A stretch of DNA of 64,000 nt. It comes from Pseudomonadota bacterium. GTDB taxonomy: Bacteria > Pseudomonadota > Alphaproteobacteria > Acetobacterales > Acetobacteraceae. Made by a program: the position numbers and the translations under genes. How positions within the stretch are numbered: position 1 is the first letter of the stretch; each line of letters starts with the position of its first letter. A model generated the notes under the pieces. The model was not told the DNA's origin, made no database searches, and was given only the letters and a program-made list of their open reading frames with translations. This document shows positions 1 through 64,000 of this stretch, in pieces. Location: NCBI GenBank assembly GCA_021805545.1, contig JAJZFB010000046.1:62001-126000 (forward strand). Reading direction: 5' to 3'.

Positions 1-1
1 C

Positions 2-622
2 GCCGCCATCGGCGCCACGGTGTTGCTGGGGGCAGGGGTGCGCTGGTGGTGGTTCGCCATCATCATCGCCGTCATGGCCATTGCAGCCCCTGTGCTGTAC
101 ACGCACCTGCACGCCTACCAGAAGGCGCGCATCACCATCTTCCTCAATCCCGGCGCCGACCCGCTGGGCGCCGGCTACAACATCATCCAATCCAAAATCG
201 CGCTCGGCTCGGGCGGGTTTTTCGGCCAGGGCTATCTGCACGGCACGCAAAACCAGCTTAACTTTCTGCCCGAGAAACAAACCGATTTCGTCTTCACCAT
301 CATCGCCGAGGAATTTGGCTATGCTGGCAGCATGGCGGTGCTGGCCCTGCTGTTTTTCATGATCACGCTCGCCTTCCACACCGCCATGACCTGCGGCCAT
401 ATGTATGGCCGGCTCGTGGCCTTGGGCGTCGGCACCAACCTGTTCATGTATTGCTTCGTCAATCTCTCCATGGTCATGGGGCTTATCCCGGTGGGCGGGG
501 TGCCGCTGCCGCTTGTCTCATATGGCGGCTCCGCGCTCACGGCGGTCATGCTGGGGTTCGGCGTGCTGCAATCGGTGCATGTGCACCGCGATGTGGAATT
601 TACCGGCCACACGGATGACTAA
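2..622 (+). CDS. rodA: Rod shape-determining protein RodA (SEDS glycosyltransferase), C-terminal part
   Basis: The open frame runs in from the left edge, so the N-terminal half is outside the window; about 206 residues are visible. RodA is a multi-pass inner-membrane SEDS peptidoglycan polymerase that works with PBP2 in lateral wall synthesis. Visible hallmarks are the periplasmic-loop motif GTQNQLNFLPEKQTDF followed by TIIAEEFG, which distinguishes RodA from FtsW, and the conserved GVPLPLVSYGGSAL near the C-terminus. Several hydrophobic helices separate them. The stop overlaps the start of the glutamate racemase gene by 8 bases, implying a cell-wall operon with translational coupling. Confidence 0.93.
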   Translation, partial: AAIGATVLLGAGVRWWWFAIIIAVMAIAAPVLYTHLHAYQKARITIFLNPGADPLGAGYNIIQSKIALGSGGFFGQGYLHGTQNQLNFLPEKQTDFVFTIIAEEFGYAGSMAVLALLFFMITLAFHTAMTCGHMYGRLVALGVGTNLFMYCFVNLSMVMGLIPVGGVPLPLVSYGGSALTAVMLGFGVLQSVHVHRDVEFTGHTDD

Positions 623-1394
623 CCCCGCCATGCCCATATTGGTGTTCGATTCCGGTATTGGCGGGCTGGGCGTGGTGGCGCAATTACGCGCACTCGCCCC
701 TGGCGTGGCGCTTACCTACCTCGCCGATAACGGCTTCTTCCCCTATGGCGAAAAGCCCGACGATATTCTGCTGGCACGCATACTCGATGTGGTTGGCCGC
801 GCCATCGCGCATCTGCGCCCGCAGGCGCTGGTGGTGGCGTGCAACACAGCCAGCACCATCGCCCTGCCCGCCTTGCGTGAAGCATTTTCACTCCCCATCA
901 TCGGCTGCGTGCCGCCCATAAAACCAGCCGCCGCCGCCAGCACCAGCAAAACCATCGGCGTACTGGCCACGGCGGCCACGGTAAGGCGGCCTTATCTCTC
1001 AAATCTCATCGCGCGTTTCGCGCCCGCGTGCACCGTGCTCTCACTCGGCACGCCCAGCCTGGCGGAGCTGGCGGAACGCAAATTCCGCGGCGCCAGCGTG
1101 GATGTTGCCCCCGCCATCGCGCCCTTGTTCACCCAGCCGGGCGGCGAGGCCATAGATGCCATCGCCCTGGGCTGCACCCATTACAGCTTTCTGCTGCCAG
1201 AATTCGCAGCGCTTTATCCTGGCATTTCCTGGTTCGACCCGGCTTTGCCCGTGGCACGGCAAACGCTCAGCCGCCTTACGCCGCTGCCGCCGCTGGCGGA
1301 AACAGGGCAGACAGCCTATTTCATATCCGAAACACTACCGCTGCCCCTGCTCGCCCCTTACGGCTTCAACCGTGCAGAAACATGCCAATGGTAA
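615..1394 (+). CDS. murI: Glutamate racemase MurI
   Basis: 259 residues, typical length. It interconverts L- and D-glutamate in the cytoplasm to supply D-Glu for peptidoglycan. The N-terminal FDSGIGGLGV motif places the conserved Asp at residue 12. The two catalytic cysteines are visible at Cys76 (VVACNTAST) and Cys187 (ALGCTHYSFL), with the YLADNGFFPYG loop between. I chose the ATG inside the rodA stop region (ATGACTAA overlap) because the family N-terminus begins a few residues before FDSG; a second ATG five codons later is possible. The C-terminal end overlaps the convergent exporter gene by 29 bases. Confidence 0.95.
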   Translation: MTNPAMPILVFDSGIGGLGVVAQLRALAPGVALTYLADNGFFPYGEKPDDILLARILDVVGRAIAHLRPQALVVACNTASTIALPALREAFSLPIIGCVPPIKPAAAASTSKTIGVLATAATVRRPYLSNLIARFAPACTVLSLGTPSLAELAERKFRGASVDVAPAIAPLFTQPGGEAIDAIALGCTHYSFLLPEFAALYPGISWFDPALPVARQTLSRLTPLPPLAETGQTAYFISETLPLPLLAPYGFNRAETCQW

Positions 1395-2112
1395 GCGCCG
1401 TGCCAATGGCCGCCACCGCAATGCGCAGCACGTTAATCGGCGCGCGGCGCAGAATCGCCACACCGATATAGCCGCCGATAATCGCGGTAACGCACTGGTC
1501 CGCCGCCAGCCCCCAGGCAACATGGCCGCGCACCACAAATATAACCACGGCGGACACATTCATCACGGCGGCCAGCACATTCTTGGTGGCCCCGGCATGG
1601 CGCACCGCCAGCCCCGCGGCGGTAAGCGCGGCGAGCATGAGAATACCTATGCCGCCCCCAAAATAACCACCATAAACCGCGATAATGAATTGCAGCACCA
1701 CCGCCAGCCTGGGCGGCAGCGCCGGAGCCTCGCCCGCCTGGCGCGGGCGCGCGAAAAAATTACCCCAGACGAAGACAAGCGTGGCGAATAGAATGAGCCA
1801 GGGCACGAGATGGGTGAACACCGTAACCGGCGTTTCCAGCAGCAGCACCGCGCCAATGGCACCGCCAATTATGGAAACAACAAACAAGGTGCGCAAAGAC
1901 AGCCCCGCCACCCCCTGGGCCATGCCACGCCCGGCCCAGCCCATGGTAACCTGCGCCGGAAACAAGGCGATGGTGGAGTTGATATTGGCCGCGCGCGGGT
2001 CCAGCCCCGCAAAAAGCAGCGCCGGAAAGGTGAGGAACGACCCGCCACCGGCAACGGCATTCTGCGCCCCGGCCAAAAACCCAGCAATGCCGACCAGGAC
2101 ATAGCCCAGCAT
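1366..2112 (-). CDS. TauE/SafE (DUF81) family sulfite/organosulfonate exporter-like membrane protein
   Basis: 248 residues with about eight hydrophobic segments. The N-terminal signature GFLAGAQNAVAGGGSFLTFP and the later GGYFGGGIGILMLAALT are the paired glycine-rich repeats of TauE/SafE permeases in the inner membrane. Family members export sulfite, sulfoacetate or similar anions, but substrate cannot be assigned here. Its ATG overlaps the stop of the upstream adenosine kinase gene by one base (TAATG), so the two are probably co-translated; no functional link is obvious. Confidence 0.88.
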   Translation of the reverse strand: MLGYVLVGIAGFLAGAQNAVAGGGSFLTFPALLFAGLDPRAANINSTIALFPAQVTMGWAGRGMAQGVAGLSLRTLFVVSIIGGAIGAVLLLETPVTVFTHLVPWLILFATLVFVWGNFFARPRQAGEAPALPPRLAVVLQFIIAVYGGYFGGGIGILMLAALTAAGLAVRHAGATKNVLAAVMNVSAVVIFVVRGHVAWGLAADQCVTAIIGGYIGVAILRRAPINVLRIAVAAIGTALTIGMFLHG

Positions 2113-3089
2113 TATATAAGTTGCCGCAATTCTTCCGCCGGGGGCCGCGCGCCGATGCGGCTGATGGCCAAGGCAGCCGCCTTGGCCCCCAGCGTGCCCG
2201 CCGCCTCCAGCCCCGCGCCGCGCGTGTAGGCGGCCAGAAACCCGGCGGCATAGGCATCGCCCGCGCCAGTGGTATCCACCACCGCAACCGGCGCAGCAGG
2301 CACCTCAATCTTCTGGCCCTCATGCAGAATCACACTGCCATTCTCGCTTTGCGTCAGCACGGCCAGCTTCACGTCGCGCGCTGCGGCCACGGCGGCATCG
2401 GCAAAATCGTTGCACTGGTACAGGCTGCACACCTCCGCCTCGTTGGCGAAGAGAATATCCACCCCCTGCGCGATCAGCCTGCGGAACCCATCGCGGTGCC
2501 GGTCCACGCAAAACGCATCAGAGAGCGAGAGCGCGGTTTTGCGCCCGGCGGCGCGGGCCATGCGCGCCGCCTCGGCAAAAGCGCTCTGCGCGGCGGGCGG
2601 GTCGAACAAATAGCCTTCCAGATAGGTCACGGTGGAGGCGGCGATCACCGTCTCGTCCAAATCGTGCAACGAAAACTCGCCGCCCGCGCCCAAATATGTA
2701 TTCATCGTCCGCTGCCCATCTGGCGTAACAAGGATAAGGCAGCGCGCGGTGGGAATGGGCTGAGTGAGCGGCCTGGTGGTGTAATGCACGCCCACGGCGG
2801 CAATCTCGCGGCGGAACACCTCGCCCATTTCATCCGCCCCCACTTTGCCGAGAAACGCCACCTTGGCACCCAAGGCCGCGGCCACGGCGCAGGAATTGGC
2901 AACAGACCCGCCCGAGGCGGTCAGCCCGCCCTGCATCGCCGCCGTCAGGCGCGTGGCCGTATCCGCGTCAATCAGCGACATCGCCCCCTTTGGCATATCG
3001 TGACGGCTTAAAAATGCGTCATCGGCCCGCAACAGATAATCGACAATGGCATTGCCGATCCCGGTAATATCGAAACTTGTCGTGGACAT
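2112..3089 (-). CDS. PfkB-family kinase, probable adenosine kinase
   Basis: 325 residues. PfkB sugar/nucleoside kinases transfer ATP phosphate to a hydroxyl. The C-terminal signature VDTTGAGDAYAAGF places the catalytic Asp at residue 278. The N-terminus (GIGNAIVDYLL..., MPKGAMSLID) matches the alphaproteobacterial adenosine kinase branch better than ribokinase or fructokinase; assignment of adenosine as substrate is family inference. The ATG at 3089 was chosen over upstream starts because GGGAGAG lies at proper spacing in front of it and the family starts there. It is translationally coupled to the downstream exporter gene. Confidence 0.85.
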   Translation of the reverse strand: MSTTSFDITGIGNAIVDYLLRADDAFLSRHDMPKGAMSLIDADTATRLTAAMQGGLTASGGSVANSCAVAAALGAKVAFLGKVGADEMGEVFRREIAAVGVHYTTRPLTQPIPTARCLILVTPDGQRTMNTYLGAGGEFSLHDLDETVIAASTVTYLEGYLFDPPAAQSAFAEAARMARAAGRKTALSLSDAFCVDRHRDGFRRLIAQGVDILFANEAEVCSLYQCNDFADAAVAAARDVKLAVLTQSENGSVILHEGQKIEVPAAPVAVVDTTGAGDAYAAGFLAAYTRGAGLEAAGTLGAKAAALAISRIGARPPAEELRQLI

Positions 3090-3226
3090 TGCTGCAAACT
3101 CTCCCTCACGCGCTGGGCCAGCCGTTAGCATCCCGGCTCGATTGCGGCAAAGCATGGCTGAGTTGTCCCGATGCTTGGCGGCGTGCTAGGCGGAAGAGAT
3201 GCAACGGATAGAGCCAGGGAGGAATT

Positions 3227-3877
3227 GTGTTCGGCAAACGCAAACCAGATGAGCCAGCGCCGGCCAAGCCGCAGCCATCACAGGCCACGCCAGAGGCTGT
3301 GATCGCCAGCACTCAGGCCACCCCGGAAGAAACAAGTCCGGCCGGTGCCCCCATCCCCCCCAGTTTCAAGGAGACTACCCTCATGGCTCGTTCCCCCTTC
3401 GCCCCGCCGCCCGTGCCGTCCACGCCAGCCAATCTGGTGCCGCCCGCCAATGTGCCACCCGCCAATGTGCCGCCAAGCATACCTTCCCGCGCCAGCTTTA
3501 CCGGCACACCCGCGCGTGAGCCGGTGGCGGACCGCCGCACCCTGGTGGTCGGCCGTGGCATCAGCGTGCAGGGCACGGTGCAGGATGCCGAGCGCCTGGT
3601 GGTGGAAGGCACGGTGGAGGCCAACAGCATCAACGGGCTGACGGAACTCTCCATTGCCCAGGGCGGCGTGTTCAAGGGCGAGGTCGAGGTGGAAGAATCC
3701 TAGATCGCCGGCACCATCGACGGCACGCTGGTTGCCCGCCAAACCCTGGTTGTGCGCGGCACTGGCCGCGTGCTGGGCACGGCGCGCTGCCGCCGCCTGC
3801 AGGTGGAAGATGGCGGGCAAATCACCGGCCGTATCGAAATGCTGGGCACCGACACCCCGCCTTCCACCGAAAATTGA
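3227..3877 (+). pseudogene. Bactofilin family polymer-forming protein, interrupted by an in-frame TAG codon
   Basis: Bactofilins are small cytoskeletal proteins that self-assemble through a right-handed beta-helix. From a GTG start preceded by GGAGG, the frame encodes a long Pro/Ala-rich N-terminal tail (about 1-95) and the first half of the bactofilin domain (RTLVVGRGISVQG... GGVFKGEVEVEES). A TAG stop at 3701-3703 cuts the domain in the middle. The same frame then continues for 57 residues (IAGTIDGTLVARQTLVV..., ...RRLQVEDGGQITGRIE) to TGA at 3875-3877, which is exactly the missing second half. The intact product would be about 216 residues. Options are a nonsense mutation, a sequencing error or amber readthrough. 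The encoded 158-residue fragment alone would lack half of the helix. Confidence 0.75.
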
Positions 3878-3905
3878 GGGCAATGGCCCCGCGCCGCCAT
3901 TTCTC

Positions 3906-3964
3906 TTGACATATCCGTCATATCGTCTTCGTATGGCGCCTAACGATAACGTTAGGCGCCTTTT
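3906..3964 (+). terminator. Strong hairpin plus T-run, with TTGACA box just upstream
   Basis: GGCGCCTAACG (3935-3945) pairs perfectly with CGTTAGGCGCC (3950-3960) around a 4-nt loop and is followed by TTTT, a rho-independent terminator in the plus direction after the bactofilin. A consensus -35 TTGACA sits at 3906-3911, so the hairpin could instead fold in the 5' leader of the esterase gene starting at 3988; no good -10 is visible. Confidence 0.7.
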
Positions 3965-3987
3965 AACGTGCCAGATGGAGACGCTTC

Positions 3988-5871
3988 ATGCGTAAATACG
4001 CACTCGCCGCCACGGCCATTCTGGGGGTTGCGGCCAGCCTGCCGGCCCGCGCTGGCAGCCTGTATGTGTTTGGCGACAGCCTGTCCGATGACGGCAATTT
4101 ATACCATCTCATCGGTCTGCCGCCCGCGCCCTATTACGATGGGCATTTCTCCAACGGCAAAATCTGGGTGGAATATCTGCCCGGCCTGACTGACCTCAGC
4201 GGCTCTCCAACCGATAATTTCGCCTATGGCGGCGCCTTCACCGGCCCCATCACGGTAAATGGCACATATTACGGCACAAATCTGGAGGGCGCGAGCCTGC
4301 CCGGCATCAGCACGGAAATCGCCGGTTTCGCCGCCTCTGGCGGGCATTTCAGCGCGGGTGATGTGGTTACGCTCTGGGGCGGTGCAAATAATTACTTCCT
4401 TTACGCGGGTTTGGTGCAAGCCAATCCCAGCCAGGCCGTGCCGCTCGTCACCTCCGCCGTCAGCACCGCCATCACCCAGCTCACGGCGGATGCCACAAGC
4501 CTCGCCCAGCTTGGCGCGCGCACGCTCATCGTGCCGAATGTCCCTAATCTGGGCGAAACACCCGCTTATAACGGCTCCGCCCTGGGCACCGCGCTGGGCA
4601 ATGCCTTCGCCAGCCTGCACGATGCCGCCCTGCCCGCCGCCATGGAGCGCGTGCACAACGCCACCGGCGCCAATATCATCGTGTTGAACACCCAGCAGCT
4701 TCTCAACAACGTCATCGCCAACCCGTCTGTCTATGGTTTCACCAACGTCACCCAGGCCTGCATCAATGTCTCCGCATGCCTCAATGGCAGCGCCGCCACC
4801 CAGGCCGATTATGTGTTCTGGGACGGCGTGCATCCCACCACCCACGCGCAGAACTACATCGCCCGCTACGCCGCCACCTCTCTCAACGGGTTCGAGAGCC
4901 TGAGCATCCCCGGCCAGCTCGGCACACAAGGCGCACTGGATTTCAACACGCTGCTCGATGACCGCATGGATGCGCTGCGCGCCGGCGCCACCGGCTTGTC
5001 TTACAACATAGATGGCGCCACGGGCAGCAACGCCGCCCCAGACCAGAAGCTGGGCATCTTCATCAGCGCGGGCGGCGGGTTTGGCAACCGCAACAACAGC
5101 GATACGGCGCTGGGCTACAGCTATAACGACGCCGTGGTCGCCCTGGGTGCAGATTACCGCTTCACCCAGCACATCATGGCCGGGCTGGCGCTGGGCTATG
5201 GCAGCAACCACGCCAATATTAACGAGGGCGGAACGGTGCGCGACAATGCCTTCGAGCTCGGCCTGTACGGGCTGGCACAATGGAACCACGCCTATGCCAC
5301 GCTCGCAGCCTCTTACGGCCATGGCTGGTATAATACGCAAACCCCCGGCGTTATCGGCAATGCCCCTACCGGCAAGCCCACCGGCACATCCTACGCGGTG
5401 GATGCGTTCGGCGGCTATCTCTTCCCCGTGCTGCCCAGCCTGCAACTAGGGCCGGAAGCGGGGCTGACCTATACCAACACAGGCCTTGGCGCCTACACCC
5501 AAAGCGGCGACCCGCTACTGACGCAAAGCGTGTATTCCCAGGGCTATCAGCAGGTTTTCGCCACCACCTCGCTCGTGGTCAGCGGGCAATGGCAGGCTGG
5601 CGGCGTGGCGCTTTCGCCTTACGCCAAAATTGGCGCGCAAATCCTGCTCTCTGGCCGCAACGCCAAATTCACCAGCAGCTTTACCGGTGAGCCTGTAGTG
5701 GCCCTGACCAGCACCTACCCCAAGCTGCCGCCCGCCTGGGCGGTGTTCACGGTGGGCGCCAATGCCAGCATCACCCGCCAGCTTTCCGCCAGCGCCAGCC
5801 TGGACACCACCGGCTTCATGTCCACCGGCAACAGCCTGCTGCTCTCCGCGGGGCTGCGTTACAGCTTTTAA
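3988..5871 (+). CDS. GDSL-family esterase/lipase with C-terminal autotransporter beta-barrel
   Basis: 627 residues, an EstA-like type V secretion protein. A signal peptide (residues 1-22, cleavage after ARA) leads to the SGNH hydrolase domain. Block I is [10 protein letters not shown] with nucleophile Ser31. A GGANN block III-like motif provides the oxyanion Asn, and block V DGVHP carries Asp279 and His282. From about residue 345 the sequence becomes alternating aromatic/Gly strands typical of an autotransporter beta-domain, ending in LRYSF, the terminal beta-signal with C-terminal Phe. The protein is therefore predicted to sit in the outer membrane with the esterase facing outward. Substrate unknown; lipids or esters are likely. 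It converges on gshB with a 4-base overlap of stops. Confidence 0.9.
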
Positions 5872-6815
5872 CCGGCGCGCAGCACCTCAATCTTGTCCCA
5901 GATGGCGGCGGCAAGGTTGAGGCCCTCGAACCGCGCAATCTGCTGCAGCCCGGTTGGCGAGGTCACGTTTATTTCGGTCAGGTAATCGCCAATCACGTCG
6001 ATCCCCGTGAACAGCAGCCCCTGCGCCTTGAGTGTGGGCGCGATGGCGGCACAGATTTCAAGCTCCCGCTCCGTGAGCTTCGCCGGTTCCGGCCGCCCGC
6101 CCGCATGCATGTTCGAGCGTGAATCGCCCTCGGCCGGCACGCGGTTAATGGCCCCCAGCGGCTCGCCATCGATGAGAATAATGCGCTTATCGCCCTTGCG
6201 CACGGCTGGCTCATAACGCTGCACCATCAGCGGCTCGCGCGAGGCGGCGAAGAACATATCCAGCAGCGAGCCGAGATTCTCGTCATCCGGCTTGATGCGG
6301 AACACCCCGATGCCGCCATTGCCGAAGAGCGGCTTAACGATGATGTCCTTGTGCAAGGCGCGGAAATCGCGGATCGCCTGCCTGTCCCAGCTTACCAGGG
6401 TGGGGGGCATGAGATGGGGGAAATGCATCACCAGCAGTTTTTCCGGCGCATTGCGCACGGCAACCGGGTTGTTCACCACCAGGGTTTTGGGGTGGATATG
6501 CTCCAGCAGATGGGTGGCGGTAATATACGCCATGTCGAAGGGCGGGTCCTGGCGCATCAGCACCACATCCATGCCCGAGAGGTCCGTTACCGTCTCGCCC
6601 CCAAACGAAAAATGCGCGCCAGCCACATTCTGCACCGTAACCGGCTTTACCCGCGCCAGCAGGCGGCTGCCATCCAGCCACATATGCGGCACCTCGTAAT
6701 GCCATAATTTATGCCCGCGCGCCTGCGCCTCCAGCATCAGGGCAAAGGTGGAATCGCCTGTAATATCGATGCTGTGCAGAGGGTCCATCTGCACCGCCAC
6801 TTTGAGAGCTGCCAT
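5868..6815 (-). CDS. gshB: Glutathione synthetase
   Basis: 315 residues, matching the bacterial enzyme length. It is a cytoplasmic ATP-grasp ligase joining gamma-glutamylcysteine and glycine. The N-terminal domain reads [19 protein letters not shown], as in classical GshB. The ATP-grasp region shows [14 protein letters not shown], and the C-terminus has [20 protein letters not shown] with the Mg-binding Glu/Asn. The ATG at 6815 is preferred over one nine codons upstream because the family begins there and GAGG precedes it. A glutathione reductase gene is also present at 24.8-26.2 kb. Confidence 0.95.
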
Positions 6816-6846
6816 ACCATCCTCGACTGTAACAGGAGGCAAGCTA

Positions 6847-7227
6847 TCAGGAGGCGGGCGGACGCTCCAGTGCTGCGGAGGTCAGGCCGGGGCGGGTGAG
6901 GCTTTGCATGCAGCCCGCCGCATTGCCATTATCCGGCACGGCGGCAGCCACGCGGGGTGTACCCGCGGCATCGGGGTACAAAAAAACCTGCAAGCCGCAC
7001 ACCGCCGACTGATAAACCCAAACCTGGGCCGGGCCATCTACCCGGCGCAGCATGGGCTGGCCAAAATCCGCCGCCAGCATTTGCGGCGTGGTGCCCGCCA
7101 GCGCCTGCGGGCTGGCGGGCATGGCCGCATTTAAGGCGGAAGCGGAGGAATTGGGATCGGCGCAACCGGCAAGGCCGGCCAGCCCGAGTCCTAACGCCAA
7201 AAATCTGAAAACAGCGTGGCCAGCCAT
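6847..7227 (-). CDS. Small lipoprotein of unknown function
   Basis: 126 residues. The N-terminus is a lipoprotein signal peptide with lipobox LAGC, so Cys22 should be lipidated. The mature part contains [20 protein letters not shown] and [18 protein letters not shown], a compact pattern (small helix, then strands with a paired Cys) that recalls SmpA/BamE-like folds. I cannot assign a function. It sits 31 bases upstream of the start of gshB on the same strand and may share its transcript. Confidence 0.75.
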
Positions 7228-7441
7228 GCAAACTCTTAAACGGGGTGAGCTTTACCGGCGTATAACAAACCATACATAAATTGCCATGGGATGAATAAGG
7301 TTTTCCACGAGAATCATCCCCTGGCGAAAAAATTAATGTCATAATTGCTCCTAAACCCCGCCTTAATCATGCCTTTGTTACGGTCCATTATCAGCACCAT
7401 GGAAGGTTGCCGTTCAACCTACCGCCTGATGGAGTGCCTAA

Positions 7442-7606
7442 ATGTCCGCGAACATGATCAAGATTGAAGCTGAACTTCGCCACGCCGTCATCGACCGGCT
7501 GATTGCGGCCAGCCTGGCGGATGGCAAGCCCGCCCGCGAGGCCACGCTAGAGCGCTGGCGCGCGCTTAACACCAAGCCAGCCCTGGCGGAGAGCACCGGC
7601 GCCTAA
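7442..7606 (+). CDS. 54-residue conserved-looking small protein
   Basis: An open frame from ATG 7442 with a well-placed GGAG seven bases upstream encodes 54 residues. The sequence is amphipathic and charged (IKIEAELRHAVIDRLIAA, then EATLERWRALN), predicted helical, with no signal peptide or membrane segment. It ends by overlapping the msrA stop by four bases. The 214-bp region in front of it would hold its promoter. Function is unknown; codon usage and the Shine-Dalgarno make it a credible gene. Confidence 0.55.
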   Translation: MSANMIKIEAELRHAVIDRLIAASLADGKPAREATLERWRALNTKPALAESTGA

Positions 7607-8271
7607 TTTGCCGCGGCCGGGCTGTAACGCACCGGCCGCGCCACGTAATATTGCGGAAACCGCGCCTTAAGCGCCTGTATCTTTGGCAAATCGTTAAACA
7701 CGATATACGGGTTATCCGGATGCAGGATCAGAAAATTCTGATGGTACGATTCGGCCGGGTAAAACGGCCTGGCCGGATCAACCCTTACCACAATAGGGGC
7801 CTGGAACACCTTGGCCCCGCCAAGCTGCGCTAAATAGGCCTCAGCAATTTCCTTCTGCGCGCCGGAAGGCTCATACCAAATCTCGCTGCGGTACTGTGTG
7901 CCCTCATCCGGCCCCTGGTAGTTCAACTCCGTCGGGTCCGCCGCCACGGTCACGAATATCTGCAACAGCTTGCCGTAACTTATAAGGCGCGGGTCAAAAA
8001 TAATTCGCACCGATTCGGCATGGCCCGTGCGTCCTGTCGCCACCATGCCATAATGCGCCGTATCCGCCGCCCCGCCCGTATAACCGGCCACCACCTCGCG
8101 CACGCCCTTAACATGCTGGAATACACCCTGCATGCCCCAGAAGCAGCCGCCTGACAGAATGGCCTGCTCCTGCGGCGCGTTAACCGGCGGGTCGAACACA
8201 GGCGGCGGCGCGGCATGGGCCACACCCAACCACGCCAGTACCGCCATACACGCCATGGGAAATGCTTTCAT
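7603..8271 (-). CDS. msrA: Peptide methionine sulfoxide reductase MsrA, exported
   Basis: 222 residues. It reduces the S-epimer of methionine sulfoxide. The catalytic motif GGCFWG puts the nucleophile at Cys43. Residues 1-20 form a signal peptide (LAWLGVAHA), so the enzyme is predicted to act in the periplasm. VVAGYTGG, GHAESV and the AESYHQNFL block complete the family pattern. No C-terminal resolving Cys pair is seen; the tail lacks the usual GCG...C. The start at 8271 gives the signal peptide; longer frames upstream have no family homology. It is divergent from msrB across 85 bases. Confidence 0.93.
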   Translation of the reverse strand: MKAFPMACMAVLAWLGVAHAAPPPVFDPPVNAPQEQAILSGGCFWGMQGVFQHVKGVREVVAGYTGGAADTAHYGMVATGRTGHAESVRIIFDPRLISYGKLLQIFVTVAADPTELNYQGPDEGTQYRSEIWYEPSGAQKEIAEAYLAQLGGAKVFQAPIVVRVDPARPFYPAESYHQNFLILHPDNPYIVFNDLPKIQALKARFPQYYVARPVRYSPAAAN

Positions 8272-8356
8272 CACGCCCTCGCTTTGATGAGTTATGCCCG
8301 GCACCCTATATAGGCACAACCAGCCGCCAATGCGCCGGCCGAGAAGGGAGAAGCAT

Positions 8357-8767
8357 ATGAGTTCCGATACCAGCACTGTCTTTCCTGTCGCCCACACGGA
8401 AGAAGAATGGCGCCGGCTGCTCACACCAGAGCAATTCGCCGTTCTGCGCGGCCATGGCACGGAGCGGCCCGGCAGTTGCGCGCTTAACCACGAAAAGCGG
8501 GCAGGGCATTTCTCCTGCGCCGGATGCGGCCAGATACTCTTCGTGGCCGGCAAAAAATTCGAAAGCGGCACAGGCTGGCCCAGCTTTAATACACCCGTGG
8601 AGGGTGCTGTGGGCACCAGTATGGACCGCAGCCATGGGATGATTCGCGAGGAAGTGCATTGCAGCCAATGCGGCGGGCATCTCGGCCATGTATTTCAGGA
8701 CGGCCCGCCCCCCACCGGGCTGCGCTACTGCATTAATGGCGTGGCGATGAATTTCACCTCCGCCTGA
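8357..8767 (+). CDS. msrB: Peptide methionine (R)-S-oxide reductase MsrB
   Basis: 136 residues. It reduces the R-epimer of methionine sulfoxide. The two zinc CxxC motifs are visible at Cys54/57 (CAGC) and Cys102/105 (CSQC). The catalytic Cys125 is in LRYCING and GTGWPSF forms the substrate pocket. There is no signal peptide, unlike the neighbouring MsrA, so this copy should be cytoplasmic. The start is fixed by AAGGGAG in front of ATG 8357. Divergent transcription from msrA suggests shared oxidative-stress control. Confidence 0.94.
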   Translation: MSSDTSTVFPVAHTEEEWRRLLTPEQFAVLRGHGTERPGSCALNHEKRAGHFSCAGCGQILFVAGKKFESGTGWPSFNTPVEGAVGTSMDRSHGMIREEVHCSQCGGHLGHVFQDGPPPTGLRYCINGVAMNFTSA

Positions 8768-8773
8768 ACAACA

Positions 8774-8807
8774 AAAAACCTGCCCTGGTTGCCCAGGGCA
8801 GGTTTTT
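8774..8807. terminator. Bidirectional rho-independent terminator
   Basis: AAAAACCTGCCCTGG pairs perfectly with CCAGGGCAGGTTTTT around a TTGC loop, with A and T tracts on both sides. It separates convergent msrB and the surface-protein gene and should end both transcripts. Confidence 0.9.
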
Positions 8808-8826
8808 AATGCCTTATAGGAGGTTG

Positions 8827-10203
8827 TTAGCCCACGATGGCGGTTGTGCCACCAGCGCCAGTAACAGTGTGGATGGCGCCCATCTGCGACAGGTTCAGGC
8901 CCTTCAGGAGGATGTTGGTGCCATCGGACAGGGAAATGTCCCAGGCGCTCTGGAAGGTGTTGTAGCCCATGGAGCTGATGCTCGCATCGCTCGCACCGCC
9001 ATTGCCGTTGGTGAGCAGAATGGTCGATTTGGCATCCACGAAGTTATAGATGCTGATCTGGCCGCCACCAATCGACTCCGCGGTGTTGCCCACAACGAAG
9101 TAGTTGTTGGAGGCACTAGCCTGGTTGGAACCGTAAAGGGTTTCACCAGCAGCCAGGTTACCAAGCAGGAATTGCTGCACACCGCTGCCATCGGTGCTGA
9201 TAACACCGGTAACTTGCGGCGAGCCAAGGCCCGGATATTGCAGACCGGCACCAAACACGTTGGAACCAGTGGTGGAGGTCGCCATCAGTGTTTCGTTGCC
9301 AAGGCCCTGGGCCAAAATATTGGTGCCAACGCTGGACTGCGCTTCCAGGAAGTCGCCGGCGCCGGCGCCAACCAGGGTGACAACGCCCGAACCGCCAACC
9401 AGCGAGTTGTGGCCAGCGGCGCCGCCCACATAAAAGCCGCCACCCGCGCCACCAAAAGCGGTAACGTTAGCCTTGGAGCCATTGGCGATATGGATGGTCG
9501 CTGCGACGGAAGAATTATTGACGAAGTTAAGCGTGCCGCCCGCATTGGCGCTGGACCAGTAAAGGTTGGTCGTCGCGCTGCCCGTGGCCACCACGGAGGC
9601 ATTCACGTCGCGGTCGATGACCGTGGCATTGCCAGCCACCGTAACCACGGCAGACCCCTGGCCCGCGAGGTTGATGGTGTCCTGACCCGCCGAGTAGATG
9701 CTCTCGTTGGTGTTGCCCGTGGTGTTGTAAAGAGTGACGGAGTTGGCGCCACCCGCCAGGTACATGGTGCCGGCGGCCGCATCGGTCACGGAGTAATCGG
9801 CGCTGGTGAACGCATCGATCACAACATTCGTGGTGCTGGAATTGCCAGCAACGGTCATTTTACCCGCAGCCTGCAAGAGCAGGTCGGTAACACTGCCCTG
9901 GATGCTGAGATTGGTGTAAGTGCCCGGAACGGTTGAAGTGGAGCTGCCGGTGCTGTCGATATTGGTAATCTGCTCGACATAGCCGGGGCCAGTGCCAGGA
10001 ACCACATAGGTCTGGTTGTTTACAGCGTCGAAATTCTCGAAATTATAGGTGCCGCCATTCAGCCCCGTCGCCAGACCATTCAGATAGGTCTGGATCATGC
10101 TGTTGACCGAACCCGCCGTGCTCAGTGCCCCGAAGGTGAGCGACGAATGAATTGTAACCAACCCGGGATGGCCGGTACCAGCAATCGTTATCGTCCCGCT
10201 CAT
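8827..10203 (-). CDS. Repeat-rich, beta-structured surface or secreted protein of unknown function
   Basis: 458 residues, very rich in Gly, Ala, Ser, Thr, Asn and Val, almost free of Lys, Arg and Cys. It lacks a classical signal peptide. Short strands recur with Asn/Gly turns (GGANSVTLYNTTGNT, AGQDTINLAGQGS, GGAAGHNSLVGGSGVV, GLGNETLMATSTTGSN), resembling degenerate RTX/beta-roll or beta-helix repeats in which most calcium-binding Asp positions are gone. The C-terminal region (ISIYNFVDAKSTILL..., DGTNILLKGLNLSQ) looks like the end of RTX-type proteins, hinting at type I secretion. No ABC secretion genes are adjacent. The ATG at 10203 is preferred because AGGAG sits eight bases upstream. Monocistronic, with a large AT-rich region in front. 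Confidence 0.7.
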   Translation of the reverse strand: MSGTITIAGTGHPGLVTIHSSLTFGALSTAGSVNSMIQTYLNGLATGLNGGTYNFENFDAVNNQTYVVPGTGPGYVEQITNIDSTGSSTSTVPGTYTNLSIQGSVTDLLLQAAGKMTVAGNSSTTNVVIDAFTSADYSVTDAAAGTMYLAGGANSVTLYNTTGNTNESIYSAGQDTINLAGQGSAVVTVAGNATVIDRDVNASVVATGSATTNLYWSSANAGGTLNFVNNSSVAATIHIANGSKANVTAFGGAGGGFYVGGAAGHNSLVGGSGVVTLVGAGAGDFLEAQSSVGTNILAQGLGNETLMATSTTGSNVFGAGLQYPGLGSPQVTGVISTDGSGVQQFLLGNLAAGETLYGSNQASASNNYFVVGNTAESIGGGQISIYNFVDAKSTILLTNGNGGASDASISSMGYNTFQSAWDISLSDGTNILLKGLNLSQMGAIHTVTGAGGTTAIVG

Positions 10204-10723
10204 CGTAAGCACTCCTTTACTTTAACCACCGTTACGCCTGCGTTTACCGTTGCACCGCAATAAAATCAAGAAAAAAGAGTTTCGTAAAAATCTAAAGTTT
10301 TCCTTAGAAAACATGCCCGCATGGCAGTTATCCGATAATTAGCTTCATACAACTTTAATAATCTTATTTTTAACCGAAAACCGCACGAAAAATCTAAAAA
10401 ATATACAAAACCTCGCATTGAGTCGCGAAGACTTCACATTCAAGCTGGATTTTCCAGCCAGCTGTCCTGGGTTGCGTCCCATAACCCGCAAATTTCGCCG
10501 CCAGAGCCGGATGATTTCAGGCCGGATCACATTGTAATCCGGTCTAAAATTTGAATCCGGCTCTAAATCAATGAAATAGAGCGCAATTCAGACTTTCGAA
10601 GCGCTCGCAAAGCGAGCACATCTCAAGTCATCGCGCCCCAGGTTAAAGCCCATTCATTTCAAAAATTCCAATCAACAACGCGTGACATTGTCTGGCGGCC
10701 TGCTGGCGTCAGCGCCGCATGGC
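10204..10723. other. 520-bp gene-free region: AT-rich upstream region plus copy A of a dispersed repeat
   Basis: No convincing coding frame. Bases about 10255-10440 are markedly AT-rich against the GC-rich genome and form the upstream region of the surface-protein gene. Bases 10501-10631 hold one copy of the ~130-bp dispersed repeat described separately. The remaining stretch up to the ClC stop shows nothing recognisable. Confidence 0.7.
10501..10631 (-). repeat. Dispersed ~130-bp intergenic repeat, copy A
   Basis: Read on the minus strand, this segment (beginning ATGACTTGAGATGTGCTCGC) aligns end to end with 39512-39641 on the plus strand (beginning ATGGCTTGAGATGCGCGTGC) with few indels. It contains the hairpin GCTCTA/TAGAGC (10560-10582) around an 11-nt loop, a GCTCGC/GCGAGC hairpin near 10600-10620 and a CCGGAT/ATCCGG hairpin. 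No coding frame is shared. Confidence 0.8.
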
Positions 10724-12475
10724 TTATTCCCCCGCCATTTCACGGCGCCGCCTGTCCAATTCCTCGTTATAGCGCCGCAACGCGTATTGTTCCGTCAGCA
10801 GGCCAAGCACCTGGCGGGTTTCCGGCCCATCCAGCACGGCCAGTGCATCGGCCTGGGCCGCTTCAAATGCCGCCAGCGCTTCCTTCACGCTCTGGCCTGG
10901 CAGCAGAAACCGGTCCTGCAAATGCAAAATCGACTCGACCAGCCCATCCCCCGGCATGGCCGCCGCCTCGGCCGGGTAGGCAATTCCGGCATAGCGGCCC
11001 GCTTCGTCCGTCACCACGGCGCGCTGCGTGGCCCCCAGCGGCACATCCTGGCGGAAGGCGTCTATGCCGGCTTTGGCGCGCACCACCGCCGAAACCGGGC
11101 GCATCATCCGCCCCACCGTCAGCGCCTTCAGCCAGCCCACATCCACGGCGGAGCGAATCTGCTCGCCACGCAAATGGAACCGCCATGTGGCGAACGAATA
11201 GCCAAAAAAGCGCCGCACCGTTAGCGTGGCGGCAATCGAGGCCGCCAGCACCGCCATGGTCACGGCGAAATTCTGTGTGCTTTCCAGCGCCAGAAATGTC
11301 ATGGTCATTGGCCCGCCCACAATAGCGGCGGCCAGGCCGCTCATGCCCACCACGGCATAAAGCCCCGCGGGCATGGGGGTAATAAACGGTATAATGCCCA
11401 CCACGCCGGCAAACACCTTGCCAAACAAAGCCCCCAGAAACAGCGAGGCGAAGAATAAACCGCCGCGAAACCCGGCGCCGATGGAAAAAGCCGAGGCCAC
11501 AGCCTTGGCCAGCAATATGCCCAGCACCACAAAAAAGGGGAAAGACACATTTATATAGGCATGCAAGGCCGAATGGCCCGAGGACATGGCCTGCGGCGTA
11601 AGGCAGCCCATAAGCCCCACCACCAGCCCGCCCAGCGCCGCGCGCGCCCAAAGCGGAATTTTAGAGCGGCGGAACAAAACCTCGATGGATGTAACCCCGC
11701 GCATGATGGCAATGCCCGCCAGCCCGCAGGCCATGCCTTCGATGATAATGAGTGCGTAGGCGCTATTCGGCACGCTGGCGGGCAGGGTTACAATCAGCGG
11801 CGGCGAGGCCATGCCGGCAATTTGCACCGTAAGCGTGCCAGCCAGGGCGGCGATCACCACAAACAGCAAGGTGGCGATGGAGTACACCCCAATAATCAGC
11901 TCTATGCCATAAAACGCGCCGCAAAGCGGGGCGTTGAAGGCACCGCCAATGGCCGCCGCCGCGCCGCACCCCACCAGCACGCGCAAATCATTGCGCCGCA
12001 ACCGCAGAACCTGCCCCACGCGGGAGGCAACACCCGCGCCAAACTGGGCGTAACCCGCCTCCATGCCCACCGAGGCGCCCACCCCATTCGACCAAAGCGT
12101 CTGCACCGCCACAATAATGGAATCCTGCAGCGACATGCGGCCGCCATAAAGCGCGTTGGCCTCAATCGGGTCCACCAGATTATGCGGCCGCAGCTTGGCC
12201 AGCGCCCACATGGAAAGCCCCAGCACCAGCCCGCCCAGGCCCGGCACCAAAATGGTGCGCAGCGGCGGAAGGCTGGAGGATTCAGAAAGCCCCTGCCCCA
12301 ACGGCAGGGTAAACAAGGCCGCGTGCATCCAGCTCGTCGCGCTGTTAATGGCAACCACCCCCAACCCGCCCGCCACCCCAATCGCGGCGGCCAGCACGGC
12401 AAGCCACACCTCGTCCACCCGCACCATCGCGCGCAGCGCCTGCAAAATCATGGTGAAGGGTTTTATCTCACTCAC
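10724..12475 (-). CDS. ClC-family chloride channel/antiporter with C-terminal CBS region
   Basis: 583 residues. The first about 430 form the ClC membrane core with many helices. GVGASVGMEAGY corresponds to the gating-glutamate loop (canonical GREGP), so the Glu is retained while the flanking residues differ. CGAAAAIGGAFNAPLCGAFY and GAGFRGGLFFASLFLGALFG are the other ClC signatures. The remaining about 130 residues (VSAVVRAKAGIDAFRQDV..., VLDGPETRQVLGLLTEQYAL) look like a divergent CBS pair that could sense nucleotides. It probably moves Cl- and/or H+, possibly for acid resistance. Start codon is GTG, preceded by a GAGAG-like site. Confidence 0.88.
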   Translation of the reverse strand: MSEIKPFTMILQALRAMVRVDEVWLAVLAAAIGVAGGLGVVAINSATSWMHAALFTLPLGQGLSESSSLPPLRTILVPGLGGLVLGLSMWALAKLRPHNLVDPIEANALYGGRMSLQDSIIVAVQTLWSNGVGASVGMEAGYAQFGAGVASRVGQVLRLRRNDLRVLVGCGAAAAIGGAFNAPLCGAFYGIELIIGVYSIATLLFVVIAALAGTLTVQIAGMASPPLIVTLPASVPNSAYALIIIEGMACGLAGIAIMRGVTSIEVLFRRSKIPLWARAALGGLVVGLMGCLTPQAMSSGHSALHAYINVSFPFFVVLGILLAKAVASAFSIGAGFRGGLFFASLFLGALFGKVFAGVVGIIPFITPMPAGLYAVVGMSGLAAAIVGGPMTMTFLALESTQNFAVTMAVLAASIAATLTVRRFFGYSFATWRFHLRGEQIRSAVDVGWLKALTVGRMMRPVSAVVRAKAGIDAFRQDVPLGATQRAVVTDEAGRYAGIAYPAEAAAMPGDGLVESILHLQDRFLLPGQSVKEALAAFEAAQADALAVLDGPETRQVLGLLTEQYALRRYNEELDRRRREMAGE

Positions 12476-12518
12476 GGTCTCTCTGTTGCCATGGCCGCCC
12501 GTGCGCTAACAAGCCGCA

Positions 12519-13352
12519 ATGCCGGTATTTTCAACTACTCCGCCGCCTTTGCGCGACGTTATCAGCACTTTCAACCTGCGGGCGGATAAATCGCTCGGCC
12601 AGCATTTTCTGCTGGAGCCAGGGCTGCTGGCCCGCATCGCCGCGGCGGCGGGCGATCTTGCCGGGCTTAACGTGGTGGAAATCGGCCCCGGCCCGGGCGG
12701 GCTGACGCGCGCCTTGCTGGACGCCGGGGCGGCGCATGTCACCGCCATCGAGTTCGACCCGCGCGCCGTGGCGGCCATAACCGCGCTGGCCGGGCATACA
12801 GACAGGCTGAGCATTATCGAAGGCGATGCAATGAAGGCGGATATTCCCGCCCTGGTGCCCGCGCCACGCGCCATCGTGGCCAACCTGCCCTATAATATCG
12901 GCACGCTGCTGCTGGTGCGCTGGCTGCACCAGGCCGCCGCGTACCATTCCATGACCCTGATGTTCCAGCTAGAGGTGGCCGAGCGCATCTGCGCCGCCCC
13001 CGGCAGCAGCGCCTACGGGCGCATTTCCGTGCTCAGCCAATGGTTGTGCGAGGTATCAATGCAAATGCACATCCCCGCAGGGGCCTTCGCGCCCCCGCCA
13101 AAAGTGGACTCCGCCCTGGTAAGGCTGGTGCCGCGCGCGGCACAGCCCAGCGCGGCGGAGCTGCGGGCCATGGAACGGCTGACGGCAGCGGCCTTCGGGC
13201 AACGGCGCAAGATGCTGCGCGGCGCGCTTAAAGGGCTGGGCGGAGAAAAATTGCTGGAAACAGCGGGAATCGACCCGGCCCGCCGGGCAGAGACGCTGAG
13301 CGTGGCGGAGTTTGAGGAACTGATGCGGGCGCTGCTGGCGCGCGGGGGGTGA
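12519..13352 (+). CDS. rsmA: 16S rRNA dimethyladenosine transferase RsmA (KsgA)
   Basis: 277 residues. It dimethylates two adjacent adenines near the 3' end of 16S rRNA using SAM. KSLGQHFL at the N-terminus, the SAM-binding VVEIGPGPGG (residues 52-61) and catalytic NLPYNIGT (from Asn122) are all intact, followed by the C-terminal helical domain with FAPPPKVDSALV. It stands between the divergent ClC gene and the convergent ftsY gene and appears monocistronic. Confidence 0.96.
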   Translation: MPVFSTTPPPLRDVISTFNLRADKSLGQHFLLEPGLLARIAAAAGDLAGLNVVEIGPGPGGLTRALLDAGAAHVTAIEFDPRAVAAITALAGHTDRLSIIEGDAMKADIPALVPAPRAIVANLPYNIGTLLLVRWLHQAAAYHSMTLMFQLEVAERICAAPGSSAYGRISVLSQWLCEVSMQMHIPAGAFAPPPKVDSALVRLVPRAAQPSAAELRAMERLTAAAFGQRRKMLRGALKGLGGEKLLETAGIDPARRAETLSVAEFEELMRALLARGG

Positions 13353-13376
13353 AGCGGGCCGATACGCAGGAAACAC

Positions 13377-13413
13377 CGTCATCGCGAGCATAGCGACGCG
13401 ATGACCCATTTGG
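13377..13413 (+). repeat. REP-like palindromic element, single copy
   Basis: CGTCATCGCGAGCATAGCGA followed by CGCGATGACCC forms a palindrome and shares the phase and core GAGCATAGCG with the element at 22116. It lies between the convergent rsmA and ftsY genes, where it could act as a transcript-end stem-loop. Confidence 0.65.
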
Positions 13414-13428
13414 AACCAGCTCGGCGCC

Positions 13429-14346
13429 CTACTCCCCCACCAGCGCCCGCCCGAATTCCACGGGGTCGAATTCCTGCAAATCGTCAATCTGCTCGCCCGT
13501 GCCCACGGCATGGATGGGCAGCCCGTATTTCTCGGCCAGCGCCACCACAATGCCGCCGCGCGCCGAGCCATCCAGCTTGGTCACCATCAGCCCGGTCAAA
13601 TCGACCATCTCCTTGAAGATGCCCACCTGCGTCACCGCATTCTGCCCGGTGGTGGCGTCCAGCATCAGCAGCGTGGCGTGCGGCGCGGTGGGGTCCAGCT
13701 TGCGCAGCACGCGGATGATCTTGCGCAGCTCTTCCATCAGCGCCGTCTTGTTATGCAGGCGGCCCGCCGTGTCTATCAGCAGAACATCCGCGCCGCTTTT
13801 CTGCGCCCGGCTCAGCGCCTCATGCGCCAGCGAGGCCGGGTCGGTATTCGCCGGTGCCGTAACAACCTCCTGCCCCGAGCGCGCACCCCATACCTGCAAC
13901 TGCTCCACCGCCGCGGCGCGGAACGTATCGCCCGCCGCCAGCACGCAGGTAAACCCCGCCGCCTTGTAGCGCGCCGCCAGCTTGCCGATGGTGGTGGTTT
14001 TGCCAGCACCATTCACCCCGGTCATCAGAATCACAAACGGCTTCTTACTCCGGTCTATCTCCAAGGGCCGGGCCACGGGGGCGAGAATCTTGCCAATCTC
14101 ATCGCCCAGCGTCTCGCGCACCTCTTCCTGCGTTACTTCCTTGCCAAAACGCGTGGAGCGGAACCCTTTTATGATCCGCGCCGCCACGGCCACGCCAAGG
14201 TCCGCCGCGATGAGCTGGTCCTCCAGCTCTTCCAGCGCCTCGTCATCCAGCTTGCGCTTGGTGAAGGTGGCGGTGATGCTCCCGGTGAGCTTCGCCGCCG
14301 AGCGCGACAGGCCCGATTTCAACCGGGCGAAAAACTTGGTGACCAT
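13429..14346 (-). CDS. ftsY: Signal recognition particle receptor FtsY
   Basis: 305 residues, the short alphaproteobacterial form without a long acidic A domain. The N-domain (about 1-95) is followed by the SRP GTPase G-domain with GVNGAGKTTTIGKLA (about 110-124), DTAGRLHN and TKLDGSARGG, with a GTGEQIDDL-type C-terminal motif. It receives SRP-ribosome complexes at the inner membrane. ATG 14346 lies one base after the dapF stop, so the pair is translationally coupled. The longer upstream frame overlaps dapF and is not family sequence. Confidence 0.96.
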   Translation of the reverse strand: MVTKFFARLKSGLSRSAAKLTGSITATFTKRKLDDEALEELEDQLIAADLGVAVAARIIKGFRSTRFGKEVTQEEVRETLGDEIGKILAPVARPLEIDRSKKPFVILMTGVNGAGKTTTIGKLAARYKAAGFTCVLAAGDTFRAAAVEQLQVWGARSGQEVVTAPANTDPASLAHEALSRAQKSGADVLLIDTAGRLHNKTALMEELRKIIRVLRKLDPTAPHATLLMLDATTGQNAVTQVGIFKEMVDLTGLMVTKLDGSARGGIVVALAEKYGLPIHAVGTGEQIDDLQEFDPVEFGRALVGE

Positions 14347-14347
14347 G

Positions 14348-15169
14348 TCAGGCGAACTCCGGCAGCGCACCCGCAAAGGCGGTTTCCGCCGGGCCGCGCA
14401 TCAGCACGCGCCCATCCTCGGCCCAGGTAATCAGCAGCTCGCCGCCATCCATCTCCACAACCGCCTGGCGCCCGGTCAGCCCGCGCCGGTGCGCGTTCAC
14501 CAAAGCCGCGCAGGCGCCAGAGCCGCAGGCCAGCGTCAGCCCCGCCCCGCGCTCCCACACGCGCAACCGTATGCGGCTGGGGCTGTCGATGCGCGCGAAG
14601 CCGATATTCGCACGCTCGGGGAACAGCCGGTGCGTTTCCAGCTTCGGCCCGATCAGCTCAATCGGCAGATGCGCGAAATCCTCGACAAAGAACGTGGCAT
14701 GCGGGTTACCCATGGAGCAGGCGGCAGGGCCGGAAACCGGGCCCAGCGCCAATGGCAGATGCAACGTATCAGCGGGCTGCGCCAGCGGAATATCGCCCCA
14801 TTCCAGCGCCGGGTAGCCCATATCCACCTCCACCAGCCCCGGGCCGAGAATTTCGGCGCGCAACAGGCCAGAAATGGTGCGGATGGTCACATTGCGCGCG
14901 CCTGTTTCCTCGGCCAGCAATGCGGCCACGCAGCGCGTGGCATTGCCGCAGGCACCAGATTCCGTGCCATCCGCATTCAGGATGCGCATGAACGCATCCG
15001 CCCCTTCCTCAGCCGGCCCGATAATCACCAGCTGGTCACAGCCCACGCCGCGGCGGCGGTCGGCAATATGGCGCACGGCATCCATGCTGAGCTCAATGGG
15101 CGTGGCCCGGGCATCGAGCACCACGAAATCATTCCCGGCGCCATGCATCTTGAGAAATGGGAGAGACAT
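14348..15169 (-). CDS. dapF: Diaminopimelate epimerase
   Basis: 273 residues. It converts LL- to meso-diaminopimelate for lysine and peptidoglycan. The N-terminal [13 protein letters not shown] is diagnostic. The two catalytic cysteines are Cys74 ([10 protein letters not shown]) and Cys215 ([10 protein letters not shown]). The start at 15169 matches the family N-terminus; the frame is open far upstream but antisense to the next gene. Coupled to ftsY. The divergent SDR gene starts 76 bases away. Confidence 0.96.
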
Positions 15170-15245
15170 GCCACCCAGATAGCCCGCCGCCGCCCGCCCC
15201 GCAAACCGGTTGCCCGCAAGGCAGATCGGCGGCAGAGTACCGCGC

Positions 15246-15983
15246 ATGGAACGAGTCGCGCTTATTACGGGCGGCGGCAGCGGCATTGGCAAGGCGGCCG
15301 GGCTGAAGCTGGCGCAAGCGGGCTGGCAGGTAGTGCTGGCGGGGCGGCGGCAGAACCTGCTTGAGGAAGCGGCTTCAGCGCATGAAAACCTCACCCCCAT
15401 GGCGGCGGATGTCACGCTTGAAAACGCGGTCCAAACCCTGTTCAATGAGGTCACGCGGCGCTTCGGCAGGCTGGACCTGCTGTTCAACAATGCGGGCATA
15501 TTTACCCCGGCCACGCCTTTCGCCGGAACCACGCTGGAACGCTTCACCGCCTCTCTTAACGTAAACGTGATTGGCGCTTTTCTGTGTGCCCGTGCTGCTT
15601 TCCGCATTATGGCGGCACAAAACCCGCAAGGCGGGCGCATCATCAATAACGGCTCCATCTCGGCCCATGCGCCGCGCCCGCAAGCTATGCCCTACACCGT
15701 GGCCAAACACGCCATCACGGGCCTCACGCGCAGCATCTCCCTGGAAGGCCGCGATTGCAACATTGCCTGCGGGCAGATCGACATTGGCAATGCCGCCACG
15801 GACCTCACCGCCGGCATCGCGCGCGGCGCCATGCAGGCCAATGGCACGCTCACACCAGAGCCGGTGATGGATGTGGAGCATGCCGCATCCTCGGTATTGC
15901 ACATGGCCAGCCTGCCGCTTTCGGCCAATGTGCAGTTCATGACCATCATGGCCACCGCCATGCCGTATATAGGGCGAGGCTGA
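15246..15983 (+). CDS. Short-chain dehydrogenase/reductase
   Basis: 245 residues, classical SDR. The NAD(P)-binding [12 protein letters not shown] is at residues 7-18, NNAG follows, and the catalytic Ser ([10 protein letters not shown]) precedes YTVAKHA with the Tyr-x3-Lys pair. The oxidised or reduced substrate is unknown. Its TGA is followed immediately by the ATG of a hydroxypyruvate-isomerase-like gene, so the two likely work on the same small hydroxy/oxo-acid or sugar. The start was set at ATG 15246, where the Rossmann strand begins. Confidence 0.88.
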
Positions 15984-16757
15984 ATGCATTTCGCGGCGAA
16001 TATCTCAACATTGTTCACCGCCATGCCGCCGCTGGCGCGCATCGCCGCCGCCGCCCAAGCCGGGTTCCGTGGCATCGAGATGCAATTTCCCTACGCGCAT
16101 GAACCCGCGGCACTGGCCGCCGCCGCGCACGAGGCCGGCGTGCGCTTCGCGCTCATCAATATGCCCGCGGGCGATTTCGCCAATGGCGAGCGCGGCACGG
16201 CCTGTATTCCGGGGCGGGAGCTGGAATTCCAGGCCGGCATCATGCGCGCCACCGATTACGCAATGGCCCTGGAGTGCCGGCGCATAAACTGCCTGGCGGG
16301 CAATCTGCCCGCAGGCGCCAATATAACAAGCTGCCGCGCGCTGCTGGTTAATAATCTGCGCCTCGCGGCGGACGCGCTTGCCCCGCACGGTATTACCTTA
16401 TTGCTGGAGCCACTCAACCGGGTGGAGAATCCATCCTTCATCCTCCACGGCACGGAAGATGCGCTCAGCATCATCCGCGAGGCGGACAGGCCCAACCTTG
16501 CGCTGCAACTCGACACCTACCACAGCGCGATGGCCGGCGAGGATGGCAGCGATTTGCTCGCCCGCCACGCGGGGCAAATTGGCCATATCCAAATTTCCGA
16601 CTGCCCGGGCCGTGGCGCGCCGGGCACCGGCACGCTGGATTTCGCGCGGTTTTTCGGCACGCTCCCACAACTTGGCTACCGGGGCTGGATAGGTTGCGAA
16701 TATAACGGTGCCGCGCCGGATTTTTCCTGGATGCGGCGTTACGCGCTCAGCCCGTAA
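15984..16757 (+). CDS. Hydroxypyruvate isomerase-family TIM-barrel protein
   Basis: 257 residues of the AP-endonuclease-2-like TIM-barrel superfamily. The pattern FRGIEMQFPY, LLLEPLNRVENP, LQLDTYHSAMAGED, HIQISDCPGRGAPGTGTLDF and GWIGCEYNG matches Hyi/OtnI-type isomerases, with metal-binding Glu/Asp/His/Glu positions in place. It would interconvert hydroxypyruvate and tartronate semialdehyde or a related 2-oxo sugar acid. It abuts the SDR gene (no gap), suggesting an isomerase-reductase pair as in glyoxylate metabolism, where the SDR might act as a tartronate semialdehyde reductase substitute (inference). It overlaps the convergent sulfotransferase gene by 19 bases. Confidence 0.85.
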   Translation: MHFAANISTLFTAMPPLARIAAAAQAGFRGIEMQFPYAHEPAALAAAAHEAGVRFALINMPAGDFANGERGTACIPGRELEFQAGIMRATDYAMALECRRINCLAGNLPAGANITSCRALLVNNLRLAADALAPHGITLLLEPLNRVENPSFILHGTEDALSIIREADRPNLALQLDTYHSAMAGEDGSDLLARHAGQIGHIQISDCPGRGAPGTGTLDFARFFGTLPQLGYRGWIGCEYNGAAPDFSWMRRYALSP

Positions 16758-17551
16758 CCCAGTTTGCGCATCACCTCGCCATGCGCCTCTTCTATGCGCC
16801 GCACCTGCGCCGGGGTTAAACGCGCGCGCCATTGTTCCGCCTTGCCGGTGCGGAAAAACCGGCCGCCCTGCCCTGCGGCGCGGTAGCCTTCCGCCACCTC
16901 CTGCCCGGCCAGAATATCGAACCCGGAAAACTCAATCGCGCGCTTCAACCGCACCTCATCCACCTCGCCCGTGCCAACAAACCGTATGATGCGGGCGAAG
17001 TAGCGCTCCGGCTCGGCCAGCAAATCCTCGTAGCGCACCAGCAATCTTTTGGGCGCGGCCACCCAAGAGAGCACATGCTCCGACCAGCTTGATAATAGCT
17101 CGAACACCTGTTGCGAATCCGTGCTCGCGGTGCCGGGCGTGTTCATGAAAGTGATGACGGCATCGGCGCTTTGCCCCGAATAGGCGGCGTAGGACAGGGC
17201 CACATCACGCGGGTCGCGCACAATATACACCGCCCCCGCCGTATGCGCCGGTGTGCAAAGCGGCACGCCATGCATGGCCAGATTGGCATTATGCGTTTTC
17301 ACGAACACCAGATCCGGGTGCAGGCGTGTGAGCTGCTCGTGCACCGCGGGGCGGCGCTGCTGCACCTGTTCGGTGGTCAGCCCCGCCGCATCCGGCGCAA
17401 AAAACGCCAAAGCCGGTTCGGCTACCGAAAAATCCACCAGGCTGTTGATGCTGTGCGGCGCTTTCGCACCGGTTATATAATTATGCAGGAACACCCGCAC
17501 CCAGGTATTGCCGGATTTAGGGTAAGAGGCCAGCCACACAATCTTGCCCAT
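16739..17551 (-). CDS. Sulfotransferase domain protein
   Basis: 270 residues. The PAPS 5'-phosphosulfate loop YPKSGNTW is at residues 10-17 and the 3'-phosphate motif IVRDPRDVALSY is present, with RYEDLLAEPERYF and a C-terminal RTGKAEQWR block. These mark a cytosolic-type sulfotransferase using PAPS. The acceptor is unknown; a lipid or polysaccharide is plausible given the glycosyltransferases further along. It ends 17 bases before the helicase start region, on the same strand. Confidence 0.87.
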   Translation of the reverse strand: MGKIVWLASYPKSGNTWVRVFLHNYITGAKAPHSINSLVDFSVAEPALAFFAPDAAGLTTEQVQQRRPAVHEQLTRLHPDLVFVKTHNANLAMHGVPLCTPAHTAGAVYIVRDPRDVALSYAAYSGQSADAVITFMNTPGTASTDSQQVFELLSSWSEHVLSWVAAPKRLLVRYEDLLAEPERYFARIIRFVGTGEVDEVRLKRAIEFSGFDILAGQEVAEGYRAAGQGGRFFRTGKAEQWRARLTPAQVRRIEEAHGEVMRKLGYGLSA

Positions 17552-17568
17552 GGCGGCTGGCCCCCTGT

Positions 17569-20286
17569 TTACGCGGCCTCAGCCTCGGCGGAACGCTCCG
17601 CGCCGAAGAGGAAGTCGATGTCATCCGCATTGAAGGCCAGGCTGCCGCCTTCCTGGAAGGCGATGGCGGCCAGCTCCGCCTTGCGCTGCTGCAATTCGAG
17701 TATCCGCTCCTCAACTGTATCGGTCGCGATGAGCTTATACACGAACACCGATTTGGTCTGGCCAATGCGGTGGGCGCGGTCGGAGGCCTGGGCTTCCACG
17801 GCCGGATTCCACCATGGGTCGTAATGAATTACCGTATCGGCGGAGATCAGGTTAAGCCCGCGCCCGCCTGCTTTCAGCGAGATAAGGAAAAGCGGCACCT
17901 TGCCGGCCTCGAAGGTCTGCACCGGCGTGGCGCGGTCGCGCGTATCGCCGCGCAATTCCACGAAGGGAATGCCCGCCTCGTGCAAACGCGGCTTGATGAG
18001 GTCGAGCATGGAGGTGAATTGCGAGAAAACAAGAATCCGCCGCCCTTCCGGGATCAGCTCCGAGATCATCTCCATCAAATCATCCAGCTTCGCCGAGCTT
18101 TCCGTGCCGCGCGATTGGCCCAGCCGCACCAAGCGCGGGTCGCAGCAGGCCTGGCGCAGTTTCAGCAGCGCATCCAGCACAATCACGCGGCTTTGCGCCA
18201 AGGTACGCTCGGCCATCTGCTCGCGCACCGTCTCGTACAACGTGCCGCGAATGGTCTCGTAAAGTTCACGCTGGTCCGGCGCCAGGGTAATACGGCGCAG
18301 GATGGTATGTTTCGGTGGCAATTCGGTTGCCACCTCCTGCTTGGTACGGCGCAGAATGAAGGGCGAGATGCGCTGCACCAGCTGCGCGCGGCATTCCGGG
18401 TCGCCATTTTTTTCAATGGGCGTGCGGAAGCGCTTGGTAAAGCCGCGCCGGTCGCCCAAAAGCCCAGGCATGAGGAAGGCGAATTGCGACCACAGCTCGT
18501 CGAGGTTATTCTCGATCGGCGTGCCGGAGAGGCAGATTTTGTTGGTTGTTTTAAGCTGGCACACAGCACGGGTGGCGCGCGCCTCGGGGCTTTTAATGGC
18601 CTGGGCTTCGTCCAGCACCACCACATGCCAGGGCAGATGCTTCATCACTTCAATATCGCGCGTCAGCACCGTGTAGGTTGTCACAACAACATTCACGTCA
18701 TCCAGCTTCTCGCGCTTCTCATGCCGCTCCAGCCCGTGCAGCACCACCGTGTTAAGGTGTGGCGCGAATTTGCTAAGCTCCGCCGTCCAGTTCGCAATCA
18801 GCGAGGTAGGCACAACAATAAGCGCTGGCGACGTCAGCCGCCCTTCTGCATGTTCCACGCAAATATTGGCGATGGTCTGCGCCGTTTTGCCCAGGCCCAT
18901 ATCATCGGCCAGGAACCCGCCCAGCCCATGGCTGGCCAGATGCTGCAACCAGTCCACACCATATTGCTGGTAAGGGCGGAGCTGGCCCTTGAAGGTCTCT
19001 GGAACCTCAACCGGAATGATCTCCGGTTCGCCCCTGAACCGCTCGACATAAGCCTCGATATCCGCCGCATTGGCCCAGGAGGTGGTGAGCACATCCTCCA
19101 GCTCCAGCACGGTGGCGGCAGCACCCATGGGCAGCACCAGCGTTTTTTCCGCCGTGCGCCCCGCCGCTTCTATCAGGTCGCCCATCACCGCCAGCAGGCG
19201 TTTGATTCGCTCCGCCGGCAGCTTGATGACGCGGCCATCATCCAGCGAGGTGATAATCTCGCCTTCAACAATCTGCGCCGCATCGATGCCGCCACGCGCC
19301 AGCAAATGCTCCAGAATGGGCAGAAGCGGGTGGCGCTCGCCGTCAATCTCGATGCCGAATTCCAGGCTGAACGTGCCCTTCTCGCCATCCTCCACCGTCA
19401 CATCGATATTGCCGACATTCTCGGCCAGTTGCGGGCCGAAATTCGCGTCTATATGGCTCTGCCAGCCCAGCGCGGTCAGCTCGGGTATTCTTACGGCAAC
19501 AAAATGGTGCCATTTGCTCGCCGCCTCCTGCCCGCGGAAGGTGAGCACGCGCTGGCCACGGGCAGATTTACCATCCGCCACGCGCATCTGCACCAAGCCA
19601 TCGGGGCGCAGCGCATCCAGCGCCTCGCCCTCCGCCGCTATATCGCGGCGGATAAAGGCAATCTGCCCGCCGGAGCGGATGCGGATGAACTGGTTCTCAT
19701 CCGCGCCATCCACACGCACGCCGCCATAGTCAAAATCCAGCGTCAGCACGTCGATCATGCGCGGGCGGTTATACTCATCCGGCCCGTGCACGCGGCGTAA
19801 ATGCAGCACGGGGGTGCAGGCGCGCTCCAATACCGTGGCCCCGGCTTCCGGCGCGTCGGGCATAACCGGCGCTATAATCACCGCCGGGCGCGCCCGGCGG
19901 CCCGTGGCGCGTATGCGCGGCGGCGGCGGCGGGCCGGGCGGGCGCTCACGCGCCGGGATGATCGTGTCGATCATGCTCTTCGGCTCGGGCTTGCGCAGTT
20001 CGGGGAATTTGGCCAAGGCGGCCAAAGCGGTAGCGGCCAGATGCCGGCAGCCGCGCTCGCCGCAGGTGCATTCACGCTCGGCAAAAGAGATCCGGCTGCC
20101 CTTTCTCTCGGGTGTCACGGTGCAGGTACGGCGCGTGCCATCCATGTCTTCCACCACGCCGTCGATGGTATCGCCCTGCAGGCTCACATCCTTCACGAAG
20201 CCCAGAGCAATGACACTCTGCGCCCTGCGGAGCACCGTGGCGTCGAAAACCCGGTCAAAATCCTCGGCGGAAAACGGCACCGGCAT
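17569..20286 (-). CDS. SWIM zinc-finger plus SNF2-family helicase/ATPase
   Basis: 905 residues. An N-terminal SWIM finger (CTCGERGC...H, Cys73/Cys75/Cys80/His82) is followed by a long beta-rich linker and an SNF2 ATPase core. Walker A is DDMGLGKT (Lys467), motif II is DEAQ (Asp559), and SGTPIENNLDELWSQF, LVFSQFTSMLDLI and DRAHRIGQ mark the second RecA lobe. Such proteins translocate on duplex DNA and occur widely in bacteria as housekeeping or stress remodelers, also in phage defence. No nuclease or methylase partner is adjacent, so a defence role is not supported. It is followed by sulfotransferase on the same strand. Confidence 0.9.
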   Translation of the reverse strand: MPVPFSAEDFDRVFDATVLRRAQSVIALGFVKDVSLQGDTIDGVVEDMDGTRRTCTVTPERKGSRISFAERECTCGERGCRHLAATALAALAKFPELRKPEPKSMIDTIIPARERPPGPPPPPRIRATGRRARPAVIIAPVMPDAPEAGATVLERACTPVLHLRRVHGPDEYNRPRMIDVLTLDFDYGGVRVDGADENQFIRIRSGGQIAFIRRDIAAEGEALDALRPDGLVQMRVADGKSARGQRVLTFRGQEAASKWHHFVAVRIPELTALGWQSHIDANFGPQLAENVGNIDVTVEDGEKGTFSLEFGIEIDGERHPLLPILEHLLARGGIDAAQIVEGEIITSLDDGRVIKLPAERIKRLLAVMGDLIEAAGRTAEKTLVLPMGAAATVLELEDVLTTSWANAADIEAYVERFRGEPEIIPVEVPETFKGQLRPYQQYGVDWLQHLASHGLGGFLADDMGLGKTAQTIANICVEHAEGRLTSPALIVVPTSLIANWTAELSKFAPHLNTVVLHGLERHEKREKLDDVNVVVTTYTVLTRDIEVMKHLPWHVVVLDEAQAIKSPEARATRAVCQLKTTNKICLSGTPIENNLDELWSQFAFLMPGLLGDRRGFTKRFRTPIEKNGDPECRAQLVQRISPFILRRTKQEVATELPPKHTILRRITLAPDQRELYETIRGTLYETVREQMAERTLAQSRVIVLDALLKLRQACCDPRLVRLGQSRGTESSAKLDDLMEMISELIPEGRRILVFSQFTSMLDLIKPRLHEAGIPFVELRGDTRDRATPVQTFEAGKVPLFLISLKAGGRGLNLISADTVIHYDPWWNPAVEAQASDRAHRIGQTKSVFVYKLIATDTVEERILELQQRKAELAAIAFQEGGSLAFNADDIDFLFGAERSAEAEAA

Positions 20287-20379
20287 CGTCTTTACTCGCT
20301 CCTCAAACTCGTCCGGGCCGCGCCCGCGTCACTCCCCGGATGAGCCGGGCCAACGGGTGTAATACCCTATTCACGCCAA

Positions 20380-20440
20380 AAGGCGAGAGGAAATAGAAGA
20401 ATTTTCGCCTACGTTACGGCGCTATTTCAGCAGCGCCGTA
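20380..20440 (-). terminator. Candidate terminator hairpins after nadE
   Basis: TACGGCGC/GCGCCGTA (20415-20440) overlaps the nadE stop. A second stem AGGCGA/TCGCCT (20381-20410) followed by a short T run on the minus strand lies just beyond. The latter is the better terminator, though its loop is long. Confidence 0.4.
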
Positions 20441-22086
20441 AACCCGTTGGTCAGCGGGTAGCGCCTGTCGCGCCCAAACGCGCGGGAGGTAATCTTCACC
20501 CCCGGCGGGGCCTGGCGGCGCTTATATTCCGCCCGGTCCAGCAGCTTTTGCACCCGCAGCACGGTGGCCCGGCCGAACCCCGCCGCCACAATTTCGTCGG
20601 GCGATTTCTCACCCTCGATCAGATGCTCCAAAATCGCATCCAGCACCTCATAAGGCGGCAGGCTGTCCTGGTCCGTCTGGTTGGGGCGCAGCTCCGCGCT
20701 GGGCGGCTTGGTGATGATGCGCTCCGGCATGGCCGGGCCGGGCTTGGTGAGCGCGCCCGCCGGGTGGTGCGTGTTGCGCCAGCGCGAAAGGGCGAAGACG
20801 GTCATCTTGTAGATGTCCTTCAACACCGAATACCCGCCGCACATATCGCCATACAGCGTGGCATAGCCCACCGACATTTCAGACTTATTGCCCGTTGTAA
20901 GCAGCATCGGCCCGAATTTGTTGGACAAAGCCATGAGAATCAGCCCGCGCGCGCGGGACTGTATATTCTCCTCGGTAATATCCGGCGCGCGGTTGCCAAA
21001 AGCCGGGGCCAGCGCCTCGGCAAACGCCGCCATGGGGCCAGAGATGGGAATGGTCTCATACGGAATCCCCAGCATCTCCGCGCAGGACGCCGCATCTTCC
21101 AGCGAATCCTGCGAGGTATAGGGGCTGGGCAGCATTACCGCGCGCACGCGCTCCGGCCCCAGCGCATCGGCGGCCACGGCGGCGGAAATGGCGGAGTCGA
21201 TACCGCCGGAAAGCCCCAGCACCACGCCGGGAAAGCCGTTTTTGTTCACGTAATCGCGCAGGCCCCACATCATGGCCTGGTAGATCAGCTCCAGCCGCTC
21301 CGGCTCCGGCGGCAAAGCCTGGGGCGCGCAGCGCAGCCCGGCTTCCGTGCGGGTCCAGATGGTCAGCGTCACCGCCTCCTGGAAATAGGGCATCTGCACG
21401 GCAAGGGTGCGGTCGGCATTCAGCACGAAGGAGGCGCCGTCGAACACCACCTCATCCTGCCCGCACACCATGGCGGCGAACATATAGGGCAGGCCGGTTT
21501 CCACCACACGCTGCACGGCCAGGGTCACGCGGCGGTTCTGCTTGCCATCCTCAAAAGGTGAGCCATTGATGGAGAGCAGCATTTCCGCGCCGGTTTCCGT
21601 CAGCGTCTCGGATACGCAGGGCAGCCACCAATCCTCGCAGATCATAAGCCCGATGCGGAAGCCCCGGAACACCACCGGCCCAGGCGCCGGGCCAGGCTGG
21701 AACACGCGCTTTTCATCAAACACGCCGTAATTGGGCAACTCCACCTTGGCCCGCCGCGCGGTAATTTTGCCGCCTTCCAGCAGAAACGCGGCATTATGCA
21801 GCGCCTCACCATTACGCCAGGGCAGGCCCACAATCACCCCCGGCCCGCCATCCGCCGTGTCCTTCGCCAATTCCTCCGCCGCTGCCTCGCAAGCCGCGAC
21901 AAAAGCGGGCTTCAGCACCAAATCCTCCGGCGGATACCCCGCGATGGAAAGCTCCGGCGTGACCACCAGATCTGCCCCCAGCGCCGCGCCCTTGGCCCGC
22001 GCCGCGCGGATGGCGGCCACGTTTTTGTCGATAGCGCCAAGATGCAGATTCATCTGCGCGATGGCGATTTTAAGGGTGTCAGTCAT
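20422..22086 (-). CDS. nadE: Glutamine-dependent NAD+ synthetase
   Basis: 554 residues with two domains. The N-terminal nitrilase-type glutaminase (1-about 265) shows TPELSIAGYPPEDL, the Lys region AKVELPNYGVFDEKR and the catalytic Cys in LMICEDWW. The C-terminal ATP-pyrophosphatase has the P-loop LSGGIDSA and TTGNKSEMSVGY. It amidates deamido-NAD in the cytoplasm. pncB, acting in the same pathway, follows upstream at 22.3-23.4 kb, separated only by a REP pair, so this is a small NAD-salvage neighbourhood. Confidence 0.96.
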   Translation of the reverse strand: MTDTLKIAIAQMNLHLGAIDKNVAAIRAARAKGAALGADLVVTPELSIAGYPPEDLVLKPAFVAACEAAAEELAKDTADGGPGVIVGLPWRNGEALHNAAFLLEGGKITARRAKVELPNYGVFDEKRVFQPGPAPGPVVFRGFRIGLMICEDWWLPCVSETLTETGAEMLLSINGSPFEDGKQNRRVTLAVQRVVETGLPYMFAAMVCGQDEVVFDGASFVLNADRTLAVQMPYFQEAVTLTIWTRTEAGLRCAPQALPPEPERLELIYQAMMWGLRDYVNKNGFPGVVLGLSGGIDSAISAAVAADALGPERVRAVMLPSPYTSQDSLEDAASCAEMLGIPYETIPISGPMAAFAEALAPAFGNRAPDITEENIQSRARGLILMALSNKFGPMLLTTGNKSEMSVGYATLYGDMCGGYSVLKDIYKMTVFALSRWRNTHHPAGALTKPGPAMPERIITKPPSAELRPNQTDQDSLPPYEVLDAILEHLIEGEKSPDEIVAAGFGRATVLRVQKLLDRAEYKRRQAPPGVKITSRAFGRDRRYPLTNGFTALLK

Positions 22087-22115
22087 GCAGGCTCATTGTC
22101 AGTAGAGACTATAGG

Positions 22116-22217
22116 CGTCACCACGAGCATAGCGTGGCGGTCCATCTTTCGGGGCATCACCCCAAACACACGTTCGTGGCCTGGAAGATGGACCGCCGCG
22201 CTGCGCGCGCGGTGACG
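22116..22217. repeat. Inverted pair of REP-like elements (BIME-like)
   Basis: CGTCACCACGAGCATAGCGT then GGCGGTCCATCTT (from 22116) is mirrored by a near-identical unit on the other strand ending at 22217 (reverse strand CGTCACCGCGCGCGCAGCGC then GGCGGTCCATCTTCC). The two form one long imperfect palindrome with a ~30-nt central spacer. It fills the gap between pncB and nadE and could stabilise or terminate the transcript. Confidence 0.75.
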
Positions 22218-22257
22218 TAGAAACACGCAGGCCACCGCTCTGAGGCGATTAACCGCC

Positions 22258-23394
22258 TCACCCACGCCCCGGCCCCCGCAGCAGAAACTCACGCCCGATC
22301 TTCACGCGCGGCGTGCCGTCATAGGCAATAATATCCGCCGTGGCGTAGGTCTCGCTCCAGATTTCAGGAATAAAGCTCCCCGTCCCCACCACATCAATCG
22401 GCGCCCCGGCATCGGCCATCACCGAGCATTTTTCCATGCCAAAGCCAGAGGACGCCACAATCCGCACCGCGCCGAACCCGGCTTGGTCCAGTGCCTCGCG
22501 CATGCGCCAGATGGCGGCGGCGGAAACGCCGGTGCCGATAAGGTAGCGCAGCTCGCTCTGGCTGCGGTAGCGGCGCAAAGCGGTGGGGGCATGGCGCTCC
22601 AGCACGGCGTAGCTCTCCTGCGGGTCCAGCCCTTCCAAAAACCGCCCGCCATGCGTGTCCAGCCGCACGGCAAGCCGCCCGGCCTGCGCCATATCCCTAA
22701 AGCGGCGGCACACTTCCAGCGCATCCGTCACCTCGCGCCCGAAATAATCCACCAGCACGGTCAAATCATCATGCGGAAAGCGTTCCACGAACATTTCCGC
22801 CGCGCGCAAGGTGGAGCCGGCATAGCCAATCAGCGCATGGGGCATGGTGCCGTAGCCAACGGGGGCGCCGAAATAATGCGCCGTCCAGTCATTGGCGTTG
22901 CCGGTAAAGCCCTTCGCCCCTTCCTTCTGCGCGGCGCGCGAGCCAACGGCGGCGGCATAGGCCATAATCTCCTGCATTTCCGCCCCGGCACAATGCCTTG
23001 CATCCATGGCCAGAAAGGCCGCGCGCGGCAGGGCCATGCACATCTGGAACGCATTATGCGCCGCCACACAGGCAGCACCTATTTTCTGCAGGGCCAGCGT
23101 CTCAAGGTCGGAAAGTGCCGCGAAGGAGCCGGTAACATAAACCAGCGGCTCGCCAGCCCCCACCCATTCACCCTCCGGGTGCAGCAGCTCAATCTCGAAT
23201 TCCTGCCCGCGCTCGCGCGCCACAGCTTGCAGCCACTCCACCATCAGCACCGGGGCCGAGACCACCGGGCGGCGCAGGAAGATGGCGTAAGTTACCCGCG
23301 CATCGCCGAATTTTTCGGCAATGGCACGGGTGCGGTTGAAATACGTGTCGGTGCGGGCAGCTATGTCCGCATCGCGCAAGGGTGCTGGAATCAC
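22258..23394 (-). CDS. pncB: Nicotinate phosphoribosyltransferase
   Basis: 378 residues. It forms nicotinate mononucleotide from nicotinate and PRPP. Recognisable blocks are [40 protein letters not shown] and [10 protein letters not shown]. The GTG start overlaps the DAHP synthase TGA by four bases, so it is translationally coupled to aroG. The phosphorylated active-site His region (GTMPHA) is intact. Confidence 0.93.
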
Positions 23395-24782
23395 GCGGCG
23401 GCCCGCTTGGCGCGGCGCGCCTTCAACTCCTCCGCCAGGTAAAACGCCACTTCCAGCGATTGCTCGGCATTCAGCCGCGGGTCGCAGAAGGTCTCGTAAG
23501 CCGCACCCAGATCATCCTCGGAAAGCCCGCGCGCGCCGCCCACACATTCGGTCACGTTGCGCCCGGTCATCTCCAGATGCGCGCCGCCCGCCACCGTGCC
23601 CTCGGCCTCATGCGCGTCGAAAAAGCCGCGCAGCTCGGTCACGATGTCGTCGAACCGGCGGGTCTTTATCTTGGCGGCGGTGGTAATGCCGTTGCCATGC
23701 ATGGCATCGCACAGCCATACCGGCGCGCGCCCCGCGCGCTTCACGGCGCGCAGCAGCGGCGGCAGCTTGTCCGCCACCTTGCCGGCGCCCATGCGGGCAA
23801 TCAGCGTCAGCCGCCCCGGCTCATTCTCTGGGTCGAGACTATCCATAATCCGCAGCAGGTCATCCACCTCCATCGAGGGGCCAACCTTCATGCCGATGGG
23901 GTTGCGTATGCCGCGCATGAATTCCACATGCGCGCCCTCGGCCTGGCGGGTGCGGTCGCCAATCCACAAAAAATGCGCCGAGCAGGCATAGTAATCGCCC
24001 GTGGTGGAATCCACCCGTGTCAGCGCCTGCTCATAAGGCAGCAGCAGCGCCTCGTGGCTGGTGTAAAAATCCGTCTCGCGGATTTGCGGCGTGGTGGCGC
24101 TATCCAGCCCGCACGCGGCCATAAAACGCAAAGTCTCGTCGATGCGCGCCGACAAATCCTGGTAGCGTTCCGCCAGCGGCGAGCTTTTTACAAAATCCAG
24201 GTTCCAGCGGTGCACCTCGTGCAAATCGGCATACCCGCCAGAGGCAAAGGCGCGCAGCAGGTTAAGCGTGCCGGCGGATTGGAAATAACCAAACTCCATG
24301 CGGCTGGCATCGGGGATACGCGCCGCGGGCGAGAATTCCGGGCCGTTGATGATGTCGCCACGGTAAGAGGGCAACGTGACGCCGCCCATCGTCTCGGTAT
24401 CCGAGGAGCGCGGCTTGGCGAATTGCCCGGCCATGCGGCCCAGCTTAACCACCGGCAGCGCGCCGCCATAGGTGAGCACCACCGCCATCTGCAGCAGCAC
24501 GCGGAACGTGTCGCGGATAATGTTGGCGGTGAAATCGCCAAAGCTCTCGGCGCAATCGCCGCCTTGCAGCACAAATGCCTCGCCCTTGGCCGCCCGCGCC
24601 AGGTGGGACTTAAGGTTGCGCGCCTCGCCCGCAAAAACCAGCGGCGGAAAGCGGGTCAACCGGGCTTCCATGGCGGCGAGCCGGTCCGGATCGGGATAGC
24701 TCGGCACCTGCTTGATGGGGCAGTTGCGCCAGCTTCCGGGTGTCCAGCCAGCATTCAGCGCGGCTGGGTTGATCGTATCCAT
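23391..24782 (-). CDS. Class II (plant-type) 3-deoxy-7-phosphoheptulonate synthase
   Basis: 463 residues. It condenses PEP and erythrose 4-phosphate in the first step of the shikimate pathway. Class II markers are [56 protein letters not shown] and [15 protein letters not shown]. Start ATG 24782 is preceded by GGAGAG; an ATG six codons upstream is less likely. It is the first gene of a two-gene unit with pncB. It bears no resemblance to the AroF/G/H class I type. Confidence 0.95.
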
Positions 24783-24838
24783 GGTCTCTCCAAGAGGCAT
24801 CCTACCGGGCCTTTATAGTCAATTATGTTAGCGCAAGG

Positions 24839-26206
24839 CTACACTGGGCCAATGCCCGGCCCGGCAACCCTGGTCTGTGTCCGCAACGTCACAAACTCCT
24901 CCGCCGCCGTGGGGTGTATGCCAATGGTGCGGTCGAAATCCGCCTTCGTGGCCCCGGCGATCATCGCCACGGCCAGGCCCTGCATAATCTCGGGCGCGTC
25001 CTCGCCCAGCATATGCGCGCCCAGTACTTTGTCGGTGGCCTCGTCCACCACCAGCTTCATCAGCGTCTTGCGCACCCGGCCGGTAAGCTGGTGGCGCATG
25101 GGGGTAAAGCGCGTCACAAACACCCTCACCCTGCGCTCGCGCGCCGCGTCTTCCTCCGTCAGCCCCACCGTGGCGATGGGCGGGATCGAGAACACGGCGG
25201 TCGGCACAGTGGCCAGGCTCACCCCGCGCGCCTTGTTGCCAAACAGCGTGTCAGCCAGCGCATGGCCTTCAGCGGTGGCCACGGGGGTCAGGTTCAGCCG
25301 GTCCGTCACATCGCCCAGCGCGTAGATGTTGGGCACAGAGGTGGCGAAATCCGGCCCCACCAGCACTTCACCCTTTTCGCCCAGCTTCACCCCCGCCTCG
25401 TCCAGCCCCAGCCCCTTGGTATTGGCGGCGCGGCCGGTGGCGAAGAACACCAGATCAACCTCAACGCAGGTGGTATCGCTCAGGCTCAGCCGCTTGCCGG
25501 TTTCCGTCTGGGCGATGGCCGTAGGCACCGTGTCGGGGTGCAGCACAACGCCGTTTGCCGCCAGCGCCTCGGCCAGCCCCTCGCGCAAATCAATATCGAA
25601 CCCGCGCAGCGGCAAAGGCTGGCGGTAGATGAGATGCGTTTCCGCCCCCAGCCCGGCGAAAACCCCGGCAAATTCCACGGCAATATAGCCGCTGCCGATA
25701 ATGGCAACGCGCTTGGGCATTTCCGGCAGGTAAAACGCATCGTCAGAAATAATGGCATGTTCCGCGCCGGGAATCTCCAGCCCGGTGGGATGGCCGCCCG
25801 TGGCGATGACGATCTTCTCCGCCGTTACGCGCGCGCCGCCTACATCCAGCGTATGCGCATCTATCAGCCGGGCGCGGGCATCGAAAATTTTCGCGCCCGC
25901 ATTCTCCAGCAGGCGGCGGTAAATGCCGTTCAGCCGCCCAATTTCCTTATCCTTGGCCGCAATCAGCGCCTGCCAATCATGCGCGCCGGGGGCGGCATCC
26001 CAGCCAAAGCCGCGTGCATCTTCGGCATTGGCGCCATATTCGGCCGCCATCACCAGAAACTTTTTGGGCACGCAGCCAATATTCACGCATGTACCGCCCC
26101 AGAAGCGGCTTTCCGCCACGCCCACGCGCGCGCCATGCCCGGCGGCAATACGCGCGCAACGCACGCCAGCCGAGCCGCCACCAATCACAAACAGGTCGAA
26201 ATCCAT
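24839..26206 (-). CDS. gor: Glutathione reductase (class I pyridine nucleotide-disulfide oxidoreductase)
   Basis: 455 residues. The FAD-binding GGGSAGVRCAR lies near the N-terminus, the redox-active pair is Cys40-Cys45 in GGTCVNIGC, the NADPH domain shows GSGYIAVEFAGVFAGLG, and the C-terminal HPTAAEEFVT carries the catalytic His-Glu. This combination fits glutathione reductase better than mercuric or lipoyl enzymes. With gshB at 5.9 kb it gives this genome a glutathione system. The start at 26206 matches the family N-terminus. Confidence 0.92.
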   Translation of the reverse strand: MDFDLFVIGGGSAGVRCARIAAGHGARVGVAESRFWGGTCVNIGCVPKKFLVMAAEYGANAEDARGFGWDAAPGAHDWQALIAAKDKEIGRLNGIYRRLLENAGAKIFDARARLIDAHTLDVGGARVTAEKIVIATGGHPTGLEIPGAEHAIISDDAFYLPEMPKRVAIIGSGYIAVEFAGVFAGLGAETHLIYRQPLPLRGFDIDLREGLAEALAANGVVLHPDTVPTAIAQTETGKRLSLSDTTCVEVDLVFFATGRAANTKGLGLDEAGVKLGEKGEVLVGPDFATSVPNIYALGDVTDRLNLTPVATAEGHALADTLFGNKARGVSLATVPTAVFSIPPIATVGLTEEDAARERRVRVFVTRFTPMRHQLTGRVRKTLMKLVVDEATDKVLGAHMLGEDAPEIMQGLAVAMIAGATKADFDRTIGIHPTAAEEFVTLRTQTRVAGPGIGPV

Positions 26207-26269
26207 CACTACCCCCGGTTTCGCGGGGTTACGTAGCATCTACGCGCGGCGTTACCAGCCCCGCTTGCG

Positions 26270-29200
26270 TCAGGCGCCTGCCCCCTCCAGCGCGGGCGCA
26301 TGGCCCGCCAGCTCACGCAGCCGGGCCAGAGCGGCGGGGCTGGAGAAAAACCGCGCGGGCGTAGCACCCTTGGCCATGGGCTTTATTTTGCCGGCGGCAA
26401 TATCCTCGATGGTCTGCAACACCCCCTCCGGCGTGGCGGGGAACGGCAAAACCACACCGAATTTCGCGGCGCGCACCCTGTCCGCCGGGGCGCCTATATC
26501 GGGCACGAGCGGGATGAAGCCATGCTTCACCAGCTCGGAGAGAGTGTAGGAGTAGGTTTCTGGCCAGCCGGGCAGGAACAGCCCCAGCCGCCCCTTGGCC
26601 TCTTCCAGCAAACCGGGCAGCTCCTCTGGCTTATATTTGCCGGTAACGGTCACATTGCCCACCGCTTCCAGCGCCTTGTCGATATCCGTGTAGCCGATGA
26701 CGCGGAAGCTGAGATGCGGATGGGTCAGCCGGGCGCGCCTGGCGATGTCCAGCAGCAGATGCGACCCCTTATGCGGGCCAATTGCGCCGAGCAGGATGAT
26801 CTCGTCATCGCTCCCCGCCCGCGCCTTGGCGGCCACGCCCTCGGCGGGTTCGGGGTGGGGCAGCACCTCCCAGGGCAAGGCGGGAAACTGGCGGGACAAA
26901 TAGCCCGCCGCATTGGCCGAGGGGGCCAGGCGATGGGTGAAGCTGCCCAGCAGCCCAGCCATAACGCCGCGATGCGCCGCCGGGGTAAGCGCCGTCAGGC
27001 GGGAGTTTTCGTGCGCGCCGTCCATCTCCACGCAACGCGCGCATGTGTCCGCATCGGCCCCGCCGCAAAAACGGCCAATGGCGTCGATCATCGTCACGCG
27101 CGGGCAGAAGCTGTAGAAATCATGCGCCCAGAACAGGCTCTCCCGCCCTTGCAGCCAGGCGGTGAAGGCGGCGATAAACCCTTCGGAGAAGCCAAGAATC
27201 TGGTGCACCATCACGCGCACGGGCAATGCCGCGTCCAGCAGGACCAGCAATTCCTCCACCTCGTCCGGCGCGAAACCAGCGCGCAGCAGCGGCGCTTCGG
27301 CATTCAGCACCATCAGCCCGTTTTCGTCCACTGAAAGCGTCAGCACCTGCGCGCCGCCCAAACCGGTAAAGGCCTCAATATCCCGCGCCGCGCGCACCGT
27401 GCCGCCTTCCAGCGCGCTGTTGGACACAACCAGCGCAAAACGCTGCCCCGCCGCCACGGCCTTGGCCAGCCGCGCCGCATCCAGCCCCCAGCGCAGCCGG
27501 CGCAACCCGTCCTCGCGCTCAAACTGCATGATTATGGGCACATATTCCGGGTAAAGCGCATTCAGCCGCGGCATGTTCCGCGCCATCAGGCCGGCGCGCT
27601 CGGTGGTGAAGGAGACGCTCTCCTTATGCTCCACCAGCACCCCGCCCGCCGCCACGTTGCGGTAGCCCAAAGCCGCCGTGCGGGCGCAAAAATCATTCTC
27701 CTCACCATAGCCGCGGCCAAAGGCTTCATCCAGATGCCCAACCCGGCGCAGCACCTCGCCCTTGATGAACATGCAGAAGCCATGGCCGGTCGGCACATCC
27801 TCCACCTTGCCGGCATTGCGCGCCAGCGCCAGCGCCGCCAGCTCGGGCCAGGTTACATCCTCCAGCGCCGCGCGGCATAAATCGGGGTGCGGGTATGAGA
27901 AAATGGTGGCATTGTTGGAAAAGGCCGTAACCGTGCCAATTTCAGGATGCGCCGCCGCCACGCGCTTTATCTCTTCCAGCCCGCCCGCATGCAGCACCGT
28001 ATCCGCGTTCAACAGCAGCACGTCAGAGCCAGAGGCCGTGTTCAAACCCCGGTTCGCGGTGCGGACGAAGCCAAGATTCTCCTGGTTGGTAAGCAGCGTG
28101 ACATTGGGCAGATGCGCGCAGGTCAGCAGCATCGCCGCCATCATCGGCTCTGGCGAGCAATCGTTGATGAGGATCAGATGGTCCGTCTCCGCATTGCGGT
28201 GCGCCAGCACCGAGGCAATACAGGCATGGGTTTCCTCCAGCCCCCGGTAAATGGGGATGATGATGGAAAGCCGCGCGGCTGCCGCCGCAACTGGCTGGCG
28301 TGCCAGCACCGCGCCGTTCTCCGCCCTGGCCCGCGCCATGTAATCGGCCAAAGCCTGGGTCAGCACGGCGCGCTCCCCCGCGCCCAGCCCCGGCAGACCG
28401 AGATGCGCCAGCCGCGCCGCGCGCTGCGCCGCCACCACCGCGGCGGCGCGGCTGGCGGTCAAATAAGGCCCCTCGAACAAATCGCGCGTGCCGCCGGCAA
28501 GGCGCAGGCTCAGCGTCACCGGCATAGTGTCCACCAGCTCCCCCGGCTCCAGCTCAATATCGAAACCCGGCCTCCCCGCCTCGGCGTAAACGGCGCGCAC
28601 ATCCTCACGCGTGAGGACGGTTTTGCCCTCACCCGCCAGCTCGCCGGCGCGGTACACCTCCAGCGCGAAGGCGCGGCCGGGCACGGCGGGGCTAAGCAGC
28701 CAGCCGCCGCAGCGCGTGGCGGAAATAACATCCAGGTTTCCGGCCAGGGGCAGGTGGCACAGGGCCGTGGCAAACACCACGCCATTGGCGCGCAAGGCCA
28801 GCATCATCTCACCCGCGCCAAAACATCTGTCATCCAGGGTGATGGTGAAGCGCGCCGGGCTGAAGAGCGGGTCTGTATCGTCATTGCTGAACGCGCTTTG
28901 CCCGCGCCCCACTTCCTCGCCCCATTGGTTGGTGATGGTGATGAAGGGGCTCGCGAAGCCGGGGATGCGCTCGCTCACCCAGCCCGTTATCCGGTCCTGC
29001 TCCAGCGCCGCCGTGCCATCGTACAAGCCTGGGCCCGTCAGGAAGGGCGAACCGCTGATCTCCTCGCCATTGGCAAGCACATGCAACAGGCGCGGCCCGG
29101 CCTCGGGCGGCAAGGCGATCCGGAAGGCCAATGTGGAGCGGCCAAAACCCAGCGCCTCCAAATCGTCCCGGTGGCGCGAGGCCCGGCCCTTGGCAATCTG

Positions 29201-29332
29201 CTGGCCGCGCGCATCCGTTACAATAACAGTACAGTTTCCACTATCCGGCACGGCAATGGCCCAGCCCGTAAGGTAGGCGCCTTCCATGTAATCGACATGC
29301 CCCTGGACCGCCATTTCCCGCTCCGTCATCAT
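26270..29332 (-). CDS. Large multidomain glycosyltransferase (GT2 plus GT4-like domain)
   Basis: 1020 residues (ATG at 29329 is an equally good start). The first about 300 residues are two beta-rich modules without a clear name (VDYMEGAYLTGWAIAV, IKGHV-like repeats). Residues about 345-600 are a GT-A family 2 domain with LSIIIPIYRGLEETHACI, NDCSPE and a YGEENDFCARTA acceptor motif. Residues about 640-1000 are a GT-B family 4-like half with GAIGPHKGSHLLLDIARR and FLPGWPETYSYTLSEL. Such proteins build extracellular or O-antigen polysaccharides in the cytoplasm. It is divergent from a small YPDV-repeat protein and near a sulfotransferase and a GT9 gene. Confidence 0.85.
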   Translation of the reverse strand: MMTEREMAVQGHVDYMEGAYLTGWAIAVPDSGNCTVIVTDARGQQIAKGRASRHRDDLEALGFGRSTLAFRIALPPEAGPRLLHVLANGEEISGSPFLTGPGLYDGTAALEQDRITGWVSERIPGFASPFITITNQWGEEVGRGQSAFSNDDTDPLFSPARFTITLDDRCFGAGEMMLALRANGVVFATALCHLPLAGNLDVISATRCGGWLLSPAVPGRAFALEVYRAGELAGEGKTVLTREDVRAVYAEAGRPGFDIELEPGELVDTMPVTLSLRLAGGTRDLFEGPYLTASRAAAVVAAQRAARLAHLGLPGLGAGERAVLTQALADYMARARAENGAVLARQPVAAAAARLSIIIPIYRGLEETHACIASVLAHRNAETDHLILINDCSPEPMMAAMLLTCAHLPNVTLLTNQENLGFVRTANRGLNTASGSDVLLLNADTVLHAGGLEEIKRVAAAHPEIGTVTAFSNNATIFSYPHPDLCRAALEDVTWPELAALALARNAGKVEDVPTGHGFCMFIKGEVLRRVGHLDEAFGRGYGEENDFCARTAALGYRNVAAGGVLVEHKESVSFTTERAGLMARNMPRLNALYPEYVPIIMQFEREDGLRRLRWGLDAARLAKAVAAGQRFALVVSNSALEGGTVRAARDIEAFTGLGGAQVLTLSVDENGLMVLNAEAPLLRAGFAPDEVEELLVLLDAALPVRVMVHQILGFSEGFIAAFTAWLQGRESLFWAHDFYSFCPRVTMIDAIGRFCGGADADTCARCVEMDGAHENSRLTALTPAAHRGVMAGLLGSFTHRLAPSANAAGYLSRQFPALPWEVLPHPEPAEGVAAKARAGSDDEIILLGAIGPHKGSHLLLDIARRARLTHPHLSFRVIGYTDIDKALEAVGNVTVTGKYKPEELPGLLEEAKGRLGLFLPGWPETYSYTLSELVKHGFIPLVPDIGAPADRVRAAKFGVVLPFPATPEGVLQTIEDIAAGKIKPMAKGATPARFFSSPAALARLRELAGHAPALEGAGA

Positions 29333-29388
29333 CCGCCTCGCGCCACCAATTCATTTCTTCACGATCTATCGCGGCAACTCAAGCCATC

Positions 29389-29886
29389 GTGAGCGGTTTT
29401 CGCCATAATTGGCACTGGCCCCGTGCCATCTTTCATGGCAAGGTAGCAACGAGCCCAGTTAACCGTTGCGCGAATATCTTGGCGAGGTGTGCTTTGCGGT
29501 CCTACAATTATTTAATCAGCACTGCCGGCACCCCAAACGGGCATTATGTCGAACTACTCGAATCCCGCCTGCTGGAATTGCTTCACGCCTTGCTGCTCCG
29601 GGTAAAGGTGGATGCGGCGTGGTATTTGGCCACCTACCCAGACGTTGCGGCGGCGGTAAAAAAAGGCGCCCTCAAATCGGCGCGCGAGCATTATATCCGT
29701 TCCGGTTACTTCGAAAACAGGCTGCCCGCGCCGGTAAAAGTGGATGAGGCGTGGTACATCAACGAATATCCCGATGTGCTAACCGCGATCAAATCCGGCG
29801 CGCTCAGCAGCGCCCAGCAGCATTTCGAGCGTAACGGCTTCAAGGAAGGCCGCCTGCCTGCCCCAGGCTGGTCGCTTTTAGCCTGA
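29389..29886 (+). CDS. Small protein with two VDEAWY/YPDV repeats
   Basis: The C-terminal about 100 residues consist of two copies of a ~40-residue module: VDAAWYLATYPDVAAAVKKG then AREHYIRSGYFENRLP, and VDEAWYINEYPDVLTAIKSG then QQHFERNGFKEGRLP. This module is commonly attached to glycosyltransferases and glycan-related proteins in Rhodospirillales. Its function is not established. The annotated start is a GTG at 29389; the N-terminal about 60 residues are not convincing and a later TTG start is possible. It is divergent from the large glycosyltransferase gene, supporting a polysaccharide context. Confidence 0.6.
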   Translation: MSGFRHNWHWPRAIFHGKVATSPVNRCANILARCALRSYNYLISTAGTPNGHYVELLESRLLELLHALLLRVKVDAAWYLATYPDVAAAVKKGALKSAREHYIRSGYFENRLPAPVKVDEAWYINEYPDVLTAIKSGALSSAQQHFERNGFKEGRLPAPGWSLLA

Positions 29887-29970
29887 AAACCGCAATTACC
29901 GCGCGCATATTTTAAGCGGGGGCATCCCGGCAGTTTCACGCCTTGTTAAACCGCGCCTTGTTAAACAATC

Positions 29971-30777
29971 TCACGCGGGCAAACGCAGCCAGGCGGGCGG
30001 GCGCGGCGCCAGCGCGGCGCCCGCCACGGTCAGCGCCTTGTCCAGCGCATCCACGCGCAGCATGGCCAGTGCCTGCGCACCGGCGCGCGAGCATAGCCGG
30101 CCTACCTCCACATCTCCCGCCAGCACCGGCGCGCCGGGCATGGCCTCGCCGCTCAGTGCCACCGGCACCAGGCGGCGCTTCACCAGCCCGCGATATTTCG
30201 TCCGCGCCGTCAACTCCTGGCCCATATAGCAGCCTTTATCCCAGGCCACGCCGCCCAGCTCGTCGAACCCGGCTTCCAGCAGCAATGTCTTGTCCGGTTC
30301 CAAATCCGGCGGCCCGTCCGGCAGGCCCAGGCCGATGCGGTGGGCGGCGTAATCCTCCACGCCGGCATTTCCGGGCAGCAGCACCGTGCTCAGCACGCGC
30401 CAGCCTGCTTCCGGCAAGCGCGGGTCGGGGGCGCAAATGGCCGCATCTGGCGCCGTTCCGCCCCAGGCCGCGTACACGCCGTATGTGCCGGAAACATCCG
30501 CCAGCTCCACCGCCGCGCGCAGCCTGAAGCGGCGGAATTTGGGCATGAGGACCGGAATATCCGCCGCCAGCACATCCAGCAGCAGCGCCTGTTCCGTGGC
30601 GAAGATAAAGAAATCGGCCAAATATTTCCCCTGCGGCGTCAGCAAGGCGGCCCACACGGCGCGCCCCGGCGCCGCCTGGGCCACATCGTTGCTCACCAGC
30701 CCGTTCAAAAACGCCACGCGGTCCGCGCCGCCAATTTCAATAACGCCGCGTTGCGGCAGATGCGCCAGTTTTGTCAT
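29971..30777 (-). CDS. ygfZ: Folate-binding YgfZ/GcvT-like protein (Fe-S cluster assembly factor)
   Basis: 268 residues. YgfZ supports maturation or repair of certain [4Fe-4S] enzymes through a tetrahydrofolate-dependent step. The family signature KGCYMGQE is present at 181-188 with essential Cys183, and the N-terminus shows FLNGLVSNDV and LLTPQGKYLADF. The ATG at 30777 was chosen as the family start; the frame extends upstream into the divergent gene. It is divergent from the GT9 gene across 84 bases. Confidence 0.92.
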   Translation of the reverse strand: MTKLAHLPQRGVIEIGGADRVAFLNGLVSNDVAQAAPGRAVWAALLTPQGKYLADFFIFATEQALLLDVLAADIPVLMPKFRRFRLRAAVELADVSGTYGVYAAWGGTAPDAAICAPDPRLPEAGWRVLSTVLLPGNAGVEDYAAHRIGLGLPDGPPDLEPDKTLLLEAGFDELGGVAWDKGCYMGQELTARTKYRGLVKRRLVPVALSGEAMPGAPVLAGDVEVGRLCSRAGAQALAMLRVDALDKALTVAGAALAPRPPAWLRLPA

Positions 30778-30861
30778 GGCCCGGAAGATGGGCGAGGCAG
30801 AGGCCCCCGGCAAGCCCGAAGGTTTGCGCCGGGGACCAAACCGGCTAGATGCGCGGCCAGC

Positions 30862-31767
30862 ATGCGTATTCTCTTCATCACCTCCTCCCGCATTGGCGAT
30901 GCCGTCATCTCCTGCGGCATATTGGAGCAGCTCCGCCGCAACCATCCGGCGGCGCGCTTCACCATTGCCTGCGGCAGCGTGGCGGAGGGGGTGTTCACCC
31001 GCTTCCCGGCGCTGGAGCGGCTGATCGTGTTCGAGAAAGAACGTTTCGATCTCCACTGGCTCAAGCTCTGGGCCAGGGTGGCGCCGCATGTATGGGATCT
31101 CATCGTCGATGTGCGCGGCTCGGGCCTCTCGCTGTTTCTCGCCACCAAAAACCGCAAAATAATGCGCGGCGGGCGGCGCCCAGGGCGGCGCTACATGCAG
31201 CTTGGCGCAGCACTTGGCTTCACCCCGCCGCCTTTACCAGTGGCCTGGACCACGCCGGAGGATGAAGCCAAGGCCGCCACCCTGCTGGGCGGTGCGCCCA
31301 TCATCGCTCTTGGCCCAACCGCCAATTGGGACGGCAAAATCTGGCCGCCCGAACGCTTCATTGCGCTCTACCACGCCCTGGCGCCGCTCATTCCCGGTGC
31401 CCGCCCCGCCATTTTCGGCGGGCCGGGCGAGGCCGAAACCCGCCGCGCCGCGCCCGTGCTGGCCGCCCTGCCCGGCGCCATCAACCTCGTGGGCAGCCTC
31501 GCCCTGCCGGAAGTGACGGCGTGCCTGAAACGCAGTAAGATATTCATCGGCAATGATTCCGGCCTTATGCATCTGGCCGCCGCCGCCGGCACGCCCACGC
31601 TTGGGCTGTTCGGCCGCTCCAAGGCCAGCGAATACGCCCCCGCCGGGCCGCGTGCCGCCATTGCCGTGGCGCCGGGGCCAGAGGGCGAGGCGCCGATGCA
31701 CGGGCTGACGGTTGATGCCGTGCGGCAAGCGGCATGTTCTCTACTGGATGTGAAGGTGACGATATGA
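30862..31767 (+). CDS. Glycosyltransferase family 9 (heptosyltransferase-like)
   Basis: 301 residues. The N-terminus MRILFITSSRIGDAVISCGI is typical of ADP-heptose:LPS heptosyltransferases. The second domain shows ALGPTANWDGKIWPPERF and the donor-binding FIGNDSGLMHLAAAAGTPTL. It should add a sugar to lipopolysaccharide core in the cytoplasm. Its TGA overlaps the dihydroorotase ATG (ATGA), so both genes are co-translated despite unrelated roles. Confidence 0.88.
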   Translation: MRILFITSSRIGDAVISCGILEQLRRNHPAARFTIACGSVAEGVFTRFPALERLIVFEKERFDLHWLKLWARVAPHVWDLIVDVRGSGLSLFLATKNRKIMRGGRRPGRRYMQLGAALGFTPPPLPVAWTTPEDEAKAATLLGGAPIIALGPTANWDGKIWPPERFIALYHALAPLIPGARPAIFGGPGEAETRRAAPVLAALPGAINLVGSLALPEVTACLKRSKIFIGNDSGLMHLAAAAGTPTLGLFGRSKASEYAPAGPRAAIAVAPGPEGEAPMHGLTVDAVRQAACSLLDVKVTI

Positions 31768-33089
31768 GCTACGACCTGATGATCGAAAACGGCACCATCA
31801 TCCTGCCCTGGGGCGAGGCGCAGGCCGATATCGGCGTGAAGCACGGCAAGATCGCCGCCATCGGCAAAAACCTCGGCACCGCGCCCGAGCGCTTCAACGC
31901 CGCCGGGCTGCATGTGCTGCCGGGCATTATCGACCCGCATGTGCATTTCCGCGATGGCGGCGAAGGCGGCATTCCCGGCGTGGAGGATATGCGCTCCGGC
32001 AGCCTGGCCGCCGTGCTGGGCGGCGTGACCACGGCGCTGGACATGCCCAACACCAAGCCCCCCACGGTGGATGCGGCGACGGTGAAGCTGAAATACGACT
32101 ACATACCCGGCCACACCTATTGCGATTTTGGGTTTTACGCAGGTGCCACCAAGGAAAATGCGGACCATGTGGGCACACTGGAAGACATGCCCGGCGTATG
32201 CGCGGTAAAGGTGTTCGCAGGCTCCTCCACCGGCGATCTGCTGGTGGAAGATGATGAAAGCATCGAGCGCGTGCTGCGCGGCGCGCGCCATCTCGTCGCC
32301 TTCCATGCCGAGGATGAGTACCGCCTGCGCGAGCGCAAAACGCGCTTCTCCGCCGGCGACCCTTACGCCATGCACGCTGAATGGCGCGACCCGGAATGTG
32401 CCTACCGGGGCGTGCGCCGTGTAACCGCCCTGGCACGCAAAACCAATAAGCGCGCGCATATCCTGCATGTGTCCACGGCGGACGAATTCACCTTCATCCG
32501 CGAGCACAAGGATATTGTCTCGGCGGAAGTGCTGGTGAACCATTTGCTGCACGTAGGGCCGGACGCCTATGAACGCCTGGGCGGCTACGCGGTGATGAAC
32601 CCGCCCATCCGCAGCCAGGCGCATGTGGACGCCGCCTGGGCCGCCATTGCCGATGGCACGGCGGACACCATTGCCTCGGACCACGCGCCGCACAGCAGGG
32701 AATCGAAAGAGCGCCCCTGGCCCACCTGCCATTCCGGCTTAACGGGCGTGCAGACCTTGCTGCCGCTCATGCTCACCCAGGTGAATGCCGGGCGCCTCTC
32801 GTTGATGCGGCTTGTCGATTTGATGTCCGCCGGACCCGCGCGCATTTACGGCGCTGTCGGCAAGGGGCGCATCGCCGCCGGGTACGATGCCGATTTCTCA
32901 GTTGTGGACATGAAGGCGAAGCGGAAGATCGAGCACAGCATGATGGCCAGCCAATGCGGCTGGACGCCATTTGACGGCACCATCTGCACCGCCTGGCCCA
33001 TGGCCACCATCATTCGCGGCCAGGTGGTGATGTTCGAAGGCAGCGTGCCCGGCGAACCGCAGGGCCGGTCCATCAAGTTCCGCAAATAA
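31764..33089 (+). CDS. Dihydroorotase-type amidohydrolase
   Basis: 441 residues. The metal site is complete: HVH at residues 59-61, the carboxylated-lysine position Lys149 in AVKVFAGSSTG, further His residues in HAEDEY and HILHVSTADEF, and catalytic Asp306 in IASDHAPH. The GSSTGDLLV loop and overall length suit the dihydroorotase subgroup better than hydantoinase; dihydropyrimidinase activity cannot be excluded. It is in the cytoplasm, in pyrimidine synthesis. Coupled to the GT9 gene by ATGA overlap. Confidence 0.82.
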   Translation: MSYDLMIENGTIILPWGEAQADIGVKHGKIAAIGKNLGTAPERFNAAGLHVLPGIIDPHVHFRDGGEGGIPGVEDMRSGSLAAVLGGVTTALDMPNTKPPTVDAATVKLKYDYIPGHTYCDFGFYAGATKENADHVGTLEDMPGVCAVKVFAGSSTGDLLVEDDESIERVLRGARHLVAFHAEDEYRLRERKTRFSAGDPYAMHAEWRDPECAYRGVRRVTALARKTNKRAHILHVSTADEFTFIREHKDIVSAEVLVNHLLHVGPDAYERLGGYAVMNPPIRSQAHVDAAWAAIADGTADTIASDHAPHSRESKERPWPTCHSGLTGVQTLLPLMLTQVNAGRLSLMRLVDLMSAGPARIYGAVGKGRIAAGYDADFSVVDMKAKRKIEHSMMASQCGWTPFDGTICTAWPMATIIRGQVVMFEGSVPGEPQGRSIKFRK

Positions 33090-33091
33090 AC

Positions 33092-33110
33092 AAGGGGGCC
33101 AAGCCCCCTT
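33092..33110. terminator. Hairpin between convergent dihydroorotase and thiolase genes
   Basis: AAGGGGGC and GCCCCCTT form an 8-bp stem with a CAA loop. Minus-strand continuation is TTGTTTATTTG, plus-strand has only a short T pair, so it mainly terminates the thiolase transcript and perhaps both. Confidence 0.75.
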
Positions 33111-33113
33111 CCC

Positions 33114-34277
33114 TCACAGCACCTCGATGATGGTGACGTTGGCGATGCCGCCGCCTTCGCACATGGTTTGCAGGCCCCAGCGCTTCTTGCGGGCACGCAA
33201 GGCGTGAATGAGCGTGGCCATGAGCTTGGCGCCAGAGCCGCCCAGCGGGTGGCCCAGTGCGATGGCACCGCCATTCACGTTGAGCTTCTCAGGATCGGCC
33301 TTGAGATATTCGAGCCAGGCCATGGGGACGGGCGCGAAGGCTTCGTTGACTTCGAACAAATCGATGCCGCTGAGCTTCAGGCCAGCCTTCTTAAGCGCCT
33401 TTTCTGTCGCATAAAGCGGCTCTTCCAGCATGACGACCGGGTCGCCCGCGGTGACGGTGAGGCTGTGAATGCGGGCGAGCGGCGTGAGGTTGTGCGTTTT
33501 CAGCGCCTGTTCGGAAACAACGAGCGTGGCGGATGAGCCATCGGTTATCTGGCTGGCATTGGCGGCGGAAAGAACGCCGTTCGGGTCCAGCAGCTTCACC
33601 GCCGAGATGGATTCGTAGGTGGCGTCGAAGCGGATGCCTTCATCAACCTCGTGGATGGTCTGGGTGCCATCCGGCAGGGTAACGGGCACGGGCACAATTT
33701 CGGCCTTGAAGGCGCCGGCCTTGGTGGCGGCAATGGCCTTGTGGTGGCTGGCCAGGGCAAAGCGGTCGAGCTGCTCGCGCGTATAGCCCCATTTGGCGGC
33801 GATCATGGCCGCACCCGTGAACTGGCTGAATTCCTGCACGCCATAGCGCTGGTGTATGGCGGGGCTGAGCTGGTCATAGCCCTGCCCGGTCATGTGCGCC
33901 AGGCGCATGGGCACGCGGCTCATGGATTCCACGCCACCCGCCAGCACCACATCCTGCGTGCCGGACATAACAGCCTGGGCCGCGAAATGGATGGCCTGCT
34001 GCGAGGAGCCGCATTGCCGGTCGATGGACACGGCCGGCACACTCTGCGGCAGGTTGGAGGCGAGCACAACATGGCGGCCAATATGCGAGGCCTGCTCGCC
34101 CGCCTGGGTGACACAGCCGAAGATCACATCCTCGACCGCGGCGGGGTCGATGCCCGTATCCGCCAGCACGGCGTTGACGCTATAAGCGCCCAAATCTGCC
34201 GGGTGAACACCCGCCAGGCGGCCATTGCGGCGCCCGCCAGCCGTACGCCGGGCCGCGACGATATATGCTTCAGCCAT
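33114..34277 (-). CDS. Thiolase (acetyl-CoA C-acyltransferase)
   Basis: 387 residues. It cleaves 3-ketoacyl-CoA with CoA, or condenses acyl-CoAs. The triad is visible: nucleophile Cys89 (DRQCGSSQQA), His343 (ALGHPLGGSG) and Cys373 (TMCEGGGIAN). It is one of two thiolases in the window. The subfamily (long GRRNGRLAGVHPADLGA N-terminus) resembles degradative thiolases of steroid or aromatic clusters. It is the last gene of the minus-strand set with the DUF1330 pair and an SDR. Confidence 0.93.
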   Translation of the reverse strand: MAEAYIVAARRTAGGRRNGRLAGVHPADLGAYSVNAVLADTGIDPAAVEDVIFGCVTQAGEQASHIGRHVVLASNLPQSVPAVSIDRQCGSSQQAIHFAAQAVMSGTQDVVLAGGVESMSRVPMRLAHMTGQGYDQLSPAIHQRYGVQEFSQFTGAAMIAAKWGYTREQLDRFALASHHKAIAATKAGAFKAEIVPVPVTLPDGTQTIHEVDEGIRFDATYESISAVKLLDPNGVLSAANASQITDGSSATLVVSEQALKTHNLTPLARIHSLTVTAGDPVVMLEEPLYATEKALKKAGLKLSGIDLFEVNEAFAPVPMAWLEYLKADPEKLNVNGGAIALGHPLGGSGAKLMATLIHALRARKKRWGLQTMCEGGGIANVTIIEVL

Positions 34278-34409
34278 TTGACTCTCCTAACTTGTAGCGC
34301 CGCTTGAACGAGCGGTTTGCTGGTTCATGCCTCTGTGTTACGGCACGCGCAATGGCGCAAGCGCCGCCGTGCTGCGGCAGGCGCGCGGCACGGCCATCGG
34401 GGTCAAGGC

Positions 34410-34703
34410 TCAGCTGCGGCCTTCCACCAAAAACACACGGTAATCGGCGGCTTTCTGGCGGAAGGGAATGGCCTTCTGGTAGCCAGGGCTGTTGTACCAG
34501 GCGCGGGCTTCTTCCATGTCCGGGAATTCAAGCATGACCACACCGGCGGGGGCCGGACCTTCAAACCCTTCTATCTGCCCAAAGGCAACGCGCGGCCTCA
34601 CCTGGTGCCCGCCATTCCCGGCCATGGCCAGGCGGGTGTATTCGGTCATTGCCGCCTCATCGCGCACAGCGTTGTCGCGAACAAAAATCACATAGGCTGG
34701 CAT
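34410..34703 (-). CDS. DUF1330 family protein (copy 1)
   Basis: 97 residues, a dimeric alpha-beta barrel (ferredoxin-like) fold family. Motifs are MPAYVIFVRDNAVRD at the N-terminus, GVVMLEFPDMEEARAWYNSP and YQKAIPFRQKAADYR. Biochemical function is unknown; members often sit in catabolic clusters and may be small-ligand binding or monooxygenase-like proteins. It is a tandem paralogue of the next gene. The start at ATG 34703 is certain from the paralogue alignment. Confidence 0.85.
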   Translation of the reverse strand: MPAYVIFVRDNAVRDEAAMTEYTRLAMAGNGGHQVRPRVAFGQIEGFEGPAPAGVVMLEFPDMEEARAWYNSPGYQKAIPFRQKAADYRVFLVEGRS

Positions 34704-34725
34704 GTTTATTTCCTGGCATGGAAAC

Positions 34726-34749
34726 AAGCCCGGCCACACGGCCAGGCTT
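34726..34749 (-). terminator. Intercistronic hairpin between the DUF1330 paralogues
   Basis: AAGCC-CGGCC and GGCC-AGGCTT pair with one mismatch around an ACAC loop. On the minus strand it is followed by TTGTTTCC, so it may terminate or process the transcript between the two paralogues. Confidence 0.45.
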
Positions 34750-34755
34750 GGGTGG

Positions 34756-35061
34756 TTACATGGCGGGAGGAACAAACCCCTCAACCAGAATCTCGCGGTG
34801 CCGGGCCGCTTTCTGGCGGTGCACCCGGGCCTCGCGGTAGCGCGGGCTGTCATACCATTCCCTTGCGTCTTCCATGGTGGGAAACTCCATCACCACCACA
34901 CCGTCCGGCAGCTCGCCATGCAGCGATTGCGCGGCGCCATACAACACCAGCGGCTTCAGCTTTTCCGGCGGCGGCCCGGCGGAAATCAGGCGATGATACT
35001 CGGCCATCGCCGCCGGGTCCCGGATGGGCTCCTCACGCAGAATGATCACATAGGCTGGCAT
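34756..35061 (-). CDS. DUF1330 family protein (copy 2)
   Basis: 101 residues, same family as the downstream neighbour: MPAYVIILREEPIRDPAAM, GVVVMEFPTMEDAREWYDSP and ARVHRQKAARHREILVEGF. The two copies differ at many positions, so this is an old duplication rather than a recent one. Function unknown. It lies 20 bases after the SDR gene's end region, in the same catabolic set. Confidence 0.85.
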   Translation of the reverse strand: MPAYVIILREEPIRDPAAMAEYHRLISAGPPPEKLKPLVLYGAAQSLHGELPDGVVVMEFPTMEDAREWYDSPRYREARVHRQKAARHREILVEGFVPPAM

Positions 35062-35081
35062 GTTTACCTCCTTGCTGGCGT

Positions 35082-35831
35082 TTACGAAACAACACGCCCG
35101 CCATTCACGCCAATGGTCTGGCCGGAGACATAGGAGCTGTCTTCCGAGGCCAGCCAGGCGCAGGCATTGGCGATATCATCAGGCACACCGGTGCGGCCCA
35201 CGGGGATCATGCGGGTGAGCTGCTCCATCGAGACCTGGAAATTATCCTTATTCGCTTCCGACATGATAGTCTGCATTACCGCGCCGGGCGGGATGTTGTT
35301 GACGGTGATGCCATAAGGCCCCAGCGCCTGGGCGAGTGAGCGCGTCATGGTAATAACGGCCCCCTTGGAAGCGGAATAATGCACCTGCGGAACGCTGCCC
35401 GTTTGCGCGCTGGATGAGGAAATGTTGATCACGCGGCCCCATTTCGCCGCCTTCATGTCCGGCAGGCAAATCTGCGTGACAATAAACGTGCCCTTGGTGT
35501 TGATCTCGAACATGCGGTCCCAGTCGGCATCCGTCAGGTCTTCAAACGCGATGAAATTGGAGATACCGGCATTGTTCACCACAATGGTGACAGGGCCAAA
35601 AGCAGCGCGCAGCTTGTCCACCGCGGCGGCAACCTGGGGGCGGTCCGCAATGCTGGCCTGCAAGGCAATGGCCTTGCCGCCCGCGGCGGTTATTTCATCC
35701 ACCACGGCTTGGCAGCCTTCAAGGTTCAGGTCCAGCACGCCAACCGCCTTGCCCTCGCGCGCCAGGCGTAGCGCGCACGCCTTGCCAATACCCGCCGCCG
35801 CGCCAGTCACCAATGCCACTCTCGCCATCAT
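35082..35831 (-). CDS. Short-chain dehydrogenase/reductase (FabG-like)
   Basis: 249 residues. TGAAAGIGKACA is the cofactor loop, NNAGIS follows, SSSSAQTG holds the catalytic Ser and YSASKGAV the Tyr/Lys pair. The C-terminus GQTIGVNGGRVVS is typical of 3-oxoacyl reductases and sugar/alcohol SDRs. Substrate unknown; in this context it may oxidise a hydroxyl introduced by the Rieske oxygenase (inference). GAGG lies six bases before ATG 35831; a second ATG follows directly. Confidence 0.88.
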   Translation of the reverse strand: MMARVALVTGAAAGIGKACALRLAREGKAVGVLDLNLEGCQAVVDEITAAGGKAIALQASIADRPQVAAAVDKLRAAFGPVTIVVNNAGISNFIAFEDLTDADWDRMFEINTKGTFIVTQICLPDMKAAKWGRVINISSSSAQTGSVPQVHYSASKGAVITMTRSLAQALGPYGITVNNIPPGAVMQTIMSEANKDNFQVSMEQLTRMIPVGRTGVPDDIANACAWLASEDSSYVSGQTIGVNGGRVVS

Positions 35832-36004
35832 TTCATTCCTCTTTCTCAATGTAAGCGCCCGCTGGAACAGGCCGTGAATTTTACGTGGCACAGGGGTGCT
35901 GTTTGCAGCTTGCCATTTGCAGCTTGCCGTTTACCGCGTCCCTCGCCCCGCGCCTGTCTGGACAGGTTTTACACCTTTAATACGCTGCCACGCGCATAAA
36001 ACAA

Positions 36005-36031
36005 CCGCGCCGCCCGGTTGGGGCGGCGCGG
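36005..36031 (-). terminator. GC-rich terminator after the ThDP-enzyme gene
   Basis: CCGCGCCGCCC and GGGCGGCGCGG form an 11-bp perfect stem with a GGTTG loop; the minus strand continues TTGTTTTATG. It follows the stop of the ThDP-dependent enzyme at 36040. Confidence 0.85.
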
Positions 36032-36039
36032 GCATAAGC

Positions 36040-37767
36040 TCAGGCATCCTCGCCATAGCCTTCCTTGAAGTCGGTGTACCACGACTTGAACTCGTCATAA
36101 TTGGGCGATTCCATCGCGTTCACGTATTCGTCGATGGGCACCTGGATGACGGCGGGCTTGCCGCTGGCCAAAGCGCGCTTGATCGCGGGCACAATATCTT
36201 CCTCGCGTTCCACATATTCGCCATGGGCGCCAAAGCCCTTGGCGATTTCGTCGAAGCGGACCCATTTGCCCCAATGCGCCTCGGTCTCGGGCGATTGCGG
36301 GCCAACCTGCTTCTTCCAGCAGCCCACTTCCAGCCCCCAGGCATAGTCACAGCCCACAATGGCGATGATCGGCAATTTTTTGCGCACCGCCGTTTCCAGC
36401 TCGGCAATATGGAACATGAAGGAGCTGTCGCCGGTAACCAGCACAACCGGGCGCTTGCCTTCCGTGGCGATGGCAGCACCAATGGCATAGGGCAGGCCGG
36501 TGCCGAGATGCCCCGTATTCTGGTTCCACACCAGGTCGCGCGGCATGTATTGCGAAAAAGTCCAGCCGAAGATGGAAACCGCGCCGCCATCACGCGCCAG
36601 GATGGTGTCCTTGGGCAGGTCGCGCGTGGCTTCCACAATAAAGCGCGCCGTATGCACGGGCGCGGCGCCAGACGGTACCGAGGCCAGAACCTCGGCCTTG
36701 AACGTCTTCTGCACTTCCACCAGCCGCGCCAAACCGGGCGTGGCCGCGCGCGGCGTATCCTTCAGCGCGTTGGTAAGCTGCGGCACAATGTCGCGCAAAT
36801 CGCCCACCAGCGGCGCGTCGATGGAGCGGTTCACGCCCATGGCCGTGGCATCGCGCTCGATATAAATCCATTTGCGGTTGGCATTGTTCTTGGCCCAATG
36901 CCGGCCAAGGCCAAAATGCACGGGCTCGCCAAGCTCGGTGCCCAGCGCGATGCACAGATCGGACTCCACAGCGGCCTCGATACCCGCCGGAGAAAATCCG
37001 TAGGCAAAACTGCGCTCCAGCAAATCATCGGCCATCACCATCGAGCAGCCGGAGGTTTGCAGAATAGGGCAGGCCAGCACGCGGGCCAAAGACGCCACGG
37101 CATCATGCGAGCGCGAGGTGAACGCGCCCTGGCCAACCAGCAGCACCGGGTTCTTCGCCTCGCGGATCAGCCTCACCGCCTTCTCGATCATCGACGCGCT
37201 GGCATCCTGGTGGACGAGGCGGTAGCTCTCGGGCGGGGCAACCGGCGCCCAGTCATGGGTCTGGTGCAGCACGGAGGACGGCAGCTCGACATAAACCGGG
37301 CCGGGCTTGCCCGACATCGCCTGGCGGATGGCCTCGCGCACAATCTCGTCGGTCTGCTCGGCCTCTTCCACCACGCCCACATATTTCATCGCGGCTTCAA
37401 AATACGGCGTCTGGATCATGTACTGGATGCGGCCGCGCTTGACCTTGCGGTAAGCGATGCGCGAGCGGTTGCCGCCGAAGAAGATGGTGGGGGAGTTTTC
37501 CTTCTGCGCCACGATCATAGCGGCGGCGAGGTTGACGATGCCCGGCCCCTGCGTGCCGAACACCACGCCGGGCTTACCGGTCATGCGCGACCAGGCATCG
37601 GCCATGAAACCGCCGGATTGCTCGTGGTGCGGCGCCACCACGTTCCAGCCGCGCGCCTCGGCCGTCATGGCCATGTGGATGAAGCCTGGGTCGGGAATGC
37701 CGAACAAGGTGTTGATGCCCTCAGCCTCCAGCAGATGGACGATACGTTCGTAAACGGGAACGGACAT
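36040..37767 (-). CDS. Thiamine diphosphate-dependent enzyme (acetolactate synthase/2-hydroxyacyl-CoA lyase/decarboxylase-like)
   Basis: 575 residues with the three-domain POX/AHAS architecture: Pyr domain with the cofactor-activating Glu49 (HHEQSGG) and GTQGPGIVN, a central Rossmann-like domain (VLLVGQGAFTSRS, LCIALGTELGE) and the PP domain. The ThDP/Mg motif reads GDSSF...VGCDYAWG instead of the usual GDG...NN; the first metal-binding Asp is kept and the second ligand position is Asp. Candidate reactions are decarboxylation or acyl-CoA lyase chemistry. Neighbours are a Rieske oxygenase and an SDR. It is not a valine-pathway ilvB: no small subunit gene is present. Confidence 0.85.
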   Translation of the reverse strand: MSVPVYERIVHLLEAEGINTLFGIPDPGFIHMAMTAEARGWNVVAPHHEQSGGFMADAWSRMTGKPGVVFGTQGPGIVNLAAAMIVAQKENSPTIFFGGNRSRIAYRKVKRGRIQYMIQTPYFEAAMKYVGVVEEAEQTDEIVREAIRQAMSGKPGPVYVELPSSVLHQTHDWAPVAPPESYRLVHQDASASMIEKAVRLIREAKNPVLLVGQGAFTSRSHDAVASLARVLACPILQTSGCSMVMADDLLERSFAYGFSPAGIEAAVESDLCIALGTELGEPVHFGLGRHWAKNNANRKWIYIERDATAMGVNRSIDAPLVGDLRDIVPQLTNALKDTPRAATPGLARLVEVQKTFKAEVLASVPSGAAPVHTARFIVEATRDLPKDTILARDGGAVSIFGWTFSQYMPRDLVWNQNTGHLGTGLPYAIGAAIATEGKRPVVLVTGDSSFMFHIAELETAVRKKLPIIAIVGCDYAWGLEVGCWKKQVGPQSPETEAHWGKWVRFDEIAKGFGAHGEYVEREEDIVPAIKRALASGKPAVIQVPIDEYVNAMESPNYDEFKSWYTDFKEGYGEDA

Positions 37768-37854
37768 GCGGGCATAACTCCTGGGTTCGGCTTTTTGGTT
37801 GCGGCAAGCAACACCGGCACCGCGTAAATGCCAGCGGCAGGTTTGAGGACGGAA

Positions 37855-37880
37855 AAATTAAGCCGCCGGAACGCGGCTTT
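37855..37880 (-). terminator. Terminator after the Rieske oxygenase gene
   Basis: AAGCCGC and GCGGCTT form a 7-bp stem around CGGAAC; on the minus strand it runs into TTAATTTTTCC. It separates the Rieske gene from the ThDP-enzyme gene. Confidence 0.75.
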
Positions 37881-37884
37881 GCTG

Positions 37885-39282
37885 TCAGGGCTTGAGCTTA
37901 ACCGGCGCGCCGGTGCCCATATATTTGCCGAGCTGACGGTGGAAATTGGTAACCTTCTGCTCCTGGTGCGGGTTGGGCAGCGTACCGCGGAAGCCGCGCG
38001 ACTTCATGCCCTTCTGCACCTCGGCCATGTTGCCGAAATCCTGCGCCAGCACCATGCCCCATTTCTCGGCCGTGGCCTCGGCATACACCCATTCCGTCTT
38101 CGGCTCCTGCCCGGCGGGGAAGCGTTCGATGGCATAGGATTCGAAGATGCACTTATCCGGGTTGTCGCCATAGGGGCGAGAACGGTAGCACAGCGCGAAA
38201 GTAATGCCCTGCAGCACCGCCATATTGGGGAAAATATGCCAGGCCAGGCCGGCCTGAGACATCTGCTCCGGCGTGATGGTGGGCCATTCCACGCCGCGCG
38301 CGGCATCATCGGCCTTGGCCGAGGCCAGCCAGTGCTTGATCACCTCATCCGCCGGCGTGCCTTCCGGCAGCTCGTCCACCAGGCGCTTCGCCGCGTTCAC
38401 CAGCGTCTCCGTGGTGCTGGCATTGTTCACCGTGGTGTAGATTTCGTTTTGCAGATTATAGGTGGAGATGCGCGGATCCGCCCCCTTGCCGGCACGGGTG
38501 ATGGTGCTGGCCTGCTTCATCATCAAATCGGGGTCGCGCTGGTCGAAGCCGGAAACACCGTGCAGCCCGTAAGGCGCGCTATAGGCATAATAGTCGCCAT
38601 GCGTGAGCAACTGCGTGTGCGTGCCCGCCACATGGTAGGGTTCCATGAAGGCTTCAAGCGCGGTCTTCCAGTTGCAGTCGAAGATGACCCATTGGCGCCA
38701 TTTATAGCGCATCTTATCAAACTGGAACGGGTTGAGAATGGAAGCCGCAGGCTCCAGATATTCGGCGAGCGGCACGGCATCCAGGTCCATGTTGATGAAG
38801 ATCCAGCCGCCCCATATGTCCACCAGCACGGGCGCGAGCGCGGTATTCTCCTCGTTCAGGCAGCCTTTCCAGTCCTGCTTGTCGTGCACATAGGTATTCT
38901 TGCCGTCCAGGCCGAAAGTCCAGCCATGGAAACCGCAGACGAAGCGCGATTTTTTGCCGCAGGCATGGTTGGCCCCTTCCGGCGTGGAAACCAGGCGGCG
39001 GCCGCGATGCGGGCACACATTATGGTAGGCCTTGAGCGTATCCGGCCCGGTGCGCACGACGATGATGGAATCATCGCCGATCTCATATGTTATAAAATCG
39101 CCGGTTTCGGGAATCTCTTCCACGCGCCCGGCCATCTGCCAAATTTTCGGCCAGAGTTTTTCCTTCTCCGCCTCGGCGTATTCGCGCGAGAGAAAGGCCG
39201 TGACAGGATAAGTCAGCGCCTCGGCCAAATCCTGGTCGCTGAGCGCGCTTTGCTGCATTTCGAGATTGACCGTCTTATTCAA
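37885..39282 (-). CDS. Rieske non-heme iron oxygenase, alpha subunit
   Basis: 465 residues. The Rieske [2Fe-2S] ligands are Cys90-x-His92 (VCPHRGR) and Cys116-x2-His119 (VCGFHGWTFG). The catalytic domain carries EPYHVAGTHTQL, supplying the two His ligands for mononuclear iron. These enzymes hydroxylate aromatic or alicyclic rings or demethylate. No beta subunit, ferredoxin or reductase gene is present in the window, so electrons must come from elsewhere. I chose TTG 39282 because a perfect AGGAGG sits five bases before it; an ATG eight codons upstream lies inside a tandem-repeat array and lacks a site. It is monocistronic by its terminator. Confidence 0.9.
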   Translation of the reverse strand: MNKTVNLEMQQSALSDQDLAEALTYPVTAFLSREYAEAEKEKLWPKIWQMAGRVEEIPETGDFITYEIGDDSIIVVRTGPDTLKAYHNVCPHRGRRLVSTPEGANHACGKKSRFVCGFHGWTFGLDGKNTYVHDKQDWKGCLNEENTALAPVLVDIWGGWIFINMDLDAVPLAEYLEPAASILNPFQFDKMRYKWRQWVIFDCNWKTALEAFMEPYHVAGTHTQLLTHGDYYAYSAPYGLHGVSGFDQRDPDLMMKQASTITRAGKGADPRISTYNLQNEIYTTVNNASTTETLVNAAKRLVDELPEGTPADEVIKHWLASAKADDAARGVEWPTITPEQMSQAGLAWHIFPNMAVLQGITFALCYRSRPYGDNPDKCIFESYAIERFPAGQEPKTEWVYAEATAEKWGMVLAQDFGNMAEVQKGMKSRGFRGTLPNPHQEQKVTNFHRQLGKYMGTGAPVKLKP

Positions 39283-39297
39283 GACTTCCTCCTGTCC

Positions 39298-39374
39298 ATA
39301 TCCCACTCGTGCCTATATCCCACTCGTGCCTATATCCCACTCGTGCCTATATCCCACTCGTGCCTATATCCCAC
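39298..39374. repeat. 4.5-copy 17-bp direct tandem repeat upstream of the Rieske gene
   Basis: Four identical head-to-tail units (ATATCCCACTCGTGCCT on the plus strand) plus a 9-bp partial unit, without spacers. The array begins about five bases upstream of the AGGAGG of the Rieske gene, within its leader or promoter. Identity between units suggests recent expansion or a multi-site operator. Confidence 0.95.
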
Positions 39375-39511
39375 CGGACGCGCATTTGCGGAACCGTCAC
39401 AACGCCTGTTTTCAGGTCGTGGCACATGGGCCATACCCTATCCCACGCCAGAAGGCGCGGCAAGATTATGCCACCTACAATAAAATTTTCAATCCACGCA
39501 AGGCTAGCGCA

Positions 39512-39641
39512 ATGGCTTGAGATGCGCGTGCTTTGCGCGCGATTCGAACGTCTAAATCGCGCTCTACTTCATTGATTCAGAACCGGATTCAGATTTATGA
39601 GCGGATCACGACGTGCTCCCGGCCTAAAATCATCCGGCCCT
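39512..39641 (+). repeat. Dispersed ~130-bp intergenic repeat, copy B
   Basis: Aligns over its full length with the minus strand of 10501-10631. Shared blocks include TTGAGATG, CGCGCTCTA.TTCATTGATT, CCGGATTCA.ATTT and CCGGCCTAAAATCATCCGG (A: CCGGCCTGAAATCATCCGG). The GCTCTA stem of copy A is degraded here. It carries no shared protein frame. Confidence 0.8.
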
Positions 39642-39667
39642 AGCGCGTTGTGCTACCGCATTTTATG

Positions 39668-39681
39668 TTGTGCATATACAA
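39668..39681. promoter_or_regulatory. Candidate operator TTGT-N6-ACAA
   Basis: TTGTGCATATACAA is a near-palindrome about 110 bases past the end of IclR and in the upstream region of the Rieske gene. The same spacing occurs at 40704-40717 (TTGTTCCCGTACAA) on the other side of iclR. Role in IclR control is inferred only. Confidence 0.3.
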
Positions 39682-39794
39682 TGTTGTCCGGTCAGGTTCA
39701 TGCCCTGACGCAACAGTTTTCCCAGCCTGCTGAACGGTCTATCAGCAACTTTCCGCGCCCGTATGCCGAATGGTCCTGACAAGCGGACAAGATA

Positions 39795-40646
39795 TTATTT
39801 TTTTGCCGCCTGCACCGATAAGCGGAGTCCCTCCGCCACCTCGGCGGCGGAAACCCTCACCATCTCGCCCAGGCCGCGCAATTGCGCCTCTTCCCACCCG
39901 GCCTTGATGCAAAGCGCAACAATGGCATGGCGGAACTCACCCTCGGGCCCCAGAATGGGCGCGGCGGCGATGTAGATGCCGTTGATATAATTGCCATCAT
40001 CCACCGCATACCCCTGCGTGCGCACCGCCTCCACCTGGGTCTGCCATTCCTCAAAACTGGGCGCGCGGTGCCAGCGCAGCCGGTCGAACTGCGCCTTCAG
40101 CGCGCGCGGCGGCAGGCCGGAATAAGCCGCCACGCAACGCCCGGTGGCACTGACCAAGGCAGGAAAGCGGCTACCGAGATCAACCTGCAAGCGGATGGCG
40201 TGCGGTGAGTTGGACTTGGCCATAACAACATAGTGCTCCGGCTCGGAGATGCTCACCGCAAAGGCCGTAACCATGAATTTACGCACAATCTCGTCGAGGT
40301 AAGGCTGTGCCTGGTCGGCGATGGAACTGCGCAGCGCGGCTTTGGCCAGGGTCAGAATCTCCAGCCCCAGCCGGTAGCGCTTTGTGGCCGGGTCCACCGC
40401 CACCAGCCCCTCGGCGGTCAGCGCCCGGAGAATATGCAGGCAGGTGGAAGGAATTATGTCCAGCTCCCGCGCAATCTGGTTAACGCCCAGCGGCGCGGGG
40501 GCGGTGCTGAGCAGCCGCAGCATGGCCGAAGCCCGGACCACCGCGGGCACGGAAACCTCCCGCGCCGGGCCGGGCCGCTCGCCGGCCCGCTCGCCGGCCA
40601 TTGGTGGCGCGCCATCCGCGGGAAAGGGCATTGCTTCATCCGCCAT
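39795..40646 (-). CDS. IclR-family transcriptional regulator
   Basis: 283 residues. A disordered N-terminus (about 1-32, including a 12-bp in-frame tandem duplication encoding GERAGERPG) leads to the winged helix-turn-helix (about 35-100; NQIARELDIIPSTCLHILRAL) and the C-terminal effector-binding domain (IADQAQPYLDEIVRKF..., ILGPEGEFRHAIVALCI). It likely controls the flanking Rieske and/or BVMO genes according to a pathway intermediate. Its ATG lies in a 13-bp direct repeat that creates a second, out-of-frame ATG just upstream. Confidence 0.9.
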   Translation of the reverse strand: MADEAMPFPADGAPPMAGERAGERPGPAREVSVPAVVRASAMLRLLSTAPAPLGVNQIARELDIIPSTCLHILRALTAEGLVAVDPATKRYRLGLEILTLAKAALRSSIADQAQPYLDEIVRKFMVTAFAVSISEPEHYVVMAKSNSPHAIRLQVDLGSRFPALVSATGRCVAAYSGLPPRALKAQFDRLRWHRAPSFEEWQTQVEAVRTQGYAVDDGNYINGIYIAAAPILGPEGEFRHAIVALCIKAGWEEAQLRGLGEMVRVSAAEVAEGLRLSVQAAKK

Positions 40647-40670
40647 TGTTTACAGCCATTGTTTACAGCC
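40642..40670. repeat. Two-copy 13-bp repeat over the iclR start codon
   Basis: GCCATTGTTTACA occurs twice in tandem (40642-40654, 40655-40667) followed by GCC. On the minus strand each copy contributes TGTAAACAATGGC, so an ATG arises in each, 13 bases apart. Confidence 0.85.
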
Positions 40671-40951
40671 TGCTTGGATCAGTGGTTCAGGGGGCGTAAG
40701 TAATTGTTCCCGTACAAAAATTCTTTTTTCAGCACAACATTGGTCAAATCCACCCCGGCAACACGCATCATGGGGCCTGTATATGGCCTGGTTTTTTAAT
40801 CCCTTGCGGGGCGCTATCTACCCGTTCAGCAAATTCTACCGGCGCCCGCTTGCAATCATCTGGCAAATCCTGCATCCCCAGGGCAAACCCACAACATACT
40901 GGCTACCACGCGCCGCCAGCCAAAACGATTACAGGAATTATAGGATAGGAA
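40671..40951. other. Intergenic control region between iclR and BVMO gene
   Basis: No coding frame is supported. It holds the TTGT-N6-ACAA motif (40704-40717) and is otherwise without a recognisable element; a GGATAGGAA stretch directly before 40952 serves as ribosome-binding site of the next gene. Confidence 0.5.
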
Positions 40952-42808
40952 ATGAGCTGCAAGCCAACCACCGTCCCCCCCGCTGAACAAGTCGATATTC
41001 CGGCCCTGCGCGAAAAATACCGGCAGGAGCGCAGCATCCGCGTCAACAGCAAGGGGCAGGCGCAATATGTCCGCCCGGTGGAAGATTTCGCCGCGGTGTA
41101 TGAGGGCGATCCGCACATGCCGGTGCTGCCGCGCGATCCGATTTCCGAGGATCTCGACGTCGCCGTGCTGGGCGGCGGCTGGGGCGGCGTGCTGGCCGGC
41201 CAGGCGCTGCGCCAGGCGGGGGTAAAAAATTTCCGTAATATCGACCATGCCGGCGATTTCGGCGGGGTATGGTACTGGAACCGCTATCCCGGCCTCTCCT
41301 GCGATAACGATGCGTATTGCTACCTGCCGCTGCTCGAAGAAATGGGCTTCATGCCCAGCAAAAAATTCACCGACGGCTTCGAGATCCGCAATTACTGCCA
41401 GAGCATCGCGCGCAAATACGAGCTGTACGAGAACGCGCTGTTCCACACGCTGGTAACCGCCATGCGCTGGGATGAAAGCATCAAGCGCTACCGCATCAGC
41501 ACCGACCGCGGCGATGAAATTCGCGCGCGTTTCGTGGTTATGGCCAACGGGCTGCTGAACATACCCAAGCTCCCCGGTATTCCGGGCATCCACGAGTATA
41601 AGGGCAAAATGTTCCACACCGCCCGCTGGGAGTATGAATACACCGGCGGCAGCCAGGAAAACCCGGTGCTGGACAAGCTCAAGGACAAGCGGGTCGCCAT
41701 TATCGGCACCGGCGCCACCGCGGTGCAGGCCGTGCCCTTCCTCGGCAAATACGCCAAGCAGCTTTACGTGCTGCAACGCACCGCCTCCACCGTGGATGAG
41801 CGCAAGAACACACCGACAGACCCGGAATGGGTAAAAACACTTAAGCCCGGCTGGCAGCGCGAACGGCAGCTCAACTTCCACCGCTTTGCGATGGAAATGC
41901 CGAATGTGGGCGAGCATGACCTGATCTGCGACATCTGGACCGAGATCAACCGCAATCTCTCCGTCCAATTCAACGAGCATGGCTGGCCCACCTCGCCCGA
42001 GGACTACATGGCCAAGCGCGAGGTGATGGATTACCAGGTCATGGAGCGGCTGCGCGCGCGCGTCGATTCCATCGTGCAGGACAAGGAAGCGGCGAACATC
42101 CTGAAGCCCTGGTACCGCTATCTCTGCAAGCGCCCGGCCTCGAACGATGAATTCTATCCCACCTTCAACCTGCCCAACGTCAAGGTCATCGACGTGTCCA
42201 AGACCAAGGGCGTGGAGCGCATGACGGAGAAGGGTTTCGTCGCCAATGGCGTGGAATATGAGGCCGATTGCGTCATCTTCGCCTCGGGTTTCGAGGTGTC
42301 GAGCGATCTCGACCGCCGCTGGGGTTTCGATATTTTCGAGGGCCGCGAGGGCAAATCCATCTACGATCTGTGGGCGACGGAATACCGTACCCTGCACGGC
42401 ACCATGACCCGCCATTTCCCCAACCTGTTCTTCAATATCGGCTTCATCCAGGGCGGCTTCGCCTCTTCCACCACCGAGATGTACAAGCTGTACGGCAAGC
42501 ATAGCGCGTGGGTCATCGCCGAGGCCCAGAAGCGCGGCATTGTCACGGTGGAGCCCAGCCTGGAGGCGCAGGACAAATATGTCGATCACGTCCGTGCCAC
42601 GGCCATCGACATATCGGCCTTCTCCCGCGAATGCACGCCCAGCTATTTCAACAATGAGGGCGAGGAGATCGTGACCAGCAAGGGCGAGAAGAAACTCCGC
42701 TCCTACACGGGCGAAGCCTTCGGCCCCGGCTTCTATGTGTTCGAGGCCATGCTGCAGGAATGGCGCGACAAGGGCAATCTGGAAGGTCTCGAACTGAGCC
42801 ACGAATAA
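40952..42808 (+). CDS. Flavin-dependent Baeyer-Villiger-type monooxygenase
   Basis: 618 residues, the long type-I form with a ~70-residue N-terminal extension. The FAD Rossmann motif is VLGGGWGGVLAG (72-83), the NADPH motif is IIGTGATAVQAV (about 250-261), and between them lies the family fingerprint YKGKMFHTARWE (from Tyr216), a variant of FxGxxxHxxxW[P/D]. Further family blocks are DFGGVWYWNRYPGLSCD and FASGFEVSSD. It would insert oxygen next to a ketone to give an ester or lactone. Length and extension resemble cyclopentadecanone/steroid monooxygenases. First gene of a plus-strand unit with an SDR and an EthD protein. Confidence 0.88.
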   Translation: MSCKPTTVPPAEQVDIPALREKYRQERSIRVNSKGQAQYVRPVEDFAAVYEGDPHMPVLPRDPISEDLDVAVLGGGWGGVLAGQALRQAGVKNFRNIDHAGDFGGVWYWNRYPGLSCDNDAYCYLPLLEEMGFMPSKKFTDGFEIRNYCQSIARKYELYENALFHTLVTAMRWDESIKRYRISTDRGDEIRARFVVMANGLLNIPKLPGIPGIHEYKGKMFHTARWEYEYTGGSQENPVLDKLKDKRVAIIGTGATAVQAVPFLGKYAKQLYVLQRTASTVDERKNTPTDPEWVKTLKPGWQRERQLNFHRFAMEMPNVGEHDLICDIWTEINRNLSVQFNEHGWPTSPEDYMAKREVMDYQVMERLRARVDSIVQDKEAANILKPWYRYLCKRPASNDEFYPTFNLPNVKVIDVSKTKGVERMTEKGFVANGVEYEADCVIFASGFEVSSDLDRRWGFDIFEGREGKSIYDLWATEYRTLHGTMTRHFPNLFFNIGFIQGGFASSTTEMYKLYGKHSAWVIAEAQKRGIVTVEPSLEAQDKYVDHVRATAIDISAFSRECTPSYFNNEGEEIVTSKGEKKLRSYTGEAFGPGFYVFEAMLQEWRDKGNLEGLELSHE

Positions 42809-42827
42809 GCGGCAAGGGGGGAACAAA

Positions 42828-43769
42828 ATGTCCGAGCTGAGATTCGACGGCCGCGTTGCCGTCATCACCGGCGCCGGGCGCGGCTTAGGCCGCGCCCATG
42901 CGCTGCTTCTGGCCTCGCGCGGCGCCAAAATCGTGGTCAACGATCTGGGCGTGGGGCTGAAGGGCGACAGCGCCACAGCCGATGCCGGGCCGGCGCAAGA
43001 GGTGGTGGCCGAGATAAAGGCCGCGGGCGGCGAAGCCGTGGCCAGCACCGATTCGGTGACCACACCCGAAGGCGGCCAGGCCATTATCGATACGGCCCTA
43101 AAGCATTATGGCCGTATCGACATCCTCATCCACAATGCCGGCAATGTGCGCCGCGGCGCCATAAAGGAGCTGAGCTACGAGGATTTCGAGCTGGTGCTCG
43201 ACGTGCATCTGCGCGGCGGGTTCCATGTGGTGCGCGCGGCCTTCCCGCATATGGCGGCTGCCAAATACGGGCGCATCGTGCTCACCTCCTCCATCAACGG
43301 GCTGTATGGCAACCCGAATGTGGTGAATTATTCCGTCGCCAAGGCGGGGCTCATCGGGCTGTCCAACGTCGCGGCCATCGAGGGCGCGGCGGAAGGCATC
43401 AAATCCAACGTCATCATTCCCGCCGCCGTTACGCGCATGGCGGAGGGGCTGGATACGAGCCAATACCCGCCAATGGACCCGGAGCTGGTGGCGCCCGCCG
43501 TGGCGTGGCTGGCGCATGAATCCTGCTCCATCACCGGCGAGCAGCTTATTTCCGTGGCCGGCCGCGTGGCCCGCGCCTTCGCCGCCGAGACAGAGGGCCT
43601 GTACCGCTCCTCCTGGAGCATCGAGGATATTGCCGCGAATATCGAGGCCATCCGCGATACCAGCAAGCAATGGCTGTTCGCGCCCGCGCCATCCGGCCAT
43701 ATCGACCATCTGCGCCGCAGCTTCGCCATGGCCGCTGAAAGCGCCACCCAGGAAGCCGCCAAAATCTGA
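42828..43769 (+). CDS. SDR of the MFE-2/HSD17B4 type (3-hydroxyacyl-CoA dehydrogenase-like)
   Basis: 313 residues, longer than usual SDRs. TGAGRGLGRAHAL, the MFE-2-style VVNDLG insertion with a following GDSATADAGPAQEVVAEIK segment, HNAG, SSINGLYGNPNVVNYSVAK with Ser/Tyr/Lys, and a C-terminal extension after residue 250. This form is the dehydrogenase domain of peroxisomal-type multifunctional enzymes, suggesting (3R)-hydroxyacyl-CoA oxidation. It starts 20 bases after the BVMO stop with GGGGG-type site. Confidence 0.86.
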   Translation: MSELRFDGRVAVITGAGRGLGRAHALLLASRGAKIVVNDLGVGLKGDSATADAGPAQEVVAEIKAAGGEAVASTDSVTTPEGGQAIIDTALKHYGRIDILIHNAGNVRRGAIKELSYEDFELVLDVHLRGGFHVVRAAFPHMAAAKYGRIVLTSSINGLYGNPNVVNYSVAKAGLIGLSNVAAIEGAAEGIKSNVIIPAAVTRMAEGLDTSQYPPMDPELVAPAVAWLAHESCSITGEQLISVAGRVARAFAAETEGLYRSSWSIEDIAANIEAIRDTSKQWLFAPAPSGHIDHLRRSFAMAAESATQEAAKI

Positions 43770-43788
43770 CCTGGCCAGCATAAAAACG

Positions 43789-43810
43789 GCGTCTCTCCGC
43801 AGAGAGATGC
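43789..43810 (+). promoter_or_regulatory. Intercistronic hairpin
   Basis: GCGTCTCTC and GAGAGATGC pair (one G-T) around CGCA between the SDR and EthD genes. No T tract follows, so it is more likely an mRNA-stability stem or an attenuator than a full terminator. Confidence 0.45.
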
Positions 43811-43829
43811 TGCAATAAAAGGAGCAAAA

Positions 43830-44243
43830 ATGTTCAAGCAAATCTGCTTTTTCCGCAAACGCCCGGATATGACCATGGAGGAATTCATGGATTATTACGA
43901 GCACCAGCATTCCACCATGGCCCAGCGCATGGGGCTGAAACCCGCCATTCCCAACGCGGTGCGCTACGTGCGGCGCTACCTTAAGCCCGAAATGAACCCG
44001 GTGACCGGTGAATTCCACGATCCGGGCTATGATTGCCTCATGGAAATCTGGTGGAACAGCCGCGAGGATTTCGAAAACTCGCAGCGCATCATCAGCAGCC
44101 CGGAGCGCAAGCCCATTACCAGGGCGGATGAAGAGAGGCTTTTTGCCTCGCACGCCAATCCGGTCTGTTCCATTGTGGAATATGATTCGCCAATGGGGCC
44201 GAATGGCGAGGCGACCAGGGTTGAGGTTAAATACGGCGCGTAG
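43830..44243 (+). CDS. EthD domain protein
   Basis: 137 residues, dimeric alpha-beta barrel family. The MTMEEFMDYYEHQHSTMAQR region matches EthD. EthD proteins accompany oxygenase systems (first seen with ethyl tert-butyl ether cytochrome P450) and their chemistry is still unclear; here the partner is a Baeyer-Villiger-type monooxygenase. GGAGC precedes the ATG. It ends 7 bases before the convergent TetR gene. Confidence 0.85.
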   Translation: MFKQICFFRKRPDMTMEEFMDYYEHQHSTMAQRMGLKPAIPNAVRYVRRYLKPEMNPVTGEFHDPGYDCLMEIWWNSREDFENSQRIISSPERKPITRADEERLFASHANPVCSIVEYDSPMGPNGEATRVEVKYGA

Positions 44244-44250
44244 CCTGCCT

Positions 44251-44874
44251 TTATGGCATAATCCCGCGCGTTAAAATCTCCACCATCTGCGCGGCAATTT
44301 CCGCCGGTTGCAACCTTCCGCCTGGCTCGTGCCAGCGCGCGGTCCAGTTTAGCGCGCCGGCAAAGGCAAAGGCGGTCAGCTTCACATCCGCCACCTTGGC
44401 CGAGCCATCGGCCACGGCATCCTCGATCAGCTTGCGCAGGGCCTGGTCGATCTCGGCCTTCAGCGCGCGGAATGAGGGGCGGATTTCAGGCGCAAGCACC
44501 TCGTCTCCGGTGCGGATCACGCAACGGCTGAAATCATCCATGATGCATTCGCCATAACGGCGCAAAAAGCGCTTCAGCCGGTCCATGCCCGTGCCGGGCA
44601 GGCTGGCGCCCTCGCTCGCCGCCGCGCGCAACTGCTCCAGCCCAATGCGCATGCACTCAAACAGCACCTCATCCTTGGCGCCGAGATAATGGTAGATCAG
44701 CGGTTTGGAGATGCCCAAGGACGCCGCCACATCGTCCAGCGAGGTTTCGTGAAAACCGCGCTGGTTGAACATACGCACGGCGGCCAGCAGCACGGCCTCG
44801 CGCTTGGCCGCCCGCTCGCTTTCCCGCTGCTCCGCGGTGCGGAAGGGTGACGCCTTGGCGGCCATTTTATTCAT
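44251..44874 (-). CDS. TetR-family transcriptional regulator
   Basis: 207 residues. The N-terminal helix-turn-helix (AVLLAAVRMFNQRGFHETSL, then VAASLGISKPLIYHYLGAKD) is classical TetR. The C-terminal helices form the ligand pocket (FAGALNWTARWH). It is divergent from a beta-oxidation operon and has a promoter (TTGAGT, 16 bases, TATACT) overlapped by an 18-bp palindrome, so autorepression and control of the operon are expected. The inducer is probably an acyl-CoA (inference from context). ATG 44874 is preferred to an upstream in-frame start lying in the operator region. Confidence 0.93.
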   Translation of the reverse strand: MNKMAAKASPFRTAEQRESERAAKREAVLLAAVRMFNQRGFHETSLDDVAASLGISKPLIYHYLGAKDEVLFECMRIGLEQLRAAASEGASLPGTGMDRLKRFLRRYGECIMDDFSRCVIRTGDEVLAPEIRPSFRALKAEIDQALRKLIEDAVADGSAKVADVKLTAFAFAGALNWTARWHEPGGRLQPAEIAAQMVEILTRGIMP

Positions 44875-44901
44875 GCAAACACCTGCTCCATTCACTTGAC
44901 G

Positions 44902-44937
44902 AGTATAAACGGCCATGCCATTTACTCAAGAGTAAAT
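44902..44937. promoter_or_regulatory. tetR promoter and 18-bp palindromic operator
   Basis: ATTTACTC-AA-GAGTAAAT (44920-44937) is a perfect inverted repeat. It covers the -35 (TTGAGT, 44924-44929 complement) of a promoter for tetR whose -10 TATACT is at 44902-44907 complement, spacing 16. It ends 17 bases before the GTG of the acyl-CoA dehydrogenase gene, so it can repress both directions. A degenerate second site, ACTTGACGAGT, lies at 44894-44904. Confidence 0.75.
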
Positions 44938-44954
44938 AATCTACGAGGAAGTCA

Positions 44955-46082
44955 GTGGTTCTCAACGACACCCAGACAGCCATCCAGGACAGCATCCGCG
45001 ATTTCGCGCAGAACGAAATCCGCCCCAACAGCTTTGCCTATGAAGCCGCCAAGGGCTACCCGCCCGCCTTGTTCACCCGCCTGGCGGAAATGGGGCTGAT
45101 GGGCATGACCGCGCCGGAAGAAATTGGCGGCGCCGGGGCTGATTACGTGTCCTACGCCCTCGCCCTTATCGAGCTGGGGGCTGCCGACGGCGCGCTCTCC
45201 ACCATCGTTTCCATCCAGAACAGCCTGCTCATCAACGGCATCCTCACCTATGGGTCAGCGGCGCAGAAAGCCCGCTTCCTGCCAGAGCTGACCGCGGGCC
45301 GCATGATCGGCGCCTTCGCGCTGACGGAAGCCAATGCCGGGTCCGATGCCTCCGCCATTTCCACCCGCGCCACGCGCGTGGAAGGCGGCTGGAAGCTGAA
45401 TGGCGCCAAGCAGTTCATCACATCGGGCAAAATCGCGGGCGTAACCATGGTTTATGCCGTTACCGACCCGGCAGCCGGCAAGAAGGGCATTTCCGGCTTC
45501 CTCGTTCCAACGGAGAGCCCAGGTTACGTTGTCGATAAAGTGGAGCACAAGCTCGGCCAGGGCGCGTCCGACACATGCGCCATCCGGTTCGACGATGTGT
45601 TCGTGCCCGACGAGCTGCTGTTTGGCGGGCAAGGCCAGGGCTACAGGCTGGCCCTGTCCAACCTGGAGGTCGGGCGCATCGGCATTGCCGCGCAATGCAT
45701 CGGCATGGCGCAAGCGGCCATGGATATCGCCGTGGCCTATGCCAAGGACCGTTCCTCAATGGGCAAGCCCATTATCGAGCACCAGGCCGTCGGCTTCCGC
45801 CTCGCGGACCTCGCCGCCAAGCTGGAAGCAGCCAAGCAGCTCGTGCTGCATGCGGCATCCATGAAGGATGCCGAACTGCCCTGCCTCAAAGAGGCGTCCA
45901 TGGCCAAACTCGTCGCGTCCGAAACGGCGGAGCTTGTCTGCTCCGGCGCCATCCAGACGCTCGGCGGCTATGGCTACCTCGAAGAATTCGGCCTCGCCAA
46001 AATTTACCGCGACGTGCGTGTCTGCCAGATTTACGAAGGCACGTCCGATATTCAACGCATGGTCATCGCCCGCGCCCTCTAA
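44955..46082 (+). CDS. Acyl-CoA dehydrogenase
   Basis: 375 residues. It is the FAD enzyme of the first beta-oxidation step. FALTEANAGSDASAI and KQFITSGKIAGV are FAD/acyl-binding motifs, and YEGTSDIQRMVIAR at the end carries the catalytic Glu361. GTG start with GAGG six bases upstream. First gene of the TetR-controlled operon; electrons would pass to ETF, not encoded here. Short/branched-chain type is likely from the companions. Confidence 0.93.
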   Translation: MVLNDTQTAIQDSIRDFAQNEIRPNSFAYEAAKGYPPALFTRLAEMGLMGMTAPEEIGGAGADYVSYALALIELGAADGALSTIVSIQNSLLINGILTYGSAAQKARFLPELTAGRMIGAFALTEANAGSDASAISTRATRVEGGWKLNGAKQFITSGKIAGVTMVYAVTDPAAGKKGISGFLVPTESPGYVVDKVEHKLGQGASDTCAIRFDDVFVPDELLFGGQGQGYRLALSNLEVGRIGIAAQCIGMAQAAMDIAVAYAKDRSSMGKPIIEHQAVGFRLADLAAKLEAAKQLVLHAASMKDAELPCLKEASMAKLVASETAELVCSGAIQTLGGYGYLEEFGLAKIYRDVRVCQIYEGTSDIQRMVIARAL

Positions 46083-46099
46083 TTACCAGGAGCACTCCA

Positions 46100-47281
46100 A
46101 TGTCTGATGCTGTCGTCATTGCCTCTTATGCCCGCACCCCCATGGGCGGCTTCCAGGGCGCGTTCAGCTCTGTATCCTCTGTCGCGCTCGGCGCCACCGC
46201 CGTTAAAGCCGCCGTGGCGCGTGCCGGCGTGGCGCCCGAAGCCATCGACCGCGTTTACATGGGCTGCGTGCTGCCCGCCGGTCTTGGCCAGGCCCCTGCC
46301 CGCCAGGCAGCACTTGGCGCTGGCCTGCCCATCTCGGCCGAGGCCACCACGGTGAATAAAATGTGCGGCTCCGGCATGCAGGCCGCCATTATGGCGCATG
46401 ACGCGCTGCTGGCCGGTTCGGCGGATGTCATCGTCGCGGGCGGCATGGAGAGTATGACCAACGCGCCTTACCTTATGCCCAAGCACCGCGGCGGCGCGCG
46501 CATCGGCCACGATGTCATCAAGGACTCCATGATGCTGGACGGGCTGGAAGACGCCTACACCGCCGGCAAGCCCATGGGCGCCTTTGCCCAGGATACGGCG
46601 AATGAATACCAGATTGGCCGCGCCGAGCAGGATGAATACGCGCTGCGCTCGCTGCAGCGCGCCAAAGATGCCATCTCCTCCGGCGCCTTCGCCAAGGAAG
46701 TCGTGCCCGTTATGGTCCCCGGCAAGGCCGGTGAAGTGGCCGTTGCAACCGACGAGCAGCCCGGCAACGCCAAGCCGGACAAAATTCCCGGCCTCAAGCC
46801 CGCTTTCGCCAAGGACGGCACCATCACCGCAGCCAGCTCCGCCTCTATTTCCGACGGCGCCGCCGCCCTGGTGATGACCCGTGAATCGGTTGCCGACCAG
46901 AAGGGGCTGAAGAAGGTGGCGCGCATCGTTGCCCATGCGGCATACGCGCATGAGCCGTCCAAATTCGTCACCGCGCCCGTGTTCGCCATCCGCAAGGTGC
47001 TGGCCAAAACAGGCTGGAATGTCGCCGATGTCGATCTGTTCGAGGTGAACGAAGCCTTCGCCGTGGTCGCCATGATCGCCGCCAAGGAGCTGGATATTCC
47101 CGCTGAGAAGCTGAACGTGAATGGCGGCGCCACGGCGCTGGGCCATCCCATCGGCGCCTCGGGCGCGCGCATCATCGCCACGCTCATCGCGGCGCTGGAA
47201 AACCGTGGCGGCAAGCGCGGCATTGCCTCTTTGTGCATTGGCGGTGGCGAGGCCACGGCCATTGCCATCGAACTGATTTAA
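46100..47281 (+). CDS. Acetyl-CoA acetyltransferase/thiolase
   Basis: 393 residues. Cys89 (NKMCGSGMQA), His349 (GHPIGASGAR) and Cys379 (SLCIGGGEAT) are the active-site residues. The sequence is of the AtoB/acetoacetyl-CoA thiolase type, distinct from the other thiolase at 33-34 kb. It closes the beta-oxidation spiral in this operon. The ATG has GGAG in front and follows the dehydrogenase by 17 bases. Confidence 0.94.
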   Translation: MSDAVVIASYARTPMGGFQGAFSSVSSVALGATAVKAAVARAGVAPEAIDRVYMGCVLPAGLGQAPARQAALGAGLPISAEATTVNKMCGSGMQAAIMAHDALLAGSADVIVAGGMESMTNAPYLMPKHRGGARIGHDVIKDSMMLDGLEDAYTAGKPMGAFAQDTANEYQIGRAEQDEYALRSLQRAKDAISSGAFAKEVVPVMVPGKAGEVAVATDEQPGNAKPDKIPGLKPAFAKDGTITAASSASISDGAAALVMTRESVADQKGLKKVARIVAHAAYAHEPSKFVTAPVFAIRKVLAKTGWNVADVDLFEVNEAFAVVAMIAAKELDIPAEKLNVNGGATALGHPIGASGARIIATLIAALENRGGKRGIASLCIGGGEATAIAIELI

Positions 47282-47300
47282 GATACGGGGAAGCCTGCAC

Positions 47301-48062
47301 ATGGAACTCACGAACGTTGCCGCCATCGTCACCGGCGGCGCCTCTGGCCTGGGCGGCGCCACCGCCGAAATGCTGGCCGCAGGGGGCGCGAAAGTCGCCA
47401 TTTTCGACCTGAACGAGGAGCTGGGCCAGGCCCATGCCGCCAAAATCGGCGGCAAATTCTTCAAGGTGAACGTGGCCGATGACGCCTCCGCCGCCGAAGG
47501 CATTGCCGCCGCCGAGGCCGCGCATGGCGTGGCCCGCGTGCTGGTGAATTGCGCCGGCATCGTCGCCGCCGCCAAAACCGTGGGGCGCGACGCTACCCCG
47601 CACGCGCTGGATACATTCCGCCGCGTGATCGAGATCAACCTGATCGGCACCTTCAACGTCATCTCCAAATTCGCCGCCCGCGCCAGCACGCTGGAGCCGC
47701 TGGGCGAAGAGCGCGGCGTGATCATCAACACCGCCTCCGCCGCTGCGTATGATGGCCAGATCGGCCAGGCCGCCTACGCCGCTTCCAAGGGCGGCATCGT
47801 CGGCCTTACCCTGCCCGTGGCGCGCGACCTGTCGCAATTTGGCATCCGCGTGATGACCATAGCACCCGGTATTTTCTGGACGCCGATGATGAGCTCCATG
47901 CCCCCCGCCGTGCAGGAAGCTTTGGGCAAGCAGGTGCCGTTCCCCTCGCGCCTGGGCAAGCCGGAGGAATACGCGCTGCTGGTGCAGTCCATCATCGCCA
48001 ACCCGATGCTGAATGGCGAAGTCATCCGCCTGGATGGCGCCATCCGCATGGCGCCGAAATAA
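47301..48062 (+). CDS. HSD10-type 3-hydroxyacyl-CoA dehydrogenase (SDR)
   Basis: 253 residues. TGGASGLGGATAEML, then NCAGI, a Ser in NTASAAAYDG and YAASKGGI define the SDR core. The acyl-CoA-type SDR (HSD17B10/HCD2) similarity includes APGIFWTPMM and FPSRLGKPEEYA. It oxidises (3S)-hydroxyacyl-CoA, including 2-methyl-3-hydroxybutyryl-CoA in homologues. Its TAA overlaps the next ATG (TAATG). Confidence 0.9.
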   Translation: MELTNVAAIVTGGASGLGGATAEMLAAGGAKVAIFDLNEELGQAHAAKIGGKFFKVNVADDASAAEGIAAAEAAHGVARVLVNCAGIVAAAKTVGRDATPHALDTFRRVIEINLIGTFNVISKFAARASTLEPLGEERGVIINTASAAAYDGQIGQAAYAASKGGIVGLTLPVARDLSQFGIRVMTIAPGIFWTPMMSSMPPAVQEALGKQVPFPSRLGKPEEYALLVQSIIANPMLNGEVIRLDGAIRMAPK

Positions 48063-48853
48063 TGAGCGAGGACGCCCCAATCCTGCTGGCGCGCGAGAAC
48101 GGGATTGCGCGCATCACCCTCAACCGGCCGCAAGCGGGCAACGCCATCGACCTGCCTCTGGCCCGCGCATTATGGGACGCGGCCAATGAGGTTGACGAGG
48201 ATAACAGCATCCGCGTTGTCACCCTTACCGGCGCGGGCAAGCTGTTCTGCGGTGGCGGCGATGTCGGCGCCTTCGCCAATGCCGGTGAGCGTTTCTCCAC
48301 ATTGCTGAAAGAGCTGACGGGCTATGTGCACAGCGCCATCGCGCGTTTTGCACGTATGAACAAGCCGATGGTCACCATCATCAATGGGCCAGCGGCCGGT
48401 GCCGGGTTTAATCTCTCGCTCATGGGAGATATCGCCATCGCCGCGCAATCCGCGCATTTCACCACGGCCTATACGGGCATCGGCCTCACGCCCGATGGCG
48501 GCGCCACCTGGCTGCTGCCGCGCCTGGTGGGGCTGCGCCGCGCGCAGGAGATCATCCTGCTCAACAAGCGCGTTTCCGCCACCGAAGCCGCCGAGATCGG
48601 CATGATTACCAAAGCCGTGCCGGACGAGACCCTGGCTGAAGAAGCTGAGGCGATCGCCGTGAAGCTGGCCAACGGCGCCACCCGCGCCCTGGGCCGTACC
48701 CGCAACCTGCTGAATGCCGGGTTTGAGACCGCGCTGGAAACCCAGCTTGAGCTGGAAGCCCGTTCCATCGCCGCCTCGGGCCGCGGCCCGGAAGGCCGCG
48801 AGGGTGTCGCCGCCTTCCTCGCCAAACGCAAACCAAACTTCCGCGCCCAATAA
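48062..48853 (+). CDS. Crotonase-family enzyme, PaaG-like enoyl-CoA isomerase
   Basis: 263 residues. The oxyanion-hole loops FCGGGDVGAF and GPAAGAGFNLSL are present, but the two catalytic glutamates of hydratases are absent. Instead GLTPDGGATWLLPR carries Asp145 as in PaaG-type isomerases (GLxPDxGGTWLLPR). It should shift double bonds (2,3- to 3,4-) of enoyl-CoA. A hydratase follows, so the two probably handle unsaturated intermediates. Confidence 0.85.
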   Translation: MSEDAPILLARENGIARITLNRPQAGNAIDLPLARALWDAANEVDEDNSIRVVTLTGAGKLFCGGGDVGAFANAGERFSTLLKELTGYVHSAIARFARMNKPMVTIINGPAAGAGFNLSLMGDIAIAAQSAHFTTAYTGIGLTPDGGATWLLPRLVGLRRAQEIILLNKRVSATEAAEIGMITKAVPDETLAEEAEAIAVKLANGATRALGRTRNLLNAGFETALETQLELEARSIAASGRGPEGREGVAAFLAKRKPNFRAQ

Positions 48854-48872
48854 TCCCGTAAGGAGATTGAAC

Positions 48873-50650
<1,778 letters not shown>

Positions 50651-50658
50651 CCAGGCAC

Positions 50659-50691
50659 CACCGCGCGGGACACACCATGATCCGCGCGGTG
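50659..50691. terminator. Hairpin between convergent operons
   Basis: CACCGCGCGG and CCGCGCGGTG form a 10-bp perfect stem around a 13-nt loop. T tracts are poor on both sides, but position between two stop codons supports a terminator. Confidence 0.5.
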
Positions 50692-50707
50692 CAATCGCCA
50701 GACGGTT

Positions 50708-52186
50708 TCAGAACTTCATCGAGAACGGGTCGCGCTTATCGCCCGAGAAATCGATGAACACGTTTTTGGTCTGGGTGAATTCCAGAATCCCCGCCTCGCC
50801 GCGCACGCGGCCAAAGCCGGATTCCTTCATACCGCCAAACGGCGCCTGCGGGGCGGCCACGCGGTAGGTGTTCACCCACACCACGCCAGATTTAATGGCG
50901 CGCATCATCCGCATGCAGCGGCTGATATTCTCCGACCACACACCGCTGGCCAGCCCATAAGGCGTGTCGTTGGCAATCCGCACGGCCTCTTCTTCATCCG
51001 TGAACGGAATGATCGAGAGCACCGGCCCGAAAATTTCCTCGGCGGCCACTTTCATATCGTTGCGCACATCGGCAAAGATGGTCGGCTGGATAAAGAAGCC
51101 TTTTTCCAGCCCCGGCCCTTCAGCGCGCCCGCCGCCAGCCACAAGCCGCGCGCCATCGCCCTTGGCAGCCTCGATGAAGGAAAGAATCTTGTTGAATTGC
51201 GGCTCATTCGCCGCCGTGCCCATTTCCGTCTCGGCCAAACGCGGGTCGCCCATGCGGATTTGCGCCGCGCGCTGCGCCAGGCCTTCCACCATGCGGCCGT
51301 ACACACCGCGCTGCACCAGCAGGCGCGAACCGGCAATGCAGGTCTGCCCCGTGGCGCCAAAAATACCTGCCAGCGCGCCAATCAGCGCGCGGTCGAAATC
51401 GCAATCATCGAACACGATGTTGGGCGATTTCCCGCCCAGCTCCATTGTCACCGGTTTCAGGTTTTCACCCGCCACGGCGGCAATCTTGCGGCCCACGCCG
51501 GGGCTGCCGGTAAAGCTGATTTTATCCACGCCCTTGCTGCTGGTCAGCGCGGCACCCACATCGCCCGCGCCGGTAACAACCTGCACCACACCGGCGGGAA
51601 ACCCCGCCTTCTCGCAAATGCGCGCAATTTCCAGCGTGGTAACAGAGGCATGTTCGCTGGGTTTGATGATAACGCAATTACCCGCCGCCAGTGCCGCCGG
51701 CAGCGTGTTGGTGAGAATGGCCACGGGCGAATTCCACGCCGTTACCGTAGCCACCACGCCATACGGCACGCGGATGGCGAAATCGATCGTGTCTTTCTGG
51801 TCCAGCGGCACCACATCGCCATGCATTTTGTCGGCCCAGCCCGCATAGTAGCGGAAGATGCGCGCGGCATAGCCCATCTGGCTATGGGTTTCGCGAATCA
51901 CCTTGCCATTATCAGTGGTTTCCAGCAGCGCCATGCGGTTCGCATCTGCATCCAGCAAATCCGCAGCCTTGTTCAGCAGCCTGGCGCGCTCGCCGGGTGT
52001 GGTCTTGCTCCACATAGTGTCAAAGGCCCGCCGCGCCGCCGCGATGGCCTCTTCCACATCCCCCACCGAGGCCACGGGCACAATGCCATGCACCTCCTGG
52101 TTATAAGGGTTTATGGCTGGCATGGTGGCGCCGTTGGCGGCATCGCGCCATTTGCCGTCGATGAAGAGCTGGTAGGTCTGTGTCAT
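50708..52186 (-). CDS. Aldehyde dehydrogenase
   Basis: 492 residues. NAD(P)+-dependent oxidation of an aldehyde to acid. The catalytic Cys is in GATGQTCIAGSR and the general-base Glu in TMELGGKSPNIVF; TGSPGVGRKIA and WVNTYRVAAPQAPFGGMKESG are further family blocks. Start ATG 52186 fits the family; the longer frame upstream overlaps the preceding gene. Probable substrate is an aldehyde derived from a lactone or ThDP-lyase reaction (inference). Last gene of the minus-strand operon. Confidence 0.94.
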   Translation of the reverse strand: MTQTYQLFIDGKWRDAANGATMPAINPYNQEVHGIVPVASVGDVEEAIAAARRAFDTMWSKTTPGERARLLNKAADLLDADANRMALLETTDNGKVIRETHSQMGYAARIFRYYAGWADKMHGDVVPLDQKDTIDFAIRVPYGVVATVTAWNSPVAILTNTLPAALAAGNCVIIKPSEHASVTTLEIARICEKAGFPAGVVQVVTGAGDVGAALTSSKGVDKISFTGSPGVGRKIAAVAGENLKPVTMELGGKSPNIVFDDCDFDRALIGALAGIFGATGQTCIAGSRLLVQRGVYGRMVEGLAQRAAQIRMGDPRLAETEMGTAANEPQFNKILSFIEAAKGDGARLVAGGGRAEGPGLEKGFFIQPTIFADVRNDMKVAAEEIFGPVLSIIPFTDEEEAVRIANDTPYGLASGVWSENISRCMRMMRAIKSGVVWVNTYRVAAPQAPFGGMKESGFGRVRGEAGILEFTQTKNVFIDFSGDKRDPFSMKF

Positions 52187-52200
52187 GCTAAAATCTCCAA

Positions 52201-53031
52201 CTACGCAGTTTTCGTGCGCACGGTAGCGGTCATGGTCTTGGCCTCGCCCTGCTGGGTCCAAACATTGGCGCCTTCGGCCGTTGGCGCGCCGCACACATAA
52301 AGCGGCACGCCATCAAAAGCCGGTTGCTGGCCACGGAAATCAAACCCCGTAATGGGCGCGCTGAGCCTGGCCGCGGCCAGGCGGATGAGCAGCGTGGCCT
52401 GTAACGGGCCATGCACCACCAAAGCGGGGTAGGCTTCCTCGCCCATGGCATAAGGCCGGTCGTAATGGATGCGGTGGCCGTTCATGGTAAGGGCGGAATA
52501 GCGGAACAGCAGCACGGAATCAGGGTTTACCAGCTCCACCCAGGGCGCGGCGGGGGCAGGTGCCGCAAGCGGGGCCGGCATCATGCCCGAAGCTGGCTCG
52601 CGGTACACAAGGTCCTGCTCTTCCGCAACCGCCACGCCCTCGCCCGCATCCAGCTCGTGCCGCACGGTTACAAAAACCAGCGTGCCGGTGCGGCCGGTTT
52701 TTTCTGAAACCGCGGTGATGGTGGAAGTGCGCGTAACCTGCGCGCCCAGGCGCAGGGGCTTGAGGAATTGCAGCCGCCCGCCAGCCCACATGCGGCGCGG
52801 CAGGGGCACGGGCGGCAGGAAGCCCCCCTTGGCGGGGTGGCCGTCTGGCCCCAGCCCGGCTGGCGGCTTCACGTCCCAGAAATACAGCCAATGGTGCAGC
52901 AGGGGCATGTCATCCCCGGCCTTCAGCCCGCCTTCGCCGCCCAACGCCACGCTCAGCGCGTTGCTGCGCGCGGGTTCCAGCACATCGGTCACGCTCTGGC
53001 TGCGCCCCACCCAATCGTCGAATTCGCTCAC
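52201..53031 (-). CDS. HTD2/MaoC-type acyl-CoA dehydratase (mesaconyl-C4-CoA hydratase-like)
   Basis: 276 residues, two hot-dog modules. The N-terminal half (DDWVGRSQSVTDVLEPARSN, LLHHWLYFWD) and the C-terminal LLFRYSALTMNGHRIHYDRP with VVHGPLQATLLIRLA match the HTD2/mesaconyl-C4-CoA hydratase group. It would hydrate or dehydrate a small enoyl-CoA. The start is GTG 53031 with GAGG nine bases before it; no in-frame ATG gives the family N-terminus. Confidence 0.85.
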   Translation of the reverse strand: MSEFDDWVGRSQSVTDVLEPARSNALSVALGGEGGLKAGDDMPLLHHWLYFWDVKPPAGLGPDGHPAKGGFLPPVPLPRRMWAGGRLQFLKPLRLGAQVTRTSTITAVSEKTGRTGTLVFVTVRHELDAGEGVAVAEEQDLVYREPASGMMPAPLAAPAPAAPWVELVNPDSVLLFRYSALTMNGHRIHYDRPYAMGEEAYPALVVHGPLQATLLIRLAAARLSAPITGFDFRGQQPAFDGVPLYVCGAPTAEGANVWTQQGEAKTMTATVRTKTA

Positions 53032-53074
53032 GCCATTCTTCCTCGTTCTAATGGTACTTGCGCGTACCGCTCTG

Positions 53075-54013
53075 TTAACCGCGCTGGTGCAGCAAGCGCA
53101 AGCCCGGGCGCGGCCACTCCACCGCAATCAACAGCCCGGTGCCGGAAACGGTAATGTAGGCCGTCCTCATATCCGCCCCGCCAAAACAGATATTGGTGCA
53201 ATACGGCTCCGGGCCTTCCCAGTATTCCAGCTTTTCGCCCTGGGGCGAAAACACGGTAATGCCGCCCGTTACCAGCGTGGCCACGCAGATATTGCCGTTT
53301 TCCTCCAGCGCCATGGAATCAAAACGCTGATACCCCGTGGCCTGCCCCACCAGCGTGCCGCCATTGGGCGAGGGCCAGGGCTGCTTTGCCACCTCGCCAC
53401 GCCCGGTGATGGGCCAATGCCACAAGCGGCCGGTTTCGGTCTCCGACACGTAAAGCGTCTTTTCATCGGGCGAGAGGCCGCAGCCATTGGGCGTGACCAT
53501 GGGGAACACGGCCTGGCGGATGTAAGAGCCATCGGCGGCGGCATGGTACACAGCGCCGCAATCCATCTGCCGCCCATAGGTTTTGCCATGGTCGGTAAAC
53601 CACATATCGCCCTTGGCGTCGAAACAGATGTCGTTCGGCCCGTTAATGGGCACGCCCTCGCAATGGGTGTAGAGCGTGGTGCTCTTGCCCGTGGCCAAAT
53701 TAACGCGCTGGATGGAGCCGCCGGTGTAATTATCGGCGCGGCCATGCGGGCGCTTATAGCCGTTATCCTGGGTAATCCAGTTAAACCCGCCATTATTGCA
53801 AACATAGGCCGCGCCATCCGGGCCAATCGCCGCGCCATTCGGCCCGCCGCCCAGCTCGGCGGCCACTTCCTTGGTGCCATCCGGCTTCACGCGGATCAGC
53901 CTGCCGCCTTTAATCTCCACCACCAGCACCGAGCCATCTTTCATGGCAATGGGGCCTTCGGGAAATTCCAGCCCATCGGTGACAATGCGGTAATCCAGCT
54001 TGCGCGTCTGCAT
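53075..54013 (-). CDS. SMP-30/gluconolactonase-family lactone hydrolase
   Basis: 312 residues, six-bladed beta-propeller. Metal-ligand positions are visible in GLEFPEGPI (Glu), INGPNDICFDAKGDMWFTD (Asn) and FDSMALEENGNI (Asp). The family hydrolyses sugar or other lactones. In this cluster a lactone made by the Baeyer-Villiger-type monooxygenase would be a natural substrate (inference). No signal peptide is seen, so it acts in the cytoplasm. Confidence 0.88.
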   Translation of the reverse strand: MQTRKLDYRIVTDGLEFPEGPIAMKDGSVLVVEIKGGRLIRVKPDGTKEVAAELGGGPNGAAIGPDGAAYVCNNGGFNWITQDNGYKRPHGRADNYTGGSIQRVNLATGKSTTLYTHCEGVPINGPNDICFDAKGDMWFTDHGKTYGRQMDCGAVYHAAADGSYIRQAVFPMVTPNGCGLSPDEKTLYVSETETGRLWHWPITGRGEVAKQPWPSPNGGTLVGQATGYQRFDSMALEENGNICVATLVTGGITVFSPQGEKLEYWEGPEPYCTNICFGGADMRTAYITVSGTGLLIAVEWPRPGLRLLHQRG

Positions 54014-54033
54014 GTTTCCTCGCTCCTGTTCTG

Positions 54034-54915
54034 TTATTTGCGGTCCACCAGCTCGATGATCGCGGGGAAGTATTTCGCGCCAATCCCGGCATCCACCGCC
54101 GCCTGGTAATAGGTGGCGGCCAGCTTGCCCAGCCTGGCATCAACACCCATCTGCGCGGCCAAATCCAGCGTGTAGCCAAGGTCTTTCAGCGCATAATGCG
54201 AGGGAAAGGCTTTTTCAGGAAATTCGCGCGGCGCCATGGCTTTTTTGCCATGGTTTTGCAGCGCGAATGAATTGCCCGAGCCAAGCCCCACCGCCTCGAT
54301 CAATTTTTCCGCCGTCACCCCCGCGCGCTCGGCCACCACCATCATCTCGGCAATGGCCGCCACCTGCTCAAACAACAAGGTATTATTGATGAGCTTCACC
54401 ACCTGCCCGCAGCCAACCTCGCCGCATAGCGTAACGTCCGAGCCCATATAGCCCAGCAGCGGCGCGATGCGCGCGAATAAATCCTCGCTGGCGCCAACCA
54501 TGATGGAGAGCGTGCCGTCAATCGCCGCCTGGCGCGTGCGGGCCACCGGCGCATCGGCAAAACCTATGCTAAATTCAGCAAGTTTTGCCGCCACCACGCG
54601 CGCGTCCGCCACGGCGGTGGTGGAAAGGTCCACCACAATGGTGCCCGGCCTGGCGTGTTGGGCAATCTCATCGCACACCGCCGCCACCTGCTTGCCGCCG
54701 GGCAGAGAGAGGAAGATAATTTCCGCCCGCTTCGCCACATCCGCCACCGCACTAGCAGCAATGGCGCCAGAGGCCACCTGCGCCGCCACGGCATCCGCCA
54801 CCATGTCGAACACATGCACCGGGGCGTTATGCTTCTTCACCACATTGCGGCACATGCCGCCGCCCATCACGCCAAGGCCGATAAACCCAAGCACAGATGC
54901 CTGTTCACTCATCAT
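54034..54915 (-). CDS. Beta-hydroxyacid dehydrogenase (3-hydroxyisobutyrate dehydrogenase family)
   Basis: 293 residues (ATG at 54912 is also possible and better spaced from AGGAG). The N-terminal GFIGLGVMGGGM is the dinucleotide loop. DAPVARTRQAAIDGTLSIMVG is substrate-binding and GQVVKLINN contains the catalytic Lys. It oxidises a 3-hydroxyacid to the semialdehyde; the aldehyde dehydrogenase downstream could take the next step. Confidence 0.88.
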   Translation of the reverse strand: MMSEQASVLGFIGLGVMGGGMCRNVVKKHNAPVHVFDMVADAVAAQVASGAIAASAVADVAKRAEIIFLSLPGGKQVAAVCDEIAQHARPGTIVVDLSTTAVADARVVAAKLAEFSIGFADAPVARTRQAAIDGTLSIMVGASEDLFARIAPLLGYMGSDVTLCGEVGCGQVVKLINNTLLFEQVAAIAEMMVVAERAGVTAEKLIEAVGLGSGNSFALQNHGKKAMAPREFPEKAFPSHYALKDLGYTLDLAAQMGVDARLGKLAATYYQAAVDAGIGAKYFPAIIELVDRK

Positions 54916-54922
54916 CCGCTCC

Positions 54923-56062
54923 TCAGTAGATCACTTCCGCATCTTCCAGCGCCTTGCGCGCGGCGGAATCCATTCCCAGCAATTCGCCGTAAATATAATC
55001 CTCGTGCTCGCCCAGCTTGGGCGTGCCGCTATGAATGCCGATTTCCGCCCCCTTGGAAAGCCGCATCGGCACACCCACCGCCGCGCGCGCCGTGCCATCC
55101 GGCTCCCGCACGGCAACAATGGCGTTGCGTTCACGCAAATGCGGGTCGGCGGCAATTTCCGGCGTGGTCCAGCTTACATGCGCGGCAATGCCCGCTTCCT
55201 GCAATTCAGCCGCCGCCGCATTGGCCTCGCGCGTGCTGGTCCAGGCGGCAATGGCATCATCGCAAAGCGTGGCGGCGCCGGTAAGTTTCGCCAAAGCGTC
55301 GCGTTCGGCATCGGTGCGGGCGGCAATGGCAATCCAGCGGTCCTCGCCCAAGGCCGGAAACACGCCATGCGGCGCGAGGCTTTCATGCGCATTGCCCATG
55401 CGCGCTGGCGTGCCGCCCGCCGCCGCCAGCAACAGCGCCTCACCCGCCAGGGAGGACGCCACTTCCCGCGCCGCCACATCCACATGCGTGCCTTTGCCCG
55501 TGGCGCGGCGCTGCATAAGTGCTGCCATCACCGCCACAGCGGCATTCATGCCCACCGTATGGTCCATCACATGGCGCATTTCCACAGGCGGGCCATCCGG
55601 GTAGCCGGTCAGGTCGCTCAAAGCCCCCCAGGCGCCAAAAAGCGGCGCATAACCGGCAAAATGCGAATCCGGCCCTTCCTGCCCGCAGGACGAAACAGAG
55701 AGCATGATAATATCCGGCTTCACCGCGCAAAGCGCCTCATAGCCCAGCCCCAAACGCCCAATCACGCCGGGGCGGAAGCTCTCCGCCGCAACATCTGCGA
55801 TGCCAACAATACGCTTGGCCAGCGCTATCCCCTCGGGCTTCTTCAAATTCACCCGCACGGAAAGTTTGGTTGAAGACACCTGGTCGAACGTGGCAGGCCC
55901 CATACGGCCATAAACCGGGTGCGGCTTGCGGAACGCATCCGGCCGCATCGCGCTCTCAATCTTCACCACCTCCGCACCCAGTTGGCTGAGCAAATTGGTG
56001 CAGAACGGCCCGGCATTATGCACGGTAAAATCGGCGATACGAATGCCGGAAAGCGGTTTCAT
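54923..56062 (-). CDS. Class III (CaiB/BaiF) CoA-transferase, catalytic subunit-like
   Basis: 379 residues. IADFTVHNAGPFCTNLLSQLGAEVVKIE at the start (20-residue subset IADFTVHNAGPFC), and the nucleophile Asp167 in RHVMDHTVGM is present, which is the residue forming the aspartyl-CoA thioester in the family. TGKGTHVDVAAREV follows. It transfers CoA between carboxylates. The ATG overlaps the upstream CoA-transferase TGA by four bases (ATGA), so the two are stoichiometrically coupled and may form one heteromer. Confidence 0.9.
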   Translation of the reverse strand: MKPLSGIRIADFTVHNAGPFCTNLLSQLGAEVVKIESAMRPDAFRKPHPVYGRMGPATFDQVSSTKLSVRVNLKKPEGIALAKRIVGIADVAAESFRPGVIGRLGLGYEALCAVKPDIIMLSVSSCGQEGPDSHFAGYAPLFGAWGALSDLTGYPDGPPVEMRHVMDHTVGMNAAVAVMAALMQRRATGKGTHVDVAAREVASSLAGEALLLAAAGGTPARMGNAHESLAPHGVFPALGEDRWIAIAARTDAERDALAKLTGAATLCDDAIAAWTSTREANAAAAELQEAGIAAHVSWTTPEIAADPHLRERNAIVAVREPDGTARAAVGVPMRLSKGAEIGIHSGTPKLGEHEDYIYGELLGMDSAARKALEDAEVIY

Positions 56063-57201
56063 GCCACGTCCTCCGCTTTGTGCAAGGCAGGCGGCCCAGC
56101 GCGCAGGCGCAGCGGGCTGCCGCCAAAATGGAAGGGCGAAACCAGCATGTTCAGCAGCCCCGCACCTTCAACCGGCACCGGCTGGAACAGCCCGCGCAGT
56201 TTCTCATGCTTATCATTCACCACCTCAATGGGCGTGTAATATTTGGCCAGCGGCACAGAGAGTTTCTGCCCCTCGCGCACAATATCCTCCACCTTGCGGG
56301 TGGCGGCCCAGGCGCGGATATACGTGTTGATCACCGGCCCGCGCCGGCTGCGCTCCAGCGAATCCGCCAGCGCCGGGTCCAGCGCCCATTCCGGCTCGCC
56401 CAGCAGCTTCACCAGCCCGTCCCATTGGCGCTGCTCCAGCGTCAGCAGCTCCACATAGCCATCGGCGCAGGGAATAACGCCGCCATAGCGGAAGCTGCGC
56501 TCCACGCGGTGCTCCACCGAGCCATCGCCCAAACGCTGAATGGCAAAGGCGCCAACGGAAAGCATCGCATCCTGGCAGGAAATATCGACATATTGCCCGC
56601 CAAGCTGCGGGCGCACCCAAAGCGCGGAAAGCGCGCCCAGCGCCGCGGCAATGCCGCCCTGCATGGCGCCAAAATGGCCGTGGATTTTAACCGGCGGGCG
56701 GTCCGGGAACATTTCGGTCGTGAGGCCATTGGGCAGCAAATACCCCTCGCCGCTGGCATGCTGCACCTGAATCTCCTCGGCCTTCCACCCCGCCTTGGGG
56801 CCGGTGGCGCCAAAGGGCAGCACGGAAACATGCACAAGGTCCGGGTGCTTCGCGGCAATCGCGGCTTCATCCAGGCCCAAGGCGGCGCGGTCCGCTACTT
56901 GCGTGTCATCAATAAAAATATCAGCCGTGGAAAGCAGCGCCCCCAGCGCGGCGCGGCCGCCATCGCTGGCCAGGCCGATAACCCGGCTGCTCATGCCCGC
57001 CGCCAAATAGGCGAACAGGGCGGAAATTTCACCCCTCGGCAAAAATGGCGGCTCCGCGCGCAAGGGCGAGCCACCGGGGCCTTCCACCAGAACACATTCC
57101 GCGCCCAGCGTGCAGAGCATGCGGGCCGCATAGGCGGCACCTACACCAGCGGCATGGGCCACGATTTTAAGGCCGTTAAGGGGAAGGACTGTTTCACTCA
57201 T
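56059..57201 (-). CDS. Class III CoA-transferase homologue lacking the catalytic Asp
   Basis: 380 residues. LNGLKIVAHAAGVGAAYAAR and LGGQYVDISCQDAML match CaiB/BaiF, but the segment aligning with the nucleophile reads IHGHFGAMQGG, so Gly175 replaces the Asp. It is therefore probably a non-catalytic partner of the adjacent CoA-transferase, as in heteromeric type III enzymes, or has other chemistry. A weak hairpin (57249-57271) and A tract separate it from the preceding MaoC gene. Start ATG 57201. Confidence 0.8.
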   Translation of the reverse strand: MSETVLPLNGLKIVAHAAGVGAAYAARMLCTLGAECVLVEGPGGSPLRAEPPFLPRGEISALFAYLAAGMSSRVIGLASDGGRAALGALLSTADIFIDDTQVADRAALGLDEAAIAAKHPDLVHVSVLPFGATGPKAGWKAEEIQVQHASGEGYLLPNGLTTEMFPDRPPVKIHGHFGAMQGGIAAALGALSALWVRPQLGGQYVDISCQDAMLSVGAFAIQRLGDGSVEHRVERSFRYGGVIPCADGYVELLTLEQRQWDGLVKLLGEPEWALDPALADSLERSRRGPVINTYIRAWAATRKVEDIVREGQKLSVPLAKYYTPIEVVNDKHEKLRGLFQPVPVEGAGLLNMLVSPFHFGGSPLRLRAGPPALHKAEDVA

Positions 57202-57235
57202 GGCGGCGCTACGCTCCCTTCCACCGGGGAAGGAG

Positions 57236-57271
57236 AAAAATGGCAAGGGGCCAAGGCTGCGCGCCTTGGCC
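57236..57271 (-). terminator. Terminator-like hairpin between MaoC gene and CoA-transferase gene
   Basis: GGCCAAGG and CCTTGGCC (57249-57271) form an 8-bp stem with a 7-nt loop; on the minus strand a run of five T follows after eight bases. It could attenuate transcription into the CoA-transferase genes. Confidence 0.5.
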
Positions 57272-57316
57272 AGACGCCCGCCCCCGCCAATGCGGGAACG
57301 GGCATAGGGCGTGCCC

Positions 57317-58519
57317 TTAGCGGACGGCGGGCAATTCCAGGTCGAGATTCCGGCCATCGAAGAAGACCGGAATATTCGGGTCGAGCGAGGGCAGAATAAC
57401 CGTGGCCAGGCCCGGCGTGGTCAGCTCGCCGCGCTGGTTCTCGCCCTTAATCTCGATATCGACCAGCGCGTGGCCATCCTTGATGTATTTGCGCGTAACC
57501 TTGCCGCGCGCCCAGGTGCAGTCGCCCATGGTGTTGAAGCGGCGCATCTGCGTGCGCACGCGCTTGAGGAACGCGGCATCGCCCATCCAGTTGGTAATAA
57601 GGCTGGCCATCCAGGCGGAGCGCTGCGGGCCGTAATCATACACGCCCGGCACGCCCACTTCCTTGGCAGTGGATTCACGGTGATGCCCGATGCCGGTATA
57701 TTCAATGCCGCCGCCCGCTTCCGGGTTGCGGAAAAAATGGCCAGGGTGCTTCACGGCATTCTTGAAGATAACGCCATGGGTATGGCCGCGGCCGCAGCCC
57801 ACCAGAAAGCCCATCGTGTCCATCAGCGAGAGCGGGCCGCGCACGATTTCCGGCAGCTCCTCGCCCACCTGCACTTCTTCCCAGTAGCGCACATTGCCGC
57901 CACGGATGTTCTTTTCCTCGTTCAGGATCGCGGCGTCGATGCGATCGAACTCCTCGGGCTTGTATTCGTGCGTCTTGATGTCGGAATACTTGCCAGCCTC
58001 GCGGGCGGCCTTGCGCTCGTGCCGGGTGCAGGTGCCCAGCGCGCGGGCGACGAGTTCGCCACGCTGGTTGGCGTAGCTCGCCTCCACATATTGCAGCACC
58101 AGCGTGCCCGAGAATTCGGACTGCTTCACCTGCACGCCCACCACACGCTCGATGGCGGTCATGCGGTCGCCAGGGCGGATATGGCGGAAGAACTCCCAGT
58201 CATTACCAGCGTAAAAGCCGTGCACGCCCGGCAGGCCCCAGCGCGTGCGGCCAACCCAGCCAAACGCCATGGGGAAGTTGGGGTGCGCCAGCATGGAGCC
58301 ATGGCGCGTCAGGCGGCCATGCTCAAGGTCGCGGTACAGCGGGTTAAGGTCACCAATGCCGTTGCAGAAATTGCGGATCGTGTCCTCGGTGGCGTCCTGC
58401 AGATACGGCCCTTCCGGGCGCAGCTGCATGCCAATCATGTTCTCGGCGGCCTTGATCGCTTCCGGCGTAATCTTGCCTTCGGCGGGGCGGTGGCCGACGT
58501 CTGCTTCGGTGGTGCTCAT
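57317..58519 (-). CDS. MaoC/FAS1-like two-domain acyl dehydratase
   Basis: 400 residues, a double hot-dog protein with N-terminal FAS1-like dehydratase domain (ATEDTIRNFCNGIGDLNPLY, LAHPNFP) and a C-terminal hot-dog module (VGEELPEIVRGPLSLMD..., YDYGPQRSAWMASLITNWMGD). Such enzymes hydrate long or bulky enoyl-CoAs. ATG 58519 has AGGAG six bases ahead. A palindrome ATAATGCATTAT about 60 bases upstream of the start probably binds the neighbouring GntR regulator. Confidence 0.86.
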   Translation of the reverse strand: MSTTEADVGHRPAEGKITPEAIKAAENMIGMQLRPEGPYLQDATEDTIRNFCNGIGDLNPLYRDLEHGRLTRHGSMLAHPNFPMAFGWVGRTRWGLPGVHGFYAGNDWEFFRHIRPGDRMTAIERVVGVQVKQSEFSGTLVLQYVEASYANQRGELVARALGTCTRHERKAAREAGKYSDIKTHEYKPEEFDRIDAAILNEEKNIRGGNVRYWEEVQVGEELPEIVRGPLSLMDTMGFLVGCGRGHTHGVIFKNAVKHPGHFFRNPEAGGGIEYTGIGHHRESTAKEVGVPGVYDYGPQRSAWMASLITNWMGDAAFLKRVRTQMRRFNTMGDCTWARGKVTRKYIKDGHALVDIEIKGENQRGELTTPGLATVILPSLDPNIPVFFDGRNLDLELPAVR

Positions 58520-58575
58520 ATCATGCTCCTGCTGCGGCACCCCTTGGCGCCGGGCTAAAAAACGGTGCCCAGTGC

Positions 58576-58587
58576 ATAATGCATTAT
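58576..58587. promoter_or_regulatory. Candidate GntR operator, ATAATGCATTAT
   Basis: Perfect 12-bp palindrome 57-68 bases before the MaoC start and just past the 3' end of the GntR gene. The core TAATGCATT recurs at 60595-60604 upstream of the third CoA-transferase gene. Confidence 0.55.
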
Positions 58588-58620
58588 TTTGGCGCAGGTC
58601 AAGCCGCCCGGCATGGCCGC

Positions 58621-59262
58621 TCAGCCCAGGGCGGCGATTGATGCACGCAATTCCTGCCACCCGGCCTCGATATGGCTGCGCGTGGCCAGCATCGCCCCCG
58701 CCATATCCCCGGCGATAATCGCGTTGAGAATCTTGTCATGCTCCTCGGCGGCGCGGGAAATGCGGCCCTTGAGGCGGTTGATGAGGTCGAACGGATAGCG
58801 CGCCCAGAGAATCTGCACGAAATGCAGCGTTTGCGGCAGGCGCGCGATTTCGAACATGCGGTGGTGGAAGCGGTAATTGGCCGCGCGCGCCGCCTCGTTC
58901 TCTCCGGCATCGAAGGCACGCGAAAATTCGGCGGCAAGCTGCTTCAGCTCGGCAATATCGCTGGCCGTGGCGTGTTCCACCGCGCCGCGCACAAGCTGGG
59001 TTTCAAGCAGAATGCGCAGATTCTGCACCTCGCTCGATGCCTCGATGTCGAAGGGCGCCACAACCGCACCCTTGTAGTTGTCGCCGGATACGTAGCCTTC
59101 GGCCTCCAGCAGCTTCAGCGCCTCGCGCACCGGGGTGATGGAGGTGTTGAGCATATCGGCCAGCTCTTGCTGCTTAAGCCGCGCCCCGCGCGCAAACCGC
59201 CCGGCGATAATACCCTCGCGCAAATAGTCCGCGACCTGATTTTCCTTGGTCTTGAACTCCAT
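58621..59262 (-). CDS. GntR-family (FCD) transcriptional regulator
   Basis: 213 residues. The winged-helix N-terminus (LREGIIAGRFARGARLKQQELADMLNTS, shown as LKQQELADMLNTSITPVREAL) is followed by the FCD effector domain with the metal-binding motif (RILLETQLVRGAVEH, NYRFHHRMFEIARL, AEEHDKILNAI). It lies between two sets of CoA-pathway genes. Shared motif TAATGCATT in front of both flanking genes suggests local control. The start at 59262 gives the standard N-terminus. Confidence 0.93.
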   Translation of the reverse strand: MEFKTKENQVADYLREGIIAGRFARGARLKQQELADMLNTSITPVREALKLLEAEGYVSGDNYKGAVVAPFDIEASSEVQNLRILLETQLVRGAVEHATASDIAELKQLAAEFSRAFDAGENEAARAANYRFHHRMFEIARLPQTLHFVQILWARYPFDLINRLKGRISRAAEEHDKILNAIIAGDMAGAMLATRSHIEAGWQELRASIAALG

Positions 59263-59317
59263 ACGCGCCTCCCTTGTATATGCCCTTGCCCTACGGGCTG
59301 GTCCACCACGCTCTCTG

Positions 59318-59343
59318 CGTCACCGCGCGCAGCGTAACGGTGG
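59318..59343 (+). repeat. Possible partial REP-like element
   Basis: CGTCACCGCGCGCAGCGTAA then CGGTGG resembles the CGTCACCGCGCGCGCAGCG unit of the element at 22.1 kb and is weakly palindromic (CACCG...CGGTG). Only a fragment. Confidence 0.45.
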
Positions 59344-59355
59344 TTTAACAGCCTC

Positions 59356-60579
59356 TTAACCTTTATCGCGGACCGGCGCCCAGGCAAAATCGCCGGGCTG
59401 GGCCGTGCGCGCGGCGCCGGACTCCAGCAGCGCGGCGGCTTCGGCCTCGCCATAGCCCAGCGCGCGCAGCAATTGCGCCGTGTGCTCGCCCAGCTCCGGC
59501 GGCGGCAGATTCGGGTTGACCTGAAGCTGGCCGGGGAATTCCGGCACCTCGAAATGATAATCGCGGTAATCCAGCCCGCGCAGCTTGCCCGGCTGGCGCG
59601 CCTGCGGCACTTCCAGCACGCGCTCCAGCGGCATCACCTCGTTAAAGCCAATGCCGGCCGCGCGCAGCTTGGCGGCGGCTTCCTCATAGGTCAGCGCGCC
59701 CACGGCCTTGCTCACCGCATCCTCCACACGCTCGCGCTGCTTCTTGCGGTCGCGCAGCTTGGCAAGCTCGGGGTTGCCGTCTTCCGGCATCATCAGGGCT
59801 TTGGTCAGCTTGGCCCAATGCGCGTCGGTGAGAATCAGCAGATAAATCCAGCGCTCATCGCTGGTGAGGTAGGAGCCATAGCCCGGCATCGAGAATTCGC
59901 CGCCGCCCTCTTTCTCCAGCCGCCCCAGAAGCTGGGTTTTAAGCTGCATCCCGGCCAAATCGCGCGCGGCAAGGTGCAGCCCGGTTTCGTACAGGCCGAT
60001 CTCGATGCGGCGCTCTTCCGCCGTGGCACTGGGGTTGAGCATGGCCGCCAGGGTGCGGATAACCGCGTAAGTGCCGGCAAACTGGTCGTGATAGCTGGGG
60101 CCGAAACGCGTGGGGCGGCCATCGATGCGGTGGTCATCCATGGCGCCGGTCGCGGCCTCGGCAATGGGGTTGGTCATCAAATCATCCGCCTGCGGGCCGT
60201 GCGCGTAGCCTTTTATGTGCACATGAATGATGCGCGGATTGGCCGCCATGCAGTCATCCGCCGTAACACCCAGCTTGCGCGCGGCCGAAGGGGCGAGGTT
60301 GTGGATCACCACATCGGCGCTGGCCACCAGCTTGCGGAATATCTCCTTGCCGCCCGCCGTGGTGAGGTCGAGACAGATGGCTTTCTTGGAATGGCTATAG
60401 GCGATGATGGTGCCCGACGGTCCACCACGGATGAGGGCGCGCGTGGTGTCGCCGCTGGGCGGCTCAACCTTGATAATTTCCGCGCCGAGCTGGGAGAGAA
60501 TATGCGTTGCGAAGGGGGCTGCGACCATTGTGCCGAGTTCGATGACCCGGCGGCCTGCGAGGGGAGTTCCGGTTACCAT
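59356..60579 (-). CDS. Class III (CaiB/BaiF) CoA-transferase
   Basis: 407 residues. GRRVIELGTMVAAPFATHIL and SQLGAEIIKVEPPSGD are family N-terminal motifs; the nucleophile position is Asp165 in SYHDQFAGTY. It is separate from the two-gene pair at 54.9-57.2 kb and divergent in sequence. It is transcribed toward the GntR gene. The TAATGCATT motif lies 16-25 bases before the ATG. Confidence 0.9.
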   Translation of the reverse strand: MVTGTPLAGRRVIELGTMVAAPFATHILSQLGAEIIKVEPPSGDTTRALIRGGPSGTIIAYSHSKKAICLDLTTAGGKEIFRKLVASADVVIHNLAPSAARKLGVTADDCMAANPRIIHVHIKGYAHGPQADDLMTNPIAEAATGAMDDHRIDGRPTRFGPSYHDQFAGTYAVIRTLAAMLNPSATAEERRIEIGLYETGLHLAARDLAGMQLKTQLLGRLEKEGGGEFSMPGYGSYLTSDERWIYLLILTDAHWAKLTKALMMPEDGNPELAKLRDRKKQRERVEDAVSKAVGALTYEEAAAKLRAAGIGFNEVMPLERVLEVPQARQPGKLRGLDYRDYHFEVPEFPGQLQVNPNLPPPELGEHTAQLLRALGYGEAEAAALLESGAARTAQPGDFAWAPVRDKG

Positions 60580-60594
60580 GCGGGCATTTTACAT

Positions 60595-60604
60595 ATAATG
60601 CATT
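60595..60604. promoter_or_regulatory. Candidate GntR operator, ATAATGCATT
   Basis: Shares TAATGCATT with the site at 58576. It lies immediately upstream of the CoA-transferase start, so binding there would block initiation. Confidence 0.45.
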
Positions 60605-60626
60605 TTGCATCAAGCAGGCGGCGCCG

Positions 60627-61697
60627 TTACGGAATAACGGCGAAGAACAGGAACACGGCAAACACCGTAAGGTGAATGGCCCCCTGCAAAATAGTGGTGC
60701 GGCCCGTGGCAATGGTGAGCGTGCTCAGCAGCAGCGTGAGCGAGAGCAGCACAATCTCCTTGGCGTCCAGCCCCAGGGTTAACGGCTGGCCGAGCCAGAT
60801 GGAGACCACGGCAACCACGGGAATGGTAAGGCCAATACTGGCGATGACCGAGCCAAAAGCAAGGTTGAGGCTGGTCTGCAGCCTGTTGCGCAGCGCCGCA
60901 CGCACCGCCGCCAGGCTTTCCGGCAGCAGCACGAAACCGGCAATGACAAGCCCCACCACCGATTTAGGCGCGCCCACGGCGGCGACATAGGCTTCCACCG
61001 TGGGCGAGAGCGACTTGGCCAGCCCCACCACGGCCACCAGACAGATGAGCAAAACCCCCAAGCTGGCCAAGGTGTTACCCGTGGAAGCCGCCGGCGCATG
61101 GGCCTCGCCCAAGCCGCCTTCCAGCAAAAAATAATCGCGGTGCCGCACCGTCTGCACGAAAATGAAGACGCCGTAGAGCACCAGCGACACCACGCCAACA
61201 AATGCAAGCTGCCTCACATCAAAGGTCGGGCCTGGGTGAGACGTGAAATCCGGCAGAACCAGGGTGAGCACGGACAGGGCTGTAAGCACGCCCAGCGCGC
61301 CCGTGGCGCCCTTCACGTTCAGCCCCTGCTCCAAATGCCGCCCGGCGCCGATGGTGACGCAAAGCCCCACAACACCGGTGCACACGATCATGATCGCGGA
61401 AAAAATCGTATCGCGCGCCACGGCGCTGCTCTCGGCGCCGCCAGAAATGAGCATGGAAACGATGAGCGCGACCTCGATAACCGTGACGGCGACCGCGAGC
61501 ACCAGCGTGCCAAAGGGCTCACCCACCTTATGCGCCACAACCTCGGCATAATGCACGGCGGCGAACACGGTGCCGCCAAGGGCAAAAACCAAAAGCAGGA
61601 GCAGGCCCGGGCCGCCCAGCGGCGTGCTTGCCTTGGCCGCCAGCAGCAACACGGCCAGAACAGGGAAGCTGAGGCTCCACCACGGAAAGACTTTCAC
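60627..61697 (-). CDS. Calcium/proton (sodium/proton) antiporter of the ChaA/CAX type
   Basis: 356 residues with about eleven helices. The two inverted family repeats are visible: GEPFGTLVLAVAVTVIEVAL, and LPESLAAVRAALRNRLQTSL followed by NLAFGSVIASIGLTIP, each carrying the conserved acidic cation-binding residue. It exports Ca2+, Na+ or K+ in exchange for protons in the inner membrane. It is the last gene of the minus-strand run but unrelated to the catabolic genes. Confidence 0.88.
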   Translation of the reverse strand: MKVFPWWSLSFPVLAVLLLAAKASTPLGGPGLLLLLVFALGGTVFAAVHYAEVVAHKVGEPFGTLVLAVAVTVIEVALIVSMLISGGAESSAVARDTIFSAIMIVCTGVVGLCVTIGAGRHLEQGLNVKGATGALGVLTALSVLTLVLPDFTSHPGPTFDVRQLAFVGVVSLVLYGVFIFVQTVRHRDYFLLEGGLGEAHAPAASTGNTLASLGVLLICLVAVVGLAKSLSPTVEAYVAAVGAPKSVVGLVIAGFVLLPESLAAVRAALRNRLQTSLNLAFGSVIASIGLTIPVVAVVSIWLGQPLTLGLDAKEIVLLSLTLLLSTLTIATGRTTILQGAIHLTVFAVFLFFAVIP

Positions 61698-61844
61698 GCA
61701 TCATTCTCCCACATAAAGCCTGCCCAGGCCGCTGCTGTTGCCCCGACTATAATTTGATCCTCCAGGCTTCATAGAGGGGTGCGGCGCTGGCGGCGGTGTT
61801 TTCCACCCGCGGTAACCGGCCAGGCAGGCCATGGGAGTATGAAT

Positions 61845-61869
61845 TTACATATACAATGAAATAATGTAA
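61845..61869. promoter_or_regulatory. AT-rich inverted repeat upstream of the small membrane protein gene
   Basis: TTACAT and ATGTAA flank 13 bases in the 220-bp region between the divergent antiporter gene and the next gene; TATAAAA follows at 61871. It may be a promoter/operator element. Confidence 0.35.
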
Positions 61870-61919
61870 GTATAAAACCCGCCGCGCCAGGGCGCGCTGG
61901 CTTGAGGTGAATACCCGCA

Positions 61920-62375
61920 ATGACGATTATATGGATGTTGCTGGCCGCGAAAGCGGTTTACTGCGCCATGGCGGCGCTGCCCAGTTTATTCTTTGTACGC
62001 GGCGGCGGCTGGCTGAAGGAAACCTACCGGCGGCGCGTGGAGCTTGGGCTGAACCGTGCCGCGATGAAGCTCGCGCGTGATTTTAACCCCGATGAAAGCT
62101 ATTTTGCCAACGGCGTGGGTTTGGCCGCGGATTTTTCCGGCCAGCGCTTTTTTGTGGCCGAGCGCGATGGCGGGCGGACCCAGGCGGCGATTTTACCCTT
62201 TGCGGCATTGCGCGGCGTGAAAAGCGGCGAGATGAACCAGAACGGCTTTTACGATATGTACGTGGAACTAAAGGTGGACCACCCGAAGCAGCAGCGCTGG
62301 CGGCTGCTGCTGGGCGAGAATGAGGCGCTGGTTGATGCCGTGAAGGCCACGCTGGGGCGCCTGCAAGCCGCCTGA
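61920..62375 (+). CDS. Membrane-anchored protein of unknown function
   Basis: 151 residues. One hydrophobic N-terminal segment (about 4-26, ending FFVRGGG) is followed by a basic, cytoplasmic-looking stretch (KETYRRRVELGLNRAAMKLA) and a folded beta-rich region with LPFAALRGVKSGE and LKVDHPKQQRWRLLLG. I do not recognise the family; a PH-like or YdbT-type fold is only a guess. It is flanked by divergent antiporter and convergent VIT transporter genes. Confidence 0.65.
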   Translation: MTIIWMLLAAKAVYCAMAALPSLFFVRGGGWLKETYRRRVELGLNRAAMKLARDFNPDESYFANGVGLAADFSGQRFFVAERDGGRTQAAILPFAALRGVKSGEMNQNGFYDMYVELKVDHPKQQRWRLLLGENEALVDAVKATLGRLQAA

Positions 62376-62381
62376 AGCGGG

Positions 62382-63077
62382 TTAAACCACCGCGCCAAAC
62401 AACCTGCCGATAATGGTTGTGGCCACCATGGCCAGAGCCCCCCAAAAGGTGACACGCAAAGCCGGCTTAAGCATGGGCGCGCCCCCTGCCCGGCCGCCAA
62501 TGGCGCCAAGAGCCGCCAAAAACAGCAACGCGCCCGCGCCAATACCAGGCACAAGCCATGGCGCAGGCAAAAACATGGCAAGCAGCAATGGCGCGGCGGC
62601 CCCCGTGGCGAAGGTAAGCGCCGAAGCCAAGGCCGCCTGAATGGGGTTGGCGATGGTGCTGATGGAAATACCCAGCTCATCGCGCGCATGGGCGCCCAGC
62701 GCGTCATGCGCCATGAGCTGCGCCGCAACCGCGCGCGCCAGCCCGGCTTCCACCCCGCGCGCCTCGTAAATGCCGGCCAGCTCCGCCAGCTCATGCACAT
62801 GGTCCGCGGCCAGTTCGCGCCGCTCCTTGGCCAGGGCCGCGTCTTCGGTATCGGCCTGCGAGCTGACCGAGACATATTCGCCCGCCGCCATGGCCATGGC
62901 GCCCGCCACCAGCCCGGCAATGCCCGCCACCAGCGCATCGTGCCGCACCCCGCTGGCCGAAATAACACCAAGGACAAGGCTGGCCGTGGAGATAACGCCG
63001 TCATTGGCGCCCAGCACGGCGGCACGCAGCCAGCCTGTGCGCTCAATCAGATGGCTTTCCGTGTGCGGCTGACGCAT
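62382..63077 (-). CDS. VIT1/CCC1 family membrane transporter (iron/manganese)
   Basis: 231 residues with five helices. LGANDGVISTASLVLGV is the signature of helix 1, GLVAGAMAMAAGEYVSVSSQ of helix 2, followed by the cytoplasmic metal-binding helical insertion rich in Glu/Asp (KERRELAADHVHELAELAGI) and three further helices. Family members move Fe2+ or Mn2+ out of the cytoplasm. It ends 6 bases from the convergent small membrane protein gene. Confidence 0.9.
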   Translation of the reverse strand: MRQPHTESHLIERTGWLRAAVLGANDGVISTASLVLGVISASGVRHDALVAGIAGLVAGAMAMAAGEYVSVSSQADTEDAALAKERRELAADHVHELAELAGIYEARGVEAGLARAVAAQLMAHDALGAHARDELGISISTIANPIQAALASALTFATGAAAPLLLAMFLPAPWLVPGIGAGALLFLAALGAIGGRAGGAPMLKPALRVTFWGALAMVATTIIGRLFGAVV

Positions 63078-63282
63078 CTCTTCACCTGTTTTACCGGATG
63101 ATACTGGTTAAGCCATGCCGTGAAACATCGCGTTGCGCGAAATCAATGCGTCCAGCCCGTTTCCGCGCCATCGCGGCCAGGGCCTGGTTGATGGCGCGCG
63201 CATGCCAGCACGGCTGAACCACACCAGAAAAAGCCGGCACCATGGTGAAGGGCACAATGAGCGCCGCTGGTGAAGGACGCAA

Positions 63283-64000
63283 TCAGGCGGCGCGCTTGGC
63301 CACTTCCTCGGGCGCCATCCGCACCAGCGCCTCGTAATCGGCCAGCAGCGTCTCGGTAATGGTGCTTGGCGCAAAATGCAGGTCCTGGCCAATCTGGCGC
63401 ACGGGGGTAATCTCGGCGGCGGTGCCGGTCAGGAAGGCTTCCTTGGCCTTGGCCAGATCCTCGAACGGAATATGGCGCTCGATCACCTCAAAGCCGCGGG
63501 CTTTGGCCAGGGCGATGACGGTGCGGCGGGTAATGCCATCCAGGAAGCAATCTGGCGTGGGGGTATGCAGCTTGCCGTCGATAACAAAGAAGATGTTGGC
63601 ACCCGTGGCCTCGCCCACATACCCGTCCCAGGTCAGCATCAGCGCGTCGTTAAAGCCCTCGGCCTCGGCCTTATGCTTGGAGAGCGTGCCGATCATGTAA
63701 AGCCCGGCGGCCTTCGAGGCCGTGGGGGCGGTTTGCGGGTGCGGGCGCCGCCAATCGGCCAGGCCCAGGCGCACGCCCTTCAGCCGGTCGGCACCAAACA
63801 GGTTCGGCCATTCCCAGCACGCCACCATCAGGTGGATTTTGGTAAGCTGGGCGGAAACAGCAAGCTGCTCCGAGCCGCGCCAGGCGAGCGGGCGCAGATA
63901 GGCATCGGTCAGGTTATTGGCCTTCATCACATCGATGCAGGCCTGGTTGATCTGCGCCTTGGTAAACGGAATCTCGAAGCCAAGAATACGGCCGGATTCG
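63283..64000 (-). CDS. ilvE: Branched-chain amino acid aminotransferase, C-terminal part
   Basis: The frame runs off the right edge; about 238 residues of the C-terminal side are visible. It is a fold-type IV PLP enzyme that transaminates valine, leucine and isoleucine. DAYLRPLAW, GLYMIGTLSKHKAEAEGFNDALML, VGEATGANIFFV, DCFLDGITRRTVIALA and TGTAAEITPVRQI are the family blocks, including the PLP phosphate-binding GITR and GTAAEI. The PLP Lys is in SKHKAEAEG. The 205 bases on to the VIT gene hold nothing recognisable. Confidence 0.93.
   Translation of the reverse strand, partial: ESGRILGFEIPFTKAQINQACIDVMKANNLTDAYLRPLAWRGSEQLAVSAQLTKIHLMVACWEWPNLFGADRLKGVRLGLADWRRPHPQTAPTASKAAGLYMIGTLSKHKAEAEGFNDALMLTWDGYVGEATGANIFFVIDGKLHTPTPDCFLDGITRRTVIALAKARGFEVIERHIPFEDLAKAKEAFLTGTAAEITPVRQIGQDLHFAPSTITETLLADYEALVRMAPEEVAKRAA

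Follow-up and report, generated by a model that had tools for sequence, protein, structure and literature searches.

A private in-frame amber codon interrupts an otherwise intact bactofilin gene in an Acetobacteraceae draft genome, probably as a recent nonsense allele

We observe that a gene for bactofilin, a cell-shape scaffold protein, in the genome of an Acetobacteraceae bacterium is interrupted by a single in-frame TAG that is found in no other genome examined, and we consider it most probable (at about 0.57) that this is an ordinary bactofilin gene turned into a likely null allele by a nonsense change of very recent date. The DNA analyzed here, called the window below, is a stretch of 64,000 nucleotides at positions 62001 to 126000 of a 173.5-kb contig, with the bactofilin site well inside the contig. 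The source assembly is a 96-contig draft of 2.79 Mb, described as metagenome-type, from a genus that also holds named Acidocella species; most of the relatives sampled are metagenome bins. Translation of the forward strand gives a frame from a GTG at 3227 to a TGA at 3875 to 3877 that consists of 158 codons, the TAG at 3701 to 3703 as the sole interruption, 57 further codons, and the TGA, without a frameshift. The initial annotation had described exactly this, a bactofilin split by an in-frame amber codon with an intact second half, and the description is confirmed by the translation together with a Pfam match across the stop. The features of the locus are as follows.

3216 to 3223, forward strand: putative Shine-Dalgarno-like AGGGAGGA, just 5' of the GTG start, proposed from its sequence
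3227 to 3700, forward strand: N-terminal part of the bactofilin, with a variable Pro-rich tail (residues 1 to 103) and the first half of the beta-helix (residues 104 to 158)
3698, forward strand: G-to-T change, by comparison with relatives, that replaces Ala158, near-invariant among them, with Ser
3701 to 3703, forward strand: private in-frame TAG at residue 159, where relatives have GAG or GAA (Glu), rarely Thr or Asp
3704 to 3877, forward strand: second half of the beta-helix (residues 160 to 205), a short tail, and the original TGA
3935 to 3964, forward strand: perfect 11-bp hairpin followed by TTTT, intrinsic-terminator-like, 3' of the TGA

The terminator-like hairpin, which has a near-identical counterpart in the nearest relative, lies after the TGA, as would be expected if one transcript spans the whole bactofilin frame. 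Directly 3' of the bactofilin is a gene for a GDSL lipase fused to an autotransporter beta-domain (3988 to 5871, forward strand), and this strong hairpin stands between the two genes.

With respect to the identity of the protein, the Pfam Bactofilin profile (PF04519) matches residues 107 to 203 across the stop with 60.7 bits (gathering cutoff, 27.9), with the piece before the stop covering profile positions 2 to 51 and the piece after it positions 54 to 97, while the 158-residue product alone scores 21.3 bits and thus falls under the cutoff. A profile search of the 2.79-Mb genome returned this frame as its sole PF04519 match, and a chance open frame is not a concern, since close homologues align over the full length. 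In an AlphaFold2 model of the read-through sequence, beta-helix strands are predicted from about residue 105 to 205, with pLDDT above 88 in most of the core, and the TAG falls in the middle of this predicted core. A PDB sequence search with the read-through protein gave no match; the best PDB structure matches are the bactofilins 6rib and 2n3d (Foldseek E of about 0.2 to 0.3, probability of 0.99 to 1.00). The protein shares with the family, including Caulobacter BacA (2N3D) and the Thermus bactofilin (6RIB), the profile match, the predicted beta-helix fold, and a disordered Pro-rich N-terminal tail, but differs from it in the TAG at residue 159 and in Ser158 in place of a near-invariant Ala.

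A search of the genus genomes found a bactofilin in 33 of 38, and the residue at the stop position is Glu in 108 of 109 aligned loci and Thr in the remaining one (a count that leaves out the window's own locus and includes several genomes twice), with Asp in two more distant members of the genus. This agrees with the expectation in the initial annotation of a sense residue such as Glu, Gln, or Lys at this codon, and the homologues continue past residue 159 rather than also ending there. In-frame TAA codons flagged in three genomes (G015, G018, and G020) were rejected, as they are the natural gene ends. The nearest relative, whose DNA is 92% identical over 2.5 kb, has GAG GCC GAG in place of the GAA TCC TAG of the window. 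Since no relative has a stop at this position and the nearest one has GAG, the sequence comparison indicates that the TAG is private to the window genome and derived by a single G-to-T change on its branch.

The two halves of the core have been under the same constraint. Comparison with the nearest relative gives nine synonymous differences and one nonsynonymous difference for codons 104 to 158, the part of the core before the stop, and the same numbers for codons 160 to 206 after it (dN/dS of about 0.04 after the stop); no relaxation after the stop was found, which is expected for a very recent event. The nonsynonymous difference after the stop affects a variable position, at which other relatives can have the residue of the window as well, and the one before the stop is Ala158Ser, a G-to-T change 3 bases from the TAG at a near-invariant residue. 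On the window branch, the core thus carries only two amino acid changes, both within one 4-base patch, a pattern compatible with a single multibase mutation and also with a single local error, between which the data do not discriminate. No template for the GAATCCTAG patch was found elsewhere in the 442 kb of genome read. Because nothing else in the gene has decayed, the stop is either very recent or not real, and the proposal in the initial annotation of a recent nonsense mutation or a base error is supported in this form by the private derived stop and the unchanged downstream constraint. The preservation of the downstream half had also been taken to argue for a very recent event or retained function; the first fits the equal constraint on both halves, and the second finds no support, as the past of the gene up to the event fully accounts for this preservation, which is no evidence of a present function.

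If the allele is a real one, Glu159 would have changed from GAG to TAG by a very recent nonsense change, possibly in a single event with Ala158Ser 3 bases away. Translation would end at the TAG and yield 158 residues that include just half of the beta-helix. This product should not polymerize, as it would lack the C-terminal filament interface, which makes a null allele the most likely state of the gene. That the organism truly carries the TAG is our inference, as is the expected loss of function of the half-helix, the latter by analogy with two proteins: in Caulobacter BacA, the F130R change at the C-terminal interface eliminates polymers as well as membrane foci and client binding (PMC12448750), and in Proteus, a C-terminally truncated CcmA deforms cells (PMC4372379). 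Loss of the bactofilin is plausible, since PF04519 matches were absent from 5 of the 38 genus genomes (G011, G027, G030, G031, and G034), two of which are at least 90% complete, and these absences suggest that such loss may be tolerated in the genus. Six genus members (G006, G008, G026, G028, G036, and G037) have a second, divergent bactofilin with 24 to 34% identity. Compared with nonsense alleles and young pseudogenes, the locus shows the same single in-frame stop, in one genome only and with both sides intact, and no difference except for the possibly linked neighboring substitution. With a real stop, this species would be a natural bactofilin null within a genus that commonly has the gene, and it could be used to learn the role of bactofilin in the shape of acid-living Acetobacteraceae.

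An error at a single base would be indistinguishable from a real nonsense change, and we regard it as possible, at somewhat longer odds than even, that the bactofilin is intact in the organism and that the consensus is wrong at 3698 and 3701, with low depth, a damaged read, or mixed strains as suggested sources. The fragmented draft and the metagenome bins around it are in line with such an error, as are the restriction of the stop to one genome and the intactness of the remainder of the gene, in which we found no further decay mutation that would mark a true pseudogene. It would also account for the fact that the only amino acid changes in a constrained core come from two G-to-T substitutions that lie 3 bases from each other, both at near-invariant residues. 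Several observations on the assembly speak against it, however, beginning with the position of the site deep within its contig. Of the 443 changes assigned to the window branch, 41 are G to T or C to A, as are 67 of 524 on the branch of the relative (about 15.5 kb aligned to both relatives), so that a global G-to-T damage signature is absent and nothing points to an assembly full of errors in general. Furthermore, those parts of the window that could be compared yielded no second conserved gene with an interruption; the comparison covered about 11,000 aligned residues for G017 and 12,000 for G003 and G005, which overlap in part and include some shadow frames. Other in-frame stops relative to G003 or G017 frames were judged on inspection to be shadow-frame or alignment artifacts. 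Should the stop be an error, its relevance would be limited to annotation, and what is known of decoding is unchanged whether the allele is real or erroneous.

Productive amber readthrough, also raised in the initial annotation, would mean partial decoding of the TAG by near-cognate Gln, Lys, or Tyr tRNAs or by an unseen suppressor, with a reduced amount of full-length bactofilin. It could call on the purifying selection on the half after the stop relative to the nearest relative, and bacterial genes have been described with functional in-frame stops around which dN/dS is maintained (PMC7918605), stops that the bactofilin TAG resembles in the low dN/dS around it. That study, however, set as a condition that a stop occur in at least two genomes, so as to exclude errors, whereas no second genome shares the bactofilin TAG, and the constraint may be entirely a legacy of the time before the mutation. 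In addition, TAG is an ordinary terminator in this genome, where 45 of 234 gene calls over 442 kb terminate with it, and release factor 1 is intact. The search for an amber suppressor found no CUA anticodon among the identified tRNAs of 40 tRNA matches, a set that is incomplete in the draft (some expected tRNAs, e.g., Phe and Ile, were not seen) and in which one match is weak and unrecognized by ARAGORN and one is long with a doubtful anticodon call. PylS of the pyrrolysine machinery was not detected in the genome search, and no inverted repeat was found within 3600 to 3800; the figures for tRNAs and stop codons come from searches and from sampled portions of the genome. Readthrough accordingly gains no support and is very unlikely, and the version in which the TAG is real, leaky decoding gives low levels of full-length bactofilin, and cell shape in the lineage depends on it is marginally less probable again. 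Least credible of all is a split gene, in which two half-proteins assemble together, the second made from an internal start after the TAG. The conservation of both halves speaks for it, but there is no in-frame ATG near the stop, the first possible starts beyond it in this frame are a GTG at 3752, which lies within a core strand, and an ATG at 3839 to 3841, close to the end, and no relative has a split gene.

The single strong candidate for a second broken gene was a TAG at 12508 (reverse strand) from the comparison with G003. It lies in the frame upstream of a ClC-type channel gene, and nothing is broken there, since the same stop recurs in several species. The frame continuous with the channel gene (10727 to 12889, reverse strand) runs for about 125 codons upstream past this TAG; its sequence is conserved across the genus and open, without the stop at 12508, in several species, and it is probably the antisense shadow of a neighboring gene.

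CTAG is strongly depleted in the window (positions 1 to 64000), with 10 occurrences against about 88 expected from dinucleotide shuffles, and the bactofilin TAG creates one of these ten. The depletion is milder over 442 kb of the genome, where 157 occurrences compare with 239 expected.
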